From Rhodoferax sp. AJA081-3 (GTDB lineage Bacteria > Pseudomonadota > Gammaproteobacteria > Burkholderiales > Burkholderiaceae_C), in NCBI RefSeq assembly GCF_017798165.1, contig NZ_CP059068.1, positions 4,030,001 through 4,094,000 on the forward strand: a DNA stretch of 64,000 bases, given 5' to 3'. Position numbers and translations under genes: made by a program. Within the stretch, counting starts at the first letter, position 1; the number at the start of each line of letters is the position of its first letter. Under the pieces are notes generated by a model. The model had not been told where the DNA came from, searched no databases, and worked only from the letters and a program-made list of their open reading frames with translations. Below are positions 1 to 64,000 of this stretch, piece by piece.

Positions 1-1054
1 CCATGTGGGGTGTCACCACGTTCGGGTCCAGGCGCTGCCAGTCGGCCGGGCTCTCCAGAATGCCGAGTGTGGACCAGCGCTGGCCAATCACCTCATCCCG
101 GCGGTATCCGGTGACCTGCTCGGCCGTGGCGTTGAACAGGGTCACTTCGCCCTGGCGGTTGCGGCCCACCACCATCAGGTTGGCGGTGTCGATCAGGTTC
201 TCCAGCAGGGTGTTGGTGCGCCGCGCGGCGGCCTCTGAAACATCGCGCGCGTGGTTGGATGCGCGCAGGCTGTCTGCCATGCTGCACAGGGCGTTGTGCA
301 ACTGGCCGGCCTCGTCGTGCAAATCCTCGGTGGCAATGGCGTCGAGCCTGCCCTGTGCAATGTCGCCGGAGATGGCCACGGCTTCGCGCAGGGGGCGTAT
401 CACGCTCAGGCGTATCAGCACGGCCAGGCCCACCCCCAGCACCAGCACCGCAGCCAGCACGGCCCACTGCAGGCGGGTGACCGATTCAATACGCTGGGCC
501 GCCCAGGCTTCGTCATCCTGGGTGCGCTGCTTGGCCTGGGAAACCACGGCGTCTATGGCCACGCGGTGTTCGCCGTACAGGCTGGTGAGTTTGACCAGGG
601 CCTGCTCCATGCCCGCAGTGTCATGGCTGTGCACGGCAGGCAGGTACTGGTTGAACGCCACATCAAAAAAACGCAGGGCCGGTGTGTGGGCTTGCAGCAG
701 CAGGGTATGGGCCAACCGGCTTTCCAGTGGGACCGAAGACCAGTGGGCGTGGCGCGCCGCGTATTCGGTACGCAGCTGGCGCAGGCGGTCGATCAGTGCG
801 CCCTGGTGCAGGCTGTCAACCGCACGGGTGATTTGCAGGCACACCAGGTAAGACTCGATGATGTGCACCGGCGGCGGCAATACATCGGCCACCAGTTCCT
901 GGCTCTGGTTGATGCGCTGGTAAACAGGGCCGCCCACCTTGACCTCGTTGAGCGTGGCAAAAGACCAGATGCCGTAGCCCCCCAGGCCCACCGAAAAGAC
1001 CAGCACCAGCAAACCCAGCCGCGGGCCGATACGCAGGCGGCGCAGCACATTCAT
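1..1054 (-). CDS. Membrane sensor protein with HAMP and PAS domains, C-terminus cut by window edge
   Basis: Read on the minus strand from the ATG at 1054, the frame stays open to base 1 (351 codons), so the output domain is missing. A first membrane helix lies at residues about 13-30, then a helical extracytoplasmic region of about 170 residues, a second membrane helix at about 206-225, a HAMP-like stretch at about 220-272, and a PAS-like segment from about 290 that includes the sequence [18 protein letters not shown]. It could be a histidine kinase, diguanylate cyclase or other regulator; the missing end decides. The ATG overlaps the TGA of the hybrid kinase upstream (TCAT on the plus strand), so it is the last visible gene of a four-gene sensory operon. 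Confidence 0.75.
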
Positions 1055-3657
1055 GGAGCGGTGCCCTCCAGCGCCACGCCCCAGGCCAGCGCCAGCGCCT
1101 GCAAGGCAACAAGGGCCGCATCAAAGTCATAACGCAGGATGGGACCCGACACGGCCGAGAAATCCTGCGCCCATGGGTGGCTGGCGAGGGTGCTGCTGAT
1201 GGTTTCCGCCAAGGGCCCTGCGTTGGCATCGTCCCGCGCCAGCAGGCGGGCCAACGCTTGGAGCTGTTGGTGCAGAAGGGCCGGGTTGAACGGCGGGGCC
1301 TGATCGGGCGGTGCGGCGCTCGTGTCGGCGGCCGAACGGGTCAGCTCGGCCTGCACGGCTTCCAGCAGCGGGTCCAAGGCGTCTTGTACCTGCCCTTGCA
1401 GCTGCGCCAAGGGGGCGGTGTCGGGTCTTTCCAGCGCCTGCTCCAGCGCCTGTGCGGCCTGGCGCAAGGTTGCGGCACCGAGGTTGGCCGCCAGTCCTTT
1501 GAGCGTGTGGGCCAGACGCTGGGCCTCGGCATAGTCTCCCGCCTGCAGTTGGCTGGCCAAGGTCGCTGGGGTTTGGGCATGGGCCTGGGCGAACCGCAGC
1601 ATCAGCTTGTGGTACTGGCGTACATCACCGCGCAGGCGTTCCAGCGCGGGGCCCAGTTCTACGCCGGGAAGGTGTGGCAGGTCTTGCATCGCTTGTATCG
1701 TTGTTTCGGGTACGGCCATGGCAGTGGCCGGATGTGCCGCAAGGGCAGGGCGCTGGATCCACCGCGCCAGCGTGGACAGCAGTTGGTGGACATCAATAGG
1801 TTTGGGGATATGGTCGTCCATGCCCACCGCCAGGCAGCGTTCCCGGTCGCCGGACATGGCGTTGGCTGTCATGGCCAGTATGGGCAGGTCGGCAAATCCT
1901 GGCTCCGCGCGGATGCGGCGCGTGGCCTCAAAACCATCCATCACCGGCATTTGCCAGTCCATCAGCACGGCGTCATAGGGGTTGTGCAGCACTTTGGCCA
2001 CGGCCTGTTCACCATTGCTGGCCAGGTCCACCCGTATACCGGCTTCGGTCAGGATGTCGCTCCCCAATTCCTGGTTGACCTCGTTGTCGTCCACCAGCAG
2101 CACCCGGGCGCCGCGCAACTGGACAAAAAGTGTGTCGTCCGGGTCCATCGGCCGGGGAATAGGCTTCCCTGGCAGGGCAGTTGGTGTGGCGGACAGGCCC
2201 AGCCGCGCAGTAAAAACAAAGCGGCTGCCATGGCCGGGTTCACTGTCCACACGGATGGTTCCGTCCATCATCTCGACCAGGCGCCGCGCAATGGTCAGGC
2301 CCAGACCTGTGCCGCCGTACTGGCGGGTGGTGGACGAGTCCCCCTGCACAAAGGGTTTGAACAGCTTGGCGCATTGTTCGGCGCTCAGACCAATACCGGT
2401 GTCTTGCACGTCAAATGCCAGCAGCACCGCGTTGGGCGAGCGTTCTGCGCAGGCCACACCCACCCGCACTTCGCCCTGGTGGGTGAATTTGATGGCGTTG
2501 TTGACCAGGTTGGTCAGCACCTGGCGCAGACGCATTTCGTCACCCACCAAGGTGTCGGGCACATCGGGCGCCACATCAAAGGCCAGCACCAGGCCTTTTT
2601 CCTGGACGCTGAACTGTGTCAGGTCGGCCAACTGTGCCAGTGTCTGGTGCAGGGAAAACGCCTGGCGGTCGAAGGCCAGTTTGCCGGCGTCGATCTTGGA
2701 GAAATCGAGGATGTCATTGAGGATGCCCAACAGTCCCCGTCCGGCGGTGCTGACCTTTTGCAGGTAGTCCCGCTGTTTGGGCTGGAGTTCGGTGCGCAGG
2801 GTCAGGTCGGTCATGCCGATGATGGCGTTCATCGGCGTGCGGATCTCGTGGCTCATATTGGCCAGAAATTCGCTTTTGCTCTGGTTGGCGGCCTCCGCGA
2901 GTTGGCGGGCCTGTTGCGCCTCGCGGGTGCGTTCTAACACGCGGGACTCCAGCGTGGCGTTGTGCAGGGCCACCTCGGCGTGGCTGTCCGACAGGGCTTG
3001 CATTAGCTGGTTGAAGCCTTGTTGCAAGGTGTTGATCTCGGCAACCTGAGAGTCACCAATGTGTATGGCCTGCCCCTGGCCGCTGGCCGACAGGTCACGC
3101 ACCTGGGTAGAAAATTGCACCAGCGGCCGCACGATGTGGGTGCGCACAAATTGCCACAACAACAGCCCAAACAGCGACAAAAGCGCCAGGGCGGCAATGG
3201 CCACGGCACGCAGTGTCTCTTCCAGTTGCTGGTAAACCGCCTGTTCGCTGGAGGCGATGTTCAGGTGTCCCACCTCGCTACTGACCTGGTTCTTGGTACG
3301 GAACAGCGGTTTCTGGACCGCCAACGCGGCGCTGGGCTGCATGCCGTTGGGCGCGCGCCAGGTCGCAACCACCTGGCCATCGGGCTTGACCACATCCACC
3401 TGTGCCACGGCCGGGTGGGCGCCTATGCCGGTGACGATGGAGTTCAGCAGCGATTCGTCAAATTCCCAAATGGCCAACTCGGTACCTGGCGCAAAGGTGG
3501 TGGCCAGCGATTGCAGGGTGTCGTGGATGTAGGACCGTGCCCGTTGGTACTCTATGAAGGACTGCACCCCGACCACAACGGCGGCGAAGGCCAGAAACGT
3601 GGGCAGCAGCTTGCGGAGAAAAACCTGTGTCAGTGGGTAGTGGACGGACTGTTGCAT
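1051..3657 (-). CDS. Hybrid sensor histidine kinase with receiver and Hpt domains (BarA-like architecture)
   Basis: An 868-residue protein starting at the ATG at 3657. The frame is open to 3900, but that longer version overlaps the upstream gene. Domains in order: membrane helix at about 17-34, a short periplasmic sensor, second helix at about 150-170, HAMP, HisKA with His270 in [15 protein letters not shown], HATPase with the N box [11 protein letters not shown] and G boxes DTGIGLS and GGTGLGL, a receiver at about 517-635 with Asp567 in [12 protein letters not shown], and an Hpt domain with His717 in [12 protein letters not shown]. This is a complete His-Asp-His relay; no final response regulator with a DNA-binding domain is seen beside it. 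It starts 17 bases after the frameshifted regulator-kinase gene and overlaps the next sensor gene. Confidence 0.9.
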
Positions 3658-3674
3658 GGCGGCAAGCCGACTCC

Positions 3675-4902
<1,228 letters not shown>

Positions 4903-4917
4903 GCGCCGTCACCGCCC

Positions 4918-6492
4918 TCACCGCAGCGCAAGGGTGCGAGACTGCGTGACGCCGGGTGGCAACAGGAATACCGCCACGGCCCTGACCTGGTCACCGGCAA
5001 GGGTTTTGAGGCTGCTGGCCGCTGCTGCCATTTGCTCGACCAGCGCAGCGTTTTGTTGCGTGACCTGGTCCATCTGCATGACGGCCTCTCCCACCTGCTG
5101 CACACCCATGGCCTGCTCACCACTGGCGGCGCTGATCTCGCCCATGATGTCGGTCACGCGCCGTATGCTGGTGACCACTTCGGTCATCGTGATACCGGCC
5201 TTGTCTACCAGGGCGGTGCCCTGTTCGACCCGCTCCACGCTGGTGTTGATCAAATTCTTGATCTCTTTGGCGGCCTCGGCGCTGCGCCCGGCCAGTGAAC
5301 GCACTTCACTGGCCACCACCGCAAAACCGCGGCCCTGCTCACCGGCACGGGCGGCTTCCACCGCTGCGTTCAGAGCCAGGATATTGGTCTGGAAGGCGAT
5401 GCCGTCGATCACACTGATGATGTCGCTGATCCTGCGGCTGGATTCGTTGATGCCTTTCATGGTCTCCACCACCTGGCCCACCACATTGCCCCCCTGGATG
5501 GCGACGGTGGAGGCGTTTTGTGCCAGTTGGTTGGCCTGTTTGGCGCTGTCGGCATTCTGTTTGACGGTGGAGCTGAGCTCTTCCATGGAGGCTGCGGTTT
5601 CTTCCAGCGCGCTGGCCTGTTGTTCGGTGCGCATGGACAGGTCGTTGTTGCCCTGGGCGATTTCGGAGCTGGCGTCGGCCACCCCTTCGCTGCCCACCCG
5701 CACGGTGGACACCACCTCCACCAGGTTGCCCTGCATTTCCTTCAGGGCGGCCAGGGCCATACCGGTCTCACTTTTGCCGGTACCGTCAATTTGCAGGGTC
5801 AAGTTGCCACTGGCCACGCTGCGGGCAATGTCCACCACCTGGTTCAGGGGCACGGTGATGGCTTTGATCAGCATCCAGGCAATGGCGCTGGCCAGGGCAA
5901 TGGCCAGGACCACCACCACACTGAACAGGATGACGGTTTTTTGGTAGTTGTCGGTTGAACGGTCGTACTCGGCCTTGGCTTCCTTGAGTTGTACGTCGAT
6001 CAAGGTGGAGATGGCCGTGCTCATGGGGTCAATCGCTTCGTACAGGGGCTTGACCATGGCCGTCACCTTGTCTTTGTCGCCAGACTCCATGGCGGCCTTG
6101 GCCTGGGCTACCACAGGCTGCGCCTTGGCGATCAGGTCGGTGGCCTGGGCCACGCCACGTTTTTCTTCTTCGGTGAGGGTGGTGGAAATGTAGGCCTTCC
6201 ATTCCGTTTCGGCGGCGCTCAGCGCGTTGGTGACCTCTTTGACGGCGGCCTTGGGGTCCATGATGCCCGCGGACACCTTGTTGGTGGCATCCACAATGCC
6301 CACCGCATACATGTCGCTGACGACCTTGAGCTGTTTGAGGGGGACCACCCGATCGGCATAAATGGTGCCGATGGACGCATTGGTACTTCGGACCTTGAGG
6401 AAACCAAAACCAGCCATCAGGCTGACCAGTGTTACGAGCACCACAAACCCCAGCGTCAGCCGGGTGGAGATTTTCATGTCATGCAAGTCCAT
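4918..6492 (-). CDS. Methyl-accepting chemotaxis protein
   Basis: A 524-residue transmembrane receptor. The start at 6492 is chosen for its AAAGGAA ribosome site seven bases upstream; the open frame extends further without support. Membrane helices lie at about 10-30 and 190-215, enclosing a helical sensor of the four-helix-bundle kind. A HAMP domain follows, then a long cytoplasmic coiled coil whose hairpin tip carries the conserved [20 protein letters not shown] and [17 protein letters not shown] motifs that contact CheA/CheW. No C-terminal NWETF-like CheR tether is present. It heads an operon with two kinases and another sensor rather than cheAW, so it may feed a relay other than flagellar chemotaxis. 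The ligand is unknown. Confidence 0.93.
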
Positions 6493-6623
6493 GGAGATTC
6501 CTTTTTTGGTAGCAATCCAGCGGGCACCAGTACAGCCTAGCACTATTGTTAGTCTTTGGCTATGGGTGGAGTGCCGTGGGTTGGCAAGAGCCGGGTTGGC
6601 GGCTTGCCGCACAATCGGTGCCC

Positions 6624-7832
6624 ATGAAAACCCTAAGACTTCGCGCCGGTAAAGAGCGCTCCCTGCAGCGCCGCCACCCCTGGATCTTTGAATCCGCCAT
6701 TGCCAAAGGCAGCGCCGACAGCGGCGAAACCGTGCGGTTGGAATCCGACAGCGGCGCCTTTCTGGGCTGGGCGGCGTTCAGCCCCACGTCCAAAATCCGC
6801 GCCCGGGTTTGGAGCTTTGATGAGGCTCAGCGCATCGATGCTTCTTTTTTTATAGCGGCAGTAGCAGCATCTGTGGGGGCTAGAGCCCGATTTGACATAC
6901 AGAGCAATGGTCTGCGCCTGGTCCATGGTGAATCCGACGGCCTGCCCGGGCTGATTGTGGACCGCTACGGCGACACCTTGGTGGCGCAGTTTTTGTCCAG
7001 TGGTGCCGAGCGCTGGAAAGCGGTATTGGCCGATGCCCTGCTGGCCCACACCGGACTGAGCAAACTCTACGAGCGCTCGGACGCCAGCAGCCGTGCACTG
7101 GAAGGCCTACCCGAGGTCAAGGGCTGGCTGCGGGGTGGTGACGCCAGCACACCCACCGACTTTGTGCTGCGTGAACACGACTGGCAGTTGGGGCTGTCCA
7201 TAGCCGACGGCCACAAGACCGGCTTCTACCTGGACCAGCGCGACAGCCGCAAGAAGTTTGCCGACTACGCCCAGCGGCTGAGCTTCCAGCGGGTGCTGAA
7301 CTGCTTTTGTTATACCGGCGGCTTTACGGTGGCGGCGCTGGCGGGACTGCGTGCCGGTGGTTTTACCGGCGGGCATGTCACGTCCATCGACTCGTCCGGC
7401 GCGGCCCTGGAGCAGGCGCGTGCCAATGTGGAACTCAATGGCCTGGACACGGCCCAAGCCACCTTTATGGATGCGGACGTGAACGCCTCCCTGCGCCAGT
7501 TTGTGAACGAGGGCCGGACGTTTGACGCCATCGTGCTGGATCCGCCCAAGTTCGCCCCCACGGTGGCCCATGCCGAACGCGCGGCCCGGGCTTACAAGGA
7601 CATCAACCGCCTGGCGCTCAAGTTGCTGGAGCCCGGTGGTGTGTTGTTTACCTATTCCTGCTCTGGGGGTATCAGCGCCGACCTGTTCCACAAGATCGTG
7701 GCCGGTGCCGGGTCGGACGCTGGGGTGGACGGCTTCATCACCGAACGTATGGGTGGTGCCCCGGACCATCCCATGACCATCGCCTTCCCCGAGGGTGAAT
7801 ACCTGAAAGGTCTTGTTGTGATGCGTAAGTGA
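6624..7832 (+). CDS. rlmI: Class I SAM-dependent 23S rRNA cytosine methyltransferase, RlmI-like
   Basis: A 402-residue protein close in size to E. coli RlmI (396), which makes m5C1962 in 23S rRNA. An N-terminal PUA-like domain ([17 protein letters not shown]) is followed by the family motif [16 protein letters not shown], then a Rossmann methyltransferase fold with [14 protein letters not shown] as the SAM site, the DPPKFAP motif, and the catalytic-loop TYSCSGGIS. The ATG at 6624 is chosen because the domain begins there; the open frame runs back to 6546. It diverges from the MCP gene. Codons 73-91 are made of a copy of short repeat R1 without an obvious change in protein length. Confidence 0.88.
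6841..6893 (+). repeat. Short dispersed repeat R1, copy inside the RlmI-like gene
   Basis: An A/T-rich start (TTTTTTTATAGC), a variable middle and the R1 core TGGGGGCTAGAGCCCGATTTG. The copy is translated in frame as part of the methyltransferase. Confidence 0.6.
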
Positions 7833-7860
7833 AGACGGCTAAGAGTTCGTGTGTCGATGC

Positions 7861-7965
7861 GCGCCCGCAGCAGAGCAGGGGGTAAACACCGCCGTTCGTG
7901 TCCTCCGCCCTTCGGGCTCCCCCTTTACCTCACTTTGGCGTTCACCCCAGCCCTGCCGCTCGATC
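7861..7965. repeat. Palindromic repeat R2, decayed copy F
   Basis: The 212-base gap between the methyltransferase and the GTPase holds an imperfect hairpin. Its centre (GTTCGTGTCCTCCGCCC, TTCGGGCTCC, CTTTACCTCACTTTG) is the R2 core read on the minus strand. The arms (around GCAGGGGGTAAACACCGCC and GGCGTTCACCCCAGCCCTGC) pair only partly. I see no terminator with a T run here. Confidence 0.65.
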
Positions 7966-8044
7966 CGTTGCACCCTTTTCCCTGTAAGCCTGGTATCTTG
8001 AAATGACCAGTACACTCCCCACCTGCTGATTTTTGGATTCCCCC

Positions 8045-9109
8045 ATGAGTTTGATTCCCGCGACCATCCTGACCGGCTTTCTGGGTTCCGGCAAAACCAC
8101 CTTGCTCAAGCGCGTGCTGGAAGAGGCGCATGGCCAGAAGATTGCGGTCATCGAGAACGAATTCGGTGAGGAAAACATCGACAGCGACATCCTGGTCAGC
8201 GACACCAATGAGCAGATCATCCAGATGAGCAATGGCTGCATCTGCTGCACCATCCGCGAAGACCTGCGCGCCACGCTGCGCGACCTGGCGGAGAAAAAAC
8301 GCAAGGGCGAGCTGGACTTCGAGCGCGTGGTGATCGAGACCACCGGCGTGGCCGACCCCGGCCCGGTGGCCCAGACCTTTTTCATGGACGACGAGATTGC
8401 CGAGTCCTACCTGCTGGACTCCATCCTGACCCTGGTCGATGCCAAACATGCCGAGCAGCAGCTCAATGACCGCCAGGAGGCGCGCCGCCAGGTAGGTTTT
8501 GCCGATCAGATCTTCATCAGCAAGACCGATCTGGTGTCCAAGGACGAAACCGATGCGCTGATGCACCGCCTCAAACACATGAACCCCCGGGCGCCGCAAA
8601 AGGCCGTGCATTTTGGGGAAGTGGCCCTGAGCGAGGTGTTTGACCTGCGCGGCTTCAACCTGAATGCCAAGCTGGACATCGACCCGGACTTCCTGAAGGA
8701 CGACGCGCACGACCACGGGCATGAACACCATGACCATGAACACGGCGAACATTGCGACCACCCCTCGCACCAGCATGACGGGCACGGCCACGGGCACCAC
8801 CACCACCACGATGACGACGTCAAGAGTTTTGTCTTCAAGTCCGACCGGCCGTTCGACCCGGCCAAGCTGGAAGACTTTCTGGGTGCCATCGTCAACATCT
8901 ACGGTCCGCGCATGCTGCGCTACAAAGGGGTGCTCTATATGAAGAGCACGGACCGCAAGGTGATCTTCCAGGGTGTGCACCAGCTGATGGGCAGTGATCT
9001 GGGACCCCAATGGGCCGAGGGTGAACAGCGGTGCAGCAAAATGGTCTTTATTGGCATCGACCTGCCCAAAGACATTTTGTTGCAAGGCATGGAACAGTCT
9101 TTAGTGTGA
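8045..9109 (+). CDS. COG0523 (CobW/YjiA/ZigA-type) metal-handling GTPase
   Basis: A 354-residue G3E-family P-loop GTPase. Visible are Walker A GFLGSGKTTLL near the N-terminus, the metal-binding CICC in NGCICCTIREDL, the ETTGVADPGPV switch, the guanine-specificity SKTDL, and a histidine-rich loop at about 222-258 with many H, D and E residues in HDHGHEHHDHEH-like runs. A CobW C-terminal domain follows (KSFVFKSDRPFDPAKLEDFL). Members with this loop insert or store zinc, cobalt or nickel; which metal is not shown by the sequence. The ATG at 8045 is preferred over a TTG four codons earlier. The next gene is dksA-like, and COG0523 and dksA paralogs often sit together in zinc-stress regulons, but no clear Zur box was seen. 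Confidence 0.88.
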   Translation: MSLIPATILTGFLGSGKTTLLKRVLEEAHGQKIAVIENEFGEENIDSDILVSDTNEQIIQMSNGCICCTIREDLRATLRDLAEKKRKGELDFERVVIETTGVADPGPVAQTFFMDDEIAESYLLDSILTLVDAKHAEQQLNDRQEARRQVGFADQIFISKTDLVSKDETDALMHRLKHMNPRAPQKAVHFGEVALSEVFDLRGFNLNAKLDIDPDFLKDDAHDHGHEHHDHEHGEHCDHPSHQHDGHGHGHHHHHDDDVKSFVFKSDRPFDPAKLEDFLGAIVNIYGPRMLRYKGVLYMKSTDRKVIFQGVHQLMGSDLGPQWAEGEQRCSKMVFIGIDLPKDILLQGMEQSLV

Positions 9110-9275
9110 TGGACCCCAAATGATTGTCTCGATTTTGCAACGTATGGGTTTTGCCAAGGGGAAGCCTGTACACTCGCGCGCCGGAGAAGCCCAGTCAAAA
9201 AAGCCTGCAAAAGGCAAGGCCGGGTTAGCAGGCCCCACCGACCATGCGCAGGAGATTTCTGCCAGGAGACACGAA

Positions 9276-10391
9276 GTGAACGCTAAATCTGGAAAAGACA
9301 GCAAGGCAGCTGCCGCTAAAACCAAAGCAACGGCTGTAGCCAAGCCCAAGGGGAAAACTGTCGCCAAGCCCAGTAAGTCCACCAAACCTGTGGCAAAAGT
9401 CGCCAGCAAGCCGCCGGCCAAACCCGCTAAAAAAGTGGCGACCAAAGTGGCTGCAAAACCTGCCGCCAAGCCCGCTGCGAAACCGGTGGCAAAAGCTGCT
9501 CCTGCAAAATCTGCCAAGCCCGTAGCGAAAGTCGGCGCAAAATCAACGGCCAAGCCAGTTGCCAAAAAAGCTGTCCCGCCCAAAGTCGTTACGGCCAAGA
9601 AGGTCACCCCATCGGATTCAAAACCCGTTATTTCCAAACCCCGGGCTGTTGCCAGCCCTGCTCCCATGCCCGTTTCCAAAACGTCAGCCAAGCCAATGCA
9701 GACAACTGTTTCCTCCAAGTCCAAATCCCCAGTCGCCGCGCCCGCAGTGGCCGAAAAAGTCGCTGCTGCACCGGTTGCCGCTGCGGTTCCCGCAAAGGCA
9801 GGGCGCCCCTCGTCCCGTTTGGCGCAATTGACCGTGCCATCCATGGCGCAAACGGTTGCGTCCACCGCTGCCAAAGCCAGCTATACACAGTCCGCGCCAA
9901 CGCCTATCATTGTTCCAGCCTTGCCGTCTTCGATCAAAAAAGACCCCAAGCTCGCCAACAACTGGAAAACAACTGCCGTGGCTGATCTCAGTGATGCGGA
10001 ATTGATGGCCATGCCCGATTCCGAGTACATGAATGCCGTGCAATTGGCGGTATTCCGCCTCAAGCTGACCAAACTCAAGCTGGATATTCTCAACAGTGCA
10101 GGTGAGACCACCGAGCATTTGCGCGAAGACACGTCCGTGGTGCCAGACCCCGCCGACCGTGCCACGATCGAGGAAGAGCATGCGCTGGAGCTGCGCACAC
10201 GCGACCGCGAGCGCAAGCTGTTGAAGAAGATTGAGCAATCCATAGCCCGCATCGATGCCGGCGACTATGGTTATTGTGATGAAACCGGTGAAGCCATCGG
10301 TGTGGGCCGTCTGTTGGCCCGCCCCACTGCAACCCTGTCCCTGGAAGCTCAACAGCGCCGGGAACTCAAGCAGAAAATGTTTGGGGATTGA
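9276..10391 (+). CDS. dksA: DksA/TraR-family RNA polymerase-binding protein with a long Lys/Ala/Pro-rich N-terminus
   Basis: The GTG at 9276 is chosen because AGGAG lies seven bases before it, giving 371 residues. DksA is usually near 150. Residues from about 3 to 250 are a disordered K/A/P/V-rich tract resembling histone H1 tails. The last 115 or so residues are DksA: a coiled coil (LRTRDRERKLLKKIEQSIARIDAGDYGYCDETGEAIGVGR, split here by the tip DPADRATIEEEHALEL) and a C4-finger remnant. Of the four zinc Cys in E. coli DksA only the first remains (YCDET instead of CxxC, ATLSLEA instead of CxxC), as in other betaproteobacterial DksA. The coiled-coil tip would enter the RNA polymerase secondary channel with ppGpp. 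Confidence 0.85.
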   Translation: MNAKSGKDSKAAAAKTKATAVAKPKGKTVAKPSKSTKPVAKVASKPPAKPAKKVATKVAAKPAAKPAAKPVAKAAPAKSAKPVAKVGAKSTAKPVAKKAVPPKVVTAKKVTPSDSKPVISKPRAVASPAPMPVSKTSAKPMQTTVSSKSKSPVAAPAVAEKVAAAPVAAAVPAKAGRPSSRLAQLTVPSMAQTVASTAAKASYTQSAPTPIIVPALPSSIKKDPKLANNWKTTAVADLSDAELMAMPDSEYMNAVQLAVFRLKLTKLKLDILNSAGETTEHLREDTSVVPDPADRATIEEEHALELRTRDRERKLLKKIEQSIARIDAGDYGYCDETGEAIGVGRLLARPTATLSLEAQQRRELKQKMFGD

Positions 10392-10437
10392 GGTTGCTGC
10401 TGATCTGATGCTCCTGCCCGTTCGGTAAACTGCGCAC

Positions 10438-12246
10438 ATGGCCACCAAAAGCGATTCGCCGGGATTGTTGTCCAAGATGGCAATGTTCGTTCGCAATCCG
10501 ACCAAGGACTGGTCGGAGTTGGAGCGCCCGCAAGCAGACCAGGACAGCAGTTTCGACAAGCAGGTGCTCAAGCAGATGATTGAGCGCAAGCGGCAAAACG
10601 ACTTCATCCGCAAACGCGAATTTGACCAGTTGCGCAAACTGCGCAGCCGCGGAGTGTCCGCGGTGGCGGGCATGGGGCGGCCCTCGGTGTTCCAGAACAG
10701 CCTGGCGACCGACCCCGACGGGCGCGCCGTGACCCTGAAAAAGATCGACGAGATCGAAGCCCAGATGTCCAAGCAATGGTGGAAAGGCAAACAAGATGCC
10801 GCCGCCAATGCCCAGGGTACGGGTTTTCCGGTTGCCAAACCCACAGGAACCGAACCTACGGAGCCAATGCCCGTAGCCCCCCGTCCGAACCTGGCATCCA
10901 TCTCCGAACAGTTTGATTCGACGGCGTCGTCCAATCTGAACCTGGGGGATGCCGGTGCGGGTGGTGCCGATTTCAAGGCCACGGAAATGGGCGATGGCAT
11001 GGAGCCTTTGCCCCCCACTCCGCGGTCCGGCCCCAAGCCCCCGCCGGGCGTAGGCCAAATTCCCATTCTGGGCAGCCTGGCCCAAAGTTATGACGGCGTG
11101 GACCAGAGCTTTTCGACGTCCAAAATGTTTGCCATCGACGTGGAAGACATGGCGACCGATCCTGAGCTGGAAGAGGCAGCCATCCGTTTTGCCAATGGCG
11201 ACGACGAAGGTGCCGAAAGCGGATTGTTGGCCGCTTTGCGGGGCGATGCCTTGATGCCAGAAGTTGCGCATTCGTGGGCAGCGGCCTTGCTGGATCTGTA
11301 CCGCGCCACGCAAAACCGTTCGCAATTCGACCAGGCCGTGGCGGAGTTTGCCCACCGGTTCGAGACCGTGACCCCGCAGTGGAGCGCCATTGGTGAAGAG
11401 CCCGCCGCGGCCCCCGCTCCCGGTACACAAGACGTGGCCCCACGGCGGGCTAGCCGCGATTACTCCATTGGCGCCATCTGGTGCAGCCCCGGCGAGTTAA
11501 ACGCCCTGGCCCTCGAAGATCTGCGTGATGCCATGGCATCCAATCCCACGCCTTGGCACTTGGACTGGTCGCGCCTGGTGCGTATTTCGGAAGATGCCAT
11601 GCCGCTGTTGGCCGGCCTGTTCAGCAGCCTGTGTGACGAACCGGTGGCACTGCGTTTCAGCGGCGCCCAACAGTTGGTAGATACGCTGCGTACCATGATG
11701 CCGTCGGGCGACCACAGCATCAGCCCCGATTGGTGGGCGATGCGTCTCAATGCACTGCGCACCATGCAGTTGCTCGACGATTTTGAGTTGGCTGCGCTGG
11801 ATTACTGCGTCACCTATGAGGTGTCGCCGCCCGCCTGGCAAGAGGCCCGCTGCCAATACGGAAATGTCGAGGCAGAAGAAGCCGCTGCAACCACCACACA
11901 GGCGGGCAACTGGAATTCCGGCTTTGCGCAGGCGCCCACAGCGCCTATTGGACTGGATGGCGCACAGCCTGTCAGTCTGGAGTTGAAAGGCAGTGTGCTC
12001 GGCGACGCAACACACGCGTTTGACGAATTTGATGCAGGGGAACACCGTGGCGACGGCATCATCGTGTCCTGCAAGGGGCTGGTGCGGGTGGACTTCTCTG
12101 CAGCCGGCAGCATCCTCAACTGGGTGGCCATGCGGGAGGCCGAAGGCTGCCATGTGCAGTTCCGCGATGTGCACCGTCTGGTGGCGGCCTTTTTTAATGT
12201 CATCGGCATCAATGAGCATGCCCGCGTTCTCCCCAGGCCTGTTTAA
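10438..12246 (+). CDS. STAS-like domain protein of unknown function, conserved before hslVU
   Basis: A 602-residue soluble protein with no signal peptide. Residues 1-110 are charged and helical; about 110-220 is a P/G/A-rich linker. A helical segment ([29 protein letters not shown]) resembles a short TPR-like repeat. The C-terminal half has a pattern like two STAS/MlaB-type domains: [18 protein letters not shown]... and [23 protein letters not shown]...[14 protein letters not shown], the latter with the typical anti-sigma-antagonist spacing. This is a fold impression by eye, not a proven assignment. It ends five bases before hslV and is probably cotranscribed with it; its role is unknown. Confidence 0.6.
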
Positions 12247-12251
12247 ATTCC

Positions 12252-12809
12252 ATGGAAGCATTCCACGGCACGACCATCATCAGCGTGCGCCGCAAGACTG
12301 CGCAGGGCTATTCTGTCGCCATTGGCGGTGACGGTCAGGTCACTCTGGGCAATATTGTTGTCAAGGGCACAGCGCGCAAGGTGCGCAAGCTGTACCACGG
12401 CAAGGTCTTGGCCGGTTTTGCCGGTGCAACGGCAGACGCGTTCACACTGTTCGAGCGATTTGAGGCCAAACTGGAGAAACACCAGGGCCATCTGGTGCGT
12501 GCCGCCATTGAGTTGACCAAGGATTGGCGCACCGACCGTGTCCTGCGTCGCCTGGAGGCCATGTTGGCGGTCGCCGATAAAGACGCGTCGCTGATCATTA
12601 CCGGCAACGGTGATGTGCTGGAGCCCGAAAACGGCATCGTCACCATAGGCTCCGGCGGGGCTTATGCCCAGGCGGCGGCCATGGCATTGCTGAATCACAC
12701 CGAGTTGTCGGCGACCGATATCGTCAAGCGTTCACTTGAAATTGCCGGTGAATTGTGCATTTACACGAACATGCAACACACGATCGAAACCCTGGGTGAC
12801 GGTCCTTAG
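12252..12809 (+). CDS. hslV: ATP-dependent protease HslVU, peptidase subunit
   Basis: A 185-residue proteasome-like threonine peptidase forming the double-hexamer core of HslVU. The N-terminus reads [14 protein letters not shown], so removal of six residues exposes the catalytic Thr7; this short pro-segment is usual in betaproteobacteria. Family motifs [44 protein letters not shown] are intact. It is followed after five bases by hslU, its unfoldase partner. Confidence 0.97.
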
Positions 12810-12814
12810 CGCCC

Positions 12815-14140
12815 ATGACCCCCCAAGACATCGTTTCCGAACTCGACAAACACATCGTCGGCCAGTCCCAAGCCAAACGTGCGGTAGCCATTGCGCTGCG
12901 CAACCGCTGGCGGCGCCAGCAGGTGGCGGGTGATTTGCGTGGCGAAATCACGCCCAAAAACATTTTGATGATTGGCCCCACTGGCGTGGGCAAGACCGAA
13001 ATTGCCCGCCGTCTGGCGCGTCTGGCCGATGCTCCGTTCATCAAGGTAGAAGCCACCAAATTCACCGAGGTGGGTTATGTGGGCAAAGATGTGGACTCCA
13101 TCATCCGCGACCTGGCGGACATCGCCGTCAAACAAACACGCGAGGCCGAGAAGCGCAAGGTGCGTAGCCGCGCAGAAGATGCCGCCGAAGACCGCATCCT
13201 TGATATTCTGATCCCACCGGCGCGCAGTGACTTTGGTTTCTCGAACGCTGAAGACCAGCCGCAGAGTGCAGCACGCCAGGCCTTTCGCAAGAAGCTGCGT
13301 GAGGGCCAGCTGGCCGACCGCGAAATCGAGATCGATGTGGCCCAGCCCGCGCCACAACTCGAAGTGATGGGCCCGCCCGGTATGGAGGAAATGACCGAGC
13401 AGCTGCGCGGCATGTTTGGCCAGATGGGCCAGGCCAAACGCCAGACTCGCAAGCTCAAGATCAGCGAGGCCCATAAGCTGCTGGTGGATGAGGAAGCTGC
13501 CAAACTGGTCAACGAAGACGAGATCAAGGCCCAGGCGATCCACATGCTGGAGCAAAACGGCATTGTGTTCATCGACGAAATCGACAAGGTGACCTCGCGC
13601 AGCGAAGGCAGCGGCGCCGAGGTGTCACGCCAGGGTGTACAGCGCGATTTGTTGCCCTTGGTCGAAGGCACATCGGTCTCCACCAAATACGGTGTGGTCA
13701 AGACCGACCACATTCTGTTTGTGGCCTCGGGTGCCTTCCACCTGAGCAAACCCAGCGATTTGATTCCCGAGCTGCAGGGGCGGTTTCCGATCCGTGTGGA
13801 ATTGCAGTCGCTGTCGGTACAGGATTTCGAGGCGATACTGATGCAGACCCACGCCTCGCTGGTCAAGCAGTACCGGGCCTTGATGGCCACCGAAAATGTG
13901 ACATTGGACTTCACCGCGGAAGGTATTACCCGCCTGGCGCAAATTGCGTTTGACGTGAATGAACGCACCGAGAACATCGGCGCACGCCGCCTGGCCACCG
14001 TGATGGAGCGGTTGCTCGATGATGTCAGCTTCGATGCGGCGCAGTTGTCGGGACAGACCGTTTGCATCGATGCGGCCTATGTGAACATCCGATTGGGTGA
14101 GCTGAGCCAGGACGAAGACCTGTCGCGTTACATCTTGTGA
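12815..14140 (+). CDS. hslU: ATP-dependent protease HslVU, ATPase subunit
   Basis: A 441-residue AAA+ unfoldase that feeds substrates to HslV. Walker A is GPTGVGKTE at residues 54-62, followed by the EVGYVGKDV pore loop. An intermediate domain runs from about 110 to 240, Walker B is [10 protein letters not shown], then come sensor residues in [11 protein letters not shown] and the ENIGARRL segment of the C-terminal domain. It ends in SRYIL, the usual C-terminal tail that docks in HslV. About 285 bases separate it from mraZ, where transcription starts anew. Confidence 0.97.
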
Positions 14141-14318
14141 CACCTTGGGTGGCCATCAAAACGGCCGCCACCAAAAGACCAAGCGCTGCGCTGCTTCTCA
14201 AGCGTTACTTTCAGAGCCTGCGCTAAGTCCTTCATTTAGAACGATTTTTGCCATCCATTTGGCTTCGAAATCGCTTCTAAGTCCTTGATTTCATTGGAAA
14301 AAATTCTCGTTAGCCCTC

Positions 14319-14346
14319 TTGCGTGATTCACTTTTGCTGATACAGT
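14319..14346 (+). promoter_or_regulatory. Candidate sigma-70 promoter of the dcw cluster
   Basis: TTGCGT at 14319-14324, a 16-base spacer, and TACAGT at 14341-14346. The region before it (14226-14291) also holds a repeated AAGTCCTT(C/G)ATTT. The MraZ boxes begin on the -10 element, a place where bound MraZ would block RNA polymerase. Confidence 0.5.
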
Positions 14347-14380
14347 GCAAAAAAGTGCAATTAAGTGGTGAAAAGTGTCT
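14343..14380 (+). promoter_or_regulatory. MraZ operator: four GTG boxes spaced exactly 10 bp
   Basis: GTG occurs at 14345, 14355, 14365 and 14375, preceded by A-rich bases each time (CAGTG, AAAAGTG, TTAAGTG, AAAAGTG). MraZ is known to bind arrays of short G-containing boxes spaced by about one helical turn before its own gene and to repress the dcw cluster. The array lies 50-80 bases before the mraZ GTG start. Confidence 0.7.
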
Positions 14381-14426
14381 TAAAGAAGCGCTTTTTGCCT
14401 GTCCGTGCAAGAAAAGGTGGATTTTG

Positions 14427-14855
14427 GTGTTTCAAGGGGCTTCGTCTCTCAGTCTGGATGCAAAGGGTAGGCTCTCCGTGCCAACCCGGCACCGTGACGT
14501 CCTGAGTGCGACGGCGGCAGGCCAGCTGACCATCACCAAACACCCGCACGGCTGCCTGATGGTGTTTCCCCGCCCGGAGTGGGAAAAATTCGCGGCCCGC
14601 ATCGCCGCCTTGCCAATGGAAGCCCAATGGTGGAAGCGCATCTTCCTAGGCAATGCCATGGACGTGGAGATGGATGGCACGGGACGCGTGCTGGTCTCGC
14701 CTGAATTGCGTGAGGCCGCCGGCATTGCCAAAGACACCGTGCTGCTGGGCATGGGCACCCACTTTGAGCTGTGGGACAAGGCGACATATGACGCGCAGGA
14801 GGCCAAGGCCATGCAAGCTGCCATGCCAGATGTCTTCAAGGACTTTTCCTTCTAA
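14427..14855 (+). CDS. mraZ: Transcriptional regulator MraZ
   Basis: A 142-residue double SpoVT/AbrB-fold protein, first gene of the dcw cluster. The GTG at 14427 gives the usual N-terminus ([23 protein letters not shown]); a longer open frame from 14319 contains the promoter and operator and is not used. The two DNA-binding repeats carry DAKGRLSVP and [18 protein letters not shown]. MraZ forms a ring that represses its own promoter; the GTG-box array upstream fits. Confidence 0.95.
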
Positions 14856-14861
14856 GGCCGG

Positions 14862-15800
14862 GTGGTGGAAACTCCATGGAACCACGCCACCGTACTGTTG
14901 AACGAAGCCGTGGATGCCTTATTCAACAACACAACGGACCCGTCCGCCCCCGAGGCTGATGGCACCTATGTGGACGCCACCTTCGGGCGTGGCGGCCACT
15001 CCCGTTTGATCCTCTCGCGCCTCTCTCCTGTGGGGCGTTTGATCGCGTTTGACCGCGACCCCGAAGCGGTAGCCCAGGCCAATGCCATTGCGGACGAACG
15101 CTTCTCCATTCGGCACGAGGCGTTTTCGCATGTGGCCGAGCTGCCCGGTGCCAGCGTCGATGGAATTTTGATGGATTTGGGTGTGAGTTCACCCCAGATC
15201 GACAACCCGGTTCGCGGGTTCAGCTTCCGTTTCGACGGGCCGCTGGACATGCGTATGGACACCACGCGTGGGGAGAGTGTGGCGCAATGGCTGGAGACGG
15301 CTGAAACCAATCAAATCGCGGAGGTGATACGTGAATATGGTGAAGAACGGTTTGCTGGCCCCATTGCAAAGGCGATTGTTGCTCGCCGACAGGAACGGGG
15401 CCCAATTTCAACCACCACCGAGCTGGCCCAACTCGTGGCTGACACGGTCAAAACCCGCGAGCCGGGCAAGGACCCTGCAACGCGCACATTTCAGGCTTTT
15501 CGGATTTTCATCAACGCCGAGCTTGAGGAGCTGCAACAAGCGTTAGAGGCCTGCCTGCACATCCTGAAGCCCGGTGGCCGTCTGGCGGTCATCAGCTTTC
15601 ACTCGCTGGAAGACCGCATCGTCAAACAGTTCATCGCCAAACACGCCAAAGATGAGTACGACCGCCGTGCGCCGTTTGCCGCGCCCAAGGTCATGAAACT
15701 CAAAGCGCTGGACCGTATCAAGCCCAGCAAAGACGAGGTCAGTGGCAACCCCCGCTCGCGCAGCGCCATCATGCGCGTGGCGCAAAGGACGGCGGCGTGA
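14862..15800 (+). CDS. rsmH: 16S rRNA (cytosine1402-N4)-methyltransferase
   Basis: A 312-residue enzyme that methylates C1402 of 16S rRNA in the decoding centre. SAM motif [16 protein letters not shown] lies near residue 36; further motifs are [16 protein letters not shown], the DMRMD segment, and the C-terminal [18 protein letters not shown] at 14862 or the adjacent GTG at 14865 may start it; AAGGCCGGG before them is a weak ribosome site. The TGA overlaps the GTG of ftsL. Confidence 0.96.
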
Positions 15801-16129
15801 TCAGGCTTAATTTGGTCCTGCTGTTGGCTGTGCTTGCAAGCGCCATTTATCTGGTCAGTGTGCAGTACGACTCGCGCCGCCTGTTCACCGAGCTGGACCG
15901 GGCCAAAACCGAAGCGCACCGCCTGGAGCTGGAAAATGAACGCCTGCAGGTGGAAAAACGTGCACACACCACCCCGGCACGGGTGGAGAAACTGGCACGC
16001 GAAAAATTGCAGATGAGCCAGGCCAAGCCCGGTATCACCACCTATGTGACCTACGCCGAGGCGCCGCCCGCCGCGGGCCAGACGCCGCTGCCTAGCTCTG
16101 CCGCCACCGTTAGCGGGGTGGTGCGGTGA
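15797..16129 (+). CDS. ftsL: Cell division protein FtsL
   Basis: A 110-residue bitopic membrane protein. A membrane helix at about 4-22 ([19 protein letters not shown]) is followed by a leucine-zipper-like coiled coil with [12 protein letters not shown], matching FtsL, which forms FtsQLB in the periplasm and activates FtsWI. The C-terminus is P/A/T-rich and variable. It starts at a GTG overlapping the rsmH stop and ends overlapping the ftsI start, so it is translationally coupled on both sides. Confidence 0.92.
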
Positions 16130-17868
16130 GGCGCGGTGTGCAATACACCTCTAGCCCCTTGCTGGCCAGCCGCACGCCGGTGTGGCGCAGCAAGCTGGTC
16201 GTGGGCGCCATTGCACTGGCATTCTGCGGCTTGGCTGCACGTGCCGCCTACATCCAGGTGGTGGCGAATGATTTCTTCCAGCGCCAGGGTGAAGTGCGCT
16301 TTGCCCGCACGCTGGATTTGCCGGCCAACCGCGGCCGTATCCTGGACCGCAATGGGCTGATACTGGCATCCAGCGTGCCGTCCCCCAGCATCTGGGCCAT
16401 CCCCGAAGATGTGGAGATTGACAAGGCCAAGCTGCAAAAACTGGCCAAGCTGCTGGAGATGCCGGTGGCCGATCTGGCCAAGAAGTTTGAGGATGAAGAC
16501 AAAAGCTTCGTCTGGGTCAAGCGCCAGGTCGACGAGTCTGTGGCCAAACAGATCACCGCGCTCAACATCAAGGGCATCTACCAGCGCAAGGAATACAAGC
16601 GCCAATACCCCGAGGGTGAGTCGGCCGTGCACGTGGTTGGCTTTACCAATGTGGAAGACAAAGGGCAGGAGGGTGTGGAGCTCACCTTCAACCAAGAGCT
16701 GGCCGGGCGCAATGGATCGCGCCGCGTCATCAAGGACCGGCTCGGCCAAGTGATTGAAGACGTGGGCAACCAGATCCCCCCGGTGGATGGCAAGGATCTG
16801 CAACTCAGCATCGACAGTAAGGTGCAGTTCTTCGCCTACCAGAAGCTGCGCGAGGCCGTGATGGAGCACAAGGCCAAGGCCGGTAGTGTGGTCGTGTTGG
16901 ACACCACCACCGGCGAGGTGCTGGCCCTGGCCAACTACCCCAGCTACAGCCCGGACAAACGCCGCAACCTGACCGGTGAACAACTGCGCAACCGCGCATT
17001 GACCGACACCTTTGAGCCGGGCTCGGTGATGAAACCCTTCACCGTGGGCCTGGGGCTGGAGACCGGGCGCGTGACGCCGCTGTCCATGATAGACACCGCT
17101 CCTGGGCGTATCACCATCACTGGCTCCACGATCACCGACTCTCACCCCAACGGCATGTTGACGGTGGAAGGGGTGATACAAAAATCCAGCAACGTGGGTA
17201 CCACCAAGATTGCGATGCAAATGCAGCCCCGCGAAATGTGGGACTTGTTCACGCAGGCTGGCTTTGGGCAAAAACCTCAAATCAGTTTCCCTGGTGCGGT
17301 GTCGGGTCGCCTGCGCCCCTACAAGACCTGGCGGCCCATTGAGCAGGCCACCATGTCGTACGGCTACGGCCTGTCGGCATCCTTGTTCCAGATGGCACGG
17401 TCGTATACCGTGTTTTCGCACGACGGACAAATCATCCCTGCAACCCTGATCAAGAGCTCCACCCCCGCCGTGGGTGTGCAGGTGTTGTCTGCCCGCACCG
17501 CAGGCCAGGTGCGCAAGATGCTGCAAATGGCGGCAGGGCCTGGCGGCACGGGGCAAAAGGCGCAAACCATTGGTTACTCCGTGGGCGGCAAGTCTGGCAC
17601 CGCCTACAAACAAATCGGCAAGGGTTATGGCACGGACAAAAACCGCAAGTACCGCGGCTGGTTTGTGGGCATGGCGCCCATCGACAACCCACGCATTGTG
17701 GTGGCCGTGATGATTGACGAGCCCACCAATGGCAAATACTACGGAGGCGATGTCGCCGCCCCCGTGTTTGCCGAAACCGTGCAACAGTCCTTGCGTATCC
17801 TGGGCGTACAACCCGACCTGGCGGTGAAGCCGCAGATCGTGGCACAGGCGGCGGAGGAGAGCCTGTGA
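16126..17868 (+). CDS. ftsI: Peptidoglycan D,D-transpeptidase FtsI (PBP3)
   Basis: A 580-residue class B penicillin-binding protein of the divisome. N-terminal anchor helix at about 24-44, a PBP dimerisation domain with the RGRILDRNG signature at about 69-77, then the transpeptidase with active-site Ser300 in PGSVMKPF, the second motif SSN at 354-356, and KSGT at 489-492. All catalytic motifs are intact. It starts at a GTG overlapping the ftsL stop; its TGA shares a base with the murE ATG. It crosslinks septal peptidoglycan made by FtsW. Confidence 0.97.
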   Translation: MRRGVQYTSSPLLASRTPVWRSKLVVGAIALAFCGLAARAAYIQVVANDFFQRQGEVRFARTLDLPANRGRILDRNGLILASSVPSPSIWAIPEDVEIDKAKLQKLAKLLEMPVADLAKKFEDEDKSFVWVKRQVDESVAKQITALNIKGIYQRKEYKRQYPEGESAVHVVGFTNVEDKGQEGVELTFNQELAGRNGSRRVIKDRLGQVIEDVGNQIPPVDGKDLQLSIDSKVQFFAYQKLREAVMEHKAKAGSVVVLDTTTGEVLALANYPSYSPDKRRNLTGEQLRNRALTDTFEPGSVMKPFTVGLGLETGRVTPLSMIDTAPGRITITGSTITDSHPNGMLTVEGVIQKSSNVGTTKIAMQMQPREMWDLFTQAGFGQKPQISFPGAVSGRLRPYKTWRPIEQATMSYGYGLSASLFQMARSYTVFSHDGQIIPATLIKSSTPAVGVQVLSARTAGQVRKMLQMAAGPGGTGQKAQTIGYSVGGKSGTAYKQIGKGYGTDKNRKYRGWFVGMAPIDNPRIVVAVMIDEPTNGKYYGGDVAAPVFAETVQQSLRILGVQPDLAVKPQIVAQAAEESL

Positions 17869-19406
17869 TGCACGTGTTGCACACCCCCTCCCAGGCTGCG
17901 CAGTGGTTGCGCCAGCGTGTTACGGGCACACTGCAATCCGACAGCCGCAAGCTGCAAGCGGGTGACGGTTTTATTGCCTGGCCAGGTGCTGCCGTGGATG
18001 CGCGCCAGTTTGTGAGTGATGCGCTGAAAACCGGCGCCACGGCCTGCCTGGTAGAGCAGGCCGATGTAGCCCGTTGGGGGCTGGATGGTGAACGTGTCGC
18101 CTGTTACCAGGGCCTGAAGGCGGACACCGGCGTGATTGCTGCCGAGTTTTTTGGTGCACCGTCCGAGGCGCTGCAGGTGGTGGCTGTCACCGGAACCAAT
18201 GGCAAGACATCGACCGCCTGGTGGCTGGCACAGGCCCTCTCGGCGCTGCCGGACGGCATGGCGCTGCCCTGCGGCATGGTTGGCACACTGGGCGTGGGGC
18301 GCCCGCCGGCCAGCGGTGCAGCACCCGCCGCGTCCGCCGGTCGGTCGGTCACGTCCACCGGTCTGACCACCCCTGATCCGGTGCTACTGCAGCGTACCTT
18401 GCGCCAGTTCAACGCCGAAGGCCTCAAGGCCTGCGCCATGGAGGCCTCATCCATTGGGATAGAAGAACACCGCCTCGACGGCACGCAGATTCGGGTTGCG
18501 GTGTTCACCAATTTCACCCAGGACCATCTCGATTACCACGGCAGCATGGAGGCCTATTGGCAGTCCAAACGCCGTCTGTTTGCGTGGCCCGGCCTTGCCG
18601 CTGCGGTGGTGAATGTGGATGATGCCCAGGGCCAGGCGCTGGCCGATTCCTTGCGTGCATCGGTAGTGGATGTCTGGACCGTCTCCAGCCAATGTGGTGC
18701 GCGTTTGCAGGCGCGTGCCGTTGCCTACAGCGGTCTGGGGCTGAGCTTTGATGTGGTGGAGGGTGCGTCGTCCCACCGGCTGCAGACCCGCACGATTGGC
18801 AGCTACAACGTGTCCAACCTCTTGGGTGTGCTGGGTGCCATGCGTGCGCTGGGTATTCCCTTGCAGGATGCCGTCCATGCCTGCAGCACCTTGCACCCGG
18901 TGCCTGGCCGCATGGAGTGTATGGGAGGTGTGGATGCGCCACTTGTGGCCGTGGACTACGCCCACACGCCGGACGCCCTGAGCCAAGCCCTGGCCGCACT
19001 GCGGCCGCTGGCGCAGCAGCGCGGTGGCCGCCTGTGGTGTGTGTTTGGTTGCGGCGGAGACCGCGATGCGAGCAAGCGGCCCTTGATGGGCGCCATTGCC
19101 TCACAAAAGGCCGACCAGGTGGTGGTCACCAGTGACAACCCGCGTGGCGAAAAGCCAGAGACCATCATTGCCCATATTTTGCTGGGTCTGGCGCAGAGCA
19201 AGTCGGTCGATGTGCAGGCAGACAGGGCCCTGGCCATTGCCGAGGCCATCACACGGGCGGCGCCACAAGACGTGGTGCTGCTGGCCGGCAAGGGCCACGA
19301 AGAGACCCAGGAAATTGGGGGTACCAAGCACCCGTTTTCCGACAGCGACCATGCACAGCGCGCCTTGCACAGCCGCCAAACCCCCACTGCGGAGACACGC
19401 GCATGA
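17868..19406 (+). CDS. murE: UDP-MurNAc-L-Ala-D-Glu:meso-diaminopimelate ligase
   Basis: A 512-residue Mur ligase adding the third stem residue in the cytoplasm. The ATP loop VTGTNGKTS lies at about 108-115, with the STGLTTPD uridine/sugar region, the VFTNFTQDHLDYHG domain junction, and the DNPR motif in TSDNPRGEKPE that selects meso-diaminopimelate over lysine. The ATG at 17868 is preferred over the GTG one codon earlier. The stop overlaps the murF ATG. Confidence 0.96.
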   Translation: MHVLHTPSQAAQWLRQRVTGTLQSDSRKLQAGDGFIAWPGAAVDARQFVSDALKTGATACLVEQADVARWGLDGERVACYQGLKADTGVIAAEFFGAPSEALQVVAVTGTNGKTSTAWWLAQALSALPDGMALPCGMVGTLGVGRPPASGAAPAASAGRSVTSTGLTTPDPVLLQRTLRQFNAEGLKACAMEASSIGIEEHRLDGTQIRVAVFTNFTQDHLDYHGSMEAYWQSKRRLFAWPGLAAAVVNVDDAQGQALADSLRASVVDVWTVSSQCGARLQARAVAYSGLGLSFDVVEGASSHRLQTRTIGSYNVSNLLGVLGAMRALGIPLQDAVHACSTLHPVPGRMECMGGVDAPLVAVDYAHTPDALSQALAALRPLAQQRGGRLWCVFGCGGDRDASKRPLMGAIASQKADQVVVTSDNPRGEKPETIIAHILLGLAQSKSVDVQADRALAIAEAITRAAPQDVVLLAGKGHEETQEIGGTKHPFSDSDHAQRALHSRQTPTAETRA

Positions 19407-20833
19407 GCCAGATGATGACTATTGCCCAGGCCGCCCAGTGGCTCACCGGTTCACACCTGTTGGGGGATGGCGCTGCCGTGGTACAGCGGGTGCATACCGA
19501 CACCCGCAGTGTTGAGCCCGGCGACCTGTTTGTAGCCCTCAAGGGCGAGCGGTATGACGCCAACGCCTTCCTGGCAGAGGCCGCGCAGCGCGGTGCAGTG
19601 GCTGCCATCTGCCACCCGGATGCAGACCGCAGTGGCGTGGGCAACATGGCCTGCATCACGGTGGCGGACACCCGGCTGGCGCTGGGCGCCTTGGCCAAGG
19701 CTTGGCGCGCACAGTTTCATATACCGGTGATTGCAGTGACCGGCAGCAACGGCAAAACCACGGTGACCCAGATGCTGGCCTCCATCCTGGCAGCCCACCG
19801 TCCCAACGACGGCGCGCTGGCCACACGCGGCAACCTCAACAATGACATCGGCGTACCGCTGACCCTGTTGCGCCTGCGCCCGCAGCACCAGATCGCCGTG
19901 CTGGAGCTGGGCATGAACCACCCCGGCGAAATCGCCACCCTGGCGGCCATGGTGCAACCCACCGTGGCCGTGGTGAACAACGCGCAGCGCGAACACATGG
20001 AGTTCATGCACACCGTGCGGGCCGTGGCGCTGGAGAATGGCTCGGTCATCACAGCCGTGGGTGCGCAGGGCGCGGTGGTGTTCCCCAGTGACGACGAGTT
20101 CACCCCCCTTTGGCAAACCCTGTCAGGCCACCGGCGCACCGCCACCTTTTCACTGGACGGCGTGGATGGGCCGGGTGCTCTGGTGTGTGTGCAGGCGCGA
20201 TGGGCAGACGGTGCCTGGCACGTCCATGCCCGCGGGCTGGGGCAAGATTTGCACTACCGGCTGGCCATCGCCGGACGGCACAACGTCAAGAATTCACTGG
20301 CCGCCGCCGCCGCGGCCTTGTCCGCTGGGGTATCTGTATCTACCGTGGTGGCCGGGTTGCAGGCTTTTGAGCCGGTCAAGGGCCGCTCCAAGGTCTTGCG
20401 CCTGGCCGTGCAGGGGCGCAGCGTGACGCTGGTGGACGATACCTACAACGCCAACCCAGACTCCGTGCGCGCCGCCATTGATGTGTTGGCTGATCTGCCG
20501 GGCCCCCATCTGCTGGTGCTGGGCGATATGGGCGAGGTCGGCCACCAGGGCGCGGCTTTCCATGCCGAGGCCGGACGGTATGCCAAGGCCAAAGGTATTG
20601 AGACGCTGCTGACGCTCGGCGAGTTGGCCCAGGTGGCCGCGAACGCCTTTGAGGGCGCGCAGCATTTTGGTTCGGCAGAACACCTGATCGATGCGCTGCT
20701 GCACACCTTGCCCCACCAGCACAGCGTGCTGGTCAAAGGCTCGCGCTTCATGCGCATGGAGCGGGTGGTGCAGGCCATGGAGCCCATGGTCATCAAAACG
20801 GCCCCACCGCAGGAGCATCCCCATGCACCGTGA
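19403..20833 (+). CDS. murF: UDP-MurNAc-tripeptide:D-alanyl-D-alanine ligase
   Basis: A 476-residue Mur ligase that adds D-Ala-D-Ala made by Ddl of the same cluster. The ATP loop VTGSNGKTTVTQML, the LELGMNHPGEIA region, and the C-terminal DDTYNANPDS motif are intact. The start overlaps the murE stop; mraY follows after 24 bases. Confidence 0.96.
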   Translation: MSQMMTIAQAAQWLTGSHLLGDGAAVVQRVHTDTRSVEPGDLFVALKGERYDANAFLAEAAQRGAVAAICHPDADRSGVGNMACITVADTRLALGALAKAWRAQFHIPVIAVTGSNGKTTVTQMLASILAAHRPNDGALATRGNLNNDIGVPLTLLRLRPQHQIAVLELGMNHPGEIATLAAMVQPTVAVVNNAQREHMEFMHTVRAVALENGSVITAVGAQGAVVFPSDDEFTPLWQTLSGHRRTATFSLDGVDGPGALVCVQARWADGAWHVHARGLGQDLHYRLAIAGRHNVKNSLAAAAAALSAGVSVSTVVAGLQAFEPVKGRSKVLRLAVQGRSVTLVDDTYNANPDSVRAAIDVLADLPGPHLLVLGDMGEVGHQGAAFHAEAGRYAKAKGIETLLTLGELAQVAANAFEGAQHFGSAEHLIDALLHTLPHQHSVLVKGSRFMRMERVVQAMEPMVIKTAPPQEHPHAP

Positions 20834-20857
20834 TTATTCGTTCGGAGCGTCCCTACT

Positions 20858-22036
20858 ATGTTGTTAAGCCTGGCCCAATGGTTGCAAGCCCTGTCGCCGG
20901 AGTTTGGCTACTTCCGGGTGTTCCAGTACCTGACCTTTCGGGCGGTGATGGCTGCCGTCACCGCACTGCTGATAGGCCTGGCTGCTGGCCCCTACGTCAT
21001 CAGCCGTTTGCGGGCGCTGAAGATCGGCCAACCCATCCGCGGTTACGGCATGGAGACCCACTTGCAAAAGAGTGGCACCCCAACCATGGGCGGCGTGCTG
21101 ATCCTGTTGTGTATTGCCATTTCGACCCTGCTGTGGGTGGACCTGAGCAACCGTTTTGTATGGATCGTGCTGTTGGTGACGTTGGGCTTTGGCGCCATTG
21201 GCTGGGTGGACGACTGGCGCAAGGTGGTGCGCAAAGACCCCGAAGGCATGCCTTCGGGCGAAAAGTATTTCTGGCAGTCCATGATCGGCCTGCTGGCCGC
21301 CCTGTACCTGGTGTTCAGCATCTCCGAAAACTCCAACCTGCGGGTATTGGAGTTGTTCTTCAACTGGGTGGCGTCCGGCTTTGATGTGGACCTGCCGCCC
21401 AAGGCCGGGCTGTTGCTGCCCTTCATCAAGGAGGTCAGCTACCCCTTGGGCGTGCTGGGCTTTGTGGTGCTGACTTATCTGGTCATCGTGGGCTCCAGCA
21501 ATGCGGTCAACCTGACCGATGGGCTGGATGGCCTGGCCATCATGCCGGTGGTGATGGTGGGCTCTGCACTGGGTGTGTTTGCCTACGTGACGGGTAGCGC
21601 GGTGTATTCCAAATACCTGTTCTTTCCGCACATTCCCGGCTCGGGCGAACTGCTGGTCTTCTGTGCGGCTATGGCCGGTGCCGGTCTGGCCTTTCTGTGG
21701 TTCAACACCCACCCGGCCCAGGTTTTTATGGGTGACGTGGGTGCGCTGGCCCTTGGCGCAGCGCTGGGCACCATTGCCGTCATCGTGCGCCAGGAGATTG
21801 TGCTGGCCATCATGGGTGGCATCTTTGTCGTCGAAGCCCTGTCGGTGATGCTGCAGGTCAGCTATTTCAAGTACACCAAGAAGCGCTTTGGTGAAGGCCG
21901 CCGCCTGCTGAAGATGGCGCCGCTGCACCACCACTTCGAGAAAAACGGCTGGAAAGAAACCCAAGTCGTCGTCCGCTTCTGGATCATCACCATGCTGCTG
22001 TGCCTGGTCGGCCTGTCCACCCTCAAACTGCGATGA
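20858..22036 (+). CDS. mraY: Phospho-MurNAc-pentapeptide transferase
   Basis: A 392-residue polytopic enzyme with about ten membrane helices that moves phospho-MurNAc-pentapeptide onto undecaprenyl phosphate, giving lipid I. Seen are the cytoplasmic Asp motif [14 protein letters not shown], the [11 protein letters not shown] and [12 protein letters not shown] motifs, and the [12 protein letters not shown]is triplet. The length is slightly over the E. coli 360. The TGA overlaps the murD ATG. Confidence 0.97.
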
Positions 22037-23988
22037 ACCCCGAAGACCCGTCCATCCACGACCACGCCCCGACGCCTGTGCCCGAAGGCGCAGTGGAGCC
22101 GCGCGTGTTGCATGGGGTGGATGCCGTCCCGTCTGACCATCCAGTGGCGCAAGGAGTCTGGGTGGCAGAGCGTTCTGCGCAGGTAGAGGAGGAGCCCGCG
22201 CAGCGGGCGGGGGACACGGAGCAGAATGCTTTGCCGCCCAGACTCCTGGCCGATGACCAACCCGCCGCTGTGGCGATCACGGCAACGGGTCGCGTCTTGC
22301 CCACCACCCTGACCGCTGCTGCGGATGCAGCCGCTTTTGTTGCGCAGATCTTTGCCGACACAAAGGCCGAGCAGGCTGCGCTGGCGGACAAGACGCAGAA
22401 GGCCGAGGCTCTGGCATCCGAAGTCATTGCAGACGATGTAGCGTTGGAGCCGCAAGCCGATGCGCCTTTCCAACCCCTGTTGGGCCAGAACATCCTGATC
22501 CTGGGCCTGGGCGCCTCGGGTCTGGCCATGGCACGCTGGTGTGTACGCACTGGCGCCGCCAGTGTCACTGTGGCCGATACACGTGACGCGCCCCCCCAGT
22601 TGGCGACGCTGCAGCAGGAGTTGCCCCAGGTGCGGTTTGTCGCCGGGCCTTTTGATGCAAGCCTGGTGGACGGGCAGAACATACACGCGGTGTACCGCTC
22701 ACCCGGTTTGAGTCCTGATGTCATTGCTCCTGTTTTAATAGCTGCACAAGCAAGTGATACGGGGGCTGGAGGCGAGTTGAGCTTATACGTCATGGCGCTG
22801 CAGACACTGCGGGAGACTCGTGGTTATGCACCGGCCGTGTTGGCCATTACCGGTACCAATGGGAAAACCACCGTCACATCGCTGACCGGCCAGCTCGTGG
22901 CCCACGCCGGCAAGACCGTGGCCGTGGCCGGCAACATCGGCCCCACGCTGCTGGACACACTGGCAGCCCATCTGGATGCCAACACACTGCCCGAGGTCTG
23001 GGTGCTGGAGCTGTCCAGCTTCCAGCTCGACGGCGTCACCGGTTTCGAGCCCACGGCTGCGGTTGTGCTGAATGTGACCCAGGACCATCTGGACTGGCAC
23101 GGCAGCATGGATGCCTATGCAGGTGCCAAGGCCCGCATCTTTGGTGCCACCGGCCTGATGGTGCTGAACCGCGACGATGTGGCGGTGATGGGCATGCTGC
23201 CGCCACCCGTACGCGCCAAGCTGCAAAAACCTGTGGAGCGCCCCTACACCAGTTTTGGCACCGACATGCCCCAGCGCCCTGGCGACTTCGGTATCGAAGA
23301 AGTCAACGGCATGGTCTGGCTGGTGCGCGCACTGGAGGCTGACGAGACCCGCCGCAAACGCAAGGAAGCCGCAGAAGAGCTGCACTTCCAGCGCCTGATG
23401 CCGGTGGACGTGTTGCGCATCCGCGGCCGCCACAACGCCAGCAATGCCTTGGCTGCGCTGGCCCTGTGCGCCGCGGCTGGTTGTGCGCTGGGCCCCATCC
23501 TGTTTGGCCTGCGCGAATACCGCGGCGAGCCGCACCGTGTTGAGCCCATTGGCATCCTCAACGACGTGGAGTTTTTTGACGACAGCAAGGGCACGAATGT
23601 GGGTGCCACCGTGGCGGCGCTGCAAGGCCTGGGCGCGGACCGCAAGGTGGTGCTGATACTGGGCGGCGAAGGCAAGGGCCAGGACTTTGCGCCGCTGGCC
23701 GCACCCGTGGCCCGTTATGCCCGCGCCGTGGTGCTGATTGGCCGCGACGCACCGCTGATCCGCGCCGCGCTGGACGGCACCGGTGTGACTCTGACCGATG
23801 CGGAATCCATGGACGCCGCAGTGGTGCAAGCCAACCAGCGCGCCCACGCCGGTGATGCAGTGCTGATGTCACCCGCCTGCGCCAGCTTTGACATGTTTGA
23901 CAACTACGAACACCGGGCACGGGTGTTCATCGCCGCGGTGCGGGACCTGGCTTTGGCCGCGGGTGTGGATTTGGAGAGCTTGGCATGA
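22033..23988 (+). CDS. murD: UDP-MurNAc-L-alanine:D-glutamate ligase with a 148-residue N-terminal extension
   Basis: The ATG at 22033 overlaps the mraY stop and gives 651 residues; MurD is usually 440-550. The enzyme proper starts at about residue 149 ([21 protein letters not shown]). It has the ATP loop [34 protein letters not shown] and [17 protein letters not shown]. Residues 1-148 are disordered and A/E/D/P-rich. About 40-71 of these are encoded by palindromic repeat R2, giving a peptide almost the same as one inserted in Mpl. A second short repeat (R1) lies in the codons before the ATP loop. The fold and catalytic residues look complete, so the enzyme is probably active. FtsW follows with overlap. 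Confidence 0.95.
22152..22247 (+). repeat. Palindromic repeat R2, copy A, in frame in murD
   Basis: Exactly 96 bp. Left arm 22152-22178 (begins AGGAGTCTGGGTGG) and right arm 22221-22247 (ends CCGCCCAGACTCCT) are inverted repeats of 27 bases with three mismatches. The core between them carries AGGAGGAGCCCG and CGGGCGGGGGACACGG. It is read as [18 protein letters not shown] plus arm-coded residues. Confidence 0.9.
22725..22778 (+). repeat. Short dispersed repeat R1, copy inside murD
   Basis: ATTGCTCCTGTTTTAATAGC, a variable middle, then ACGGGGGCTGGAGGCGAG: a diverged R1 unit, in frame, coding the segment [18 protein letters not shown] just before the ATP-binding loop. Confidence 0.5.
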
Positions 23989-25244
23989 GTGCGATGGCCC
24001 AGTCCCTGTCCAAGTGGTTCTCAGCACGCATGGGTGCAGCATCGTCGCGGGCGCTGCCAGTGCGCCTGGGCGGGCGGGGCTCGTTTGCGGCCACCACGTC
24101 GGTGCCGCAGGTGCGTGGTTTTGACCAACCCCTGGCCTGGGTGGTCGTGGCCCTGCTGATGTGGGGTCTGGTCATGGTGTATTCGGCGTCCATCGCCATG
24201 CCCGACAACCCCAAGTTCGCCAAGTACACCCACACCTATTTCCTGGTGCGCCATGCCATGTGGGTGGCCACGGCATTTGTGGTGGCACTGATGGCCTTCC
24301 AGGTGCCGGTGGCGGTGTGGGAAAAATATGCGCCTTGGTTGCTGGTGGGGTCGCTGGTGCTGTTGATCCTGGTGCTGATCCCCGGCATCGGCAAGGTGGT
24401 CTATGGTGCCCGCCGCTGGATCGCACTGGGCCCTTTCAGCTTCCAGCCCTCGGAGCTGGCCAAGCTGGCCGTGCTGCTCTACGCGGCCGACTACATGGTG
24501 CGCAAGATGGACGTCAAGGAGCGCTTCTTCCGTGCCGTGATGCCCATGGCCGGTGCGGTGGCCGTCATTGGCCTGCTGCTGCTGGCCGAGCCGGACATGG
24601 GCGGCTTCATGGTGATCGCCGTGATTGCGATGGGCATCCTGTTCCTGGGTGGCGTGAACGCCCGCATGTTCTTCCTGATTGCGACCATTCTGGTCGTGGC
24701 CTTCGGGCTGATGATTGCCCTGAGTGAATGGCGGCGCGAGCGCATCTTTGCCTACCTGGACCCCTGGACCGAGAAACATGCGCTGGGCAAGGGCTACCAG
24801 CTGTCGCACTCGCTGATCGCCATAGGGCGGGGCGAGATTTTTGGCGTGGGCTTGGGCGGCAGTGTGGAAAAACTGCACTGGCTGCCCGAGGCGCATACCG
24901 ACTTTTTGCTGGCCGTCATCGGCGAAGAGTTCGGCCTGATCGGTGTGCTGGTCGTCATTGGCCTGTTCCTGTGGCTGACCCGCCGCATCATGCACATCGG
25001 CCGCCAGGCCATCGCGCTGGACCGGGTTTTTGCCGGTCTGGTGGCGCAGGGTGTTGGCATCTGGATGGGTTTCCAGTCTTTCATCAACATGGGCGTGAAC
25101 CTGGGCGCTTTGCCCACCAAGGGCCTGACCCTACCGCTGATGAGTTACGGCGGCTCGGCCATCCTGATCAACATGATTGCCATTGCGATTGTGCTGCGTA
25201 TTGATTTTGAAAACAGGCAACTCATGCACGGAGGCCGTGTATGA
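23985..25244 (+). CDS. ftsW: Septal peptidoglycan polymerase FtsW
   Basis: A 419-residue SEDS protein with about ten membrane helices; with FtsI it makes septal glycan strands from lipid II. SEDS marks are [19 protein letters not shown], the catalytic-Asp region [32 protein letters not shown], and the end motif [15 protein letters not shown]. The ATG overlaps the murD stop. The last seven codons (LMHGGRV stop) lie in a hairpin and are repeated about 90 bases downstream just before murG. Confidence 0.96.
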
Positions 25245-25333
25245 GTTGCCTGTTTCACCAAAATTGGCACTGCGCGCAGCGCAGCATGGCGCGGCACGCG
25301 GCATGGCTGATGCACGGGGGGCGTGTATGAGTG
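25209..25333 (+). repeat. Hairpin at the ftsW end and direct repeat spanning to murG
   Basis: GAAAACAGGCAACTCATGCA... and its inverse form a stem of about 21 bases around the loop AGG at 25208-25254, with one mismatch. It covers the ftsW stop codon. The bases ATGCACGGAGGCCGTGTATGAGT (25223-25245, written here in full only as position) recur almost unchanged at 25312-25333. There they again spell LMHGGRV plus stop, with the murG ATG inside GTATGAG. This suggests a partial duplication of the ancestral ftsW/murG junction. Confidence 0.7.
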
Positions 25334-26397
25334 TTCCCCAAAAGTGCGCGCTGATCATGGCGGGTGGCACCGGGGGCCATATCTTCCCCGGTCTAGCCGT
25401 GGCGCAGGCCCTGCGCGAGCGCGGCTGGCGCGTGCATTGGCTGGGCGCACCCAACAGCATGGAAAGCCGGCTGGTTCCGCCCAAAGGCTTCCCGCTGGAA
25501 ACGGTGGACTTTTCCGGCGTGCGGGGCAAGGGTTTGCGCACGCTGCTGACCCTGCCACTGCGCCTGCTGCGTGCACTGGGCCAAAGCCTGGCTGTGATGC
25601 GCCGCGTCAAACCCCATGTGCTGGTGGGCCTGGGCGGTTACATCACGATGCCCGGTGGCCTGATGGGTGCGCTGATGGGCAAGCCCCTGGTGTTACACGA
25701 GCAGAACTCCATTGCCGGCATGGCCAACAAGGCACTGGCCATAGTGGCGCGTCGCGTCTTCACCGCTTTTCCCAAGGTCATGTCCAAGGGCCTATGGGTG
25801 GGCAACCCCTTGCGTGCGGAATTTTTGAAACAAGCCGAGCCGCAGGAGCGTTTTGCCGGCCGCAGCGGACCGCTGCGTGTGCTGGTCGTCGGTGGCAGCC
25901 TGGGCGCCCGCGCGCTGAACACCGTGGTGCCACAAGCCCTGGCCCTGATTCCTGAAAGCGAACGCCCCATCGTGACCCACCAGAGTGGTGAAAAACAGAT
26001 CGAAGAGCTGCGCAGCAACTACGCCACCGCCGGTGTGCAGGCGCAGCTCACACCGTTCATCGACGACACGGCCAAAGCCTTTGCTGATGCCGATCTGGTC
26101 ATTTGCCGCGCTGGTGCCAGCACGGTGACTGAAATCGCGGCCGTCGGCGCGCCTGCGCTGTTTGTACCTTTCCCGTCCGCCGTGGACGACCACCAGACCC
26201 ACAACGCACGTTTCCTGGTCGACCAGGGCGGCGGCTGGCTGGTACCCCAAAACGAATTGACCCCCGGGTTGCTGGCAGACATGCTACAAAAAACAGAGCG
26301 CTCCACGCTGCTGGCGCGGGGGCTAGAGGCCAAAAAGATGCAGAAGCTTCAAGCCACAGAGGCCGTGGTGGCCGCCTGTGAGGAGTTGTGCCCATGA
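25327..26397 (+). CDS. murG: Lipid II synthase MurG (GlcNAc transferase)
   Basis: A 356-residue GT-B glycosyltransferase on the inner face of the membrane, converting lipid I to lipid II. The glycine loop is [12 protein letters not shown] at about 11-22; further marks are [23 protein letters not shown], and the donor-site [15 protein letters not shown]. The start at 25327 is set by homology; the open frame reaches back into the duplicated ftsW end without likely meaning. The stop overlaps the murC ATG. A short repeat R1 forms codons near the C-terminus. Confidence 0.96.
26281..26340 (+). repeat. Short dispersed repeat R1, copy near the murG end
   Basis: ATGCTACAAAAAACAGAGCG, a variable middle, then CGCGGGGGCTAGAGGCCAAAAAG; the core is a near-perfect R1. 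It is translated as part of the last MurG helix. Confidence 0.65.
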
Positions 26398-27827
26398 AAC
26401 ACGCAATCAAACACATTCACTTTGTAGGCGTTGGCGGCTCCGGCATGTCCGGTATCGCCGAGGTGTTGTGCAACCTGGGCTACACGATATCGGGTTCCGA
26501 CCTGTCCGACAGCACCACGTTACGGCGCCTGGCCAGCCTGGGCATCAAGACCTATGTGGGTCACGCGCCGGAGAACGTGGTCGGTGCCGATGCGGTGGTC
26601 ACGTCCACCGCCGTGCAGAGCGACAACCCCGAGGTGATCAAGGCGCGTGAGATGCGCATCCCCATCGTGCCGCGCGCGCTGATGCTGGCCGAGCTGATGC
26701 GCCTCAAACAAGGCATTGCCATCGCCGGCACCCACGGCAAAACAACCACGACCAGTCTGGTGGCGAGTGTGCTGGCCGAGGCTGGGCTAGACCCCACCTT
26801 TGTGATCGGCGGACGGCTGAACAGCGCCGGCGCCAATGCGCGCCTGGGCAGTGGCGACTACATCGTGGTCGAGGCGGATGAGTCTGATGCGTCCTTTTTG
26901 AACCTGCTGCCCGTGATGGCCGTGGTGACGAACATTGACGCCGACCACATGGAGACCTATGGCCATGACTTTGGCCGGTTGAAGAAGGCCTTTGTCGACT
27001 TCCTGCACCGCATGCCGTTCTACGGCGTGGCGATTTTGTGCACCGACGACGCGGCCATCCGCGAGATCGTGGAGCAGGTCACCTGCCCGGTCACCAGCTA
27101 CGGTTTCAACGAAGAGGCCCAGGTACGGGCCATCAATGTGCGCGCGGTCGACGGCCAGATGCACTTCACGGTGCAGCGCCGCAACGGTGTGGTGCTGCCC
27201 GACCTGGATGTGGTGCTGAACCTGCCGGGCCTGCACAACGTGCTCAATGCGCTGTCGGCTATTGCCGTGGCGGTGGAGCTCAATATTGCGGACGCGGCCG
27301 TGCAAAAGGCGTTGAGCGAATTCAAGGGTGTGGGCCGGCGCTTCCAGCGTTATGGTGACCTGCCACTGGCCTTGGGCGGCATTGCCACGGTCATCGACGA
27401 CTACGGCCACCATCCCGTGGAGATGGCCGCCACGGTGGCGGCGGCACGCGGCGCCTTCCCCGGGCGGCGTCTGGTGCTGGCTTTCCAGCCGCACCGCTTC
27501 ACCCGTACGCGGGATTGTTTTGAAGATTTTGTGAAGGTCATGGGCCAGGCCGATTCGGTGCTACTGGCCGAGGTGTATGCCGCCGGTGAGGCGCCCATCG
27601 TGGCGGCAGACGGCCGCGCGCTGGCCCGCGCCCTGCGCATCGCCGGCAAGGTGGAGCCGATTTTTGTGGACGACATCACTGCCATGCCCCAGGCCATCGT
27701 GGACAACGCACTGGCGGGTGATGTGATCCTGTGCATGGGGGCTGGGTCCATTGGTGCCGTGCCAGGCAAGGTGGTTGAACTGCTACAAACAAATGAGCAT
27801 AGTGTTGAGGAGGGACGGGGGCTATGA
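26394..27827 (+). CDS. murC: UDP-N-acetylmuramate:L-alanine ligase
   Basis: A 477-residue Mur ligase adding the first stem amino acid. N-terminal [17 protein letters not shown] loop [36 protein letters not shown], and [12 protein letters not shown] are intact. The ATG at 26394 overlaps the murG stop and is preferred over a GTG two codons earlier. The C-terminal residues ([15 protein letters not shown]) are coded by a copy of repeat R1 that runs on into the ddl start. Confidence 0.96.
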
Positions 27828-27838
27828 GCCAATTCGGT
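27779..27838 (+). repeat. Short dispersed repeat R1, copy across the murC/ddl junction
   Basis: CTGCTACAAACAAATGAGC, a variable middle, then ACGGGGGCTATGAGCCAATTCGG. The GGGGGCTAGAGCCAA-like core has become GGGGGCTATGAGCCAA, whose ATGA is both the murC stop and the ddl start. Confidence 0.55.
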
Positions 27839-28777
27839 AAAGTGGCGGTGCTGATGGGCGGGGACTCCAGTGAGCGTGAAGTCTCGCTGATGTCGGGCGC
27901 CGGTGTGCTCAAGGCACTGCTGTCCAAGGGTGTGGACGCCCATGCCTTTGACCCGGCCGAGCGCGATCTGTCCGAGCTGAAGCGTGATGGTTTTGCGCGC
28001 TGTTTTATCGCCCTGCATGGCCGTTTGGGTGAGGGTGGTGCGGTGCAGGGTGCGCTGGAGTTGCTGGGCATTCCCTACACGGGCTCCGGCATCATGGCGT
28101 CCAGCATCGCCATGGACAAGGTCATGACCAAGCGTATCTGGCTGTCCGAAGGCATACCCACTCCGCGCTACACACTCTTGCAGCGTGGGGCGTTTGACCG
28201 TCGCCAGGTGGTTGAGGTGCCGGACACACTGGGCCTGCCCGTCATCGTTAAACCTGCGCATGAGGGCTCGTCCTTTGGCGTCACCAAGGTGGTGGGTTAT
28301 TCCGGTATGGCGGGTGCGGTCGAGGCTGCCGGCAAGCTGGATTCCGACATCTTGTGTGAAGAGTGCATTGAGGGGGATGAGGTGACCTGCCCCGTGCTGG
28401 GCACGGGCGACGTTGCACGTGCGCTGCCCGTGATCCGCATCGTCGCGCCCGATGGCAACTACGACTACCAGAACAAATACTTCACCGACACCACGCAATA
28501 CCTCGTGCCCTGCGGCCTGCCCGCTGGCGAGGAAGAAGCCATCCAGGCCCTGGTGCTCAAGGCCTACCGCGTGCTGGACTGCCGCGGCTGGGGTCGGGTG
28601 GACGTGATGATCGACGGCAAGACCCGCAAGCCCTACCTGTTGGAAATCAACACATCGCCCGGTATGACCAGCCACTCGCTGGTGCCCAAGTCGGCGCAGG
28701 CGGCGGGCATCAGCTACGAAGACCTGTGTTTTAGTTTGTTGGCAACGGCCGCTCTGGATACGGGAGAACCTGTGTGA
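27824..28777 (+). CDS. ddl: D-alanine:D-alanine ligase
   Basis: A 317-residue ATP-grasp enzyme of the DdlB type, supplying D-Ala-D-Ala to MurF. N-terminal [17 protein letters not shown], the [22 protein letters not shown] region, [13 protein letters not shown], and the C-terminal [16 protein letters not shown] metal site are all present. The ATG overlaps the murC stop; the stop overlaps the ftsQ GTG. Confidence 0.96.
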
Positions 28778-29559
28778 ATCCAAGTGTGGCCACTCCGCTG
28801 GACGTCAAGCTGATGAACATCACCGCTACGGTGCTGTTCCTGGCGTTTGCCGTCCTGGTGGGCCTGGCCACGGCGCGCTGGGCGGCACGCCTGTCCGCTT
28901 TTGACATCAAGGGCATTGTGGTCAGCGGGGACCTCAGCCACAACAACGCGGTCACGCTGCGTGCGAATGTGGCGCCGCGGCTGTCGGGCACCTTCTTCAG
29001 CGTGGACCTGCCCCGTGTGCGCGCTGCGTTCGAAGCCGTGCCCTGGGTGCGGCACGCGACGGTACGCCGCGAGTTCCCGGACCGCCTGCAGGTGGTGCTG
29101 CAAGAGCACCAGGCCGTGGCGTACTGGGGCAGCGAAGGTGAGCTACGGCTCATCAACAGCTTTGGCGAAGTGTTTGAAGCCAATGCCGGTGAAATCGAGC
29201 AGGACATGTTGCCGCGCCTCAACGGACCGCAAGGCCAGAGTGCCGATGTGCTGGCCATGTACCGCACGTTGGCGCCCCTGTTTGAACAGATGAACATGCC
29301 GGTGGACGAGTTGAGCCTGTCGGTGGGCGGCAGTTGGCGGGTGGAGCTGGACAGCGGCGCCCGCATCGAGATGGGGCGGGGTGGCGTGGCGGAGTTGTCG
29401 GAGCGTGTGCGCCGGTTCCTCGCAACCCTGACGCAGGTGACCTCTCGGTACACACGCCAGAGCGGCGACCTGGAGTCGGCCGATTTGCGGCATGACAACG
29501 GCTATGCCATCCGCTTGCGTGGTGTGAGCACGGTGGCAGCAGCGGTACCCAAAAAATAG
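28774..29559 (+). CDS. ftsQ: Cell division protein FtsQ
   Basis: A 261-residue bitopic divisome protein. A short cytoplasmic N-terminus is followed by a membrane helix at about 12-32 ([17 protein letters not shown]), the POTRA domain ([20 protein letters not shown]) and the FtsQ beta domain ([18 protein letters not shown]). The GTG at 28774 overlaps the ddl stop; a later ATG at codon 14 is possible but would shorten the tail. Confidence 0.94.
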
Positions 29560-29594
29560 CAAGCAGTGAAAGAAGAACCCAGCAGGTAATCCAT

Positions 29595-30824
29595 ATGGCA
29601 AAAGAATACAAAGACCTGGTCGTAGGACTGGACATCGGCACCGCCAAAGTGATGGTGGTGGTGGCCGAGGTATTGCCCGGCGGCGAGCTCAAACTGGCCG
29701 GTTTGGGCGTGGCCCCCAGCAACGGCATCAAGCGAGGTGTCGTCGTGAATATCGACGCCACCGTGCAAAGCATCCAGCAGGCCCTGCGCGAGGCCGAGCT
29801 GATGGCCGATTGCAAGATCACCCGTGTCTACACCGGCATCACCGGCAGCCACATCCGCGGCATCAACTCCAGCGGCATGGTGGCGGTGAAAGACCGCGAG
29901 GTAACCGCTGCCGATGTGGCCCGCGTGGTGGAGACGGCCAAGGCCATCAACATCTCCACCGACCAGCGCCTGCTGCTGGTGGAGCCACAAGAGTTCATCA
30001 TCGACGGCCAGGATGTCAAAGAGCCCATTGGCATGAGCGGCATTCGGCTTGAGGCCAAGGTGCACATCGTGACCGGTGCGCAGAGTGCGGCCGAAAACAT
30101 CATCAAGTGTGTGCGCCGCTGCGGCCTGGAGGTGGAGCAGCTGATGCTGAACCCCCTGGCCAGCAGCCTGAGTGTGTTGACCGAAGACGAACGCGAACTG
30201 GGTGTGGCCTTGGTGGACATTGGCGCAGGTACCACCGACATTGCCATCTTCACCAACGGCGCCATCCGCCACACGGCCGTGATCCCGATTGCCGGGGACC
30301 TGATCACCAGCGACATTGCGATGGCTTTGCGCACGCCGACCAAGGACGCGGAAGATATCAAGGTCGAAAGCGGCCATGCCAAACAACTCTTGGTAGACCC
30401 CGAAACACAGGTGGAGGTGCCCGGTCTGGGCGACCGCGGCCCGCGCATGCTGAGTCGCCAGGCGCTGGCCGGTGTCATCGAGCCGCGCATCGAAGAGATT
30501 TTCTCGCTGGTCAACCAGGTGATGCGCGAGTCGGGTTACGAAGAGGTGTTATCGAGCGGCATTGTGCTCACCGGTGGCAGCTGCATCATGCCCGGTATGG
30601 TGGAGCTGGGTGAAGACATCTTCCTCAAGCCCGTGCGCCGCGGCATCCCCAAATACTCCAGCGCGCTGGCCGACATGGTGGCCCAGCCCCGCGCGGCTAC
30701 CGTGATGGGCCTGCTCGAAGAGGCCCGTGTCGCCCGCATGCGCGGCTTCAAGGTGGCGCAGAAAAACGGGTCGATGAAAACAGCTTTTGGATCAGTTAAA
30801 GACTGGTTCATCGGGAACTTCTGA
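29595..30824 (+). CDS. ftsA: Cell division protein FtsA
   Basis: A 409-residue actin-like ATPase that ties FtsZ filaments to the membrane. N-terminal VGLDIGTAKV phosphate loop, the SHIRGINSSGMVAVKDREV 1C domain, VDIGAGTTDIAIF, and the C-terminal amphipathic helix KTAFGSVKDWFIGNF that binds the membrane. AGCAGGT precedes the ATG. ftsZ follows after 140 bases, a gap large enough for its own promoter. Confidence 0.97.
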   Translation: MAKEYKDLVVGLDIGTAKVMVVVAEVLPGGELKLAGLGVAPSNGIKRGVVVNIDATVQSIQQALREAELMADCKITRVYTGITGSHIRGINSSGMVAVKDREVTAADVARVVETAKAINISTDQRLLLVEPQEFIIDGQDVKEPIGMSGIRLEAKVHIVTGAQSAAENIIKCVRRCGLEVEQLMLNPLASSLSVLTEDERELGVALVDIGAGTTDIAIFTNGAIRHTAVIPIAGDLITSDIAMALRTPTKDAEDIKVESGHAKQLLVDPETQVEVPGLGDRGPRMLSRQALAGVIEPRIEEIFSLVNQVMRESGYEEVLSSGIVLTGGSCIMPGMVELGEDIFLKPVRRGIPKYSSALADMVAQPRAATVMGLLEEARVARMRGFKVAQKNGSMKTAFGSVKDWFIGNF

Positions 30825-30964
30825 CCATGGAACACAAGATGTGGCTTGCAAGGGGAAGTCCGCATGAGCGGTTGCCGGGCGCGGGCCCGCCACCGACTTT
30901 CGCAGAGTACTGCAACGGCAAAGAACCCAAAGTATTTAACTTAGTGAAACATCAGGAGAGAAAC

Positions 30965-32194
30965 ATGGCCATTGAAATGATTGAAGAAGAAACGTTTAAC
31001 CAGGGCACACAGATCAAGGTCATCGGTGTGGGCGGTGGTGGCGGCAACGCCGTGGAACACATGATTTTTTCAAGTGTGGGCGGCGTGGAGTTCATCACCG
31101 CCAACACCGATTCGCAGGCACTGAGCCGCAGCACCGCGCACAAGACCATCCAGCTGGGTGCCGGCGGTCTGGGCGCAGGCAGCAAACCCGACAAGGGCCG
31201 TGAAGCCGCCATGGTGGCCGAGGCCGACATCCGCGCCGCGATTGAAGGTGCACACATGTTGTTCATCACCGCCGGTATGGGCGGTGGTACCGGCACCGGT
31301 GCAGCGCCTGTGATTGCCCGCGTGGCAAAAGAGATGGGGATTCTGACCGTGGGTGTGGTCACCAAGCCTTTCGACTTTGAAGGTGGTCGCCGCATGAGCA
31401 ATGCGGATGCCGGCCTGATGGAGCTGGAAGCCAATGTGGACTCGCTGATCGTGGTGCTGAACGAAAAGCTGCTGGACGTGTTGGGTGATGACGTGTCGCA
31501 GGACGAGGCTTTCGCCCATGCCAACGACGTGTTGAAAAACGCGGTCGGCGGTATTGCCGAAATCATCAATGTGCCCGGCCATGTGAACGTCGACTTTGAA
31601 GACGTGCGCACGGTGATGGGTGAGCCTGGCAAGGCCATGATGGGTACCGCACTGGCCAATGGCCCGGACCGTGCGCGTATTGCGGCGGAGCAGGCCGTGG
31701 CCTGCCCTCTGCTGGAAGGCATAGACCTGTCGGGCGCCAAGGGTGTGCTGGTGCTGATCACGGCTGCCAAGGGTTCGCTCAAACTGAGCGAATCCAAACT
31801 GGCCATGAACACCATCCGTGCCTACGCCTCGCCTGATGCCCATGTGATCTACGGTACGGCGTATGACGATGCACTGGGTGATGACATCCGCGTAACCGTG
31901 GTCGCCACCGGCCTCTCCCGCCAGGGCGCGCGCCGTACGGCACCACCCCTGCAGGTGTTGCGCACCGGTACCGACAACGTGCCGTTCCATGTACCCACAT
32001 TGAATACACCTGTCGGTGGACAGGCGGCTGGCGGCGGTGCTTCCATGGGTGTGGCCCAACCGGACTACGCTGGCATGGGCACACCTGCCGTCTGGCGCGG
32101 CCGCACCTCGGCTGCGGCCAAGGTTGATGCTCTGTCGAATGGTGGCATGGACGACTACGAAATCCCTGCTTTCCTGCGCAAACAAGCTGATTGA
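30965..32194 (+). CDS. ftsZ: Cell division GTPase FtsZ
   Basis: A 409-residue tubulin homologue forming the Z ring. The GTP signature GGGTGTG lies at 106-112, preceded by VIGVGGGGGNAV; the T7 loop region is NVDFEDVRTVMG; the conserved C-terminal peptide DDYEIPAFLRKQAD binds FtsA and ZipA-like partners. The ATG at 30965 has CAGGAGAG at the right distance; a longer open frame from 30827 is not used. Between ftsA and ftsZ there is an A/T-rich stretch with TATTTA at 30933, possibly a local promoter. Confidence 0.97.
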   Translation: MAIEMIEEETFNQGTQIKVIGVGGGGGNAVEHMIFSSVGGVEFITANTDSQALSRSTAHKTIQLGAGGLGAGSKPDKGREAAMVAEADIRAAIEGAHMLFITAGMGGGTGTGAAPVIARVAKEMGILTVGVVTKPFDFEGGRRMSNADAGLMELEANVDSLIVVLNEKLLDVLGDDVSQDEAFAHANDVLKNAVGGIAEIINVPGHVNVDFEDVRTVMGEPGKAMMGTALANGPDRARIAAEQAVACPLLEGIDLSGAKGVLVLITAAKGSLKLSESKLAMNTIRAYASPDAHVIYGTAYDDALGDDIRVTVVATGLSRQGARRTAPPLQVLRTGTDNVPFHVPTLNTPVGGQAAGGGASMGVAQPDYAGMGTPAVWRGRTSAAAKVDALSNGGMDDYEIPAFLRKQAD

Positions 32195-32197
32195 CGG

Positions 32198-32303
32198 CGC
32201 GCAAAGCTACTGCGCGGCCCGATCTTGCGTTGGCGGTGCTCACCGTACAGAAGTACGGTTGCGCTCCTCAACGCAAGCTAGGGTCGCTCGCTACGCTTTT
32301 CGC
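32198..32303. repeat. Long imperfect hairpin between ftsZ and lpxC
   Basis: The inner arms CTTGCGTT (32224-32231) with AACGCAAG (32270-32277) and ACCGTAC (32242-32248) with GTACGGT (32253-32259) pair around the loop AGAA. Outer flanks (GCGCAAAGCTAC... and ...GCTACGCTTTTCGC) also pair in part. No T run follows, so it is not a classic terminator; it could be a third dispersed repeat type. Confidence 0.6.
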
Positions 32304-32364
32304 ACCATCAATCGGGAAACCGGTCCGATCTGCCCGGGAATGGTTGTCCAAGTAAAATCACGCG

Positions 32365-33288
32365 GTGCTACAACAACGAACCCTCAAGTCCCTGACCCGC
32401 GCCGTCGGTGTGGGCCTGCACAGCGGCCAACGGGTGGAACTCACCCTGCGGCCTGCGCAGCCTGACACCGGCATCATCTTTCGCCGTGTGGATTTGCCGG
32501 TGCCGGTGGACATACCAGTGTCGGCCCCTTCGGTGACCGACACGCGCATGGCCTCCACCATTTCCAATGGCGGGGCCAAGGTGCAGACGATTGAACACCT
32601 GATGTCGGCCTGCGCCGGCCTCGGGCTGGACAATCTGTACGTGGACATCACGGCCGAAGAAATCCCCATCCTGGATGGATCCGCCGCGTCTTTTGTGTTC
32701 CTGCTGCAGAGCGCTGGTATTGCCTTGCAAAACGCACCCAAACGTTTCATGCGGGTCAAACGCGCGGTAGAGGTGCGTGAAGGCGAGGGCGCCAACCTCA
32801 AGTGGGCGCGCCTGGAGCCGTACAACGGATACAAGCTCAGTTTCGAGATTGTGTTCGACCACCCGGCCGTGGATTCCACCGGCCAGACGGTGGAGTTCGA
32901 CATGGGCCGTGATTCCTACTCCCGCGACATTGCGCGCGCCCGCACCTTTGGTTTCACCAAAGACGTGGAGATGATGCGCACCAATGGCCTGGCCCTGGGT
33001 GGCGGTCTGGACAATGCCATCGTCATGGATGACTACAAGGTGCTCAATGCCGAAGGCCTGCGGTACGACGATGAGTTTGCCAAACACAAACTGCTCGATG
33101 CGATTGGTGACCTGTACTGCGTGGGCAAACCCTTGTTGGCCAGCTACAGCGCCTTCCGCTCCGGCCATGCGCTGAACAACAAACTGCTGCGCGAGCTGCT
33201 GGCCCACAAGGACGCATGGGAGATGGTGAGTTTTGAGGACGAGAGCCTGGCACCTGCCGGTTTCTCTCAACTGGCGCCCGCCTGGTAG
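32365..33288 (+). CDS. lpxC: UDP-3-O-acyl-N-acetylglucosamine deacetylase
   Basis: A 307-residue zinc hydrolase for the committed step of lipid A synthesis. Zinc ligands are His78 in QTIEHLMSA and the His and Asp of [11 protein letters not shown]; the catalytic His is in [14 protein letters not shown]. The double sandwich fold order ([13 protein letters not shown] at the start) is typical. It starts at a GTG, at the end of the dcw cluster as in many proteobacteria. Confidence 0.97.
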
Positions 33289-33308
33289 CCACGCGGTACG
33301 CGACACCG

Positions 33309-33485
33309 ATGGGCATTTTTCGCGTTCTGTTTTTGGTGCTGCTATTGGCTGCGGCCGGCTGTTTTGTGTGTTTTCTTGTCACGGGCCAGCCACGCTACAA
33401 ACACTATGGTTTGCGTGTACTGCAGCTCACACTGGGCGCCGCGTTTTTCTTCTTTGCCGTGTTGGCCGTCGAGCGGTTTTTCTAG
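33309..33485 (+). CDS. Small two-helix membrane protein of 58 residues
   Basis: Starts with ATG twenty bases after lpxC and ends at TAG (33483-33485). The translation has one hydrophobic helix at about 4-24 (VLFLVLLLAAAGCFVCFLV), a short basic loop (GQPRYKHYGLR), and a second at about 38-53 (LGAAFFFFAVLAV). This is a hairpin membrane protein. Its codon use fits its neighbours. I do not recognise a named family; the position suggests cotranscription with lpxC. Confidence 0.65.
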   Translation: MGIFRVLFLVLLLAAAGCFVCFLVTGQPRYKHYGLRVLQLTLGAAFFFFAVLAVERFF

Positions 33486-33506
33486 CGCCTGTGTGCCGGC
33501 AGACCG

Positions 33507-35105
33507 TTAATGGTCTTCCCCAATGATCCAGTCCGGCTTGTGGTGGTCCAGGAAGGCGGTGAGTGCGTCCAGCACGTCGGGGTCGAACTGTGTGTTGCGC
33601 CGCTCTTCCAGATAGGCCAGTACCGCGTCCAGCGCCCAGGGCTCTTTGTAGGGCCTGCGGTGCAACAAAGCGTCAAACACGTCCACCACGGCCACAATCC
33701 GTGCCGCCAGCGGAATGGCCTGGCCCCTGAGTTGGCGCGGGTAACCCGTGCCGTCAAAGTGCTCGTGGTGCCCGCCGGCAATCTGCGCACCCATGCTCAG
33801 TGTGCTCACACCCTCCACCATTTTGGAGGCGCGTGCCAGCACGGTCTCGCCAATCAGGGCGTGTTCTTCCATGATGGCGCGTTCTTCGGGTGTATGCCGG
33901 CCCGGCTTGAGCAGCACCGCATCGGGTGTGGCCACCTTGCCCACATCGTGCAGGATGCTGGCCAGCCCGACCAGGGATAAAAAACTGGGCGTGATTTCTT
34001 CGGTGAACTTGCCCGCCGCCTGCAACTCGGCGGCAATGCCGTCGGTGAGCCGGCAGACCCGGCGCACATGGCCGCCGGTGGTGGCATCGCGGGACTCGGC
34101 CAGATCGGCCAGCGCCACCACGGTGGCCTCCTGCGTGGTCTTGAGCATGCCAAACATGTGCAGGTTGTCAAAGGCGGCCGCAATACGGTCACAGAACACA
34201 CCCAACAGGCTGCGCTCCAGATCACCCAGTGGCCAGGGCGGTGAGAAGGCCACCACAAACAGGTGGCCGTGGGGCGCGTGGATGAACAAGACATCCACCG
34301 CATCGGTAAAGACGTTTTTGCGTTCACGAAATGCCTGGTGGATCTCGGTCGCCCAGACGTGGTCGGACGGCAGGCTGGTCTGCTCTTCCAGCTGGGCTGC
34401 GGAGGCGCCGGTGGACGCAATCACAAAGGGCTCGCTGGTCACCCCGGGCGACTTGTTCTGCATGATGCACAACACACCCTCGGTGCCAAAGTTCAGGATG
34501 GCGCCAATCTGTGTCAGCACCCCGGAGGCTAACTCCTTGAGTGAATCCAGCTGGTACAAATTGCTGGCGGCTTCCAGGATGCGGGCAAGGCCCTTGCGGT
34601 TGGCCTCAATCGTCTGCAAACCTTCATAACTGCGCAGCGACGAGATCACCGTGGTGAACAGTTTTTGTGCCGTCAGCTCGGTCTTGGCTTTGTAGTCGTT
34701 GATGTCGAAGTCAACGATGACCTTTTGCTCCGGCGCCTGGCCTGGTTGGCCGGTACGCAGCACGATGCGCACCAGGTGGTTGTCCAGCTCTTCGCGTATG
34801 CGCCGGGCCAGCAGCAGCCCGGCGTTTTCGGTTTCCATCACCACATCCAGCAGCACCAGCGCAATATCGTTTTCGGTGGCCAGCATGTCATAACCCTGGG
34901 CGCCGGTGTAGGCCGAGAGTATCTCCACGCCACGGCCCTTGAATGTCACGCTGTTGAGTGCCAGGCGGGTGACGGCGTGGATGTCGGGTTCGTCGTCCAC
35001 CACCAGAATCCGCCAGGGCCGGACAGCAGCTTGGGCGACGGCAGAGGTGATGTCCTCGTCATCGTGGGTTAGCCAATTGCTGTCATCCGCATCGGTGAGG
35101 GCCAT
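33507..35105 (-). CDS. Response regulator with DUF3369 and HD-GYP phosphodiesterase domain
   Basis: A 532-residue cytoplasmic protein. The receiver at about 30-155 has VVDDEPD and VLLDVVMETENAG, the latter departing from DxxMP as is usual in DUF3369 regulators. A GAF-like DUF3369 middle follows (about 165-330), then an HD-GYP domain with LHDVGKV and HHEHFDGTGYP, the motifs needed to break down cyclic di-GMP. The catalytic His and Asp residues are intact. No kinase gene is adjacent. It converges with lpxC and the small protein. Confidence 0.9.
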   Translation of the reverse strand: MALTDADDSNWLTHDDEDITSAVAQAAVRPWRILVVDDEPDIHAVTRLALNSVTFKGRGVEILSAYTGAQGYDMLATENDIALVLLDVVMETENAGLLLARRIREELDNHLVRIVLRTGQPGQAPEQKVIVDFDINDYKAKTELTAQKLFTTVISSLRSYEGLQTIEANRKGLARILEAASNLYQLDSLKELASGVLTQIGAILNFGTEGVLCIMQNKSPGVTSEPFVIASTGASAAQLEEQTSLPSDHVWATEIHQAFRERKNVFTDAVDVLFIHAPHGHLFVVAFSPPWPLGDLERSLLGVFCDRIAAAFDNLHMFGMLKTTQEATVVALADLAESRDATTGGHVRRVCRLTDGIAAELQAAGKFTEEITPSFLSLVGLASILHDVGKVATPDAVLLKPGRHTPEERAIMEEHALIGETVLARASKMVEGVSTLSMGAQIAGGHHEHFDGTGYPRQLRGQAIPLAARIVAVVDVFDALLHRRPYKEPWALDAVLAYLEERRNTQFDPDVLDALTAFLDHHKPDWIIGEDH

Positions 35106-35203
35106 GCCTGCCTTTCAGGTTGTAGAAGTCTGCTGCCGATCCAACTTCGGCTGACCACAGCTTACCAGCATTTGAAGATTTATCGCAACCGGAGTTCCCC
35201 GCG

Positions 35204-35752
35204 TCAGCGGCTGCGACCCGCCCGGTAGTTGCCACCAATCTTGCCCCCCAGGCCGCTGGCCAGGGCCAGCTTGGCCATGGCGCTGCCGGCATGGGCATGG
35301 GTGATGGCCAGACCCAGCGCGTCTGCGGCGTCCGGCCCGGGCAGGCCCGGCAGCTCCAGCAGGCGCTGCACCATGGACTGCACCTGGGTCTTGTCGGCCC
35401 GGCCATAACCGACCACGGCCTGCTTCATCTGCAGCGCGGTGTACTCCGCCACGGGCAAATCGTTGGATACCAGCGCCGTGATGCAGGCCCCCCGCGCCTG
35501 ACCCAGCAAAAGGGTGGACTGCGGGTTGACGTTGACAAACACAATCTCCACCGAAGCGCAGTCGGGCGTGTAGCGCTGCACCACCTCGCGTATGCCATCA
35601 AACAGCACCTTCAGGCGCAGTGGAAGCTCCCCCACGTCCAGGTGCTGGGTGCTGATGGTGCCACTGGCCACATACTGCAGCGCGGCGCCGTGTACATCCA
35701 CCACACCAAAACCGGTGGTGCGCAGGCCAGGATCGATGCCCAGTATTCGCAT
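35204..35752 (-). CDS. ruvC: Holliday junction endonuclease RuvC
   Basis: A 182-residue resolvase. Catalytic acidic residues lie in [10 protein letters not shown] (Asp7), VEIVFVN, and [13 protein letters not shown] (two Asp). The length is close to the E. coli 173. ruvAB are not in the window. The start codon touches a copy of short repeat R1 that fills the gap to the CdsA-like gene. Confidence 0.96.
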
Positions 35753-35753
35753 G

Positions 35754-35808
35754 CTATTGTTTATATAGCATAAGAGCTATATTATTCGGGGGCTAGAGGC
35801 CAATTTGG
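35754..35808 (-). repeat. Short dispersed repeat R1, copy between ruvC and the CdsA-like gene
   Basis: On the plus strand ATGCTATTGTTTATATAGC, then a variable part, then CGGGGGCTAGAGGCCAATTTG. It fills the whole intergenic space, so the distance between the genes is set by the repeat. Confidence 0.7.
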
Positions 35809-36807
35809 CTATGCACCAAAGTACCAGCGGGCCGAGTGGAAGAACACCGGCGCCGCAAAACACAGGCCATCCACCCGGTCCAGCAGACCACCTGCCCCGG
35901 TGACCGACTCGCCTTGGCTACCCCAACTGGGGATGCCCCGGTCCCGCTTGAGTGCTTTCATGACCAGGTGGCCCAGCGAACCGGCGACACAGGCCACAAA
36001 GGCCGCCGCAAATGCGGTGCCCGGCACCCAGGGCGTGATGCCGGCCAGCATGGCCCCCAGCAGGCTGCCCGCCGCCACACCAATGCCCCAACTGTGCCAG
36101 TTGAAGCTGGTGCTGATGGCTGGTGCAACCGGTGGCCGCTGCAACCTGCGCGATGCAAAGTGCTGCGTGACCATACACACCTGCACCACCAGCACCAGAA
36201 AAAACACCAGGAAGGCATTGCGGTTCTCGTAGCCCGGAAACTTCAGCATCAACAGCGCGGGCACATGACTCATGCCGTAGATACACACCATGATGCCCCA
36301 CTGCAGCTTGGCGTTGCGCTCCAGAAAACGCAGCGGGTCATTGGCCAGTGCGCTGGCCAGGGGCAGGGCCAGAAAAGCGTAGACCGGTATCAGCACGGTG
36401 AACAAGTCAAAGTGGCCGCTGCCAATCAGCCAGTACTGCACCGGCAGCACCACAAAAAAGGCCAGCACCAGGCTGCGGTGGTCGCCCAGGCGGGTGGGTG
36501 ACAAGGTCAGAAACTCGCGCAGGCTAAAAAACGACACCAGGCCAAACAAGGTCAGCGCCACGCCATCTCCCGTAGCCCAACCCAGCCAAAACACCATCAC
36601 CATCAGCCAGCTGGTGCGGATGATGGCGTCCACCCGGCGGTGTTCCTGGCGCCGGGCATCGGCTGCAGCATCATCACCATGCTCCCGCACGGAGTACAGA
36701 AAGGACACGCAGCTGGCTAGCAGCAACAAACCGAATACGAGAATGAACAGGGCGCCGATCTGCTGCGTGGGGCTCAGATTCTTGAGGTAGTAATACACAT
36801 CAAACAT
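35809..36807 (-). CDS. CdsA-like phosphatidate cytidylyltransferase (YnbB-like)
   Basis: A 332-residue protein with about eight membrane helices. The C-terminus carries a CTP-transferase signature variant: GSLGHLVMKALKRDRGIPSWG followed by GAGGLLDRVDGLCFAAPVFF, matching S-x-x-x-D-x-x-K-R-x-x-x-K-D-x-x-x-x-x-P-G-H-G-G-x-x-D-R-x-D only in part. It is the second gene after a PlsC-type acyltransferase, so the pair may turn lysophosphatidate to phosphatidate and then CDP-diacylglycerol. It is probably a second, specialised CdsA; a main cdsA would be expected elsewhere near dxr. Confidence 0.82.
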   Translation of the reverse strand: MFDVYYYLKNLSPTQQIGALFILVFGLLLLASCVSFLYSVREHGDDAAADARRQEHRRVDAIIRTSWLMVMVFWLGWATGDGVALTLFGLVSFFSLREFLTLSPTRLGDHRSLVLAFFVVLPVQYWLIGSGHFDLFTVLIPVYAFLALPLASALANDPLRFLERNAKLQWGIMVCIYGMSHVPALLMLKFPGYENRNAFLVFFLVLVVQVCMVTQHFASRRLQRPPVAPAISTSFNWHSWGIGVAAGSLLGAMLAGITPWVPGTAFAAAFVACVAGSLGHLVMKALKRDRGIPSWGSQGESVTGAGGLLDRVDGLCFAAPVFFHSARWYFGA

Positions 36808-36819
36808 GGTGTTGTGCCC

Positions 36820-37431
36820 TTACACGTCGCGCAGTGCCACCACGGCGGCGCGGGCGCGTTCCAGAAACACGCGGCGGTCTTCACCCGCTTGCAACTGCAT
36901 GGGGGCTCCAAACGTTACGGAACACAGCACCGGCACGGGCACCACCTCACCTTTGGGTAACACGTGCTGCACGTTGTTGATCCAGGCCGGTACCAAGACC
37001 ACGTTGGGGCATTTCAGCGCCAGGTTGTACAGCCCGGCCTTGAAGGGCTGCGGGTCACCGGTGAAGCCGCGTGTGCCTTCGGGAAACAGGATGATGGAGT
37101 CGCCATTGGCCAGCGCGTCAAACAGTGGCTCCAGCGGGTCTTCGTCACTCGTGCGGTCGCGTGAAACGTAGATGACGTTGAACACGGCCGTGGTCAGCCA
37201 TTTCTTGAAGGGTGTCTTGGTCCAGTAGTCTTTGGCCGCAATGGCCCGCGTGACGTTGCGCAGCTCCAGCGGCAAGGCCGCCCAGATCATCACCAGGTCG
37301 GCATGGCTTTGGTGGTTGGCAAAATAAATACGCTGCTCGGCCTTGGGTGGGCAACCATGCCAACGGGCCTGCGAGCCAGTGAGCACCCGTATCAGACCCA
37401 GCAGAAAGTAACTCATTAACTTGGCAAGCAT
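36820..37431 (-). CDS. 1-acyl-sn-glycerol-3-phosphate acyltransferase family protein
   Basis: A 203-residue PlsC-family enzyme. The HX4D motif is NHQSHADLV and the substrate motif is LFPEGTRGF; one hydrophobic segment sits at the N-terminus (LMSYFLLGLIRVLTG). It overlaps nothing but ends 12 bases before the CdsA-like gene. The acyl donor and acceptor cannot be read from the sequence. Confidence 0.87.
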   Translation of the reverse strand: MLAKLMSYFLLGLIRVLTGSQARWHGCPPKAEQRIYFANHQSHADLVMIWAALPLELRNVTRAIAAKDYWTKTPFKKWLTTAVFNVIYVSRDRTSDEDPLEPLFDALANGDSIILFPEGTRGFTGDPQPFKAGLYNLALKCPNVVLVPAWINNVQHVLPKGEVVPVPVLCSVTFGAPMQLQAGEDRRVFLERARAAVVALRDV

Positions 37432-37502
37432 GGGCGGATGATACAGAGCTATATGACGCTTTGATGTGGGTTTATACGAGGGTATGTTTTGGTGTGTTTG
37501 GC

Positions 37503-37606
37503 TCTCGCCGGATGCAGAGCCTGTGCGCTCTGCGCCGTTCGTGTCCCCCGCCCTGCGGGCTCCTCCTTTGCCTCACTTTGCAGAACACCCAGACTCCGCA
37601 TCCGAG
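37503..37606. repeat. Palindromic repeat R2, copy D
   Basis: Arms 37510-37533 and 37580-37603 pair over 24 bases with several mismatches (ends GGATGC/GCATCC). The core is on the minus strand: GTGTCCCCCGCCCTGCGGGC then TCCTCCTTTGCCTC. Type II centre (with CACTTTG and CGTTCG next to the core). The stretch from 37432 to 37625 holds nothing else I can name. Confidence 0.8.
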
Positions 37607-37625
37607 GGGTTGGCGTGCCAAAGTA

Positions 37626-38189
37626 TCAGTTGCCCCGAGCGCTCGTGACCAATGCCGCAATTTGTCTGCCTACCTGTTCCGCATCCGCGTCGTCAGCCTG
37701 GATGCCTGTTGACGCATCGCGCAGAAAGGGAAGCGCAGCTTCGTACTCTGCGTAGAGGTGTCTGAGAAACGCCGGAACCTTGCTTGCAATCCGTCCTGGA
37801 TCGGCGTCGTCCATCACCCTGCCTTGGACGGTATCGAATGAGGCGTGAAGGGTGACGAACACCAAACGTGGCCGTGACTGCAATGCATCGACGAGTTGGT
37901 GTTGCTCGGTTTTGTTGAAGAAACCCCCTTCCACGATGACTACGTTTGCGAATTGCTCGAAGAAGTGCTCAGTGAGCACTGCGGCAGAGTGTCTTGCGAT
38001 TCTCCAGGTATCTTGGTCATCGAAACCTTCGCGCTGTCGAGTCATGCAGTAGAGCTGGTCGAGATCCAAACATGCGACTGGCACACCTGCAGATCGCAGG
38101 TGCCGAGCCACTGCATGGGCGGAAGTGCTTTTGCCCACCCCGACTGGTCCGGTGAGCACGACCAAGGTTCGTGAATTGCTGTGCCCCAT
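37626..38189 (-). CDS. P-loop NTPase / small-molecule kinase-like protein
   Basis: A 187-residue protein. The start at 38189 is chosen for AAAGGA upstream; the open frame runs back through repeat R2 without being likely. Walker A is TGPVGVGKST near the N-terminus, then CLDLDQLYCM, and a VVIVEGGFFN strand that may hold Walker B. A C-terminal lid-like part is rich in R/D (QGRVMDDADPGR). It resembles chloramphenicol phosphotransferase/AAA_33-type kinases, but the substrate is unknown. Its base composition is lower in GC than its neighbours and it lies between two inverted R2 repeats, which together suggest transfer. Confidence 0.75.
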   Translation of the reverse strand: MGHSNSRTLVVLTGPVGVGKSTSAHAVARHLRSAGVPVACLDLDQLYCMTRQREGFDDQDTWRIARHSAAVLTEHFFEQFANVVIVEGGFFNKTEQHQLVDALQSRPRLVFVTLHASFDTVQGRVMDDADPGRIASKVPAFLRHLYAEYEAALPFLRDASTGIQADDADAEQVGRQIAALVTSARGN

Positions 38190-38238
38190 CTTGTGATGTC
38201 CTTTGAAATTGACTTGCAACGTCCCGCTAGTCCAACAA

Positions 38239-38338
38239 CCCGAGCAGAAGACCCAGGGCGTACGCCAAAGCGAGGTAAAGGAGGAGCCCGAAGGGCGGGG
38301 GACACGAGCGGCGGCGTGCGCCCTGGGTCTTCTGCGGG
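38239..38338. repeat. Palindromic repeat R2, copy E
   Basis: Arms 38245-38266 and 38313-38334 form a 22-bp stem with one mismatch, extended by CCCG/CGGG beyond a two-base bulge. The plus-strand core is GAGGTAAAGGAGGAGCCCG, AAGGGCGGGGGACACG (type II). It is inverted relative to copy D, on the other side of the kinase gene. Confidence 0.85.
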
Positions 38339-38360
38339 CGAATAAACAAAAGCAACGCAA

Positions 38361-39110
38361 TCAAGGCAGTTGCGCATCCCCCATGCGCCCCGTGATCACC
38401 CCCGCACGGTTGGCGAGATACCCCGAGTTCGGCAACTTCTCATAGTGGCGTGGCCGCGGCAGCATCACCGCCAGCCGAGCCGATTCATACGCACTCAATT
38501 GCGACGCTGGCTTGCGGTAGTATTGCTGCGCCGCAGCCTCCGCGCCGAAGATGCCTTCGCCCCATTCCACGCTGTTGAGGTAAATCTCCAGGATGCGTTG
38601 TTTGCTCAGCAGGTTCTCCAGCAGTACGGTCAGCACCAGCTCCTGGCCCTTGCGCACCAGGGTGCGCTCGCCCGACAAGAACAGATTCTTGGACAGCTGC
38701 TGTGTGATGGTGGAGCCGCCCACAATCTTGGGGGGCTTGGGTGTTTTGCCGGAAGGGGCGTTGGGTTTGGCGGGCGCCTGCTTGGCGGCGCGGGCCTCGG
38801 CCTTGGCGTTTTTCTCCCAGGCCTTTTCCAAAGCGTCCCAGTCCACACCTTCGTGGTTGGTAAAACCATCGTCTTCCGACGCTATCACCGCACGTTTGAG
38901 GTTGTCGGATATCTGGTTGTAGGCCACCCACTGCTGGCGCAAGCGCAGACTGGTGCCTTTTTCATTGGCCAGGCGCCAGGCCTCGGAGCGCTGGAAGCTG
39001 GTGGACTGCGGTGCCACCACGGCCATGGCTGCGATACGCGCCACAAAATACAGTTGCAGCGCCAGGAAGGCGACCACCAACAGCCCCAGCCAACGCGCCA
39101 GTGTTTTCAT
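38361..39110 (-). CDS. mtgA: Monofunctional peptidoglycan glycosyltransferase
   Basis: A 249-residue GT51 enzyme with an N-terminal anchor helix (about 6-30). Motifs: VIASEDDGFTNHEGVDW with the catalytic Glu, GGSTITQQLSKNLFL, RKGQELVLTVLLE, and KQRILEIYLNSVEWGEGIFG. Between motifs one and two there is an inserted K/A/P-rich linker of about 25 residues (AKAEARAAKQAPAKPNAP and on), longer than in E. coli. The start is directly next to the stop of the TonB-domain gene. Confidence 0.95.
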   Translation of the reverse strand: MKTLARWLGLLVVAFLALQLYFVARIAAMAVVAPQSTSFQRSEAWRLANEKGTSLRLRQQWVAYNQISDNLKRAVIASEDDGFTNHEGVDWDALEKAWEKNAKAEARAAKQAPAKPNAPSGKTPKPPKIVGGSTITQQLSKNLFLSGERTLVRKGQELVLTVLLENLLSKQRILEIYLNSVEWGEGIFGAEAAAQQYYRKPASQLSAYESARLAVMLPRPRHYEKLPNSGYLANRAGVITGRMGDAQLP

Positions 39111-39971
39111 TTAATTCTGCGTAGAGATGGACGCTTCCAGCGTTTCGTCGCGGGTGAACTTGAAACGGGAGACCACTAGGATCTGGTCCGCCTGGCGGCG
39201 CATGGCCGGGCTGAAGTTGCCAAACGGCCCAGCCGACCGGGCAATGGCCGCGGCTTGGCGGTCCAGCGTGCGGTTGCCCGAGCTTTCCACAATCTCGGTG
39301 TCCAGCACGCGGCCGTTGTGGTTGACGGTGACGATCATGGTCAGCTCACCGTACAACTTCTTGCCGCCAGCCTGCGGAAAGTTTTCGGTGCCCTTGTCTT
39401 CAATGGCGTGGCGCAGTGCGTCGTAATAGACCGCATACACCGCTTCGCGCGCGGCGGGGCTGATGTAACGCTTCTTGGGCCGCGCATTTTCCTGGTTGAT
39501 ACGCCGTTCAATCTCGGCCAGGATTTTGACCAGTTGGCGGCGCTTTTCTTCACGCTCCAGTTGTTCAGTTTTGGTGGCTGCCTGGTTCGGGTCAATGGGG
39601 GGCAGGGCGGCCAGCTGGCTCTTGACTTGGGCCAGCAGCAGGGTTTGCTGTTCCTGCAGGTTTTGCAGTTTGCGTGCAGCCTCTTCTTCGGTGGCGTCAC
39701 CAAAATCAGTCAGGGCCGATGGCGGCAGCGGGCTGGTGGCGCGGCCCTTGTCGGCGTCTCCACCACCGGCCAGCGAGTTTTGGGCAATCACCTGGGCCTT
39801 GTCCGGCTTCTCGTTGGTTTTGGCGTTGACCAGAATCACTTCCAGCGGCGTGTCTTCGAACACCCGGTTGAACGACTCGGGGTCTACAAAACGCACGGTC
39901 AACAACACCGCATGCACCGCAATGGATGCAATGAGGGCAATTTGGAGGGTGCTGATGGACCGCAGGTTCAC
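39111..39971 (-). CDS. TonB C-terminal domain protein (energy-transducer-like)
   Basis: A 286-residue protein with a membrane helix at about 9-27 (ALIASIAVHAVLLTVRF), the usual N-terminal TonB anchor carrying His. Then come a long charged periplasmic region with coiled coil (about 95-170) and a TonB_C fold (KKLYGELTMIVTVNHNGRVLDTEIVESSGNRTLD). It starts at a GTG overlapping the RNase gene stop. No ExbB/ExbD pair or receptor is adjacent, so it may be a TonB or a TolA-like protein; the partner is unknown. Confidence 0.85.
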   Translation of the reverse strand: MNLRSISTLQIALIASIAVHAVLLTVRFVDPESFNRVFEDTPLEVILVNAKTNEKPDKAQVIAQNSLAGGGDADKGRATSPLPPSALTDFGDATEEEAARKLQNLQEQQTLLLAQVKSQLAALPPIDPNQAATKTEQLEREEKRRQLVKILAEIERRINQENARPKKRYISPAAREAVYAVYYDALRHAIEDKGTENFPQAGGKKLYGELTMIVTVNHNGRVLDTEIVESSGNRTLDRQAAAIARSAGPFGNFSPAMRRQADQILVVSRFKFTRDETLEASISTQN

Positions 39972-42043
39972 GGAGCAGGATTATCCACGGCGGCATCAGC
40001 CGTTTCTGCCGGCGCATCGCTGACGTCAACCGCAATCGCGATCGGGCCGCTGACTTCGTCGTCATCACCGTCATCGCCTGCTTCATCGGCGGAGGAATCG
40101 GTGGCCGTTGGCGTATCCAGCCGTTCCACCACCGTGCCGCTGATGTCCAGCGTGATCAGGTCCATTTCGCCCAGTTTGATACGCACCCGCGCACCGCGCG
40201 GCAAGTTTTGTGCACCCATGACCGGCAACACCAGGGGCAGCGTGTCGGCCCGCACCATGTTCTCCTTGAACACGCTGGCCTCCAGTTCGGTGATGCCATT
40301 TTGTTGCAGGTAGCGCAGCGTCCAGAAGCGCTCCATGCCGCCCTGGTAGCCGTTGTAGGCGCTGTAGGCCTCGTCAAAGCTGGAGATGATGGAGAACAGG
40401 CTGGCGTCCTTGGGCTTGAAGGGTGCGGCCAGCGCTGCTGTCTTGCCATGCTGCACACAGGCAATGATCTGCCACTGGTTAACCAGATCGACGTACCGGC
40501 GCAGGGGTGAGCTGCTCCAGGCATAACTCTTGACACCAATACCGGCATGGGGCTGGGCCTTGGTGCCCATGCGCACCTTGACGCCGGGTGCCAGTGATGC
40601 CTGGCTGCGATAGATCCCGGGCACGCCCAGCTCGGCCATCCAGCTGCCCCAGGTGCTGTTGGCCAGGATCATGGCCTCGGCCACGATCAGGTCCAGTGGA
40701 GCACCGCGTTGGCGGGTGCTGATCTGCACGGTCTCGTCGCCCTGGGGCTCATTGCCATCGTTGCCCACCAGGCGGAAGTTGTAGTCCGGCCGGTTGAAGG
40801 TCTCGGGCTTGCCGCGCACGATCTCGCGCTTGGCCTTCAGGTCTTTTGCCAGTCGGTATAAAAATGATAGCTGCTCACGCAATGCGGGCAGGGGCTGCGG
40901 CTCGTTTTCGTGGTTGAAGGCGGGGTCCAGCAACCAAGGCTCTGTTACGACGGTGTCCAACTGGTCGTGGCGCAGGTTGTGCGCAATCGGGACCCGTTCG
41001 ATCTTGGACTCGTGACCCTTGATCTCCAGCGTGGCTTCGTCCAGCGTCACATACAAAGAGAGGGCAGGGCAGTCGCGCTCGGCCTGCAGCGTATAGGTTT
41101 GCACCAGGGCGTCGGGCAGCATGGTGACCTTGTAGCCGGGCATGTAGACGGTGGACAGGCGGGCACGGCCCAGTTGGTCCACCGCGTCGCCGGGCTGTAT
41201 GGCCAGGCCGGGCGCCGCAATGTGGATGCCCAGCGTGACCGTGCCGGTGCCCAGGCCCTGGACGGACAACGCATCGTCGATCTCGGTGGTTTGGGAGTCG
41301 TCAATGGAGAAGGCTTGCACCGCCGCCAACGGCAAATTCTTGTCGTCCACGGCCGGGGCGGCAATGGCCGGGAAGCCCGTGCCTTTGGGAAAGTTTTCCA
41401 GCAAAAAGCGTTTCCAGTGGAACTGGTAGGGCGATGCGATGGCCCCCGCCTTTTGCAGCAGGGCCAGCGGCGCGGTATGGGTAGCGCGGGATGCCTCGAC
41501 CACGGCCTTGTACTCGGGCGCATTTTTGTCGGGCTTGAACAGAATCTTGTACAACTGCTCGCGGATGGGGGCGGGGCACTGGCCTGCACCCAGCTCGTCG
41601 GCCCAGGCGGTGATCTGCAGCGCGATGGCCTTCTTTTTCTCAATGGCGGCCAGTGCCTGGGCGATCACGTCGGCGGATGCCTTGCGGAAGCGCCCCTTGC
41701 CGGCGCGGCGGAAGTAATGGGGGGATTCAAACAGCCGGAACAGCATGGCCGCCTGCTCGGACAGCGGTGCCTGGGGCGAGAAATAGTCGCGCGCCAGGTC
41801 GGCAAAACCAAACTCTTCGTCAGGCGCGAATTCCCATGCCATTTCCAGCTCGATACCCTGGCTGGCGGATTGGGCTGCGGCGATGAACTCGGCGGGCGAA
41901 GGCTTTTCAAACTTCAGCAGCATGTTGGCGGTCTTGACCTTGACCCGCTTGCCGCTGTCCAGCTCCACCTGCGCCGAAGCATCCGCCTCTGACAGCACCC
42001 GACCGGCCATGAATTTTCCGGCTTCTTCAAACAATAGAAACAT
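39968..42043 (-). CDS. rnb: RNase II/R family 3'-5' exoribonuclease
   Basis: A 691-residue protein from the ATG at 42043 (a further ATG at 42061 is possible). The RNB catalytic centre with four Asp is visible as SIDDSQTTEIDDALSVQ, followed by LGIHIAAPGLAIQPGDAVD and, later, YAWSSSPLRRYVDLVNQWQI with the catalytic Arg. It lacks a clear S1 domain at the normal end; the C-terminus is a D/A-rich acidic tail. It degrades single-stranded RNA processively. A copy of short repeat R1 is in frame around the codons for FLYRLAKDL. Confidence 0.9.
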   Translation of the reverse strand: MFLLFEEAGKFMAGRVLSEADASAQVELDSGKRVKVKTANMLLKFEKPSPAEFIAAAQSASQGIELEMAWEFAPDEEFGFADLARDYFSPQAPLSEQAAMLFRLFESPHYFRRAGKGRFRKASADVIAQALAAIEKKKAIALQITAWADELGAGQCPAPIREQLYKILFKPDKNAPEYKAVVEASRATHTAPLALLQKAGAIASPYQFHWKRFLLENFPKGTGFPAIAAPAVDDKNLPLAAVQAFSIDDSQTTEIDDALSVQGLGTGTVTLGIHIAAPGLAIQPGDAVDQLGRARLSTVYMPGYKVTMLPDALVQTYTLQAERDCPALSLYVTLDEATLEIKGHESKIERVPIAHNLRHDQLDTVVTEPWLLDPAFNHENEPQPLPALREQLSFLYRLAKDLKAKREIVRGKPETFNRPDYNFRLVGNDGNEPQGDETVQISTRQRGAPLDLIVAEAMILANSTWGSWMAELGVPGIYRSQASLAPGVKVRMGTKAQPHAGIGVKSYAWSSSPLRRYVDLVNQWQIIACVQHGKTAALAAPFKPKDASLFSIISSFDEAYSAYNGYQGGMERFWTLRYLQQNGITELEASVFKENMVRADTLPLVLPVMGAQNLPRGARVRIKLGEMDLITLDISGTVVERLDTPTATDSSADEAGDDGDDDEVSGPIAIAVDVSDAPAETADAAVDNPAP
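40850..40905 (-). repeat. Short dispersed repeat R1, diverged copy inside the RNase gene
   Basis: Plus strand: CGGTATAAAAATGATAGCTG, CTCACGCAATGCGGG, then CAGGGGCTGCGGCTCG. The A/T-rich half is R1-like; the core has drifted. Confidence 0.45.
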
Positions 42044-42218
42044 AGGGCGGCATTGTCCCATGCCGCCAGGGCCGCCTTGGGCGGTGCCAGGTCTTTACCA
42101 AGTTACCGTGTTTATGGGAGTTTGTTGGGCGCCGTCTCGCTATATGCTTGGGGCTTGGCAGATGGGGGGCTCGTGCAGCGCATCAGCAACACATAAGAAG
42201 ATCAAGGAGTGCAATCCC

Positions 42219-42662
42219 GTGTGGCGAGTATTGATTGTTGAAGACGACCCGCAGATGCGCGCATTTTTTGCGGCCAGCGTGCGGCGCAGTGGCCAGCTGG
42301 AACTGGTCTGTGGCGTGGGCAGCGTGTCCGAAGCCAAGGCCTTGTTGGACGATGGCGAACAAGCGGTGGACGTCTTGCTGACCGACCTGGGCCTGCCCGA
42401 TGGCAGCGGGCTGGAAATCATCCGCCATGCGCGTCTGCGCCACCCCAGCTGCGAGGCCCTGGTCATTTCCATGTTTGGCGACGAAGACAATGTGTTGGCC
42501 AGCATAGAAGCCGGCGCCCTGGGTTACATCCACAAGGACGCCGCGCCCGATGACATCGCCACCACCATTCTGGAGATGAAGGCCGGCGCATCACCCATCT
42601 CCCCCATGATTGCCCGGCGGGTGCTGTCCAAGTACCGGTCCATGCACACTACTGTCCGGTAA
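42219..42662 (+). pseudogene. NarL/LuxR-type response regulator, 5' part (interrupted by IS)
   Basis: The GTG at 42219 follows AAGGAG by nine bases. The receiver domain is complete: VLIVEDDPQMRAFF, phospho-Asp in VLLTDLGLPDGSG, the Thr/Ser switch in EALVISMFGDEDNV, and YIHKDAAPDD with the conserved Lys. Reading then runs into the insertion element and stops at 42662. The missing HTH half lies at 43984-44287. Without the element the frame is unbroken. Confidence 0.9.
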
Positions 42663-43983
42663 ATTCTCCCAAAAAAGGGCTCAAACCTAAGCTGGCTGGG
42701 GGTTTCAAGAGGTTTTGTGATTCGGACGATTTCAAACGCGATTTTTTGCAGTTGCGTATCGTGACCTCATTTTTCGAGGTTTCCGCTCTATGCACACTGG
42801 CCGCACAGTATTTGCACAACTTCTCGAAGTGGTGCCATTCAAGCACTTCGAGCATCTCGTAAACAAATACCAAGCCAACCGCTGGACACGGGACTTCACC
42901 GCATGGAGCCACTTCATCTGCATGGCCTACGCACAGTTCACGCGCAGGGAAGGCTTACGCGACCTGATCGTGTGCCTGAACTCGCAAAGCACCAAGCTCT
43001 ACCACTGCGGCCTACGTCAGCGTGTATCGCGCTCCACGCTGGCCGATGCCAACGAACGGCGTGACTCACACCTGTTCGAAGCACTGGGGCAACGCCTGAT
43101 CGAAATCGCTTTGGATTTATACAAAGACCATGACATTAGCTTGAGTCTCAAGGAGCCGCTGTATGCCATGGACTCCACGACCATCGACCTGTGTCTTAAG
43201 CTGTTTCCCTGGGCGGACTTTCGGTCCACCAAAGCGGGTATCAAAGCCCACACCGTGATCGACCTACGGGGTGCGATTCCGGTCATGCTGTCGATCACCA
43301 CAGGCAAAATCAGCGACGTGGGGCAACTCGATGCATTGAGACTGCCAAAGGGCTCCATCGTCGTGCTGGATCGCGGCTACGTGGACTTTGCGAGGCTGTA
43401 CCGTTTGGTGCAACGGGAGTGCAGCTTTGTGGTGCGCGCCAAAGACAACCTGAGCTTCAATTGCCACGAAGCGCACGCCATCGATATCCAGGCCGGCGTG
43501 TACTCGGATCAAACCATTGTGCTGACTGGCGAACGCTCCAAAAATGTCTACCCCGCGCCCTTGCGCCGGGTACGTTTCTATGACGCAGTAAGTTGTTTGG
43601 AACTCGTTTTTCTGACCAACCGCTTGGACTTATCCGCCCTCACCATCGCAGCCATCTACAAGCAGCGCTGGCAAATTGAATTGTTCTTCAAATGGCTCAA
43701 GCAGAACTTGAACATCCAGCACTTCTTTGGCAACTCTTTGAACGCCGTGCGTTCGCAAATCTGGATTGCGGTGTGTACTTATTTGATAGCCTTGGTCGCA
43801 CACCACGGGCTACGCACGGAGTTGTCACTACGCAATTTCTTGCATCTGGTGGAGGTCAACATGTTTGAGAAAATTACTTTGGCTCAGATGGTCGACAACG
43901 CACTCAAAGATGAAAGCTTTGAAGAGCTGAAGTCGCAGGTTGAGCTATTCTGAAAATTGGTCAGAATTTACCGGACAGTAGTG
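42647..43983 (+). mobile_element. IS4-family insertion sequence, 1337 bp
   Basis: Terminal inverted repeats of about 21 bases start CACTACTGTCCGGTAAATT at 42647 and end with its complement at 43983. They are flanked by the 9-bp target duplication GTCCATGCA at 42638-42646 and 43984-43992. The element holds one transposase gene. Intact ends and duplication point to a recent insertion. Confidence 0.93.
42790..43953 (+). CDS. IS4-family DDE transposase
   Basis: A 387-residue transposase with an N-terminal DUF4372-type domain (FAQLLEVVPFKHFEHLV). The DDE triad is in AMDSTTIDLC, IVVLDRGYVDF and the Y-(2)-R-(3)-E-(6)-K signature YKQRWQIELFFKWLK. No frameshift, so the element is probably able to move. 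GC is lower than in the surrounding genes. Confidence 0.95.
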   Translation: MHTGRTVFAQLLEVVPFKHFEHLVNKYQANRWTRDFTAWSHFICMAYAQFTRREGLRDLIVCLNSQSTKLYHCGLRQRVSRSTLADANERRDSHLFEALGQRLIEIALDLYKDHDISLSLKEPLYAMDSTTIDLCLKLFPWADFRSTKAGIKAHTVIDLRGAIPVMLSITTGKISDVGQLDALRLPKGSIVVLDRGYVDFARLYRLVQRECSFVVRAKDNLSFNCHEAHAIDIQAGVYSDQTIVLTGERSKNVYPAPLRRVRFYDAVSCLELVFLTNRLDLSALTIAAIYKQRWQIELFFKWLKQNLNIQHFFGNSLNAVRSQIWIAVCTYLIALVAHHGLRTELSLRNFLHLVEVNMFEKITLAQMVDNALKDESFEELKSQVELF

Positions 43984-44287
43984 GTCCATGCATACAAATA
44001 TCGCTCTAGCCCCCGTGAGTATTGAGAGTAGTGCTATCAAAATGGAAGTAATGGAGGCTGGCAAGGGATTGCTGTCGCGGCGCGAGCAGGAAGTGCTGGA
44101 GCTGGTATCCCGCGGGTTTTCGTATGCTGAAATCGCCGATTTAAAAAGCCTCAGCGTGCACACCATACAGACCCATATCAAGAGCCTGTACGGCAAACTG
44201 GAAGTGCATTCCAAGATGGAGGCCGTGCTGGAGGCCACCCGCATGGGCCTGCTGCCCCGCCAGGCCGAAGCTGCCATGTCCAAATAG
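43984..44287 (+). pseudogene. NarL/LuxR-type response regulator, 3' part (HTH domain)
   Basis: Continues the reading frame cut at 42646: after joining, SKYRSMHT runs on to NIALAPVSIESSAIKME, then a LuxR helix-turn-helix: LLSRREQEVLELVSRGFSYAEIADLKSLSVHTIQTHIKSLYGKL (split motif; recognition helix SVHTIQTHIKSLY). An ATG at 43988 could start a free DNA-binding domain of about 99 residues. Repeat R1 (reverse orientation) codes the linker. Confidence 0.88.
43996..44048 (-). repeat. Short dispersed repeat R1, copy in the regulator linker
   Basis: Plus strand: AAATATCGCTCTAGCCCCCG, TGAGTATTGAGAGTAG, TGCTATCAAAATGGAAG; this is R1 read backwards. It lies in frame between receiver and HTH, where length is free to vary. 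Confidence 0.65.
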
Positions 44288-44341
44288 GGGCGGGTTGCGC
44301 GGCGGTGGCGTCCCGCCACTGCGGGATAATCGCGCCACTGT

Positions 44342-45496
44342 ATGGCCTCTGTTTTTGATAAACCCTCTGTTTGGCGGCGCATGGCGCCCTGGTTCCACGG
44401 CTTTGACGGGCCGCTGGCCTTTGCCGTCTTCATACTGGCCTGTGCCGGCATGTTGACCATGTATTCCTCGGGGTTCGACCACGGTACCCGGTTTGAAGAC
44501 CACGGCCGCAATATGCTGATTGCAGCCAGCATCATGTTTGTGGTGGCACAAATTCCGCCCCAGCGGCTGATGGCGCTGGCCGTGCCGCTCTACATGGTGG
44601 GCGTGGCCCTGTTGATAGCGGTGGCCATTTTTGGCATCACCAAGAAGGGTGCCCGGCGCTGGATCAACATCGGCATCACCATTCAGCCCAGTGAAATCCT
44701 GAAGATCGCCATGCCGCTGATGCTGGCCTGGTGGTTCCAGAAACGCGAGGGCCAATTGCGCCCGCTGGACTTTGTGGTGGCCGGTTTGCTACTGGCCGTG
44801 CCCGTGGGCTTGATCATGAAGCAGCCCGATCTGGGCACCTCGCTCTTGGTGCTGGCAGCGGGCCTGGCGGTCATCTTCTTTGCGGGTATGAGCTGGAAGC
44901 TGGTGATTCCGGTGGTTGCGCTGGGGGCCATCGGACTCGCGCTGATCGTTGCGTTTGAACCGGCGCTGTGTGCGGATGGCGTGCGATGGCCTGTGTTACA
45001 CGCCTACCAGCAGCAGCGCATCTGCACCCTGTTGGACCCCACGCGTGACCCGCTGGGCAAGGGCTTCCACATCATCCAGGGCATGATTGCCATCGGCTCG
45101 GGCGGCCTCACCGGCATGGGCTTTATGAAGGGCACGCAGACCCATCTGGAATTTATCCCCGAGCGCACCACCGACTTCATTTTTGCCGCCTATTCCGAAG
45201 AGTTCGGCCTGATCGGCACCTTGTTCCTGATCGTGGCCTTCATCTTCCTGATCCTGCGTGGCCTGGCCATTGCGCTGGACGCGCCCACGCTGTTCTCGCG
45301 CCTGCTGGCCGGCAGCGTGACCATGATTTTTTTCACCTACGCCTTTGTGAACATGGGCATGGTCAGCGGCATCTTGCCCGTGGTGGGCGTGCCCTTGCCC
45401 TTCATCAGTTACGGCGGCACGGCCATGGTGACGCTGGGGTTGGCGGTGGGGATTTTGATGGCCATTTCCAACTCCAAGCGGCTGGTGCAGTCATGA
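44342..45496 (+). CDS. rodA: Rod-shape peptidoglycan polymerase RodA
   Basis: A 384-residue SEDS protein with about ten membrane helices that builds side-wall glycan with PBP2. Marks: RRWINIGITIQPSEILKI, the catalytic-Asp region LIMKQPDLGTSL, ERTTDFIFAAYSEEFGLIG, and GVPLPFISYGGTAMV. The loop around EPALCADGVRWPVLH is longer than in E. coli. The PBP2 gene (mrdA) and mreBCD, usual neighbours, are not beside it: the interrupted regulator occupies the upstream side. Confidence 0.95.
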   Translation: MASVFDKPSVWRRMAPWFHGFDGPLAFAVFILACAGMLTMYSSGFDHGTRFEDHGRNMLIAASIMFVVAQIPPQRLMALAVPLYMVGVALLIAVAIFGITKKGARRWINIGITIQPSEILKIAMPLMLAWWFQKREGQLRPLDFVVAGLLLAVPVGLIMKQPDLGTSLLVLAAGLAVIFFAGMSWKLVIPVVALGAIGLALIVAFEPALCADGVRWPVLHAYQQQRICTLLDPTRDPLGKGFHIIQGMIAIGSGGLTGMGFMKGTQTHLEFIPERTTDFIFAAYSEEFGLIGTLFLIVAFIFLILRGLAIALDAPTLFSRLLAGSVTMIFFTYAFVNMGMVSGILPVVGVPLPFISYGGTAMVTLGLAVGILMAISNSKRLVQS

Positions 45497-45497
45497 G

Positions 45498-45515
45498 CAT
45501 GTTGGCGCCAACATG
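45498..45515. repeat. Perfect 18-bp palindrome over a start codon
   Basis: CATGTTGGCGCCAACATG, whose last three bases are the ATG of the dehydrogenase gene, in the 16-base gap after rodA. In RNA it would form a hairpin that hides the start; as DNA it is a possible operator. Confidence 0.7.
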
Positions 45516-46397
45516 AGCGCCACGTTCCAAGTGGGCATCGTTGGCGTGGGCAATATGGGCGGAGCCATGGCGCAACGCCTGGGCTCACTGGGCTGGGCAC
45601 CCTGGGTGCACGACCTGGATGCCGCCAAGCTGGAGGGTCTTAAGCCTTTTGGTGCTCTAGCCCCCGCAGATATTCAACATGCCGCTAGCAATTCTGTAGC
45701 AACCATTGTGTGTGTCGTGGACGCCGCACAAACCCGCGATGTACTGTTTGGCCCGCAGGGCATTGCCGCGCACCTGCAGCCCGGCCATGTGGTGCTGCTG
45801 TGCCCCACGGTTGCACCCGAGGATGTAGAGGCCATTGCCGCACAACTTGCCGGGTTTGGCGTGGACGCCATCGACGCCCCCATGTCGGGCGGCCCGGCCC
45901 GCGCCCGTGACGGTAGCATGAGCCTGCTGGTGGCGGGTGCGGACGCGGTGGTGGCCCGCTGCGAGCCGCTGCTGCAGGCCCTGTCCAACAAGGTTTTTCG
46001 CATCAGCACACGCCCCGGCGACGGCGCCCGCACCAAGCTGGTCAACAACCTGCTGGCGGGTATCAACCTGGTCGGCGCGGCCGAGGTCTTGGCGCTGGCG
46101 CGCCGCATGGGCTTGGACCTGGCGCGCACGCTGAACGTCATTGGCCAGTCCAGCGGCCAAAGCTGGATCGGCACCGACCGTATGCGCCGCGCGATAACAG
46201 GTGACCTGGCGCCACGCGCCCACATGTCGTTGTTGGCCAAGGACACGCGGCTGGCGCAGCAGGCGGCGCAAAGTGTGGGTTTTGAAGGCCCTTTGGGTCC
46301 GTTGGCGGCGCAGGTGTTTGCAGCGGCATTGGATGCCGGTCTAGCCGACCTGGACGATGCGGCCTTGCTTCAATTTTTGGAGCGCCATCCCTGCTGA
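45513..46397 (+). CDS. NAD(P)-dependent beta-hydroxyacid dehydrogenase (3-hydroxyisobutyrate dehydrogenase family)
   Basis: A 294-residue oxidoreductase. Rossmann GIVGVGNMGGAMAQRL at about 8-23, substrate motif IDAPMSGGPARARDGSMSLL, and catalytic Lys in TKLVNNLLAGINL. The substrate (3-hydroxyisobutyrate, tartronate semialdehyde or similar) is not determined. The start codon lies in a perfect palindrome. Codons for FGALAPADIQHAASNSVAT are made of a reversed copy of repeat R1. Confidence 0.88.
   Translation: MSATFQVGIVGVGNMGGAMAQRLGSLGWAPWVHDLDAAKLEGLKPFGALAPADIQHAASNSVATIVCVVDAAQTRDVLFGPQGIAAHLQPGHVVLLCPTVAPEDVEAIAAQLAGFGVDAIDAPMSGGPARARDGSMSLLVAGADAVVARCEPLLQALSNKVFRISTRPGDGARTKLVNNLLAGINLVGAAEVLALARRMGLDLARTLNVIGQSSGQSWIGTDRMRRAITGDLAPRAHMSLLAKDTRLAQQAAQSVGFEGPLGPLAAQVFAAALDAGLADLDDAALLQFLERHPC
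45645..45705 (-). repeat. Short dispersed repeat R1, copy inside the dehydrogenase gene
   Basis: Plus strand: CTTTTGGTGCTCTAGCCCCCG, CAGATATTCAACATG, CCGCTAGCAATTCTGTAGC (read backwards this is the R1 order). In frame. Confidence 0.6.
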
Positions 46398-46412
46398 AGC
46401 CGGGTCGGCGCA

Positions 46413-46508
46413 AGGAGTCTGGGTGGCAGAGCGTTCTGCGCAGGTTAAGGAGGAGCCCGCACAGCGGGCGGGGGACACGTAGCAGAACGTTCTGCCACCC
46501 AGACTCCT
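46413..46508. repeat. Palindromic repeat R2, copy B, intergenic
   Basis: Exactly 96 bp. Arms 46413-46439 and 46482-46508 pair over 27 bases with one mismatch and share their sequence with copy A in murD. The core has AGGAGGAGCCCG and CGGGCGGGGGACACG. It fills most of the space between the dehydrogenase and tldD. Confidence 0.92.
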
Positions 46509-46527
46509 GGGAGCCTAGAATCGCCCC

Positions 46528-47988
46528 ATGATTGCACGCGAACCCACCATCGAACGCCTGGCCATTGCCCAGCGCCTGTTGCTCACCCCTTTTGGACTGG
46601 ATGAATCCCATCTGGCCCGCGCCCTGAACGAGATCAAGGCGCACCAGGTCGACGAGGCCGACCTCTACTTCCAGTACACCCGCTCCGAAGGCTGGAGCCT
46701 GGAAGAGGGCATTGTCAAAACCGGTTCCTTCAGCATCGACCAGGGTGTGGGGGTGCGCGCCGTCAGCGGCGAGAAGACGGCCTTTGCCTATTCCGACGAT
46801 ATTTCCGAAGCCAGCCTGCTGGATGCAGCGCGCACCGTGCGCACCATTTCCAGCGCAGCCCAGTCCAAACGGGCCAAGGTGGCAACCCAGAAGATCGCCA
46901 AGTCGCGCTCCCTGTACACCGGGCACGACCCCATTTCCACACTCGACAGCGCTACCAAGGTAGCCCTCTTGGGCAAGGTCGAAAAGCTGGCCCGCGCCAA
47001 GGACCCCCGTGTGGCCCAGGTCATGGCCGGTCTGGCCAGCGAATACGACGTGGTCATGGTGGCCCGTGCCGATGGCACGCTGGCGGCAGACGTGCGCCCG
47101 CTGGTGCGTCTGTCCGTCACCGTGATTGCCGAGCAAAAGGGTAGGCGTGAAGTCGGCTCGGCTGGCGGCGGTGGTCGTTTTGGCCTGGCTTATTTTGACG
47201 ATGCACAGATTGAAAAATACGTGGACGAAGCCGTGCACGCCGCGCTGACCAATCTGGATGCCCGCCCGGCGCCTGCCGGTGAAATGACAGTGGTCTTAGG
47301 CCCCGGCTGGCCTGGTATTTTGTTGCACGAAGCCATTGGCCACGGCCTGGAAGGCGACTTCAACCGCAAGGGCTCCAGCGCCTTCAGCGGCCGCATCGGC
47401 CAGCGCGTGGCAGCCAAGGGTGTGACTGTGCTGGACGATGGCACGCTTGCCGACCGCCGCGGCTCGCTGAATGTGGACGACGAAGGCAACACCAGCCAGC
47501 GCACCGTGCTGATCGAAGACGGCATCCTGAAGGGTTACATCCAGGACAGCATGAACGCGCGCCTGATGGGTGTGGCCCCTACCGGCAATGGCCGCCGCGA
47601 GAGTTATGCCCACGTGCCCATGCCACGCATGACCAACACCTATATGCTGGGTGGCGACAAGGATCCGAAAGAAATCGTCGCCAGCATCAAGAAGGGCCTG
47701 TACGCCACCAACTTTGGCGGTGGTCAGGTCGACATCACGTCCGGCAAGTTTGTGTTCTCAGCCTCTGAAGCCTATTGGGTTGAAAACGGCAAAATCCTGT
47801 ATCCGGTCAAGGGTGCCACCATTGTGGGCAGCGGGCCCGAATGCCTGAAGCGCGTCAGCATGATGGGCAACGACATGAAACTCGACAGCGGTGTGGGCAC
47901 CTGTGGCAAAGAAGGCCAGAGTGTGCCCGTGGGTGTGGGCCAGCCCACCTTGCGTATCGATGGCTTGACGGTGGGTGGAACGGCCTGA
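46528..47988 (+). CDS. tldD: Metalloprotease TldD
   Basis: A 486-residue zinc protease that works with TldE/PmbA on small peptides. The zinc motif HEAIGHGLEGDF (HExxxH) is near residue 265, after GPGWPGILL. The VGVRAVSGEKTAFAYSDD and GKFVFSASEAYWVENGKI segments are typical. pmbA is not in the window. The ATG at 46528 follows a gap holding repeat R2. Confidence 0.95.
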   Translation: MIAREPTIERLAIAQRLLLTPFGLDESHLARALNEIKAHQVDEADLYFQYTRSEGWSLEEGIVKTGSFSIDQGVGVRAVSGEKTAFAYSDDISEASLLDAARTVRTISSAAQSKRAKVATQKIAKSRSLYTGHDPISTLDSATKVALLGKVEKLARAKDPRVAQVMAGLASEYDVVMVARADGTLAADVRPLVRLSVTVIAEQKGRREVGSAGGGGRFGLAYFDDAQIEKYVDEAVHAALTNLDARPAPAGEMTVVLGPGWPGILLHEAIGHGLEGDFNRKGSSAFSGRIGQRVAAKGVTVLDDGTLADRRGSLNVDDEGNTSQRTVLIEDGILKGYIQDSMNARLMGVAPTGNGRRESYAHVPMPRMTNTYMLGGDKDPKEIVASIKKGLYATNFGGGQVDITSGKFVFSASEAYWVENGKILYPVKGATIVGSGPECLKRVSMMGNDMKLDSGVGTCGKEGQSVPVGVGQPTLRIDGLTVGGTA

Positions 47989-48010
47989 CAAGGCTTGACA
48001 GGCGTTAGCA

Positions 48011-48739
48011 GTGCATGTGAGCATGGCGCCTGACATGAGCTCCGAATCCGCCCAACCCACTGACGAAAACAACACGGTAGATTCACGGGCGGCCTCGACA
48101 CCGCCCACTGCACCGTTGTCGGCCGCGGATGTGGCTGCATCGTACTCGCCATCCCAGGCGCAATCCCAGTCCCAGTCGCATAGCTTCCAGTCCTTTGGTG
48201 AGTACAGCCAGTTCCTGCGCTCGGCGGTAGCCGATGAGGAATCTTTGCAGGTGGGGGAAAGTCTGCAAGCCCTGGCGGTGCAGATTGAGGCGCTGGTTGC
48301 CATGCTGCAGCAGCGCAATACCGAGCCCCGGCCCCTGTCGTTGGCGCTGATCAATCTGGTGGGCGACCTGCGCACACACCGGGCACTGCTACTGGGCTTG
48401 AGCGACGATTGGCACACCAACTACGAGTTTGATGCCCACTTTTCGGCCCTGAACCACTTCCGCATCCTGGTCACACAATGGGCCATGGATGCTGCACCGC
48501 CGCGCAACAGTGCGCCGGTGTTGACAGACTTTGACCTGGCGGCCTGGCGTGTGTTGGGTGCAGGGTCCCTGCTACTGGATGTGTACGAGCAATCGCGCCT
48601 GGCATCGGCTGCGGCGCCGGATGAGGAACGCAAACCGCCCACGGTCTGGGGCCGTTGGAGCGCCTGGTGGAAACGCCGCCAAATCAAACGCAGCGTGGTG
48701 CGCCAAGAGGGGCGCCGGGGGCGCCGGAAAGATGACTAA
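48011..48739 (+). CDS. Uncharacterised protein, 242 residues
   Basis: Starts at GTG 48011 (or an ATG at 48023 or 48035). The first 70 residues are S/A/Q-rich and disordered, with a QSQSQSHS run. The middle is helical (SFGEYSQFLRSAVADEESLQVGESLQALAVQIEALVAMLQQ). The C-terminus is strongly basic (WKRRQIKRSVVRQ). No membrane helix or known motif. It lies between tldD and the leader of the DAHP synthase; its role is unknown. Confidence 0.6.
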   Translation: MHVSMAPDMSSESAQPTDENNTVDSRAASTPPTAPLSAADVAASYSPSQAQSQSQSHSFQSFGEYSQFLRSAVADEESLQVGESLQALAVQIEALVAMLQQRNTEPRPLSLALINLVGDLRTHRALLLGLSDDWHTNYEFDAHFSALNHFRILVTQWAMDAAPPRNSAPVLTDFDLAAWRVLGAGSLLLDVYEQSRLASAAAPDEERKPPTVWGRWSAWWKRRQIKRSVVRQEGRRGRRKDD

Positions 48740-48764
48740 AGCTGTTTAGCCTCCAAAACAACTG

Positions 48765-48773
48765 TGCTACATT
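48765..48773 (+). promoter_or_regulatory. Candidate extended -10 promoter for the aroG leader
   Basis: TGC then TACATT (48768-48773) is an extended -10 element; no good -35 is seen at 17 bases. Transcription would start at about 48780, almost at the ATG of the leader peptide, so the leader may be translated with little or no 5' untranslated region. Confidence 0.4.
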
Positions 48774-48780
48774 CGGGTTT

Positions 48781-48858
48781 ATGCATTTCGGTCGTTTCTT
48801 TTTTAGCTACTTTTGGTTCTCAAGCGCTTCGGCGGTAGAGAGATCTGAACGTACCTGA
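48781..48858 (+). CDS. Phe-rich leader peptide of 25 residues (attenuation of DAHP synthase)
   Basis: Reads MHFGRFFFSYFWF in the first 13 residues: six Phe, one Tyr and one Trp, then SSASAVERSERT and TGA. Such aromatic codon runs before an aromatic-pathway gene are the mark of a leader peptide like pheL. Ribosome stalling on Phe, Tyr or Trp codons would report amino-acid supply. A terminator hairpin follows 28 bases after the stop, then the DAHP synthase gene. Confidence 0.82.
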   Translation: MHFGRFFFSYFWFSSASAVERSERT

Positions 48859-48885
48859 ACACCAGACGTCCCAAATCCTCACTAA

Positions 48886-48913
48886 ACCGCCGGTCCACCG
48901 GCGGTTTTTTTTT
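48886..48913 (+). terminator. Attenuator terminator before the DAHP synthase gene
   Basis: CCGCCGG (48887-48893), loop TCCA, CCGGCGG (48898-48904), then nine T (48905-48913). The 5' arm can instead pair with CGGCGGTAGAGAG (48830-48842) in the leader coding region via ACCGCCG (48886-48892) and the CTCACTAAA before it, a plausible antiterminator. Confidence 0.88.
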
Positions 48914-48961
48914 GCCCGGTTTTTCTTCCACTTTCAATACTGTTCAACCTAGGAGCCCACC

Positions 48962-50098
48962 ATGACCGCTAAAGCCTCTTCCAGCAAGGATGCCTGGTAT
49001 CCCCCAGCGCCCCAGCAGACCGACCGCACCAGCCAGACCGATGACGAACGCATCAAGGACATTACCGTGTTGCCGCCTCCTGAACATTTGATCCGTTTTT
49101 TCCCCATCCAGGGTACGGCGGTGGAAAAACTGATCACCCACACGCGCCACACCATCCACAAGATCATGGCCAAGAAGGATGACCGCATGCTGGTGGTGAT
49201 CGGGCCCTGCTCCATCCATGACCCGGCCGCCGCGCTGGACTATGCGCGCCGCCTGAAGGATCAGCGTGAGAAATACAAGGACACGCTGGAGATCGTGATG
49301 CGCGTGTATTTCGAAAAGCCCCGCACCACGGTGGGCTGGAAAGGCCTGATCAACGACCCCTACCTGGACGAGAGCTTCCGCATCGACGAGGGTCTGCGTA
49401 TTGCCCGCCAACTGCTCATCGAGATCAACCGCCTGGGCTTGCCTGCCGGCAGCGAATTCCTGGACGTGATCTCGCCCCAATACCTGGGTGACCTGATCGC
49501 CTGGGGTGCGATCGGCGCACGCACCACGGAGAGCCAAGTGCACCGTGAGCTCGCATCCGGCTTGTCGGCGCCCATCGGTTTCAAGAATGGCACCGATGGC
49601 AATATCAAGATCGCAACCGACGCGATTCAGGCTGCTGCCGGTGCCCACCACTTTTTGTCGGTGCACAAGAATGGCCAGGTGGCGATTGTGCAGACCAAGG
49701 GCAACAAGGATTGCCACGTGATTCTGCGCGGCGGCAAGGCGCCAAACTACGACGCAGCCAGTGTGGCTGAGGCCTGCAAGGAGCTGGAAAAATCCAAGCT
49801 GCCCGCCACGCTGATGGTGGACTGCAGCCACGCCAACAGCAGCAAGCAGCACGAAAAACAGCTGGACGTGGCGCGCGATATCGCCAGCCAGATCGCCGCG
49901 GGCTCACACAGCGTGTTTGGTGTGATGGTGGAAAGCCACCTGAATGCCGGTGCGCAGAAATTCACACCTGGCAAGGACGATGCGAATGCGCTGGCCTATG
50001 GCAAGAGCATCACCGATGCCTGCCTGGGCTGGGATGATTCGCTGCAGGTGCTGGATGTGTTGTCTGCCGCCGTCAAGCAACGCCGTGCCCAGAAGTAA
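48962..50098 (+). CDS. aroG: 3-deoxy-7-phosphoheptulonate (DAHP) synthase, type I
   Basis: A 378-residue enzyme that joins phosphoenolpyruvate and erythrose 4-phosphate, the first step of the shikimate pathway. Motifs: VIGPCSIHDP with the metal Cys, YFEKPRTTVGWKGLINDP, GARTTESQVHRELASGLS, GFKNGTDGN, and VDCSHANSSKQH. It matches the AroF/G/H family; which aromatic amino acid inhibits it is not certain. Expression is probably controlled by the Phe-rich leader and attenuator upstream. AGGAG precedes the ATG. Confidence 0.95.
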   Translation: MTAKASSSKDAWYPPAPQQTDRTSQTDDERIKDITVLPPPEHLIRFFPIQGTAVEKLITHTRHTIHKIMAKKDDRMLVVIGPCSIHDPAAALDYARRLKDQREKYKDTLEIVMRVYFEKPRTTVGWKGLINDPYLDESFRIDEGLRIARQLLIEINRLGLPAGSEFLDVISPQYLGDLIAWGAIGARTTESQVHRELASGLSAPIGFKNGTDGNIKIATDAIQAAAGAHHFLSVHKNGQVAIVQTKGNKDCHVILRGGKAPNYDAASVAEACKELEKSKLPATLMVDCSHANSSKQHEKQLDVARDIASQIAAGSHSVFGVMVESHLNAGAQKFTPGKDDANALAYGKSITDACLGWDDSLQVLDVLSAAVKQRRAQK

Positions 50099-50114
50099 AG
50101 CTCAAGAAGAGGGT

Positions 50115-50140
50115 TGGGCCCCCGTGGGGGCTCCATTGTT
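50115..50140 (+). terminator. Probable terminator after aroG
   Basis: GGGCCCC and GGGGGCTC around GT/CGTG form a stem of six to seven pairs, followed by CATTGTTTTA. It lies between two converging genes. Confidence 0.5.
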
Positions 50141-51373
50141 TTACTGAGAGTTGATATTGGTGCCGTTTTGGCCCACTGCCACGTATTGGGAGAAACCGCT
50201 GATCGCAGCATGCAAATCGGCCGTGGTGCCCGTGGTGCGGGTGGTCCATGCCGAGGTGCCACTGGCGCTGGTTAATACTGTGCCACCCACACCAGTTACC
50301 AAAACCTGGTTGGTGGCGGTGCTGATGCCCAACAGGTTGGCGCTGGAGCCCGAGGCCTGGGATACCCAGGTCACGCCGTTGTCGGTGCTGGTGAGAATGG
50401 TGCCGCCATTACCTGCGGCCACAAAGGTGTAGCTGGTGAAGGCCTGCACCGCAACGGCATTGAGATCGGCTGTTGTGCCAGAAGCCACCAAGGTCCAGTT
50501 GGTTGCATCGGTGCTGGTCATCAGGGTGCCGTCTGCACCCACTGCCATCCAGACACCGCTACCGGAGTAGGCCACGCCGTACAGGTTTTTGGTGGTTGGC
50601 ACCGTGCCGTTTGCCCAGGTGATGCCGTCTGACGAGGTGCGCAGCGTGCCGTTGTTACCGACCGCAACCGCCAGTGCGCCATTGCTGGCGACGGCATTCA
50701 GTGTTTCCGTGGTGTTGGATGTGGCGGTGGTCCAGTTCGACATGTCCGTGCCGTAACGGATACTGCCGTTGGCACCCACCACAATAAATTTGCCCAAGGC
50801 GTACAACGCGGCACGCATGTCGGTACTGGCAGCTGCAGGCAGGCCGGACCAGGTGATGCCGTCTTTGCTGCGGTAGGTGCTGCCGGCGTCACCCACGGCA
50901 AAGTAGTAACCCGTCAGATCAGCAGCCGTGCCGTAGGTGATGCTGCGGATGGTGTTGCTGCCCAGGGTGGTGCCGGCTTTCCAGGTTTCACCAGCGGGCC
51001 GCGGCACGATAGCGACCGTGGGGCTGCCCGGGCCACCGGGGCCATCACCATTGCGGCCGTTAACGGTGAAGTAATAGGTGAAGCCGTTTGCCAGGCCCGT
51101 CACCACGTAGGGGGAGGTGACGTCCAATACGGCGCGGCTACCCGGTACATTGATCCAGTCCGTGGTGGTGATGGTTTTGTTGGGTGCATAAAACAGCCAG
51201 TACTTCACGCCAGGCGCCATGGACCAGGTGATGGTTGCAGTGCCGTCGCCCGGCGTCACGGTGATGCCACCAGCAGGCGCTGGGGCAGAACTGCCGCCGC
51301 TGCCACCACAGGCAGAAACCAGCACGGCAACCATCAGAGTGGCAAGTGACTGGCGCAGGGAAGAGAAGAGCAT
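50141..51373 (-). CDS. Secreted lipoprotein with fibronectin-III-like and YCF48-like beta-propeller repeats
   Basis: A 410-residue protein. Signal peptide with lipobox LVSACGG (lipid-bearing Cys at about 22), then a G/S/P linker, an FN3-like domain (GITVTPGDGTATITWS ... VVTGLANGFTYYFTVNGRNGDGPGG), and seven or so repeats of the kind AVGxxGTLRTSSDGITW, as in PSII-assembly YCF48-type propellers. The consensus is (V/A)GxxGT(I/L)xTSTDxxxW. It is probably a surface or periplasmic protein of unknown function; its composition is rich in T, S and G. Confidence 0.78.
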   Translation of the reverse strand: MLFSSLRQSLATLMVAVLVSACGGSGGSSAPAPAGGITVTPGDGTATITWSMAPGVKYWLFYAPNKTITTTDWINVPGSRAVLDVTSPYVVTGLANGFTYYFTVNGRNGDGPGGPGSPTVAIVPRPAGETWKAGTTLGSNTIRSITYGTAADLTGYYFAVGDAGSTYRSKDGITWSGLPAAASTDMRAALYALGKFIVVGANGSIRYGTDMSNWTTATSNTTETLNAVASNGALAVAVGNNGTLRTSSDGITWANGTVPTTKNLYGVAYSGSGVWMAVGADGTLMTSTDATNWTLVASGTTADLNAVAVQAFTSYTFVAAGNGGTILTSTDNGVTWVSQASGSSANLLGISTATNQVLVTGVGGTVLTSASGTSAWTTRTTGTTADLHAAISGFSQYVAVGQNGTNINSQ

Positions 51374-51447
51374 GAAGAACCACCTAGAAGAAGTAGAGCG
51401 CCGATTTTACAAGTGCCGGCGTCCCTTGCCTGGCATGCCAGGGTTCT

Positions 51448-53382
51448 TTACCCGCCAACTTCCAGTCGGGCTTTCAGGAATCCGCCAGTGCCATACCGGG
51501 TGACACGGCTGTAGAAGCGGTCACTCAGGCGTTTGACCATGGCCGAATAGGCGTCGATCAGCGGCGGCAGTATGCTGCAGTTATCGTAGTTCACCACCAC
51601 GGCGACACGCTCACCCAGAGGCGCCAACAGGGTGTTCAGGTGCTGCTCGATATCGCTGATATCGCTGGCCTGGTCTACCGCCAGGCCTTCGAAGTTGATA
51701 AACAGCAGGCGGTGTTCGCGGTCCAGTTCAAAACGCTGGGCCAGAGGCGTGGCCAACAGGCGCTCCCGCAGGTCCATGGCGTCGGTCGCAAACAGGGCAG
51801 CATCCATGAGTCGCAGGTGCGGGCTGATGGTGGGCATAAAGTCCATCTGGCCCAGCACATCACGCTCCAGGTCCACGCCCGGCGCTATCTCAACCAACTC
51901 CATGCTGCCCTGGCCCTTGTCGTCCTTCAGTTGGAAGACACAGCGTTCGGTCACATACAACACACGTTGACCGCGTTTGCAGGCTTCGCGTCCGCTGAAG
52001 GTGCGGTGTTCCACCGCCTTCAGGAACTTGCGTGTATCACCCTCGCGGTGGATGTGCAGTCGGCCATCCTGCAGGCGCACATCCAGCCCGCCGGTGGTGA
52101 ATGTGCCGACCAAGACCACGGTCTTGGCATTCTGGCTGATATTGATGAAACCACCGGCACCGGCCAGGCGGGGGCCGAATTTGCTGACATTCAAATTGCC
52201 CTGCGCGTCGGCCTGGGCCAGGCCCAACACCGCAATGTCCAGGCCGCCGCCGTCGTAAAAGTCGAACTGGTTGGGCTGGTCGATCACGGCGTGGGCATTG
52301 GTGGCCGCGCCAAAACTCATGCCGCTGGCCGGTATGCCGCCAATCACGCCGGGCTCGGCGGTGAGTGTGACCAGGTCGATGATTTTTTCTTCTGCGGCCA
52401 CGCTGGCCACGCCTTCGGGCATGCCGATGCCCAGGTTCACCACACTGTTGGGTTTGAGCTCCAGCGCGGCGCGCCGCGCAATCACCTTGCGTTCACACAG
52501 CGGCATGGCGGGCAACGAGTCCTGTGGGACGCGGATCTCGCCGGAATAGGCCGGGTTGTATTGCTCAGAAAACGTCTGCATGTGGTGGGCCGGTTCGGTG
52601 GCCAGCACCACGGCGTCCACCAGAATACCGGGCACCTTGACCAAACGCGGGTGCAGCGTGCCGCGCTCGGCAATACGCTCGACCTGCGCAATGACAATGC
52701 CGCCCGAATTGCGCGCCGCCATGGCAATGGCCAGCGCCTCCAATGTCAGGGCTTCCCGCTCCATCGTCAGGTTGCCATCGGGGTCGGCGGTGGTGGCGCG
52801 GATGATTCCGACCGAAATGGGAAACGCCTTGTAAAACAGGTATTCCTTGCCGTCGATCTCCATCAGCCGCACCAGGTCTTCGGTGGTGTAGGCATTGATC
52901 TTGCCGCCGCCCCAGCGCGGGTCGACGAATGTATCGATGCCCACATGGGTCAGCGTGCCGGGCTTGCCGGCGGCGATGTCGCGGAAAAGGTGGGCGATCA
53001 CACCCTGCGGCAGGTTGTAGGCCTCAATGGCATTGGCAATCGCCAACTTTTGCAGCGCCGGCACCAGCCCCCAGTGGCCACCCACAACCCGCTTGACCAT
53101 GCCAGCGTGGCCCAGGTGGTTGAGCCCGCGGCTGGCACCGTCACCCTGACCGGCGGCGTAGACCAGGGTCAGGTTGCGTGGCGCACCGGTGCCGGTTTCT
53201 GCCTCGGCTTCCAGAAAGCGCTGTTCCAACGCGACTGCGACGGTCTCGGCGAAACCGATGCCCACGAAACCGCCGGTGGCCACCGTGTCCCCATCGTGGA
53301 TCAGGCGCACGGCCTCGGCTGCGCTGACGACCTTGTTGCGTAACGCGCCCTGAGGGGCGGAGTCTTTGAAAAGCAAGTGCAT
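51448..53382 (-). CDS. Acyl-CoA:acetate/3-ketoacid CoA-transferase (YdiF-like) with a C-terminal extension
   Basis: A 644-residue fused alpha-beta CoA-transferase. Motifs: [16 protein letters not shown] at about 31-46 and the catalytic Glu343 in [14 protein letters not shown]. The core matches the E. coli YdiF type (about 530). Residues about 535-644 form an extra domain ([27 protein letters not shown] ... [13 protein letters not shown]) not present in YdiF. The substrate is probably a short acyl-CoA such as propionyl- or acetoacetyl-CoA. It lies alone between two minus-strand genes. Confidence 0.88.
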
Positions 53383-53480
53383 GGCCGGATCCGATCAACA
53401 AGGCGGTGAAGCCTGCGATGCTACTGGCACAGACCCGGTGCCGTCTACGCTGTGCTATTACCTACCCATGCTGCTGTCAG

Positions 53481-54974
53481 CTAGTGGGCCTGTAGCGCCG
53501 CGGCCAATTTCAGGTGAATACCGCCAAAGCCCCCGTTGCTCATGCACAGGATGTGGTCGCCGGGCCGCACCTGGGCCAGCACCTGGCGGATGGTGCTGTC
53601 CACATCATTTGCCACGCTGGCCCGCTGGCCCATGCTGGACAGGGCCTCTGCGGCGTCCCAGTCCAGGCCACCGGCATGGCAGAAGGCCAGGTCGGCCTCT
53701 TCCAGGCTCCAGGGTAGTTGGGACTTGACTGCTCCCAGTTTCATGGTGTTGCTGCGGGGCTCGAACACGGCCAGGATACGTGCCGCGCCCACCTGGCGGC
53801 GCAGGCCGTTGATGGTGGTGCGGATGGCGGTGGGGTGGTGGGCGAAGTCGTCGTAGATGGTGACTGTCGATGGTCCCGCATCCGCCGGGGTAGTGCTACC
53901 CAGGGTCACGCGGGCCCGCACTTCCATGCGGCGTTTGACATTGACGAAATGGCCCAGGGCCTGGGCCGCCGCGCTGGGCGTTACGCCCACGTGTTCTGCG
54001 GCGGCAATGGCGGCCAGGGCGTTCAATTGGTTGTGCACGCCGCTCAGTGACCATTCCACCCGGGCGACCACTTTGCCGCCTTGCAGCACGTCGAAGGCAT
54101 GGGGCTCACCCACAGCTGTGAAATCACTGACCGTGCTGCCAAAGCTGCGTTGTTCACTCCAGCAGCCCTGGCTCAGCACGCGGGTCAGGCTTTCTTCCAG
54201 GCCGTTGACGACGATACGGCCTGTACTGGGCACGGTGCGGACCAGGTGGTGGAACTGGCGCTCGATGGCGGCCAGGTTGTCAAAGATGTCGGCGTGGTCG
54301 AATTCCAGGTTGTTCAGCACCGCGGTGCGGGGGCGGTAGTGCACGAACTTGCTGCGTTTGTCGAAGAAGGCGGTGTCGTATTCGTCGGCTTCTATAACAA
54401 ACAGAGGAGGGTGGCGAGCTGGTACCGGGTTCTGCTCCGTGTCCCCCGCCCGCTTTGCGGGCTCCTCCTTTACCTGCGCAGAACCCGGTGCCAGCTCGCC
54501 ACCCAGGCGCGCTGAGATGCCGAAATTCAGGGGGACGCCGCCTACCAGGAAGCCGGGTTGTAAGCCTGCACTCTCCAGTATCCACGTCAACATGGCTGTC
54601 GTGGTTGTCTTACCGTGGGTGCCTGCAACTGCCAAAACATGGCGGCCCTGCAGCACATGTTCGGCCAGCCACTGGGGGCCGCTGGTGTAGGGTGCGCCCG
54701 CATCCAGGATGGCTTCCATCAGCGGATAACGGGGGCTGCCGTCGGCCAGGCGGGCCCGGCTGACTACGTTGCCGATGACAAACATATCAGGCTTGAGCGC
54801 CATCTGGTCCGTGCCATAACCTTCGATCAACTCGATGCCCAGGGCGCGCAACTGGTCGCTCATGGGGGGGTAGACGCCCGTGTCGCAGCCGGTAACGCGG
54901 TGGCCCGCCTCGCGCGCCAGCGCGGCCAAGCCGCCCATAAAAGTACCGCAAATGCCCAGAATGTGAATATGCAT
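53481..54974 (-). CDS. mpl: UDP-MurNAc:L-Ala-gamma-D-Glu-meso-DAP ligase with an inserted repeat-coded peptide
   Basis: A 497-residue Mur ligase that recycles murein tripeptide. Start MHIHILGICGTFMGG; ATP loop [15 protein letters not shown] at about 115-129; EADEYDTAFFDKRSKFVHYRP; LNNLEFDHADIFDNL; DDFAHHPTAIRTTI. Residues about 159-191, between SARLG and FVIEADEYD, are an insertion coded by repeat R2 copy C ([19 protein letters not shown] and flanks). In E. coli Mpl these two motifs are a few residues apart. The remaining fold is complete, so the enzyme may still work. Confidence 0.95.
   Translation of the reverse strand: MHIHILGICGTFMGGLAALAREAGHRVTGCDTGVYPPMSDQLRALGIELIEGYGTDQMALKPDMFVIGNVVSRARLADGSPRYPLMEAILDAGAPYTSGPQWLAEHVLQGRHVLAVAGTHGKTTTTAMLTWILESAGLQPGFLVGGVPLNFGISARLGGELAPGSAQVKEEPAKRAGDTEQNPVPARHPPLFVIEADEYDTAFFDKRSKFVHYRPRTAVLNNLEFDHADIFDNLAAIERQFHHLVRTVPSTGRIVVNGLEESLTRVLSQGCWSEQRSFGSTVSDFTAVGEPHAFDVLQGGKVVARVEWSLSGVHNQLNALAAIAAAEHVGVTPSAAAQALGHFVNVKRRMEVRARVTLGSTTPADAGPSTVTIYDDFAHHPTAIRTTINGLRRQVGAARILAVFEPRSNTMKLGAVKSQLPWSLEEADLAFCHAGGLDWDAAEALSSMGQRASVANDVDSTIRQVLAQVRPGDHILCMSNGGFGGIHLKLAAALQAH
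54409..54504 (-). repeat. Palindromic repeat R2, copy C, in frame inside mpl
   Basis: Exactly 96 bp. Arms 54409-54435 and 54478-54504 pair over 27 bases with one mismatch; they begin GGGTGGCGAGCTGG and so differ from the arms of copies A and B. The core on the minus strand is AGGAGGAGCCCG, CAAAG, CGGGCGGGGGACACGG. The orientation and frame relative to the gene match copy A in murD. Confidence 0.93.
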
Positions 54975-55004
54975 GGCAGCATTCTATCGGGAGGTTGTAA
55001 GCGT

Positions 55005-55058
55005 TTTGTGCCTCTAGCCCCCGTGCAGGCTCCCTAAGTTGCTATCAAAATTGAAGCG
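55005..55058 (-). repeat. Short dispersed repeat R1, copy between mpl and the next gene
   Basis: Plus strand: TTTTGTGCCTCTAGCCCCCG, TGCAGGCTCCCTAAG, TTGCTATCAAAATTGAAG. It lies in the divergent gap at 54975-55110. Confidence 0.7.
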
Positions 55059-55110
55059 GCCAAAGACTGTCCGGCTGCACGGGACAAACATCCGGGGGCA
55101 CAATGCGGCC

Positions 55111-55704
55111 ATGGATGCATTGAAAGAAGAACTGGCCGCCGTTGCCGCGCGTATGGTTGTGGAGGAAGGCTTGGAATACGGGGCCGCCAAGCGCCGAGCC
55201 ATCAAACAGATGGGCTTGCCCGCGCGCACCGCGTTACCGGACAACACACAGCTGGACACGGCAGTAGAAGAATACATCTCCATCTTTTGTGCCGACACCC
55301 AGCCTGCCGAATTGCAGGCCCTGCGTGAACTGGCGGTGGAGTGGATGGAGCGCCTGGAGCAGTTTCGCCCCCATATCGGCGGTGCGGTCTGGCACGGAAC
55401 GGCCACACGCCGTTCTGATATTTACCTGCAATTGTTTTGTGATGACTCCAAATCGGCGGAAATCGGTTTGATAGACATGCAGGTGCGCTACGAGCCGCGT
55501 TCGGTCACCGGCTTCCACGGCGAGACCGTGGATGCACTCAGTGTGCAGGCCTACTGCGCTGCGCTGGGTGAACATGTGGGCCTCCATCTGCTGGTCTACG
55601 ACTTTGACGACCTGCGCGGAGCCCTGCGTGCGGATGCGCGGGGGCGACGGCCGCGGGGTGATGCGACGGCACTGCGCGGGCTGTTGCAGGGTGGTGCGCC
55701 ATGA
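55111..55704 (+). CDS. Uncharacterised protein, 197 residues, upstream of the tlpA-like gene
   Basis: The ATG at 55111 gives MDALKEELAAVAARMVVEEGLEY. The first 100 residues are helical. The second half has beta strands: RRSDIYLQLFCDDSKSAEIGLIDMQV and HVGLHLLVYDFDDLRGALR, which may be a nucleotidyltransferase-like or other alpha/beta fold; this is a guess from pattern. The open frame extends back to 55039 over a repeat and is not used. Its stop overlaps the start of the thioredoxin-like gene, so the two are coupled. Confidence 0.65.
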   Translation: MDALKEELAAVAARMVVEEGLEYGAAKRRAIKQMGLPARTALPDNTQLDTAVEEYISIFCADTQPAELQALRELAVEWMERLEQFRPHIGGAVWHGTATRRSDIYLQLFCDDSKSAEIGLIDMQVRYEPRSVTGFHGETVDALSVQAYCAALGEHVGLHLLVYDFDDLRGALRADARGRRPRGDATALRGLLQGGAP

Positions 55705-56276
55705 CCGCACCCGATTCCAATCCTGCAAGCACCACTGATCCTCAGGGTACGCCGAACCGCCGTCTGTTGTTAGGAGGGACTGCCGCTGGCGCGGCGCTGT
55801 TGGGCTTGGGTGTAGCGTGGTGGCGGGCTCCAGTACCCGAGGCTCTGCCTCCCGCCGAGCCGGTCGAGGGGTTTTGGTCCATGCAATGGGATACACCGCA
55901 AGCTGGCAAGTTATCCATGCAGTCGTTGCGTGGGCGCCCACTACTGCTGAATTTTTGGGCAACCTGGTGCGCGCCCTGTGTGGAGGAACTGCCGCTTATT
56001 AATGACTTCTACCGTCAAAATAAAGGCAAAGGCTGGCAAGTGCTGGGCTTGGCGGTCGATAAATTGACGCCCGTGCAGAGTTTTCTGAAAAAAATGCCGC
56101 TGGATTTTCCGGTGGGCATGGCCGGGCTGGCCGGTGCGGAACTGGGTCGGGGCCTGGGCAATGTGGCAGGTGGGCTGCCGTTTTCCGTCGTATTGGGTGC
56201 CAGCGGTACGGTGCTCTACCGCAAGATGGGGCGCCTGCACCCATCGGATCTGGCTGAGGTGCTTAGTCTAAAATGA
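55701..56276 (+). CDS. TlpA-family thiol-disulfide oxidoreductase
   Basis: A 191-residue membrane-anchored thioredoxin-like protein. An N-terminal basic segment with RRLLLGG precedes a membrane helix at about 24-40; the two Arg hint at Tat-type export. The active site is NFWATWCAPCVEELPL (CAPC), and the cis-Pro region is GGLPFSVVL. It likely reduces periplasmic disulfides, e.g. in cytochrome c or outer protein maturation. The ATG overlaps the stop of the gene before. Confidence 0.9.
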   Translation: MTAPDSNPASTTDPQGTPNRRLLLGGTAAGAALLGLGVAWWRAPVPEALPPAEPVEGFWSMQWDTPQAGKLSMQSLRGRPLLLNFWATWCAPCVEELPLINDFYRQNKGKGWQVLGLAVDKLTPVQSFLKKMPLDFPVGMAGLAGAELGRGLGNVAGGLPFSVVLGASGTVLYRKMGRLHPSDLAEVLSLK

Positions 56277-56382
56277 CCGGCTAAACGGGTAGTCGGGGCG
56301 GGGAGCGGGTGGTTCTTGTCCGCTGAATAGGCATTCACTTTCTGTGATTTTGCATGGCGTTGTCGGTGGATAAAAAGATTTA

Positions 56383-56412
56383 TCGACAAATCAAGCTTTT
56401 TTGCTGTAAATT
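56383..56412 (+). promoter_or_regulatory. Candidate promoter of accBC
   Basis: TCGACA (56383-56388), an 18-base spacer, TAAATT (56407-56412), in an A/T-rich gap of 170 bases. The accB start is 35 bases further. Confidence 0.5.
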
Positions 56413-56446
56413 CGCCCCCTACTGAATAACGGTTGTTGGAGATGAC

Positions 56447-56911
56447 ATGGATTTACGCAAACTCAAAACCCTGATCGACCTGGTATCGGACTCCAATGTG
56501 TCGGAGCTCGAAATCACCGAGGCCGAGGGCAAGGTCCGCATCGTCAAGGGCGGTGGCGCTGTGGTTCACAGCTATGCACCTGCTCCAGTCTACGCACAAC
56601 AAGCCCAGGCGCCAGCCCCCGCCGCGCCCAATGGTGCTGCACCAGCTGCCGCACCCGTGGTGGCAGATGTTGCTGCAGGCCACACGGTGAAGTCACCCAT
56701 GGTGGGCACTTTCTACCGCTCCTCATCTCCCGGCGCCAAGGCATTTGTGGAAATCGGCTCGGTTGTCAAAGAGGGCGAGACCGTCTGCATTATTGAAGCC
56801 ATGAAGATCCTCAACGAGATCGAGGCTGACAAGTCCGGCACCATCACCCGCATCTTGTGTGAAAACGGCCAGGCGGTTGAATACGGTCAGCCATTGTTTG
56901 TCATTGAATAA
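56447..56911 (+). CDS. accB: Biotin carboxyl carrier protein of acetyl-CoA carboxylase
   Basis: A 154-residue carrier with an N-terminal domain (1-38), a P/A-rich linker (about 43-75) and a biotinyl domain. Lys120 in [13 protein letters not shown] carries biotin. It shuttles carboxyl groups between AccC and AccAD in fatty acid synthesis. GTTGGAGA precedes the ATG; accC follows after 24 bases. Confidence 0.97.
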
Positions 56912-56935
56912 GCCCGACGGCAAGCAGTCATTCCC

Positions 56936-58285
56936 ATGTTCAAAAAAATCCTGATTGCCAACCGTGGCGAGATTGCGCTGCGAATCCAGCGCGCCTGTCG
57001 CGAGTTGGGCGTCAAGGCGGTGATGGTTTACTCCGAAGCCGACCGCGATGCCAAGTACGTCAAACTGGCCGATGAGGCAGTTTGCATAGGCCCCGCCCCT
57101 TCGGCGCAAAGTTATCTGAATGTGCCCGCCATTATTTCGGCAGCCGAGGTGACCGATGCAGAAGCCATCCACCCGGGTTACGGGTTCTTGAGCGAAAACG
57201 CCGATTTTGCCGAACGGGTAGAGAAAAGCGGCTTCCAGTTCATTGGCCCCACGCCGGAGTCCATCCGCATCATGGGTGACAAGGTGTCGGCCAAGCAGGC
57301 CATGATACGTGCCGGCGTACCCTGCGTGCCCGGTTCTGAAGGGGAGTTGCCCGATGACCCGGCCCTGATCCGGCGCATCGCCAAGGCAGTGGGTTACCCC
57401 GTCATCATCAAGGCGGCCGGTGGTGGCGGTGGACGCGGCATGCGTGTGGTCCACACCGAGGCAGCCCTGATCAATGCGGTGGCCATGACCAAGGCGGAAG
57501 CCGGTGCGGCATTTGGCAACCCAGCGGTCTATATGGAGAAGTTTCTCCAGAACCCACGCCACGTCGAAATCCAGATACTGGCCGACAAACACAAAAATGC
57601 GGTCTACCTGGGCGAGCGGGATTGCTCCATGCAACGCCGTCACCAGAAAATTCTGGAAGAGGCGCCAGCACCCGGCATCAACCGCAAGCTGATCGAACGT
57701 GTGGGTGAGCGCTGTGTTGCAGCCTGCAAGAAGATTGGTTACCGCGGTGCAGGAACCTTTGAGTTCCTCTACGAAGACGGTGAGTTCTACTTTATCGAGA
57801 TGAACACACGGGTCCAGGTGGAGCATCCTGTGACCGAGATGGTGACCGGCATCGACATCGTGCGGACCCAGATCATGGTGGCGGCTGGTGAGAAGCTGCC
57901 CTTCACCCAGCGCCAGATCGAGGTGCGAGGCCATGCCATCGAGTGCCGCATCAACGCTGAAGATCCGTACAAGTTCACTCCTTCACCGGGTCGCGTGACA
58001 ACCTGGCATGCACCGGGCGGTCCGGGCGTGCGTGTGGACTCCCACGTGTACACCAACTATTTTGTGCCGCCCAATTACGACTCCATGGTGGGCAAGATCA
58101 TTGTGCACGGTGATACGCGTGAGCAGGCCATGGCGCGTATGCGCACGGCCCTGGCCGAGACCGTGGTCGAAGGCATCAACACCAACATCCCGCTGCACCG
58201 TGAGTTGCTGGTGGACGCCAAATTCATGGACGGCGGCACCAACATCCACTACCTGGAACAGTGGCTGGACCAACGCAAGCGTTGA
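56936..58285 (+). CDS. accC: Biotin carboxylase of acetyl-CoA carboxylase
   Basis: A 449-residue ATP-grasp enzyme. Starts [17 protein letters not shown]. The glycine loop is [25 protein letters not shown] and [15 protein letters not shown] are the catalytic and metal regions, with the biotin-site Arg. Length equals that of E. coli AccC. It is cotranscribed with accB and followed by prmA after five bases. Confidence 0.97.
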
Positions 58286-58290
58286 AGCCC

Positions 58291-59175
58291 ATGGCCATGT
58301 TTGAACTCAGCCTGATGTGCCCGGAAGACCGGGTCGAGCAACTGAGCGACGCACTGGATGCGCTGGATGCCTTGAGCGTTAGTGTGGAAGATGCCGACGC
58401 GCAGACCGATGCCGAACAGGCCTTGTTCGGTGAGCCTGGAATGCCGGCACCCAAAGAGGGTTGGCAACGTTCCCGTGTCACCGCCCTGTTTGCGGATGAA
58501 CCCCTGGCGCGTGAAGCGGCCGGGCTGCTGGCAGCGCAAGAATTCTTCGAAGGCTGCCAGATACTGGCCATGGCGCCAGTCCCCGAGCAGGATTGGGTGC
58601 GGTTGACGCAGTCGCAGTTCACCCCTGTCGACATCACGCCCGAGTTCTGGATTGTTCCTACCTGGCATGAGCCCCCCGCGGCGGCAAAACAGATCATCCG
58701 TCTGGATCCGGGGCTTGCATTTGGTACCGGAACCCATCCCACAACCCGCATGTGTCTGCGCTGGATTGCGACCCATGCGGTGCAGGGCCGCGTATTGGAC
58801 TACGGTTGTGGATCTGGAATTTTGGCTATTGGTGCAGCAAAATTTGGTGCGACTGAAGTGGTGGCGGTGGACATTGACCCTGCCGCCATTCAGTCTACCG
58901 AGTTGAATGCCGTGGCCAATGGCGTCACTCTGTCGGCGGGGATGCCAGAGTGTGCCCAGGGCTTGTATGACACGGTGCTGGCCAATATTCTGGCGACCCC
59001 GCTCAAAGTACTGGCGCCATTGTTGTGTGCACACGTGGCACCTGGCGGCAACCTGGTGTTGGCCGGTATCCTGGAGCGCCAGGCCGACGAGCTGATTGCT
59101 GCCTATTCCCCGCACTGCCAGTTGGCGGTGGCTGACCGTGAAGACGGCTGGATTTTGATGACCGCCTCCTTCTAA
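58291..59175 (+). CDS. prmA: Ribosomal protein L11 methyltransferase
   Basis: A 294-residue methyltransferase that trimethylates L11. The ATG at 58291 is after the accC stop; a longer frame overlapping accC is not used. An N-terminal ferredoxin-like L11-binding domain is followed by LDPGLAFGTGTHPTTRMCL, SAM motif VLDYGCGSGILAIGA, and LANILATPLKVLAP with the NxL catalytic-loop variant. The accBC-prmA order is common in betaproteobacteria. Confidence 0.95.
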   Translation: MAMFELSLMCPEDRVEQLSDALDALDALSVSVEDADAQTDAEQALFGEPGMPAPKEGWQRSRVTALFADEPLAREAAGLLAAQEFFEGCQILAMAPVPEQDWVRLTQSQFTPVDITPEFWIVPTWHEPPAAAKQIIRLDPGLAFGTGTHPTTRMCLRWIATHAVQGRVLDYGCGSGILAIGAAKFGATEVVAVDIDPAAIQSTELNAVANGVTLSAGMPECAQGLYDTVLANILATPLKVLAPLLCAHVAPGGNLVLAGILERQADELIAAYSPHCQLAVADREDGWILMTASF

Positions 59176-59208
59176 GCGCACACGTCGGGTCTCTACAATG
59201 GCGATGAC

Positions 59209-60435
59209 ATGAGCCTGATTACCCGATGCCCGGTATGTGCCACGATGTTCAAGGTCGTGCCGGACCAGCTTCGCGTGTCAGATGGCTGGGTGCGGTGTGG
59301 TCAGTGCAATGAGGTTTTTGACGCCAATGTCCATTTGCAATCCGGCACCAGCCAGGCGCTAAGCACCTCGCCACCGCAACAGCCGCGGCAAAATCCTATT
59401 GAACAGCCGGTGCCACCAGCACCAGCACCAGCACCAGCACCAGCACCAGCACCAGCACCAGCACCAGCACCAGCACCAGCACCAGCACCAGCACCAGCAC
59501 CAGCACCAGCTCCAGCTCCAGCTCCAGCTCCAGCACCAGCACCAGCTCCAGCTCCAGCTCCAGCTCCAGCTCCAGCTCCAGCTCCAGCTCCAGCTCCAGC
59601 TCCAGCTCCAGCTCCAGCTCCAGCTCCAGCTCCAGCTCCAGCTCCAGCTCCAGCTCCAGCTCCAGCTCCAGCGCAGGACAAAGTGGAGAAAGTAGACGTC
59701 CATGAGGGACCGGTGTTGGAGCCCTTTTTGGAGGTCAATCCACGGGCTTTGCACATCGAGGACCAGGACATAGCACCCCCGGCGGCTACTTTGCGTGAAC
59801 AGCGTGATAACTTAGGCCGTGGTGATGCATCCCTTCGCAAGGCACGAAGCAATGCAGTGTCCAAGCCAGCCCCCATGGTGGAGGAGCCAGAGTCCTTATT
59901 TGAGGAAAAGCCCCGGCATGCTTTCCTGCACAACGGGCGGACATCTGCTGCGGCGCGGCGGCCCTGGGTGCGCGCGGGGTACGGCTTGCTGTCACTGGTA
60001 TTGCTCGGGAGTTTGGTCTTGCAGGTCGTCGTGCATGAGCGGGATCGTATTGTTGCGACCGAGCCTGCTGCAAGGCGATTTCTGGAGCCACTGTGTGAAG
60101 TGGTGAACTGCAGGATTGCGCCTCTGCTCCAGATCGAAGCCATCGCGATCGATAGTTCGTCTTTTTCCAAAGTGCGTACAGACGTCTACCGTCTGAGCTT
60201 TGCGTTGAAGAACTCGGCGCAGACGCCCATTGCAACGCCGGCTGTCGAGTTGACGCTGACAGACATGCAGGATCAGGCCGTGATGCGCAGGGTTTTCACC
60301 GCAGCTGATTTCGCCAAACAGCGGATGGTCATCGAACCGGGTGCGGAGCTCTCGGCCACCGTCCCCTTGAGTGTCAAACACGCGGTGGGTCACGAGAAGG
60401 TTACCGGCTACCGCTTGTTGTCTTTCTACCCATGA
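59209..60435 (+). CDS. Zinc-ribbon / DUF3426 membrane protein with a long Ala-Pro repeat
   Basis: A 408-residue protein. The N-terminal MJ0042-type zinc ribbon has CPVCATMF and CGQCNEVF. Residues about 66-155 are a pure (Ala-Pro)n tract coded by 43 hexamers. After a charged linker, a membrane helix lies at about 260-280 (YGLLSLVLLGSLVLQVVV), then a DUF3426 domain (LEPLCEVVNCRIAPLLQIEAIAIDSSSF) that should be periplasmic. With this topology the Ala-Pro arm is in the cytoplasm, between ribbon and membrane. The function is unknown; the family is common after prmA in betaproteobacteria. Confidence 0.88.
   Translation: MSLITRCPVCATMFKVVPDQLRVSDGWVRCGQCNEVFDANVHLQSGTSQALSTSPPQQPRQNPIEQPVPPAPAPAPAPAPAPAPAPAPAPAPAPAPAPAPAPAPAPAPAPAPAPAPAPAPAPAPAPAPAPAPAPAPAPAPAPAPAPAPAPAPAPAQDKVEKVDVHEGPVLEPFLEVNPRALHIEDQDIAPPAATLREQRDNLGRGDASLRKARSNAVSKPAPMVEEPESLFEEKPRHAFLHNGRTSAAARRPWVRAGYGLLSLVLLGSLVLQVVVHERDRIVATEPAARRFLEPLCEVVNCRIAPLLQIEAIAIDSSSFSKVRTDVYRLSFALKNSAQTPIATPAVELTLTDMQDQAVMRRVFTAADFAKQRMVIEPGAELSATVPLSVKHAVGHEKVTGYRLLSFYP
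59416..59673 (+). repeat. Tandem hexamer repeat, 43 units of CCAGC(A/T/G)
   Basis: In order: 15 CCAGCA, 4 CCAGCT, 2 CCAGCA, 21 CCAGCT, 1 CCAGCG. Each unit codes Pro-Ala, so slippage changes the length of the arm without shifting the frame. The blocks of third-base variants suggest recent block expansion. Confidence 0.97.
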
Positions 60436-60467
60436 AAAAAGCCCGGGACCTTGCGGTACCGGGCCTT
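60435..60467 (-). terminator. Terminator of the H1-like gene
   Basis: On the minus strand GCCCGG (60464-60459) pairs with CCGGGC (60446-60441), with ACC/GGT inside, followed by TTTTTT. It lies between converging genes; the plus strand lacks a T run. Confidence 0.8.
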
Positions 60468-60487
60468 GAGAACCGACGCAAACCTGA

Positions 60488-61003
60488 TTAGGGTTTGTTG
60501 GCGGTAGGGAACGGCCATGCGGCCTGCGGGTTCAGAGTGGTCTGGGCAGCAGGCGCAGCGGGTGCCGTCGCTGCTTTGGCAGCGGGTGCTTTCGCGGCTT
60601 TCTTCGCAGCCGGCTTTTTGGCTGCCTTTTTAGCGACTGGCTTCTTGGCTACGGCTGCTTTCTTAGCAGGAGCCTTTTTGGCTGCTGCTTTTTTGGCAGG
60701 AGCCTTTTTGGCTACTGCTTTCTTAGCAGGAGCCGCCTTCTTCGCTGGGGCAGCCTTTTTAGCGGCTACTTTTTTCGCTGGAGCCTTTTTGGCAGCTGCT
60801 TTTTTAGCGGGTGCTGCTTTTTTAGCGGGTGCTGCTTTCTTCGCAGCTACTTTCTTGGCGGCTACCTTTTTAGCGGGAGCGGCCTTCTTCGCGGGGGCTG
60901 CTTTTTTAGCAGCTACTTTTTTGGCTGGTGCAGCTTTCTTCGCTGGTGCAGCTTTCTTTGCGGGAGCGGCCTTCTTTGCGGCCGGTTTTTTTGCAGTTGC
61001 CAT
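60488..61003 (-). CDS. Histone H1-like nucleoid protein, Lys/Ala/Pro repeats
   Basis: A 171-residue, very basic protein. The ATG at 61003 has AAGGAG seven bases before it. Almost the whole chain is KKAAPAKKAAPAKK-type repeats with variants KVAAKK and KKAPAKK; the last 30 residues are less basic (AAPAAQTTLNPQAAWPFPTANKP). It resembles the C-terminal tail of histone H1 and the Bordetella/Burkholderia H1-like proteins that bind DNA without sequence preference. Its length is likely to vary by recombination. Confidence 0.88.
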   Translation of the reverse strand: MATAKKPAAKKAAPAKKAAPAKKAAPAKKVAAKKAAPAKKAAPAKKVAAKKVAAKKAAPAKKAAPAKKAAAKKAPAKKVAAKKAAPAKKAAPAKKAVAKKAPAKKAAAKKAPAKKAAVAKKPVAKKAAKKPAAKKAAKAPAAKAATAPAAPAAQTTLNPQAAWPFPTANKP

Positions 61004-61171
61004 GATTTTCTCCTTGATCAATTTACAAAGAGCACTTCTTGCCAGTTGTTTGCAAGAAGCGATTCATGCGGTTGGGCAGTTGCCCAGCCACATGAACTTG
61101 GTGACACCTACCCAGCACAGACTCTGTGGTCTGTTGTTGGATAGATGAAATTCGGAATAACATTTGTTGGT

Positions 61172-62305
61172 CTAGTCCCAAGACAGTGAGCCGCCCGACT
61201 GGTATTCAATGACACGGGTCTCGAAGAAGTTGCGTTCCTTCTTCAGGTCAATCATTTCGCTCATCCAGGGGAAGGGGTTCTCCTCGTTGGGGAACAAGGC
61301 TTCCAAACCGATCTGCGTGGCCCGGCGGTTGGCGATGTAGCGCAGATAGCCCTTGAACATGGAGGCATTCATTCCAAGCACACCGCGGGGCATGGTGTCT
61401 TCGGCATAACGGTATTCCAGGTCTACCGCTTTTTCGAACAGTCCTTTGATCTCGGCCTTGAACTCTGCGGTCCACAGCTGCGGGTTCTCCAGCTTGAGCT
61501 GGTTGATCAGGTCGATGCCGAAGTTGCAGTGCATGGACTCGTCGCGCAGGATGTACTGGTACTGCTCGGCCGCACCGGTCATCTTGTTCTGACGACCCAG
61601 TGCCAGGATCTGCGTGAAGCCCACGTAGAAGAACAGACCTTCCATCAGGCAGGCGAACACGATGAGGGACTTCAACAGCGTCTGGTCCGCCTCCGGTGTG
61701 CCGGTGTGGAAATTGGGGTTCATGATCGCTTCGATGAAGGGGATCAGGAACTGGTCCTTGTCGCGGATGGACTGGACTTCGTTGTAGGCGTTGAAGATTT
61801 CGCTCTCGTCCAAGCCCAGTGACTCCACGATGTACTGGTAGGCATGGGTGTGGATGGCTTCTTCAAACGCCTGGCGCAGCAGGAACTGGCGGCATTCGGG
61901 TGCGGTGATGTGGCGGTAGGTGCCCAGCACGATGTTGTTGGCGGCCAGCGAGTCGGCCGTCACAAAAAAACCGAGGTTGCGCTTGATGATGCGGCGCTCG
62001 TCTTCGGTCAGACCGTTGGGGTCTTTCCACAGTGCGATGTCGCGGGTCATGTTGACCTCTTGTGGCATCCAGTGGTTGGCGCAACTGGCTAAATATTTTT
62101 CCCAGGCCCATTTGTATTTGAAGGGCACTAGCTGGTTCACATCAGTCTGGCCGTTGATGATGCGTTTGTCCGACGCCTTCATGCGTACGGGAACGGGGGA
62201 CTTTGGGGGAGTGCTTTGCGCCCGCTCGACTGTCGGAGTTTCCGACGGCGTGAACGCAAAACTTGTTAGCGGTGTGGGCTTGACTTCTTCGTCCCAGGTC
62301 AACAT
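61172..62305 (-). CDS. nrdB: Class Ia ribonucleotide reductase, beta (radical) subunit
   Basis: A 377-residue ferritin-like diiron protein that makes the tyrosyl radical. Metal ligands lie in [11 protein letters not shown], the EAIHTH motif and [17 protein letters not shown] DESMHCNFG; the Tyr after EAIHTHA is where the E. coli radical Tyr122 falls. The C-terminus [10 protein letters not shown] docks on the alpha subunit. The ATG at 62305 is chosen over a TTG four codons earlier. It follows nrdA after 119 bases. Confidence 0.95.
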
Positions 62306-62424
62306 AAATAATTCCAATCAGCGGATTATGAGAGCAGTGAAATGAAATGAAAAGTAATCATGCACTTCACTGCAAATATGTGTTGCTCAATAGCATCGCA
62401 CTGCGTGCGATGCGCGGTTTGTTT

Positions 62425-64000
62425 TTATTGGCAAGACTCGCATGTTGGATCGTCGACGCCGCAAAATCTGATGTCGGTCGCAGCGTTCGTGGCCATCTCC
62501 ATTTGCATTTGTGCAGCGGCTGCCGCAGCCTCCAACGCACTCGACGATCGCATAGAACCCTTGGCATCGTTGCCTGAGGAAACAGCGTTCATCTTGCCCG
62601 CAGTGACGGTCGATTTTTCGGCGTGTGTGGCCGACATCGTGCGCAGGTAATAGGTGGTCTTCAGGCCACGCAGCCAGGCCAGCTTGTAGGTCTCGTCCAG
62701 CTTTTTGCCTGATGCACCGGCCATGTAGATGTTCAGCGATTGCGCCTGGTCAATCCACTTCTGGCGGCGCGCAGCGGCTTCGACCAGCCACTGTGTCTCG
62801 ACCTCGAAGGCGGTGGCGTAGAGCTGTTTGACTTCGGTGGGCACGCGGTCGATGGGACCGAGTGAGCCGTCGAAGTGTTTCAGGTCCATCACCATCACGT
62901 CGTCCCACAGGCCCAGGCGCTTCAGGTCCTTGACCAGGTAGCCGTTGATAACGGTGAACTCGCCGGACAGGTTGGACTTGACCGACAGGTTGCCAAAGCT
63001 GGGCTCGATGGATGCATCCACACCAATGATGTTGGAAATGGTGGCGGTAGGCGCAATGGCCACGCAGTTGGAATTGCGCATGCCGTCCTGGGCGATCTTG
63101 TTGCGCAGGGCATTCCAGTCCAGCGTGGCGGAGCGGTCCACGTCCACATAACCTCCTCGTGCCGAGGCCAGCATATCCAGTGTGTCCAGCGGCAACACAC
63201 CCTTGTCCCACAAGGAGCCGCGGTAGGTGGAGTACTTGCCACGTTCCTTGGCCAGTTCAGTCGACGCCCAGTAGGCGTAGTAACAGATGGCTTCCATGGA
63301 TTCGTCGGCAAACTGCACGGCGGTTTCGCTGGCGTAAGGAATGCGCAGTTCGTACAGGCTGTCCTGGAAGGCCATGACACCCAGACCCACCGGACGGTGG
63401 CGCATATTGGAGTCGCGCGCCTTCTTGACCGCGTAGTAGTTGATGTCGATGACGTTGTCCAACATGCGCATGGCTGTGCTGATGGTGCGCTTGAGCTTGT
63501 CGTGGTCCAGCTTGCCATCCTTCAAATGCTGGCGCAGGTTGACGGAGCCCAGGTTGCAGACGGCGGTTTCGGTGTCTGAAGTGTTCAGCGTGATCTCGGT
63601 GCACAGGTTGCTGGAGTGCACGACGCCAGCGTGCTGCTGGGGCGAGCGCACATTGCAGGCATCCTTGAACGTGATCCAGGGGTGGCCAGTCTCGAACAAC
63701 ATCGTTAGCATCTTGCGCCACAGATCGCTGGCCTGGATGGTGCGGGCGGGTTTGATCTCACCACGTGCCGCCTTTTCTTCGTAGGCCACATAGGCCTTTT
63801 CGAACTCGGCGCCGAACAGATCGTGCAGATCGGGCACGTTGTTGGGGGAGAACAGGGTCCAGGTGCCCTTTTCCATGACGCGGCGCATGAACAGATCGGG
63901 GATCCAGTTAGCGGTGTTCATGTCGTGGGTGCGGCGGCGGTCATCACCGGTGTTCTTGCGCAGCTCCAGAAACTCTTCAATATCCAGGTGCCAGGTTTCC
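62425..64000 (-). CDS. nrdA: Ribonucleoside-diphosphate reductase, alpha subunit, N-terminus outside the window
   Basis: The minus-strand frame is open from the window edge (…[18 protein letters not shown]) through an internal Met at 63921 to the TGA at 62425, about 525 residues. Catalytic-barrel parts are [23 protein letters not shown] with the active-site Cys, [32 protein letters not shown], and the C-terminal redox Cys pair in [12 protein letters not shown]. It reduces ribonucleotides to deoxyribonucleotides with NrdB. The allosteric ATP cone would be in the missing part. Confidence 0.95.

Follow-up and report, generated by a model that had tools for sequence, protein, structure and literature searches.

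The mpl gene in the window (the whole stretch of DNA that was analysed, 64,000 nucleotides) contains a 96-bp palindrome that keeps the reading frame. We regard it as probable that Comamonadaceae-type bacteria harbour a hairpin repeat which is mobile but non-autonomous, that the insert is one of its copies, and that the repeat is used as a folded single strand; it would be an analogue of the RPEs, dispersed palindromic repeats of about 150 bp that lie in frame in unrelated conserved genes (PMC10969869, in excerpt). An earlier note, made from the letters alone, had already interpreted the palindrome as a repeat that is dispersed and has entered Mpl without breaking the frame; this part of its reading stands. 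The other part, that no such element had been named in Comamonadaceae, finds no support, since BRE, a repeat of Comamonadaceae and Bordetella that lies partly in coding sequences, has already been reported (PMC3110155, in excerpt). Arm covariation, the strand-specific fold, further conserved host genes and opposite orientations at orthologous sites are points beyond that note. The gene and its insert comprise the following features:

53481..54974, minus strand: mpl (UDP-N-acetylmuramate:L-alanyl-gamma-D-glutamyl-meso-diaminopimelate ligase), uninterrupted ORF of 497 aa, host of the hairpin
54409..54504, minus strand: 96-bp hairpin element, sense to mpl, reads ..SAQVKEEPAKRAGDTEQ..; matched by covariance model R1 at genome positions 4084400-4084504 with 114.1 bits
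54478..54504, minus strand: 5' arm in mpl sense, 27 nt
54409..54435, minus strand: 3' arm in mpl sense, 27 nt, one mismatch against the 5' arm
54448..54461, minus strand: inner hairpin of the conserved core, CCCGCAAAGCGGGC, helix 2 of the structure alignment

The ORF is a genuine mpl gene and reaches 644.2 bits with TIGR01081 (Mpl equivalog; cut-off 388.7). The arms are 96% complementary and enclose a spacer of 42 nt; ORF, TIGR01081 score and arms agree with the 96-bp in-frame palindrome with 27-bp arms and a single mismatch that had been read from the letters. When the window is searched with the arm at up to three mismatches, the two arms of the mpl copy are the only matches. Folded as RNA, the mpl-sense strand yields -69.8 kcal/mol (z -9.36) and the opposite strand -73.6 kcal/mol (z -11.87), and for either strand 0 of 200 shuffles were as low; these shuffles, together with the covariation test described below, rule out a chance palindrome. 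The span from GGVP to EADEYD comprises 56 residues in the window Mpl versus 27 in bare relatives, i.e., 29 extra residues where about 30 had been noted before. Five of the six reading frames of the copy are open. In a sequence alignment, the insert segment (residues 159-191) faces a length-variable region in two solved Mpl structures, and the addition of 29 residues to this naturally variable loop is probably neutral for the enzyme.

The hairpin is dispersed over the genome, which is a single contig of 5,173,062 bp. A DNA search with the 96-bp unit gave 48 rows (best 40 of 75 candidates scored), most of which, the query's own place apart, span just the middle 50-70 nt of the unit, and in 30 loci written out with their flanks each copy is a long palindrome with different outer arms. 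Covariance model R1 gave 98 rows (150 of 2933 candidates scored); of these, 20 repeat a place on the reverse strand and one is weak (E 0.0089), which leaves 77 places. A genome-wide search for the core, as the earlier note had suggested, is thereby answered. Six of these places lie in the window, and the five copies outside mpl are given here as covariance-model matches at E <= 0.01, converted from genome coordinates and each including 9 nt of flank:

46413..46517, plus strand: second window copy, intergenic; the site is empty in two relatives
22152..22256, plus strand: third window copy, with the domains of a murD-like gene downstream of it
38244..38344, plus strand: copy of the CAAAG..CGGCG subfamily, found with the covariance model
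37498..37606, minus strand: diverged copy, found with the covariance model
7858..7959, minus strand: diverged copy, found with the covariance model

Five other places in the window had also been reported to share the core, an agreement as regards their number. What the copies have in common is an asymmetric core (..GCGCAGGTAAAGGAGGAG-inner hairpin-CGGGGGACACGGAGC..), enclosed by an outer stem of some 20-27 bp; provided that pairing is kept, there is little constraint on the stem sequence. Mean identity between copies is 50% for the arms and 87% for cores of equal length, and the most similar pair of arms reaches 93% (73 of the 77 copies in each case); near-identical copies are lacking and there is, therefore, no sign of very recent movement. 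Most copies measure 92-105 bp, and 32 of the 77 are exactly 96 bp long. With regard to terminal inverted repeats shared among copies, as MITEs have them, the outer arms average 50% identity, though the alignment of the 36 copies retrieved by sequence search (BLAST) alone does have a majority consensus. In this alignment, 96.1% of the cells are paired, double-sided changes occur in 25 of 33 pairs, and the covariation score amounts to 0.588, compared with a shuffled mean of 0.149 and values of at most 0.099 for slid structures. The arms thus covary. Subfamilies can be distinguished, a single type with an arm consensus near AGGAGTCTGGGCGGCAGAGCG and other types that form close pairs. The close pairs of the own genome comprise eight divergent ones, whose model matches are 16-103 bp apart, and one convergent one. 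A convergent pair also sits in an open AraC-type regulator frame. Divergent pairs, often about 40-60 bp apart, also occur in Variovorax, Hydrogenophaga and Pseudorhodoferax, and among the matches listed for other genomes there is one direct neighbour pair (G226:C362).

Arm mismatches, when read on the element strand that carries GGAGGAG, are strongly one-sided. For all loci (211 of 215 distinct copies), 297 G.T stand against 37 A.C mismatches, and the excess is found in both directions (TG 178 vs CA 15; GT 119 vs AC 22). Many of the 215 copies were recruited by the covariance model, and because this model itself tolerates G.U, the 36 BLAST-found copies are the cleaner control; here the ratio is 48 G.T to 14 A.C, and 37 to 5 in the inner 20 pairs. 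Grouping at 80% arm identity leaves 141 clusters with 202 G.T against 30 A.C, and with 72 purine-purine against nine pyrimidine-pyrimidine mismatches. On the basis of rough gene calls, which leave the copies at 82357 and 3019765 unclassed, and with omission of copies having fewer than 18 Watson-Crick pairs, own-genome copies sense to their gene or genes show 40 G.T against 4 A.C (24 of 25 copies counted), antisense copies 27 against 9 (23 of 25), and copies in convergent and divergent intergenes 24:5 (18 copies) and 9:3 (7 copies), respectively. Seven antisense rows at orthologous sites, a small set, yield 14:3. Since the bias persists in antisense copies, the constraint appears to sit on the element's own strand, and the GGAGGAG strand itself seems to fold, either as RNA or as ssDNA, both being compatible with these counts. 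A hairpin in the host mRNA is for the same reason rejected as the sole cause, although the weaker excess in antisense copies leaves room for a contribution of the host transcript.

The same counts bear on an explanation by mutation alone, according to which one arm serves as the template for rewriting the other when replication switches templates at an imperfect palindrome, and no selection for folding is required. Pure correction at the DNA level should leave G.T and A.C mismatches equally frequent on either strand and predicts no strand preference, and this is at odds with the ratios for all loci and for the BLAST-found set, in both directions. Other properties of the copies are as template switching would have them, and these become visible when orthologous sites are compared.

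Such sites are filled in some relatives and bare in others. For mpl, a match was obtained in 89 of 100 genus genomes (own included) and the loops of 85 were read, of which 26 hold the element (23 sense; 3 antisense, L271, L277 and L291), 45 are bare and 14 contain other or longer sequence. The comparison with related Mpl proteins that the earlier note had advised hence shows an insert that is not common to all, and the 45 bare loops rule out that the residues are shared by the whole Mpl family. That note had held that its reading would fail if all close relatives carried the same residues with no palindrome or if the residues were ancestral to the family; because the extra residues vary among relatives, neither is the case. 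Among mpl loci from named records, three of 80 are filled within the gene (R. bucti, H. pseudoflava and a lake MAG). On an Mpl protein tree (105 rows, loop removed, quick method; L306 on a very long branch), the sense state needs 14 changes, gains, losses and flips taken together, at least six of them on well-supported branches, and the filled H. pseudoflava is sister to the bare H. flava. Losses may have contributed to the patchy distribution in mpl alongside gains.

Both orientations were found at five orthologous sites, namely mpl, mutS, cobB and two sites in an hrpA-type helicase gene. In mutS, 22 sites were read out of 30 loci; six of them contain the element, once in sense and five times in antisense orientation, and cobB carries the element antisense in the own genome and sense in G185. 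At hrpA site 1 the element is present in 11 of 22 genomes read (9 copies sense, 2 antisense), and at hrpA site 2 in 12 of 22 (10 sense, 2 antisense), both by hand count of distinct genomes. The femAB-like site is filled in six of 29 sites read, always sense. The FtsX-type site is filled in the own genome and bare in 21 read of 23 matching relatives, the match coordinates of the remaining two (G015, G369) being too tight for an element. Outer arms at hrpA site 1 (GGGAGTTGGGG..) are common to copies of opposite core orientation, and inversion in place is therefore likely. Two side observations concern these sites: the mutS gene of G355 (L404) retains one arm with neither core nor second arm and appears to derive from a filled site by deletion, and in five genomes (L421, L430, L431, L434, L442) a different palindrome-like insert (..TPGSSSRSSISSPGAP.. 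or similar) replaces the hairpin at hrpA site 1. Most alignments with the relatives lie at 70-86%, so that the insertion events are old, and at mutS, femAB, FtsX and window 46424 no clear target-site duplication or exact boundary is legible between the diverged relatives, which show ragged similarities only.

Arms pair better within a copy than between species. The respective values are 0.87 versus 0.63 for mpl (24 of 28 rows), 0.85 versus 0.75 for hrpA site 1 (11 rows) and 0.77 versus 0.64 for hrpA site 2 (9 of 10 rows), each with 0 of 5000 shuffles, and 0.88 versus 0.79 for femAB (6 rows; 22 of 5000 shuffles). The 60% pairing filter applied in this test dropped L274, L276, L278 and L296 (mpl) as well as L434 (hrpA site 2); four of these are pattern mis-registrations and L274 is a genuine, poorly paired copy, so that the filter slightly favours paired rows. 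Its 13 Watson-Crick pairs of 27, and the 19 of 27 in L288, mark the poorly paired mpl copies. mutS contributes one row to the listing, its antisense copies L384, L385, L386, L390 and L391 lying outside the search pattern.

As to where the arms come from, the left arm of the mutS copy, CTGGAAGGCTATTTGGCTGC, is ordinary coding sequence that matches the empty orthologues L405-L408 and L411 in 14-18 of 20 nt (random mean 5.2, maximum 12 of 20), and the right arm contains an inverted copy of it. In femAB and FtsX, host sequence is present at most in the outermost 4-6 nt of the left arm (one empty relative each), and the arms of window 46424 are unlike the host sequence in two relatives. Judging from these alignments, some copies thus seem to have brought their arms along, and at least one seems to have formed them out of host sequence. 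Template switching at palindromes, a process known in E. coli and yeast (PMC7202029, PMC3820800, both in excerpt), is the simplest source of the mutS state, in which a host-derived left arm with its inverted copy on the right looks as palindrome extension would leave it, and core orientations that differ at orthologous sites with similar outer arms are what arm recombination would give. The strand bias is left unexplained, and as a complete account of the arms we consider template switching unlikely. A bolder variant, which we put forward tentatively and judge a shade less likely still, is that the mobile unit is the core of about 54 nt alone, moving as a folded single strand (RNA or ssDNA), that it copies the target flank inversely on insertion and thus makes its arms from host sequence, and that later selection for folding on that strand keeps the arms paired.

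Returning to the mobile hairpin repeat as the preferred reading, further support comes from the genes in which copies reside. By a codon-usage test, 11 of the 77 copies lie in frame within coding sequence, an approximate figure because in calibration the test chose the correct frame for 586 of 740 pieces, and all 11 are exactly 96 bp long, versus 32 of 77 overall. The hosts, named by Pfam and NCBIfam, are Mpl, an FAD-dependent DAO-type oxidoreductase, CobB, a FemAB-like protein, an FtsX-type permease, MutS, a DUF3418 (HrpA-type) helicase with two insertions, two PMT-like membrane proteins, of which 4442237 is under the Pfam cut-off (21.1 vs 22.7 bits), and ORF 1941420 with hybrid histidine kinase domains, where the copy is within the kinase gene or in an open stretch before it. 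Further open frames pass through elements, some of them by chance. Three reading frames are used, a sense frame giving ..SAQVKEEPAKRAGDTEQ.., another sense frame and one antisense frame (the latter two 18 letters each). Aligned to a solved MutS, the MutS host shows a surplus of about 33 residues at the element site. Separately, a half element consisting of the right part only is found in frame before the C-terminal domain of MutL (L209, genome 82357-82422).

R1 matches are present in 32 of 37 genus genomes (own included), in 109 of 250 genomes and 72 of 141 genera of the GTDB family (best 15 candidates per genome scored, E <= 1e-4), and in one of 24 genomes from other families of the order. 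Among 32 named genomes, 13 are positive, e.g., Rhodoferax bucti, R. ferrireducens A7, Hydrogenophaga pseudoflava and H. flava, two Variovorax, Xylophilus, Pseudorhodoferax, Ramlibacter and two Ideonella. Several bacteria of this group are culturable. Plasmid and phage records gave no match to one 105-bp copy used as query, and carriage by plasmids or phages was rejected on this basis. One exact match to the core pattern was seen at L488 7373-7413, a viral contig (IMGVR_UViG_3300024949_000020).

A literature search with core and peptide letters returned unrelated papers only; in other literature listings, BRE was the sole repeat that looked relevant. BRE, a chromosomal repeat of about 90 bp (75-91 bp), is by description the closest named repeat in terms of host range, length and presence of some copies inside coding sequences, and the hairpin element could simply be this published repeat (Hot et al. 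2011; PMC3110155, in excerpt), with dispersed chromosomal copies of similar length in overlapping hosts. However, BRE is reported as VNTR-like and tandem where several units occur, with few nucleotides between them, whereas the own-genome hairpins form the divergent and convergent close pairs described above and no tandem arrays, and the excerpted description of BRE mentions neither covariation nor a palindrome. A second repeat, read in frame in the same Mpl loop of other lineages (L322, L304, L305, L301, L294), is an 81-bp unit that reads GSLPPEGADSPWGGPA, is tandem in L322, L304 and L305 and reversed in L055 and L069; compared by description only, this tandem unit fits BRE (PMC3110155, in excerpt) better than the hairpin does. 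The hairpin element is possibly related to BRE; that the two are the same we hold to be as unlikely as the account by template switching alone.

Outside genes, the copies invite yet another explanation, a functional structured RNA, as cis element or sRNA, that is kept by selection at each locus and is not mobile. Strand-specific pairing and the conserved core would suit it, as would the fact that just seven of 57 intergenic copies with a called gene on both sides lie between divergent genes; in Bordetella, BRE overlaps transcribed sRNAs (PMC3110155, in excerpt). On the other hand, copies are oriented to their flanking genes in mixed fashion (14 both-sense vs 18 both-antisense), unrelated coding genes harbour copies, relatives have bare sites, and Rfam 15 gave no match in the window (gathering threshold) or in three additional loci (E up to 1). 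Taken together, this makes an immobile RNA distinctly improbable.

A mobilising enzyme was not found: the sole PF01797 (Y1_Tnp, RAYT-type) gene detected in the own genome is flanked by its own 30-nt inverted repeat (TAATTGGGGTCAGATTCC.., L031 1433-1462 and 2245-2274), probably as a separate REP system. Mobilisation as a RAYT-dependent REP or REPIN is thus rejected as very improbable, for although these too are palindromes that avoid divergent promoters and pair inversely, the hairpin does not border that gene, whose locus is without core motifs, and its copies have another core and long variable arms at lengths of mostly 92-105 bp. Nor was anything transposase-like that could mark an autonomous parent recognised by eye in two loci with wider-spaced pairs (L480, L481; ORF lists) and six close-pair loci.

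Integron attC sites are structure-conserved, sequence-variable hairpins that are used as single strands. The element resembles them in conserving structure over sequence, but its variable part is the outer stem and its copies are scattered instead of standing in cassette arrays. Like the RPEs, it is a palindromic repeat in frame in unrelated protein genes. RPEs stem from Alphaproteobacteria, and the likeness drawn here is one of behaviour in genes; moreover, in the hairpin element the arm sequences vary freely yet change together, a single site can hold either orientation, and the majority of copies lie outside coding sequence. We would therefore class the element as an RPE analogue, not as a member. 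In the mechanism that we envisage, a factor acting in trans, which would recognise the core and depend on the stem, would copy or bind the element in the form of a folded single strand, namely the GGAGGAG strand as RNA or ssDNA. In-gene insertions would survive only in flexible loops, where neither stop nor frameshift arises, and replication template switching may help to perfect the arms and, as in mutS, extend them into host sequence.

The hairpin repeat provides a second setting for coding palindromes, outside Rickettsia, with many orthologous filled and bare sites. Its one-sided mismatch spectrum makes it testable whether repeats spread or persist as folded single strands and how their arms stay matched. 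If the core alone were the mobile unit, it would represent a target-templated palindromic element. In many species, conserved proteins (Mpl, MutS, CobB and a helicase) accommodate, each in the same loop, an insert of about 30 residues that derives from a repeat.
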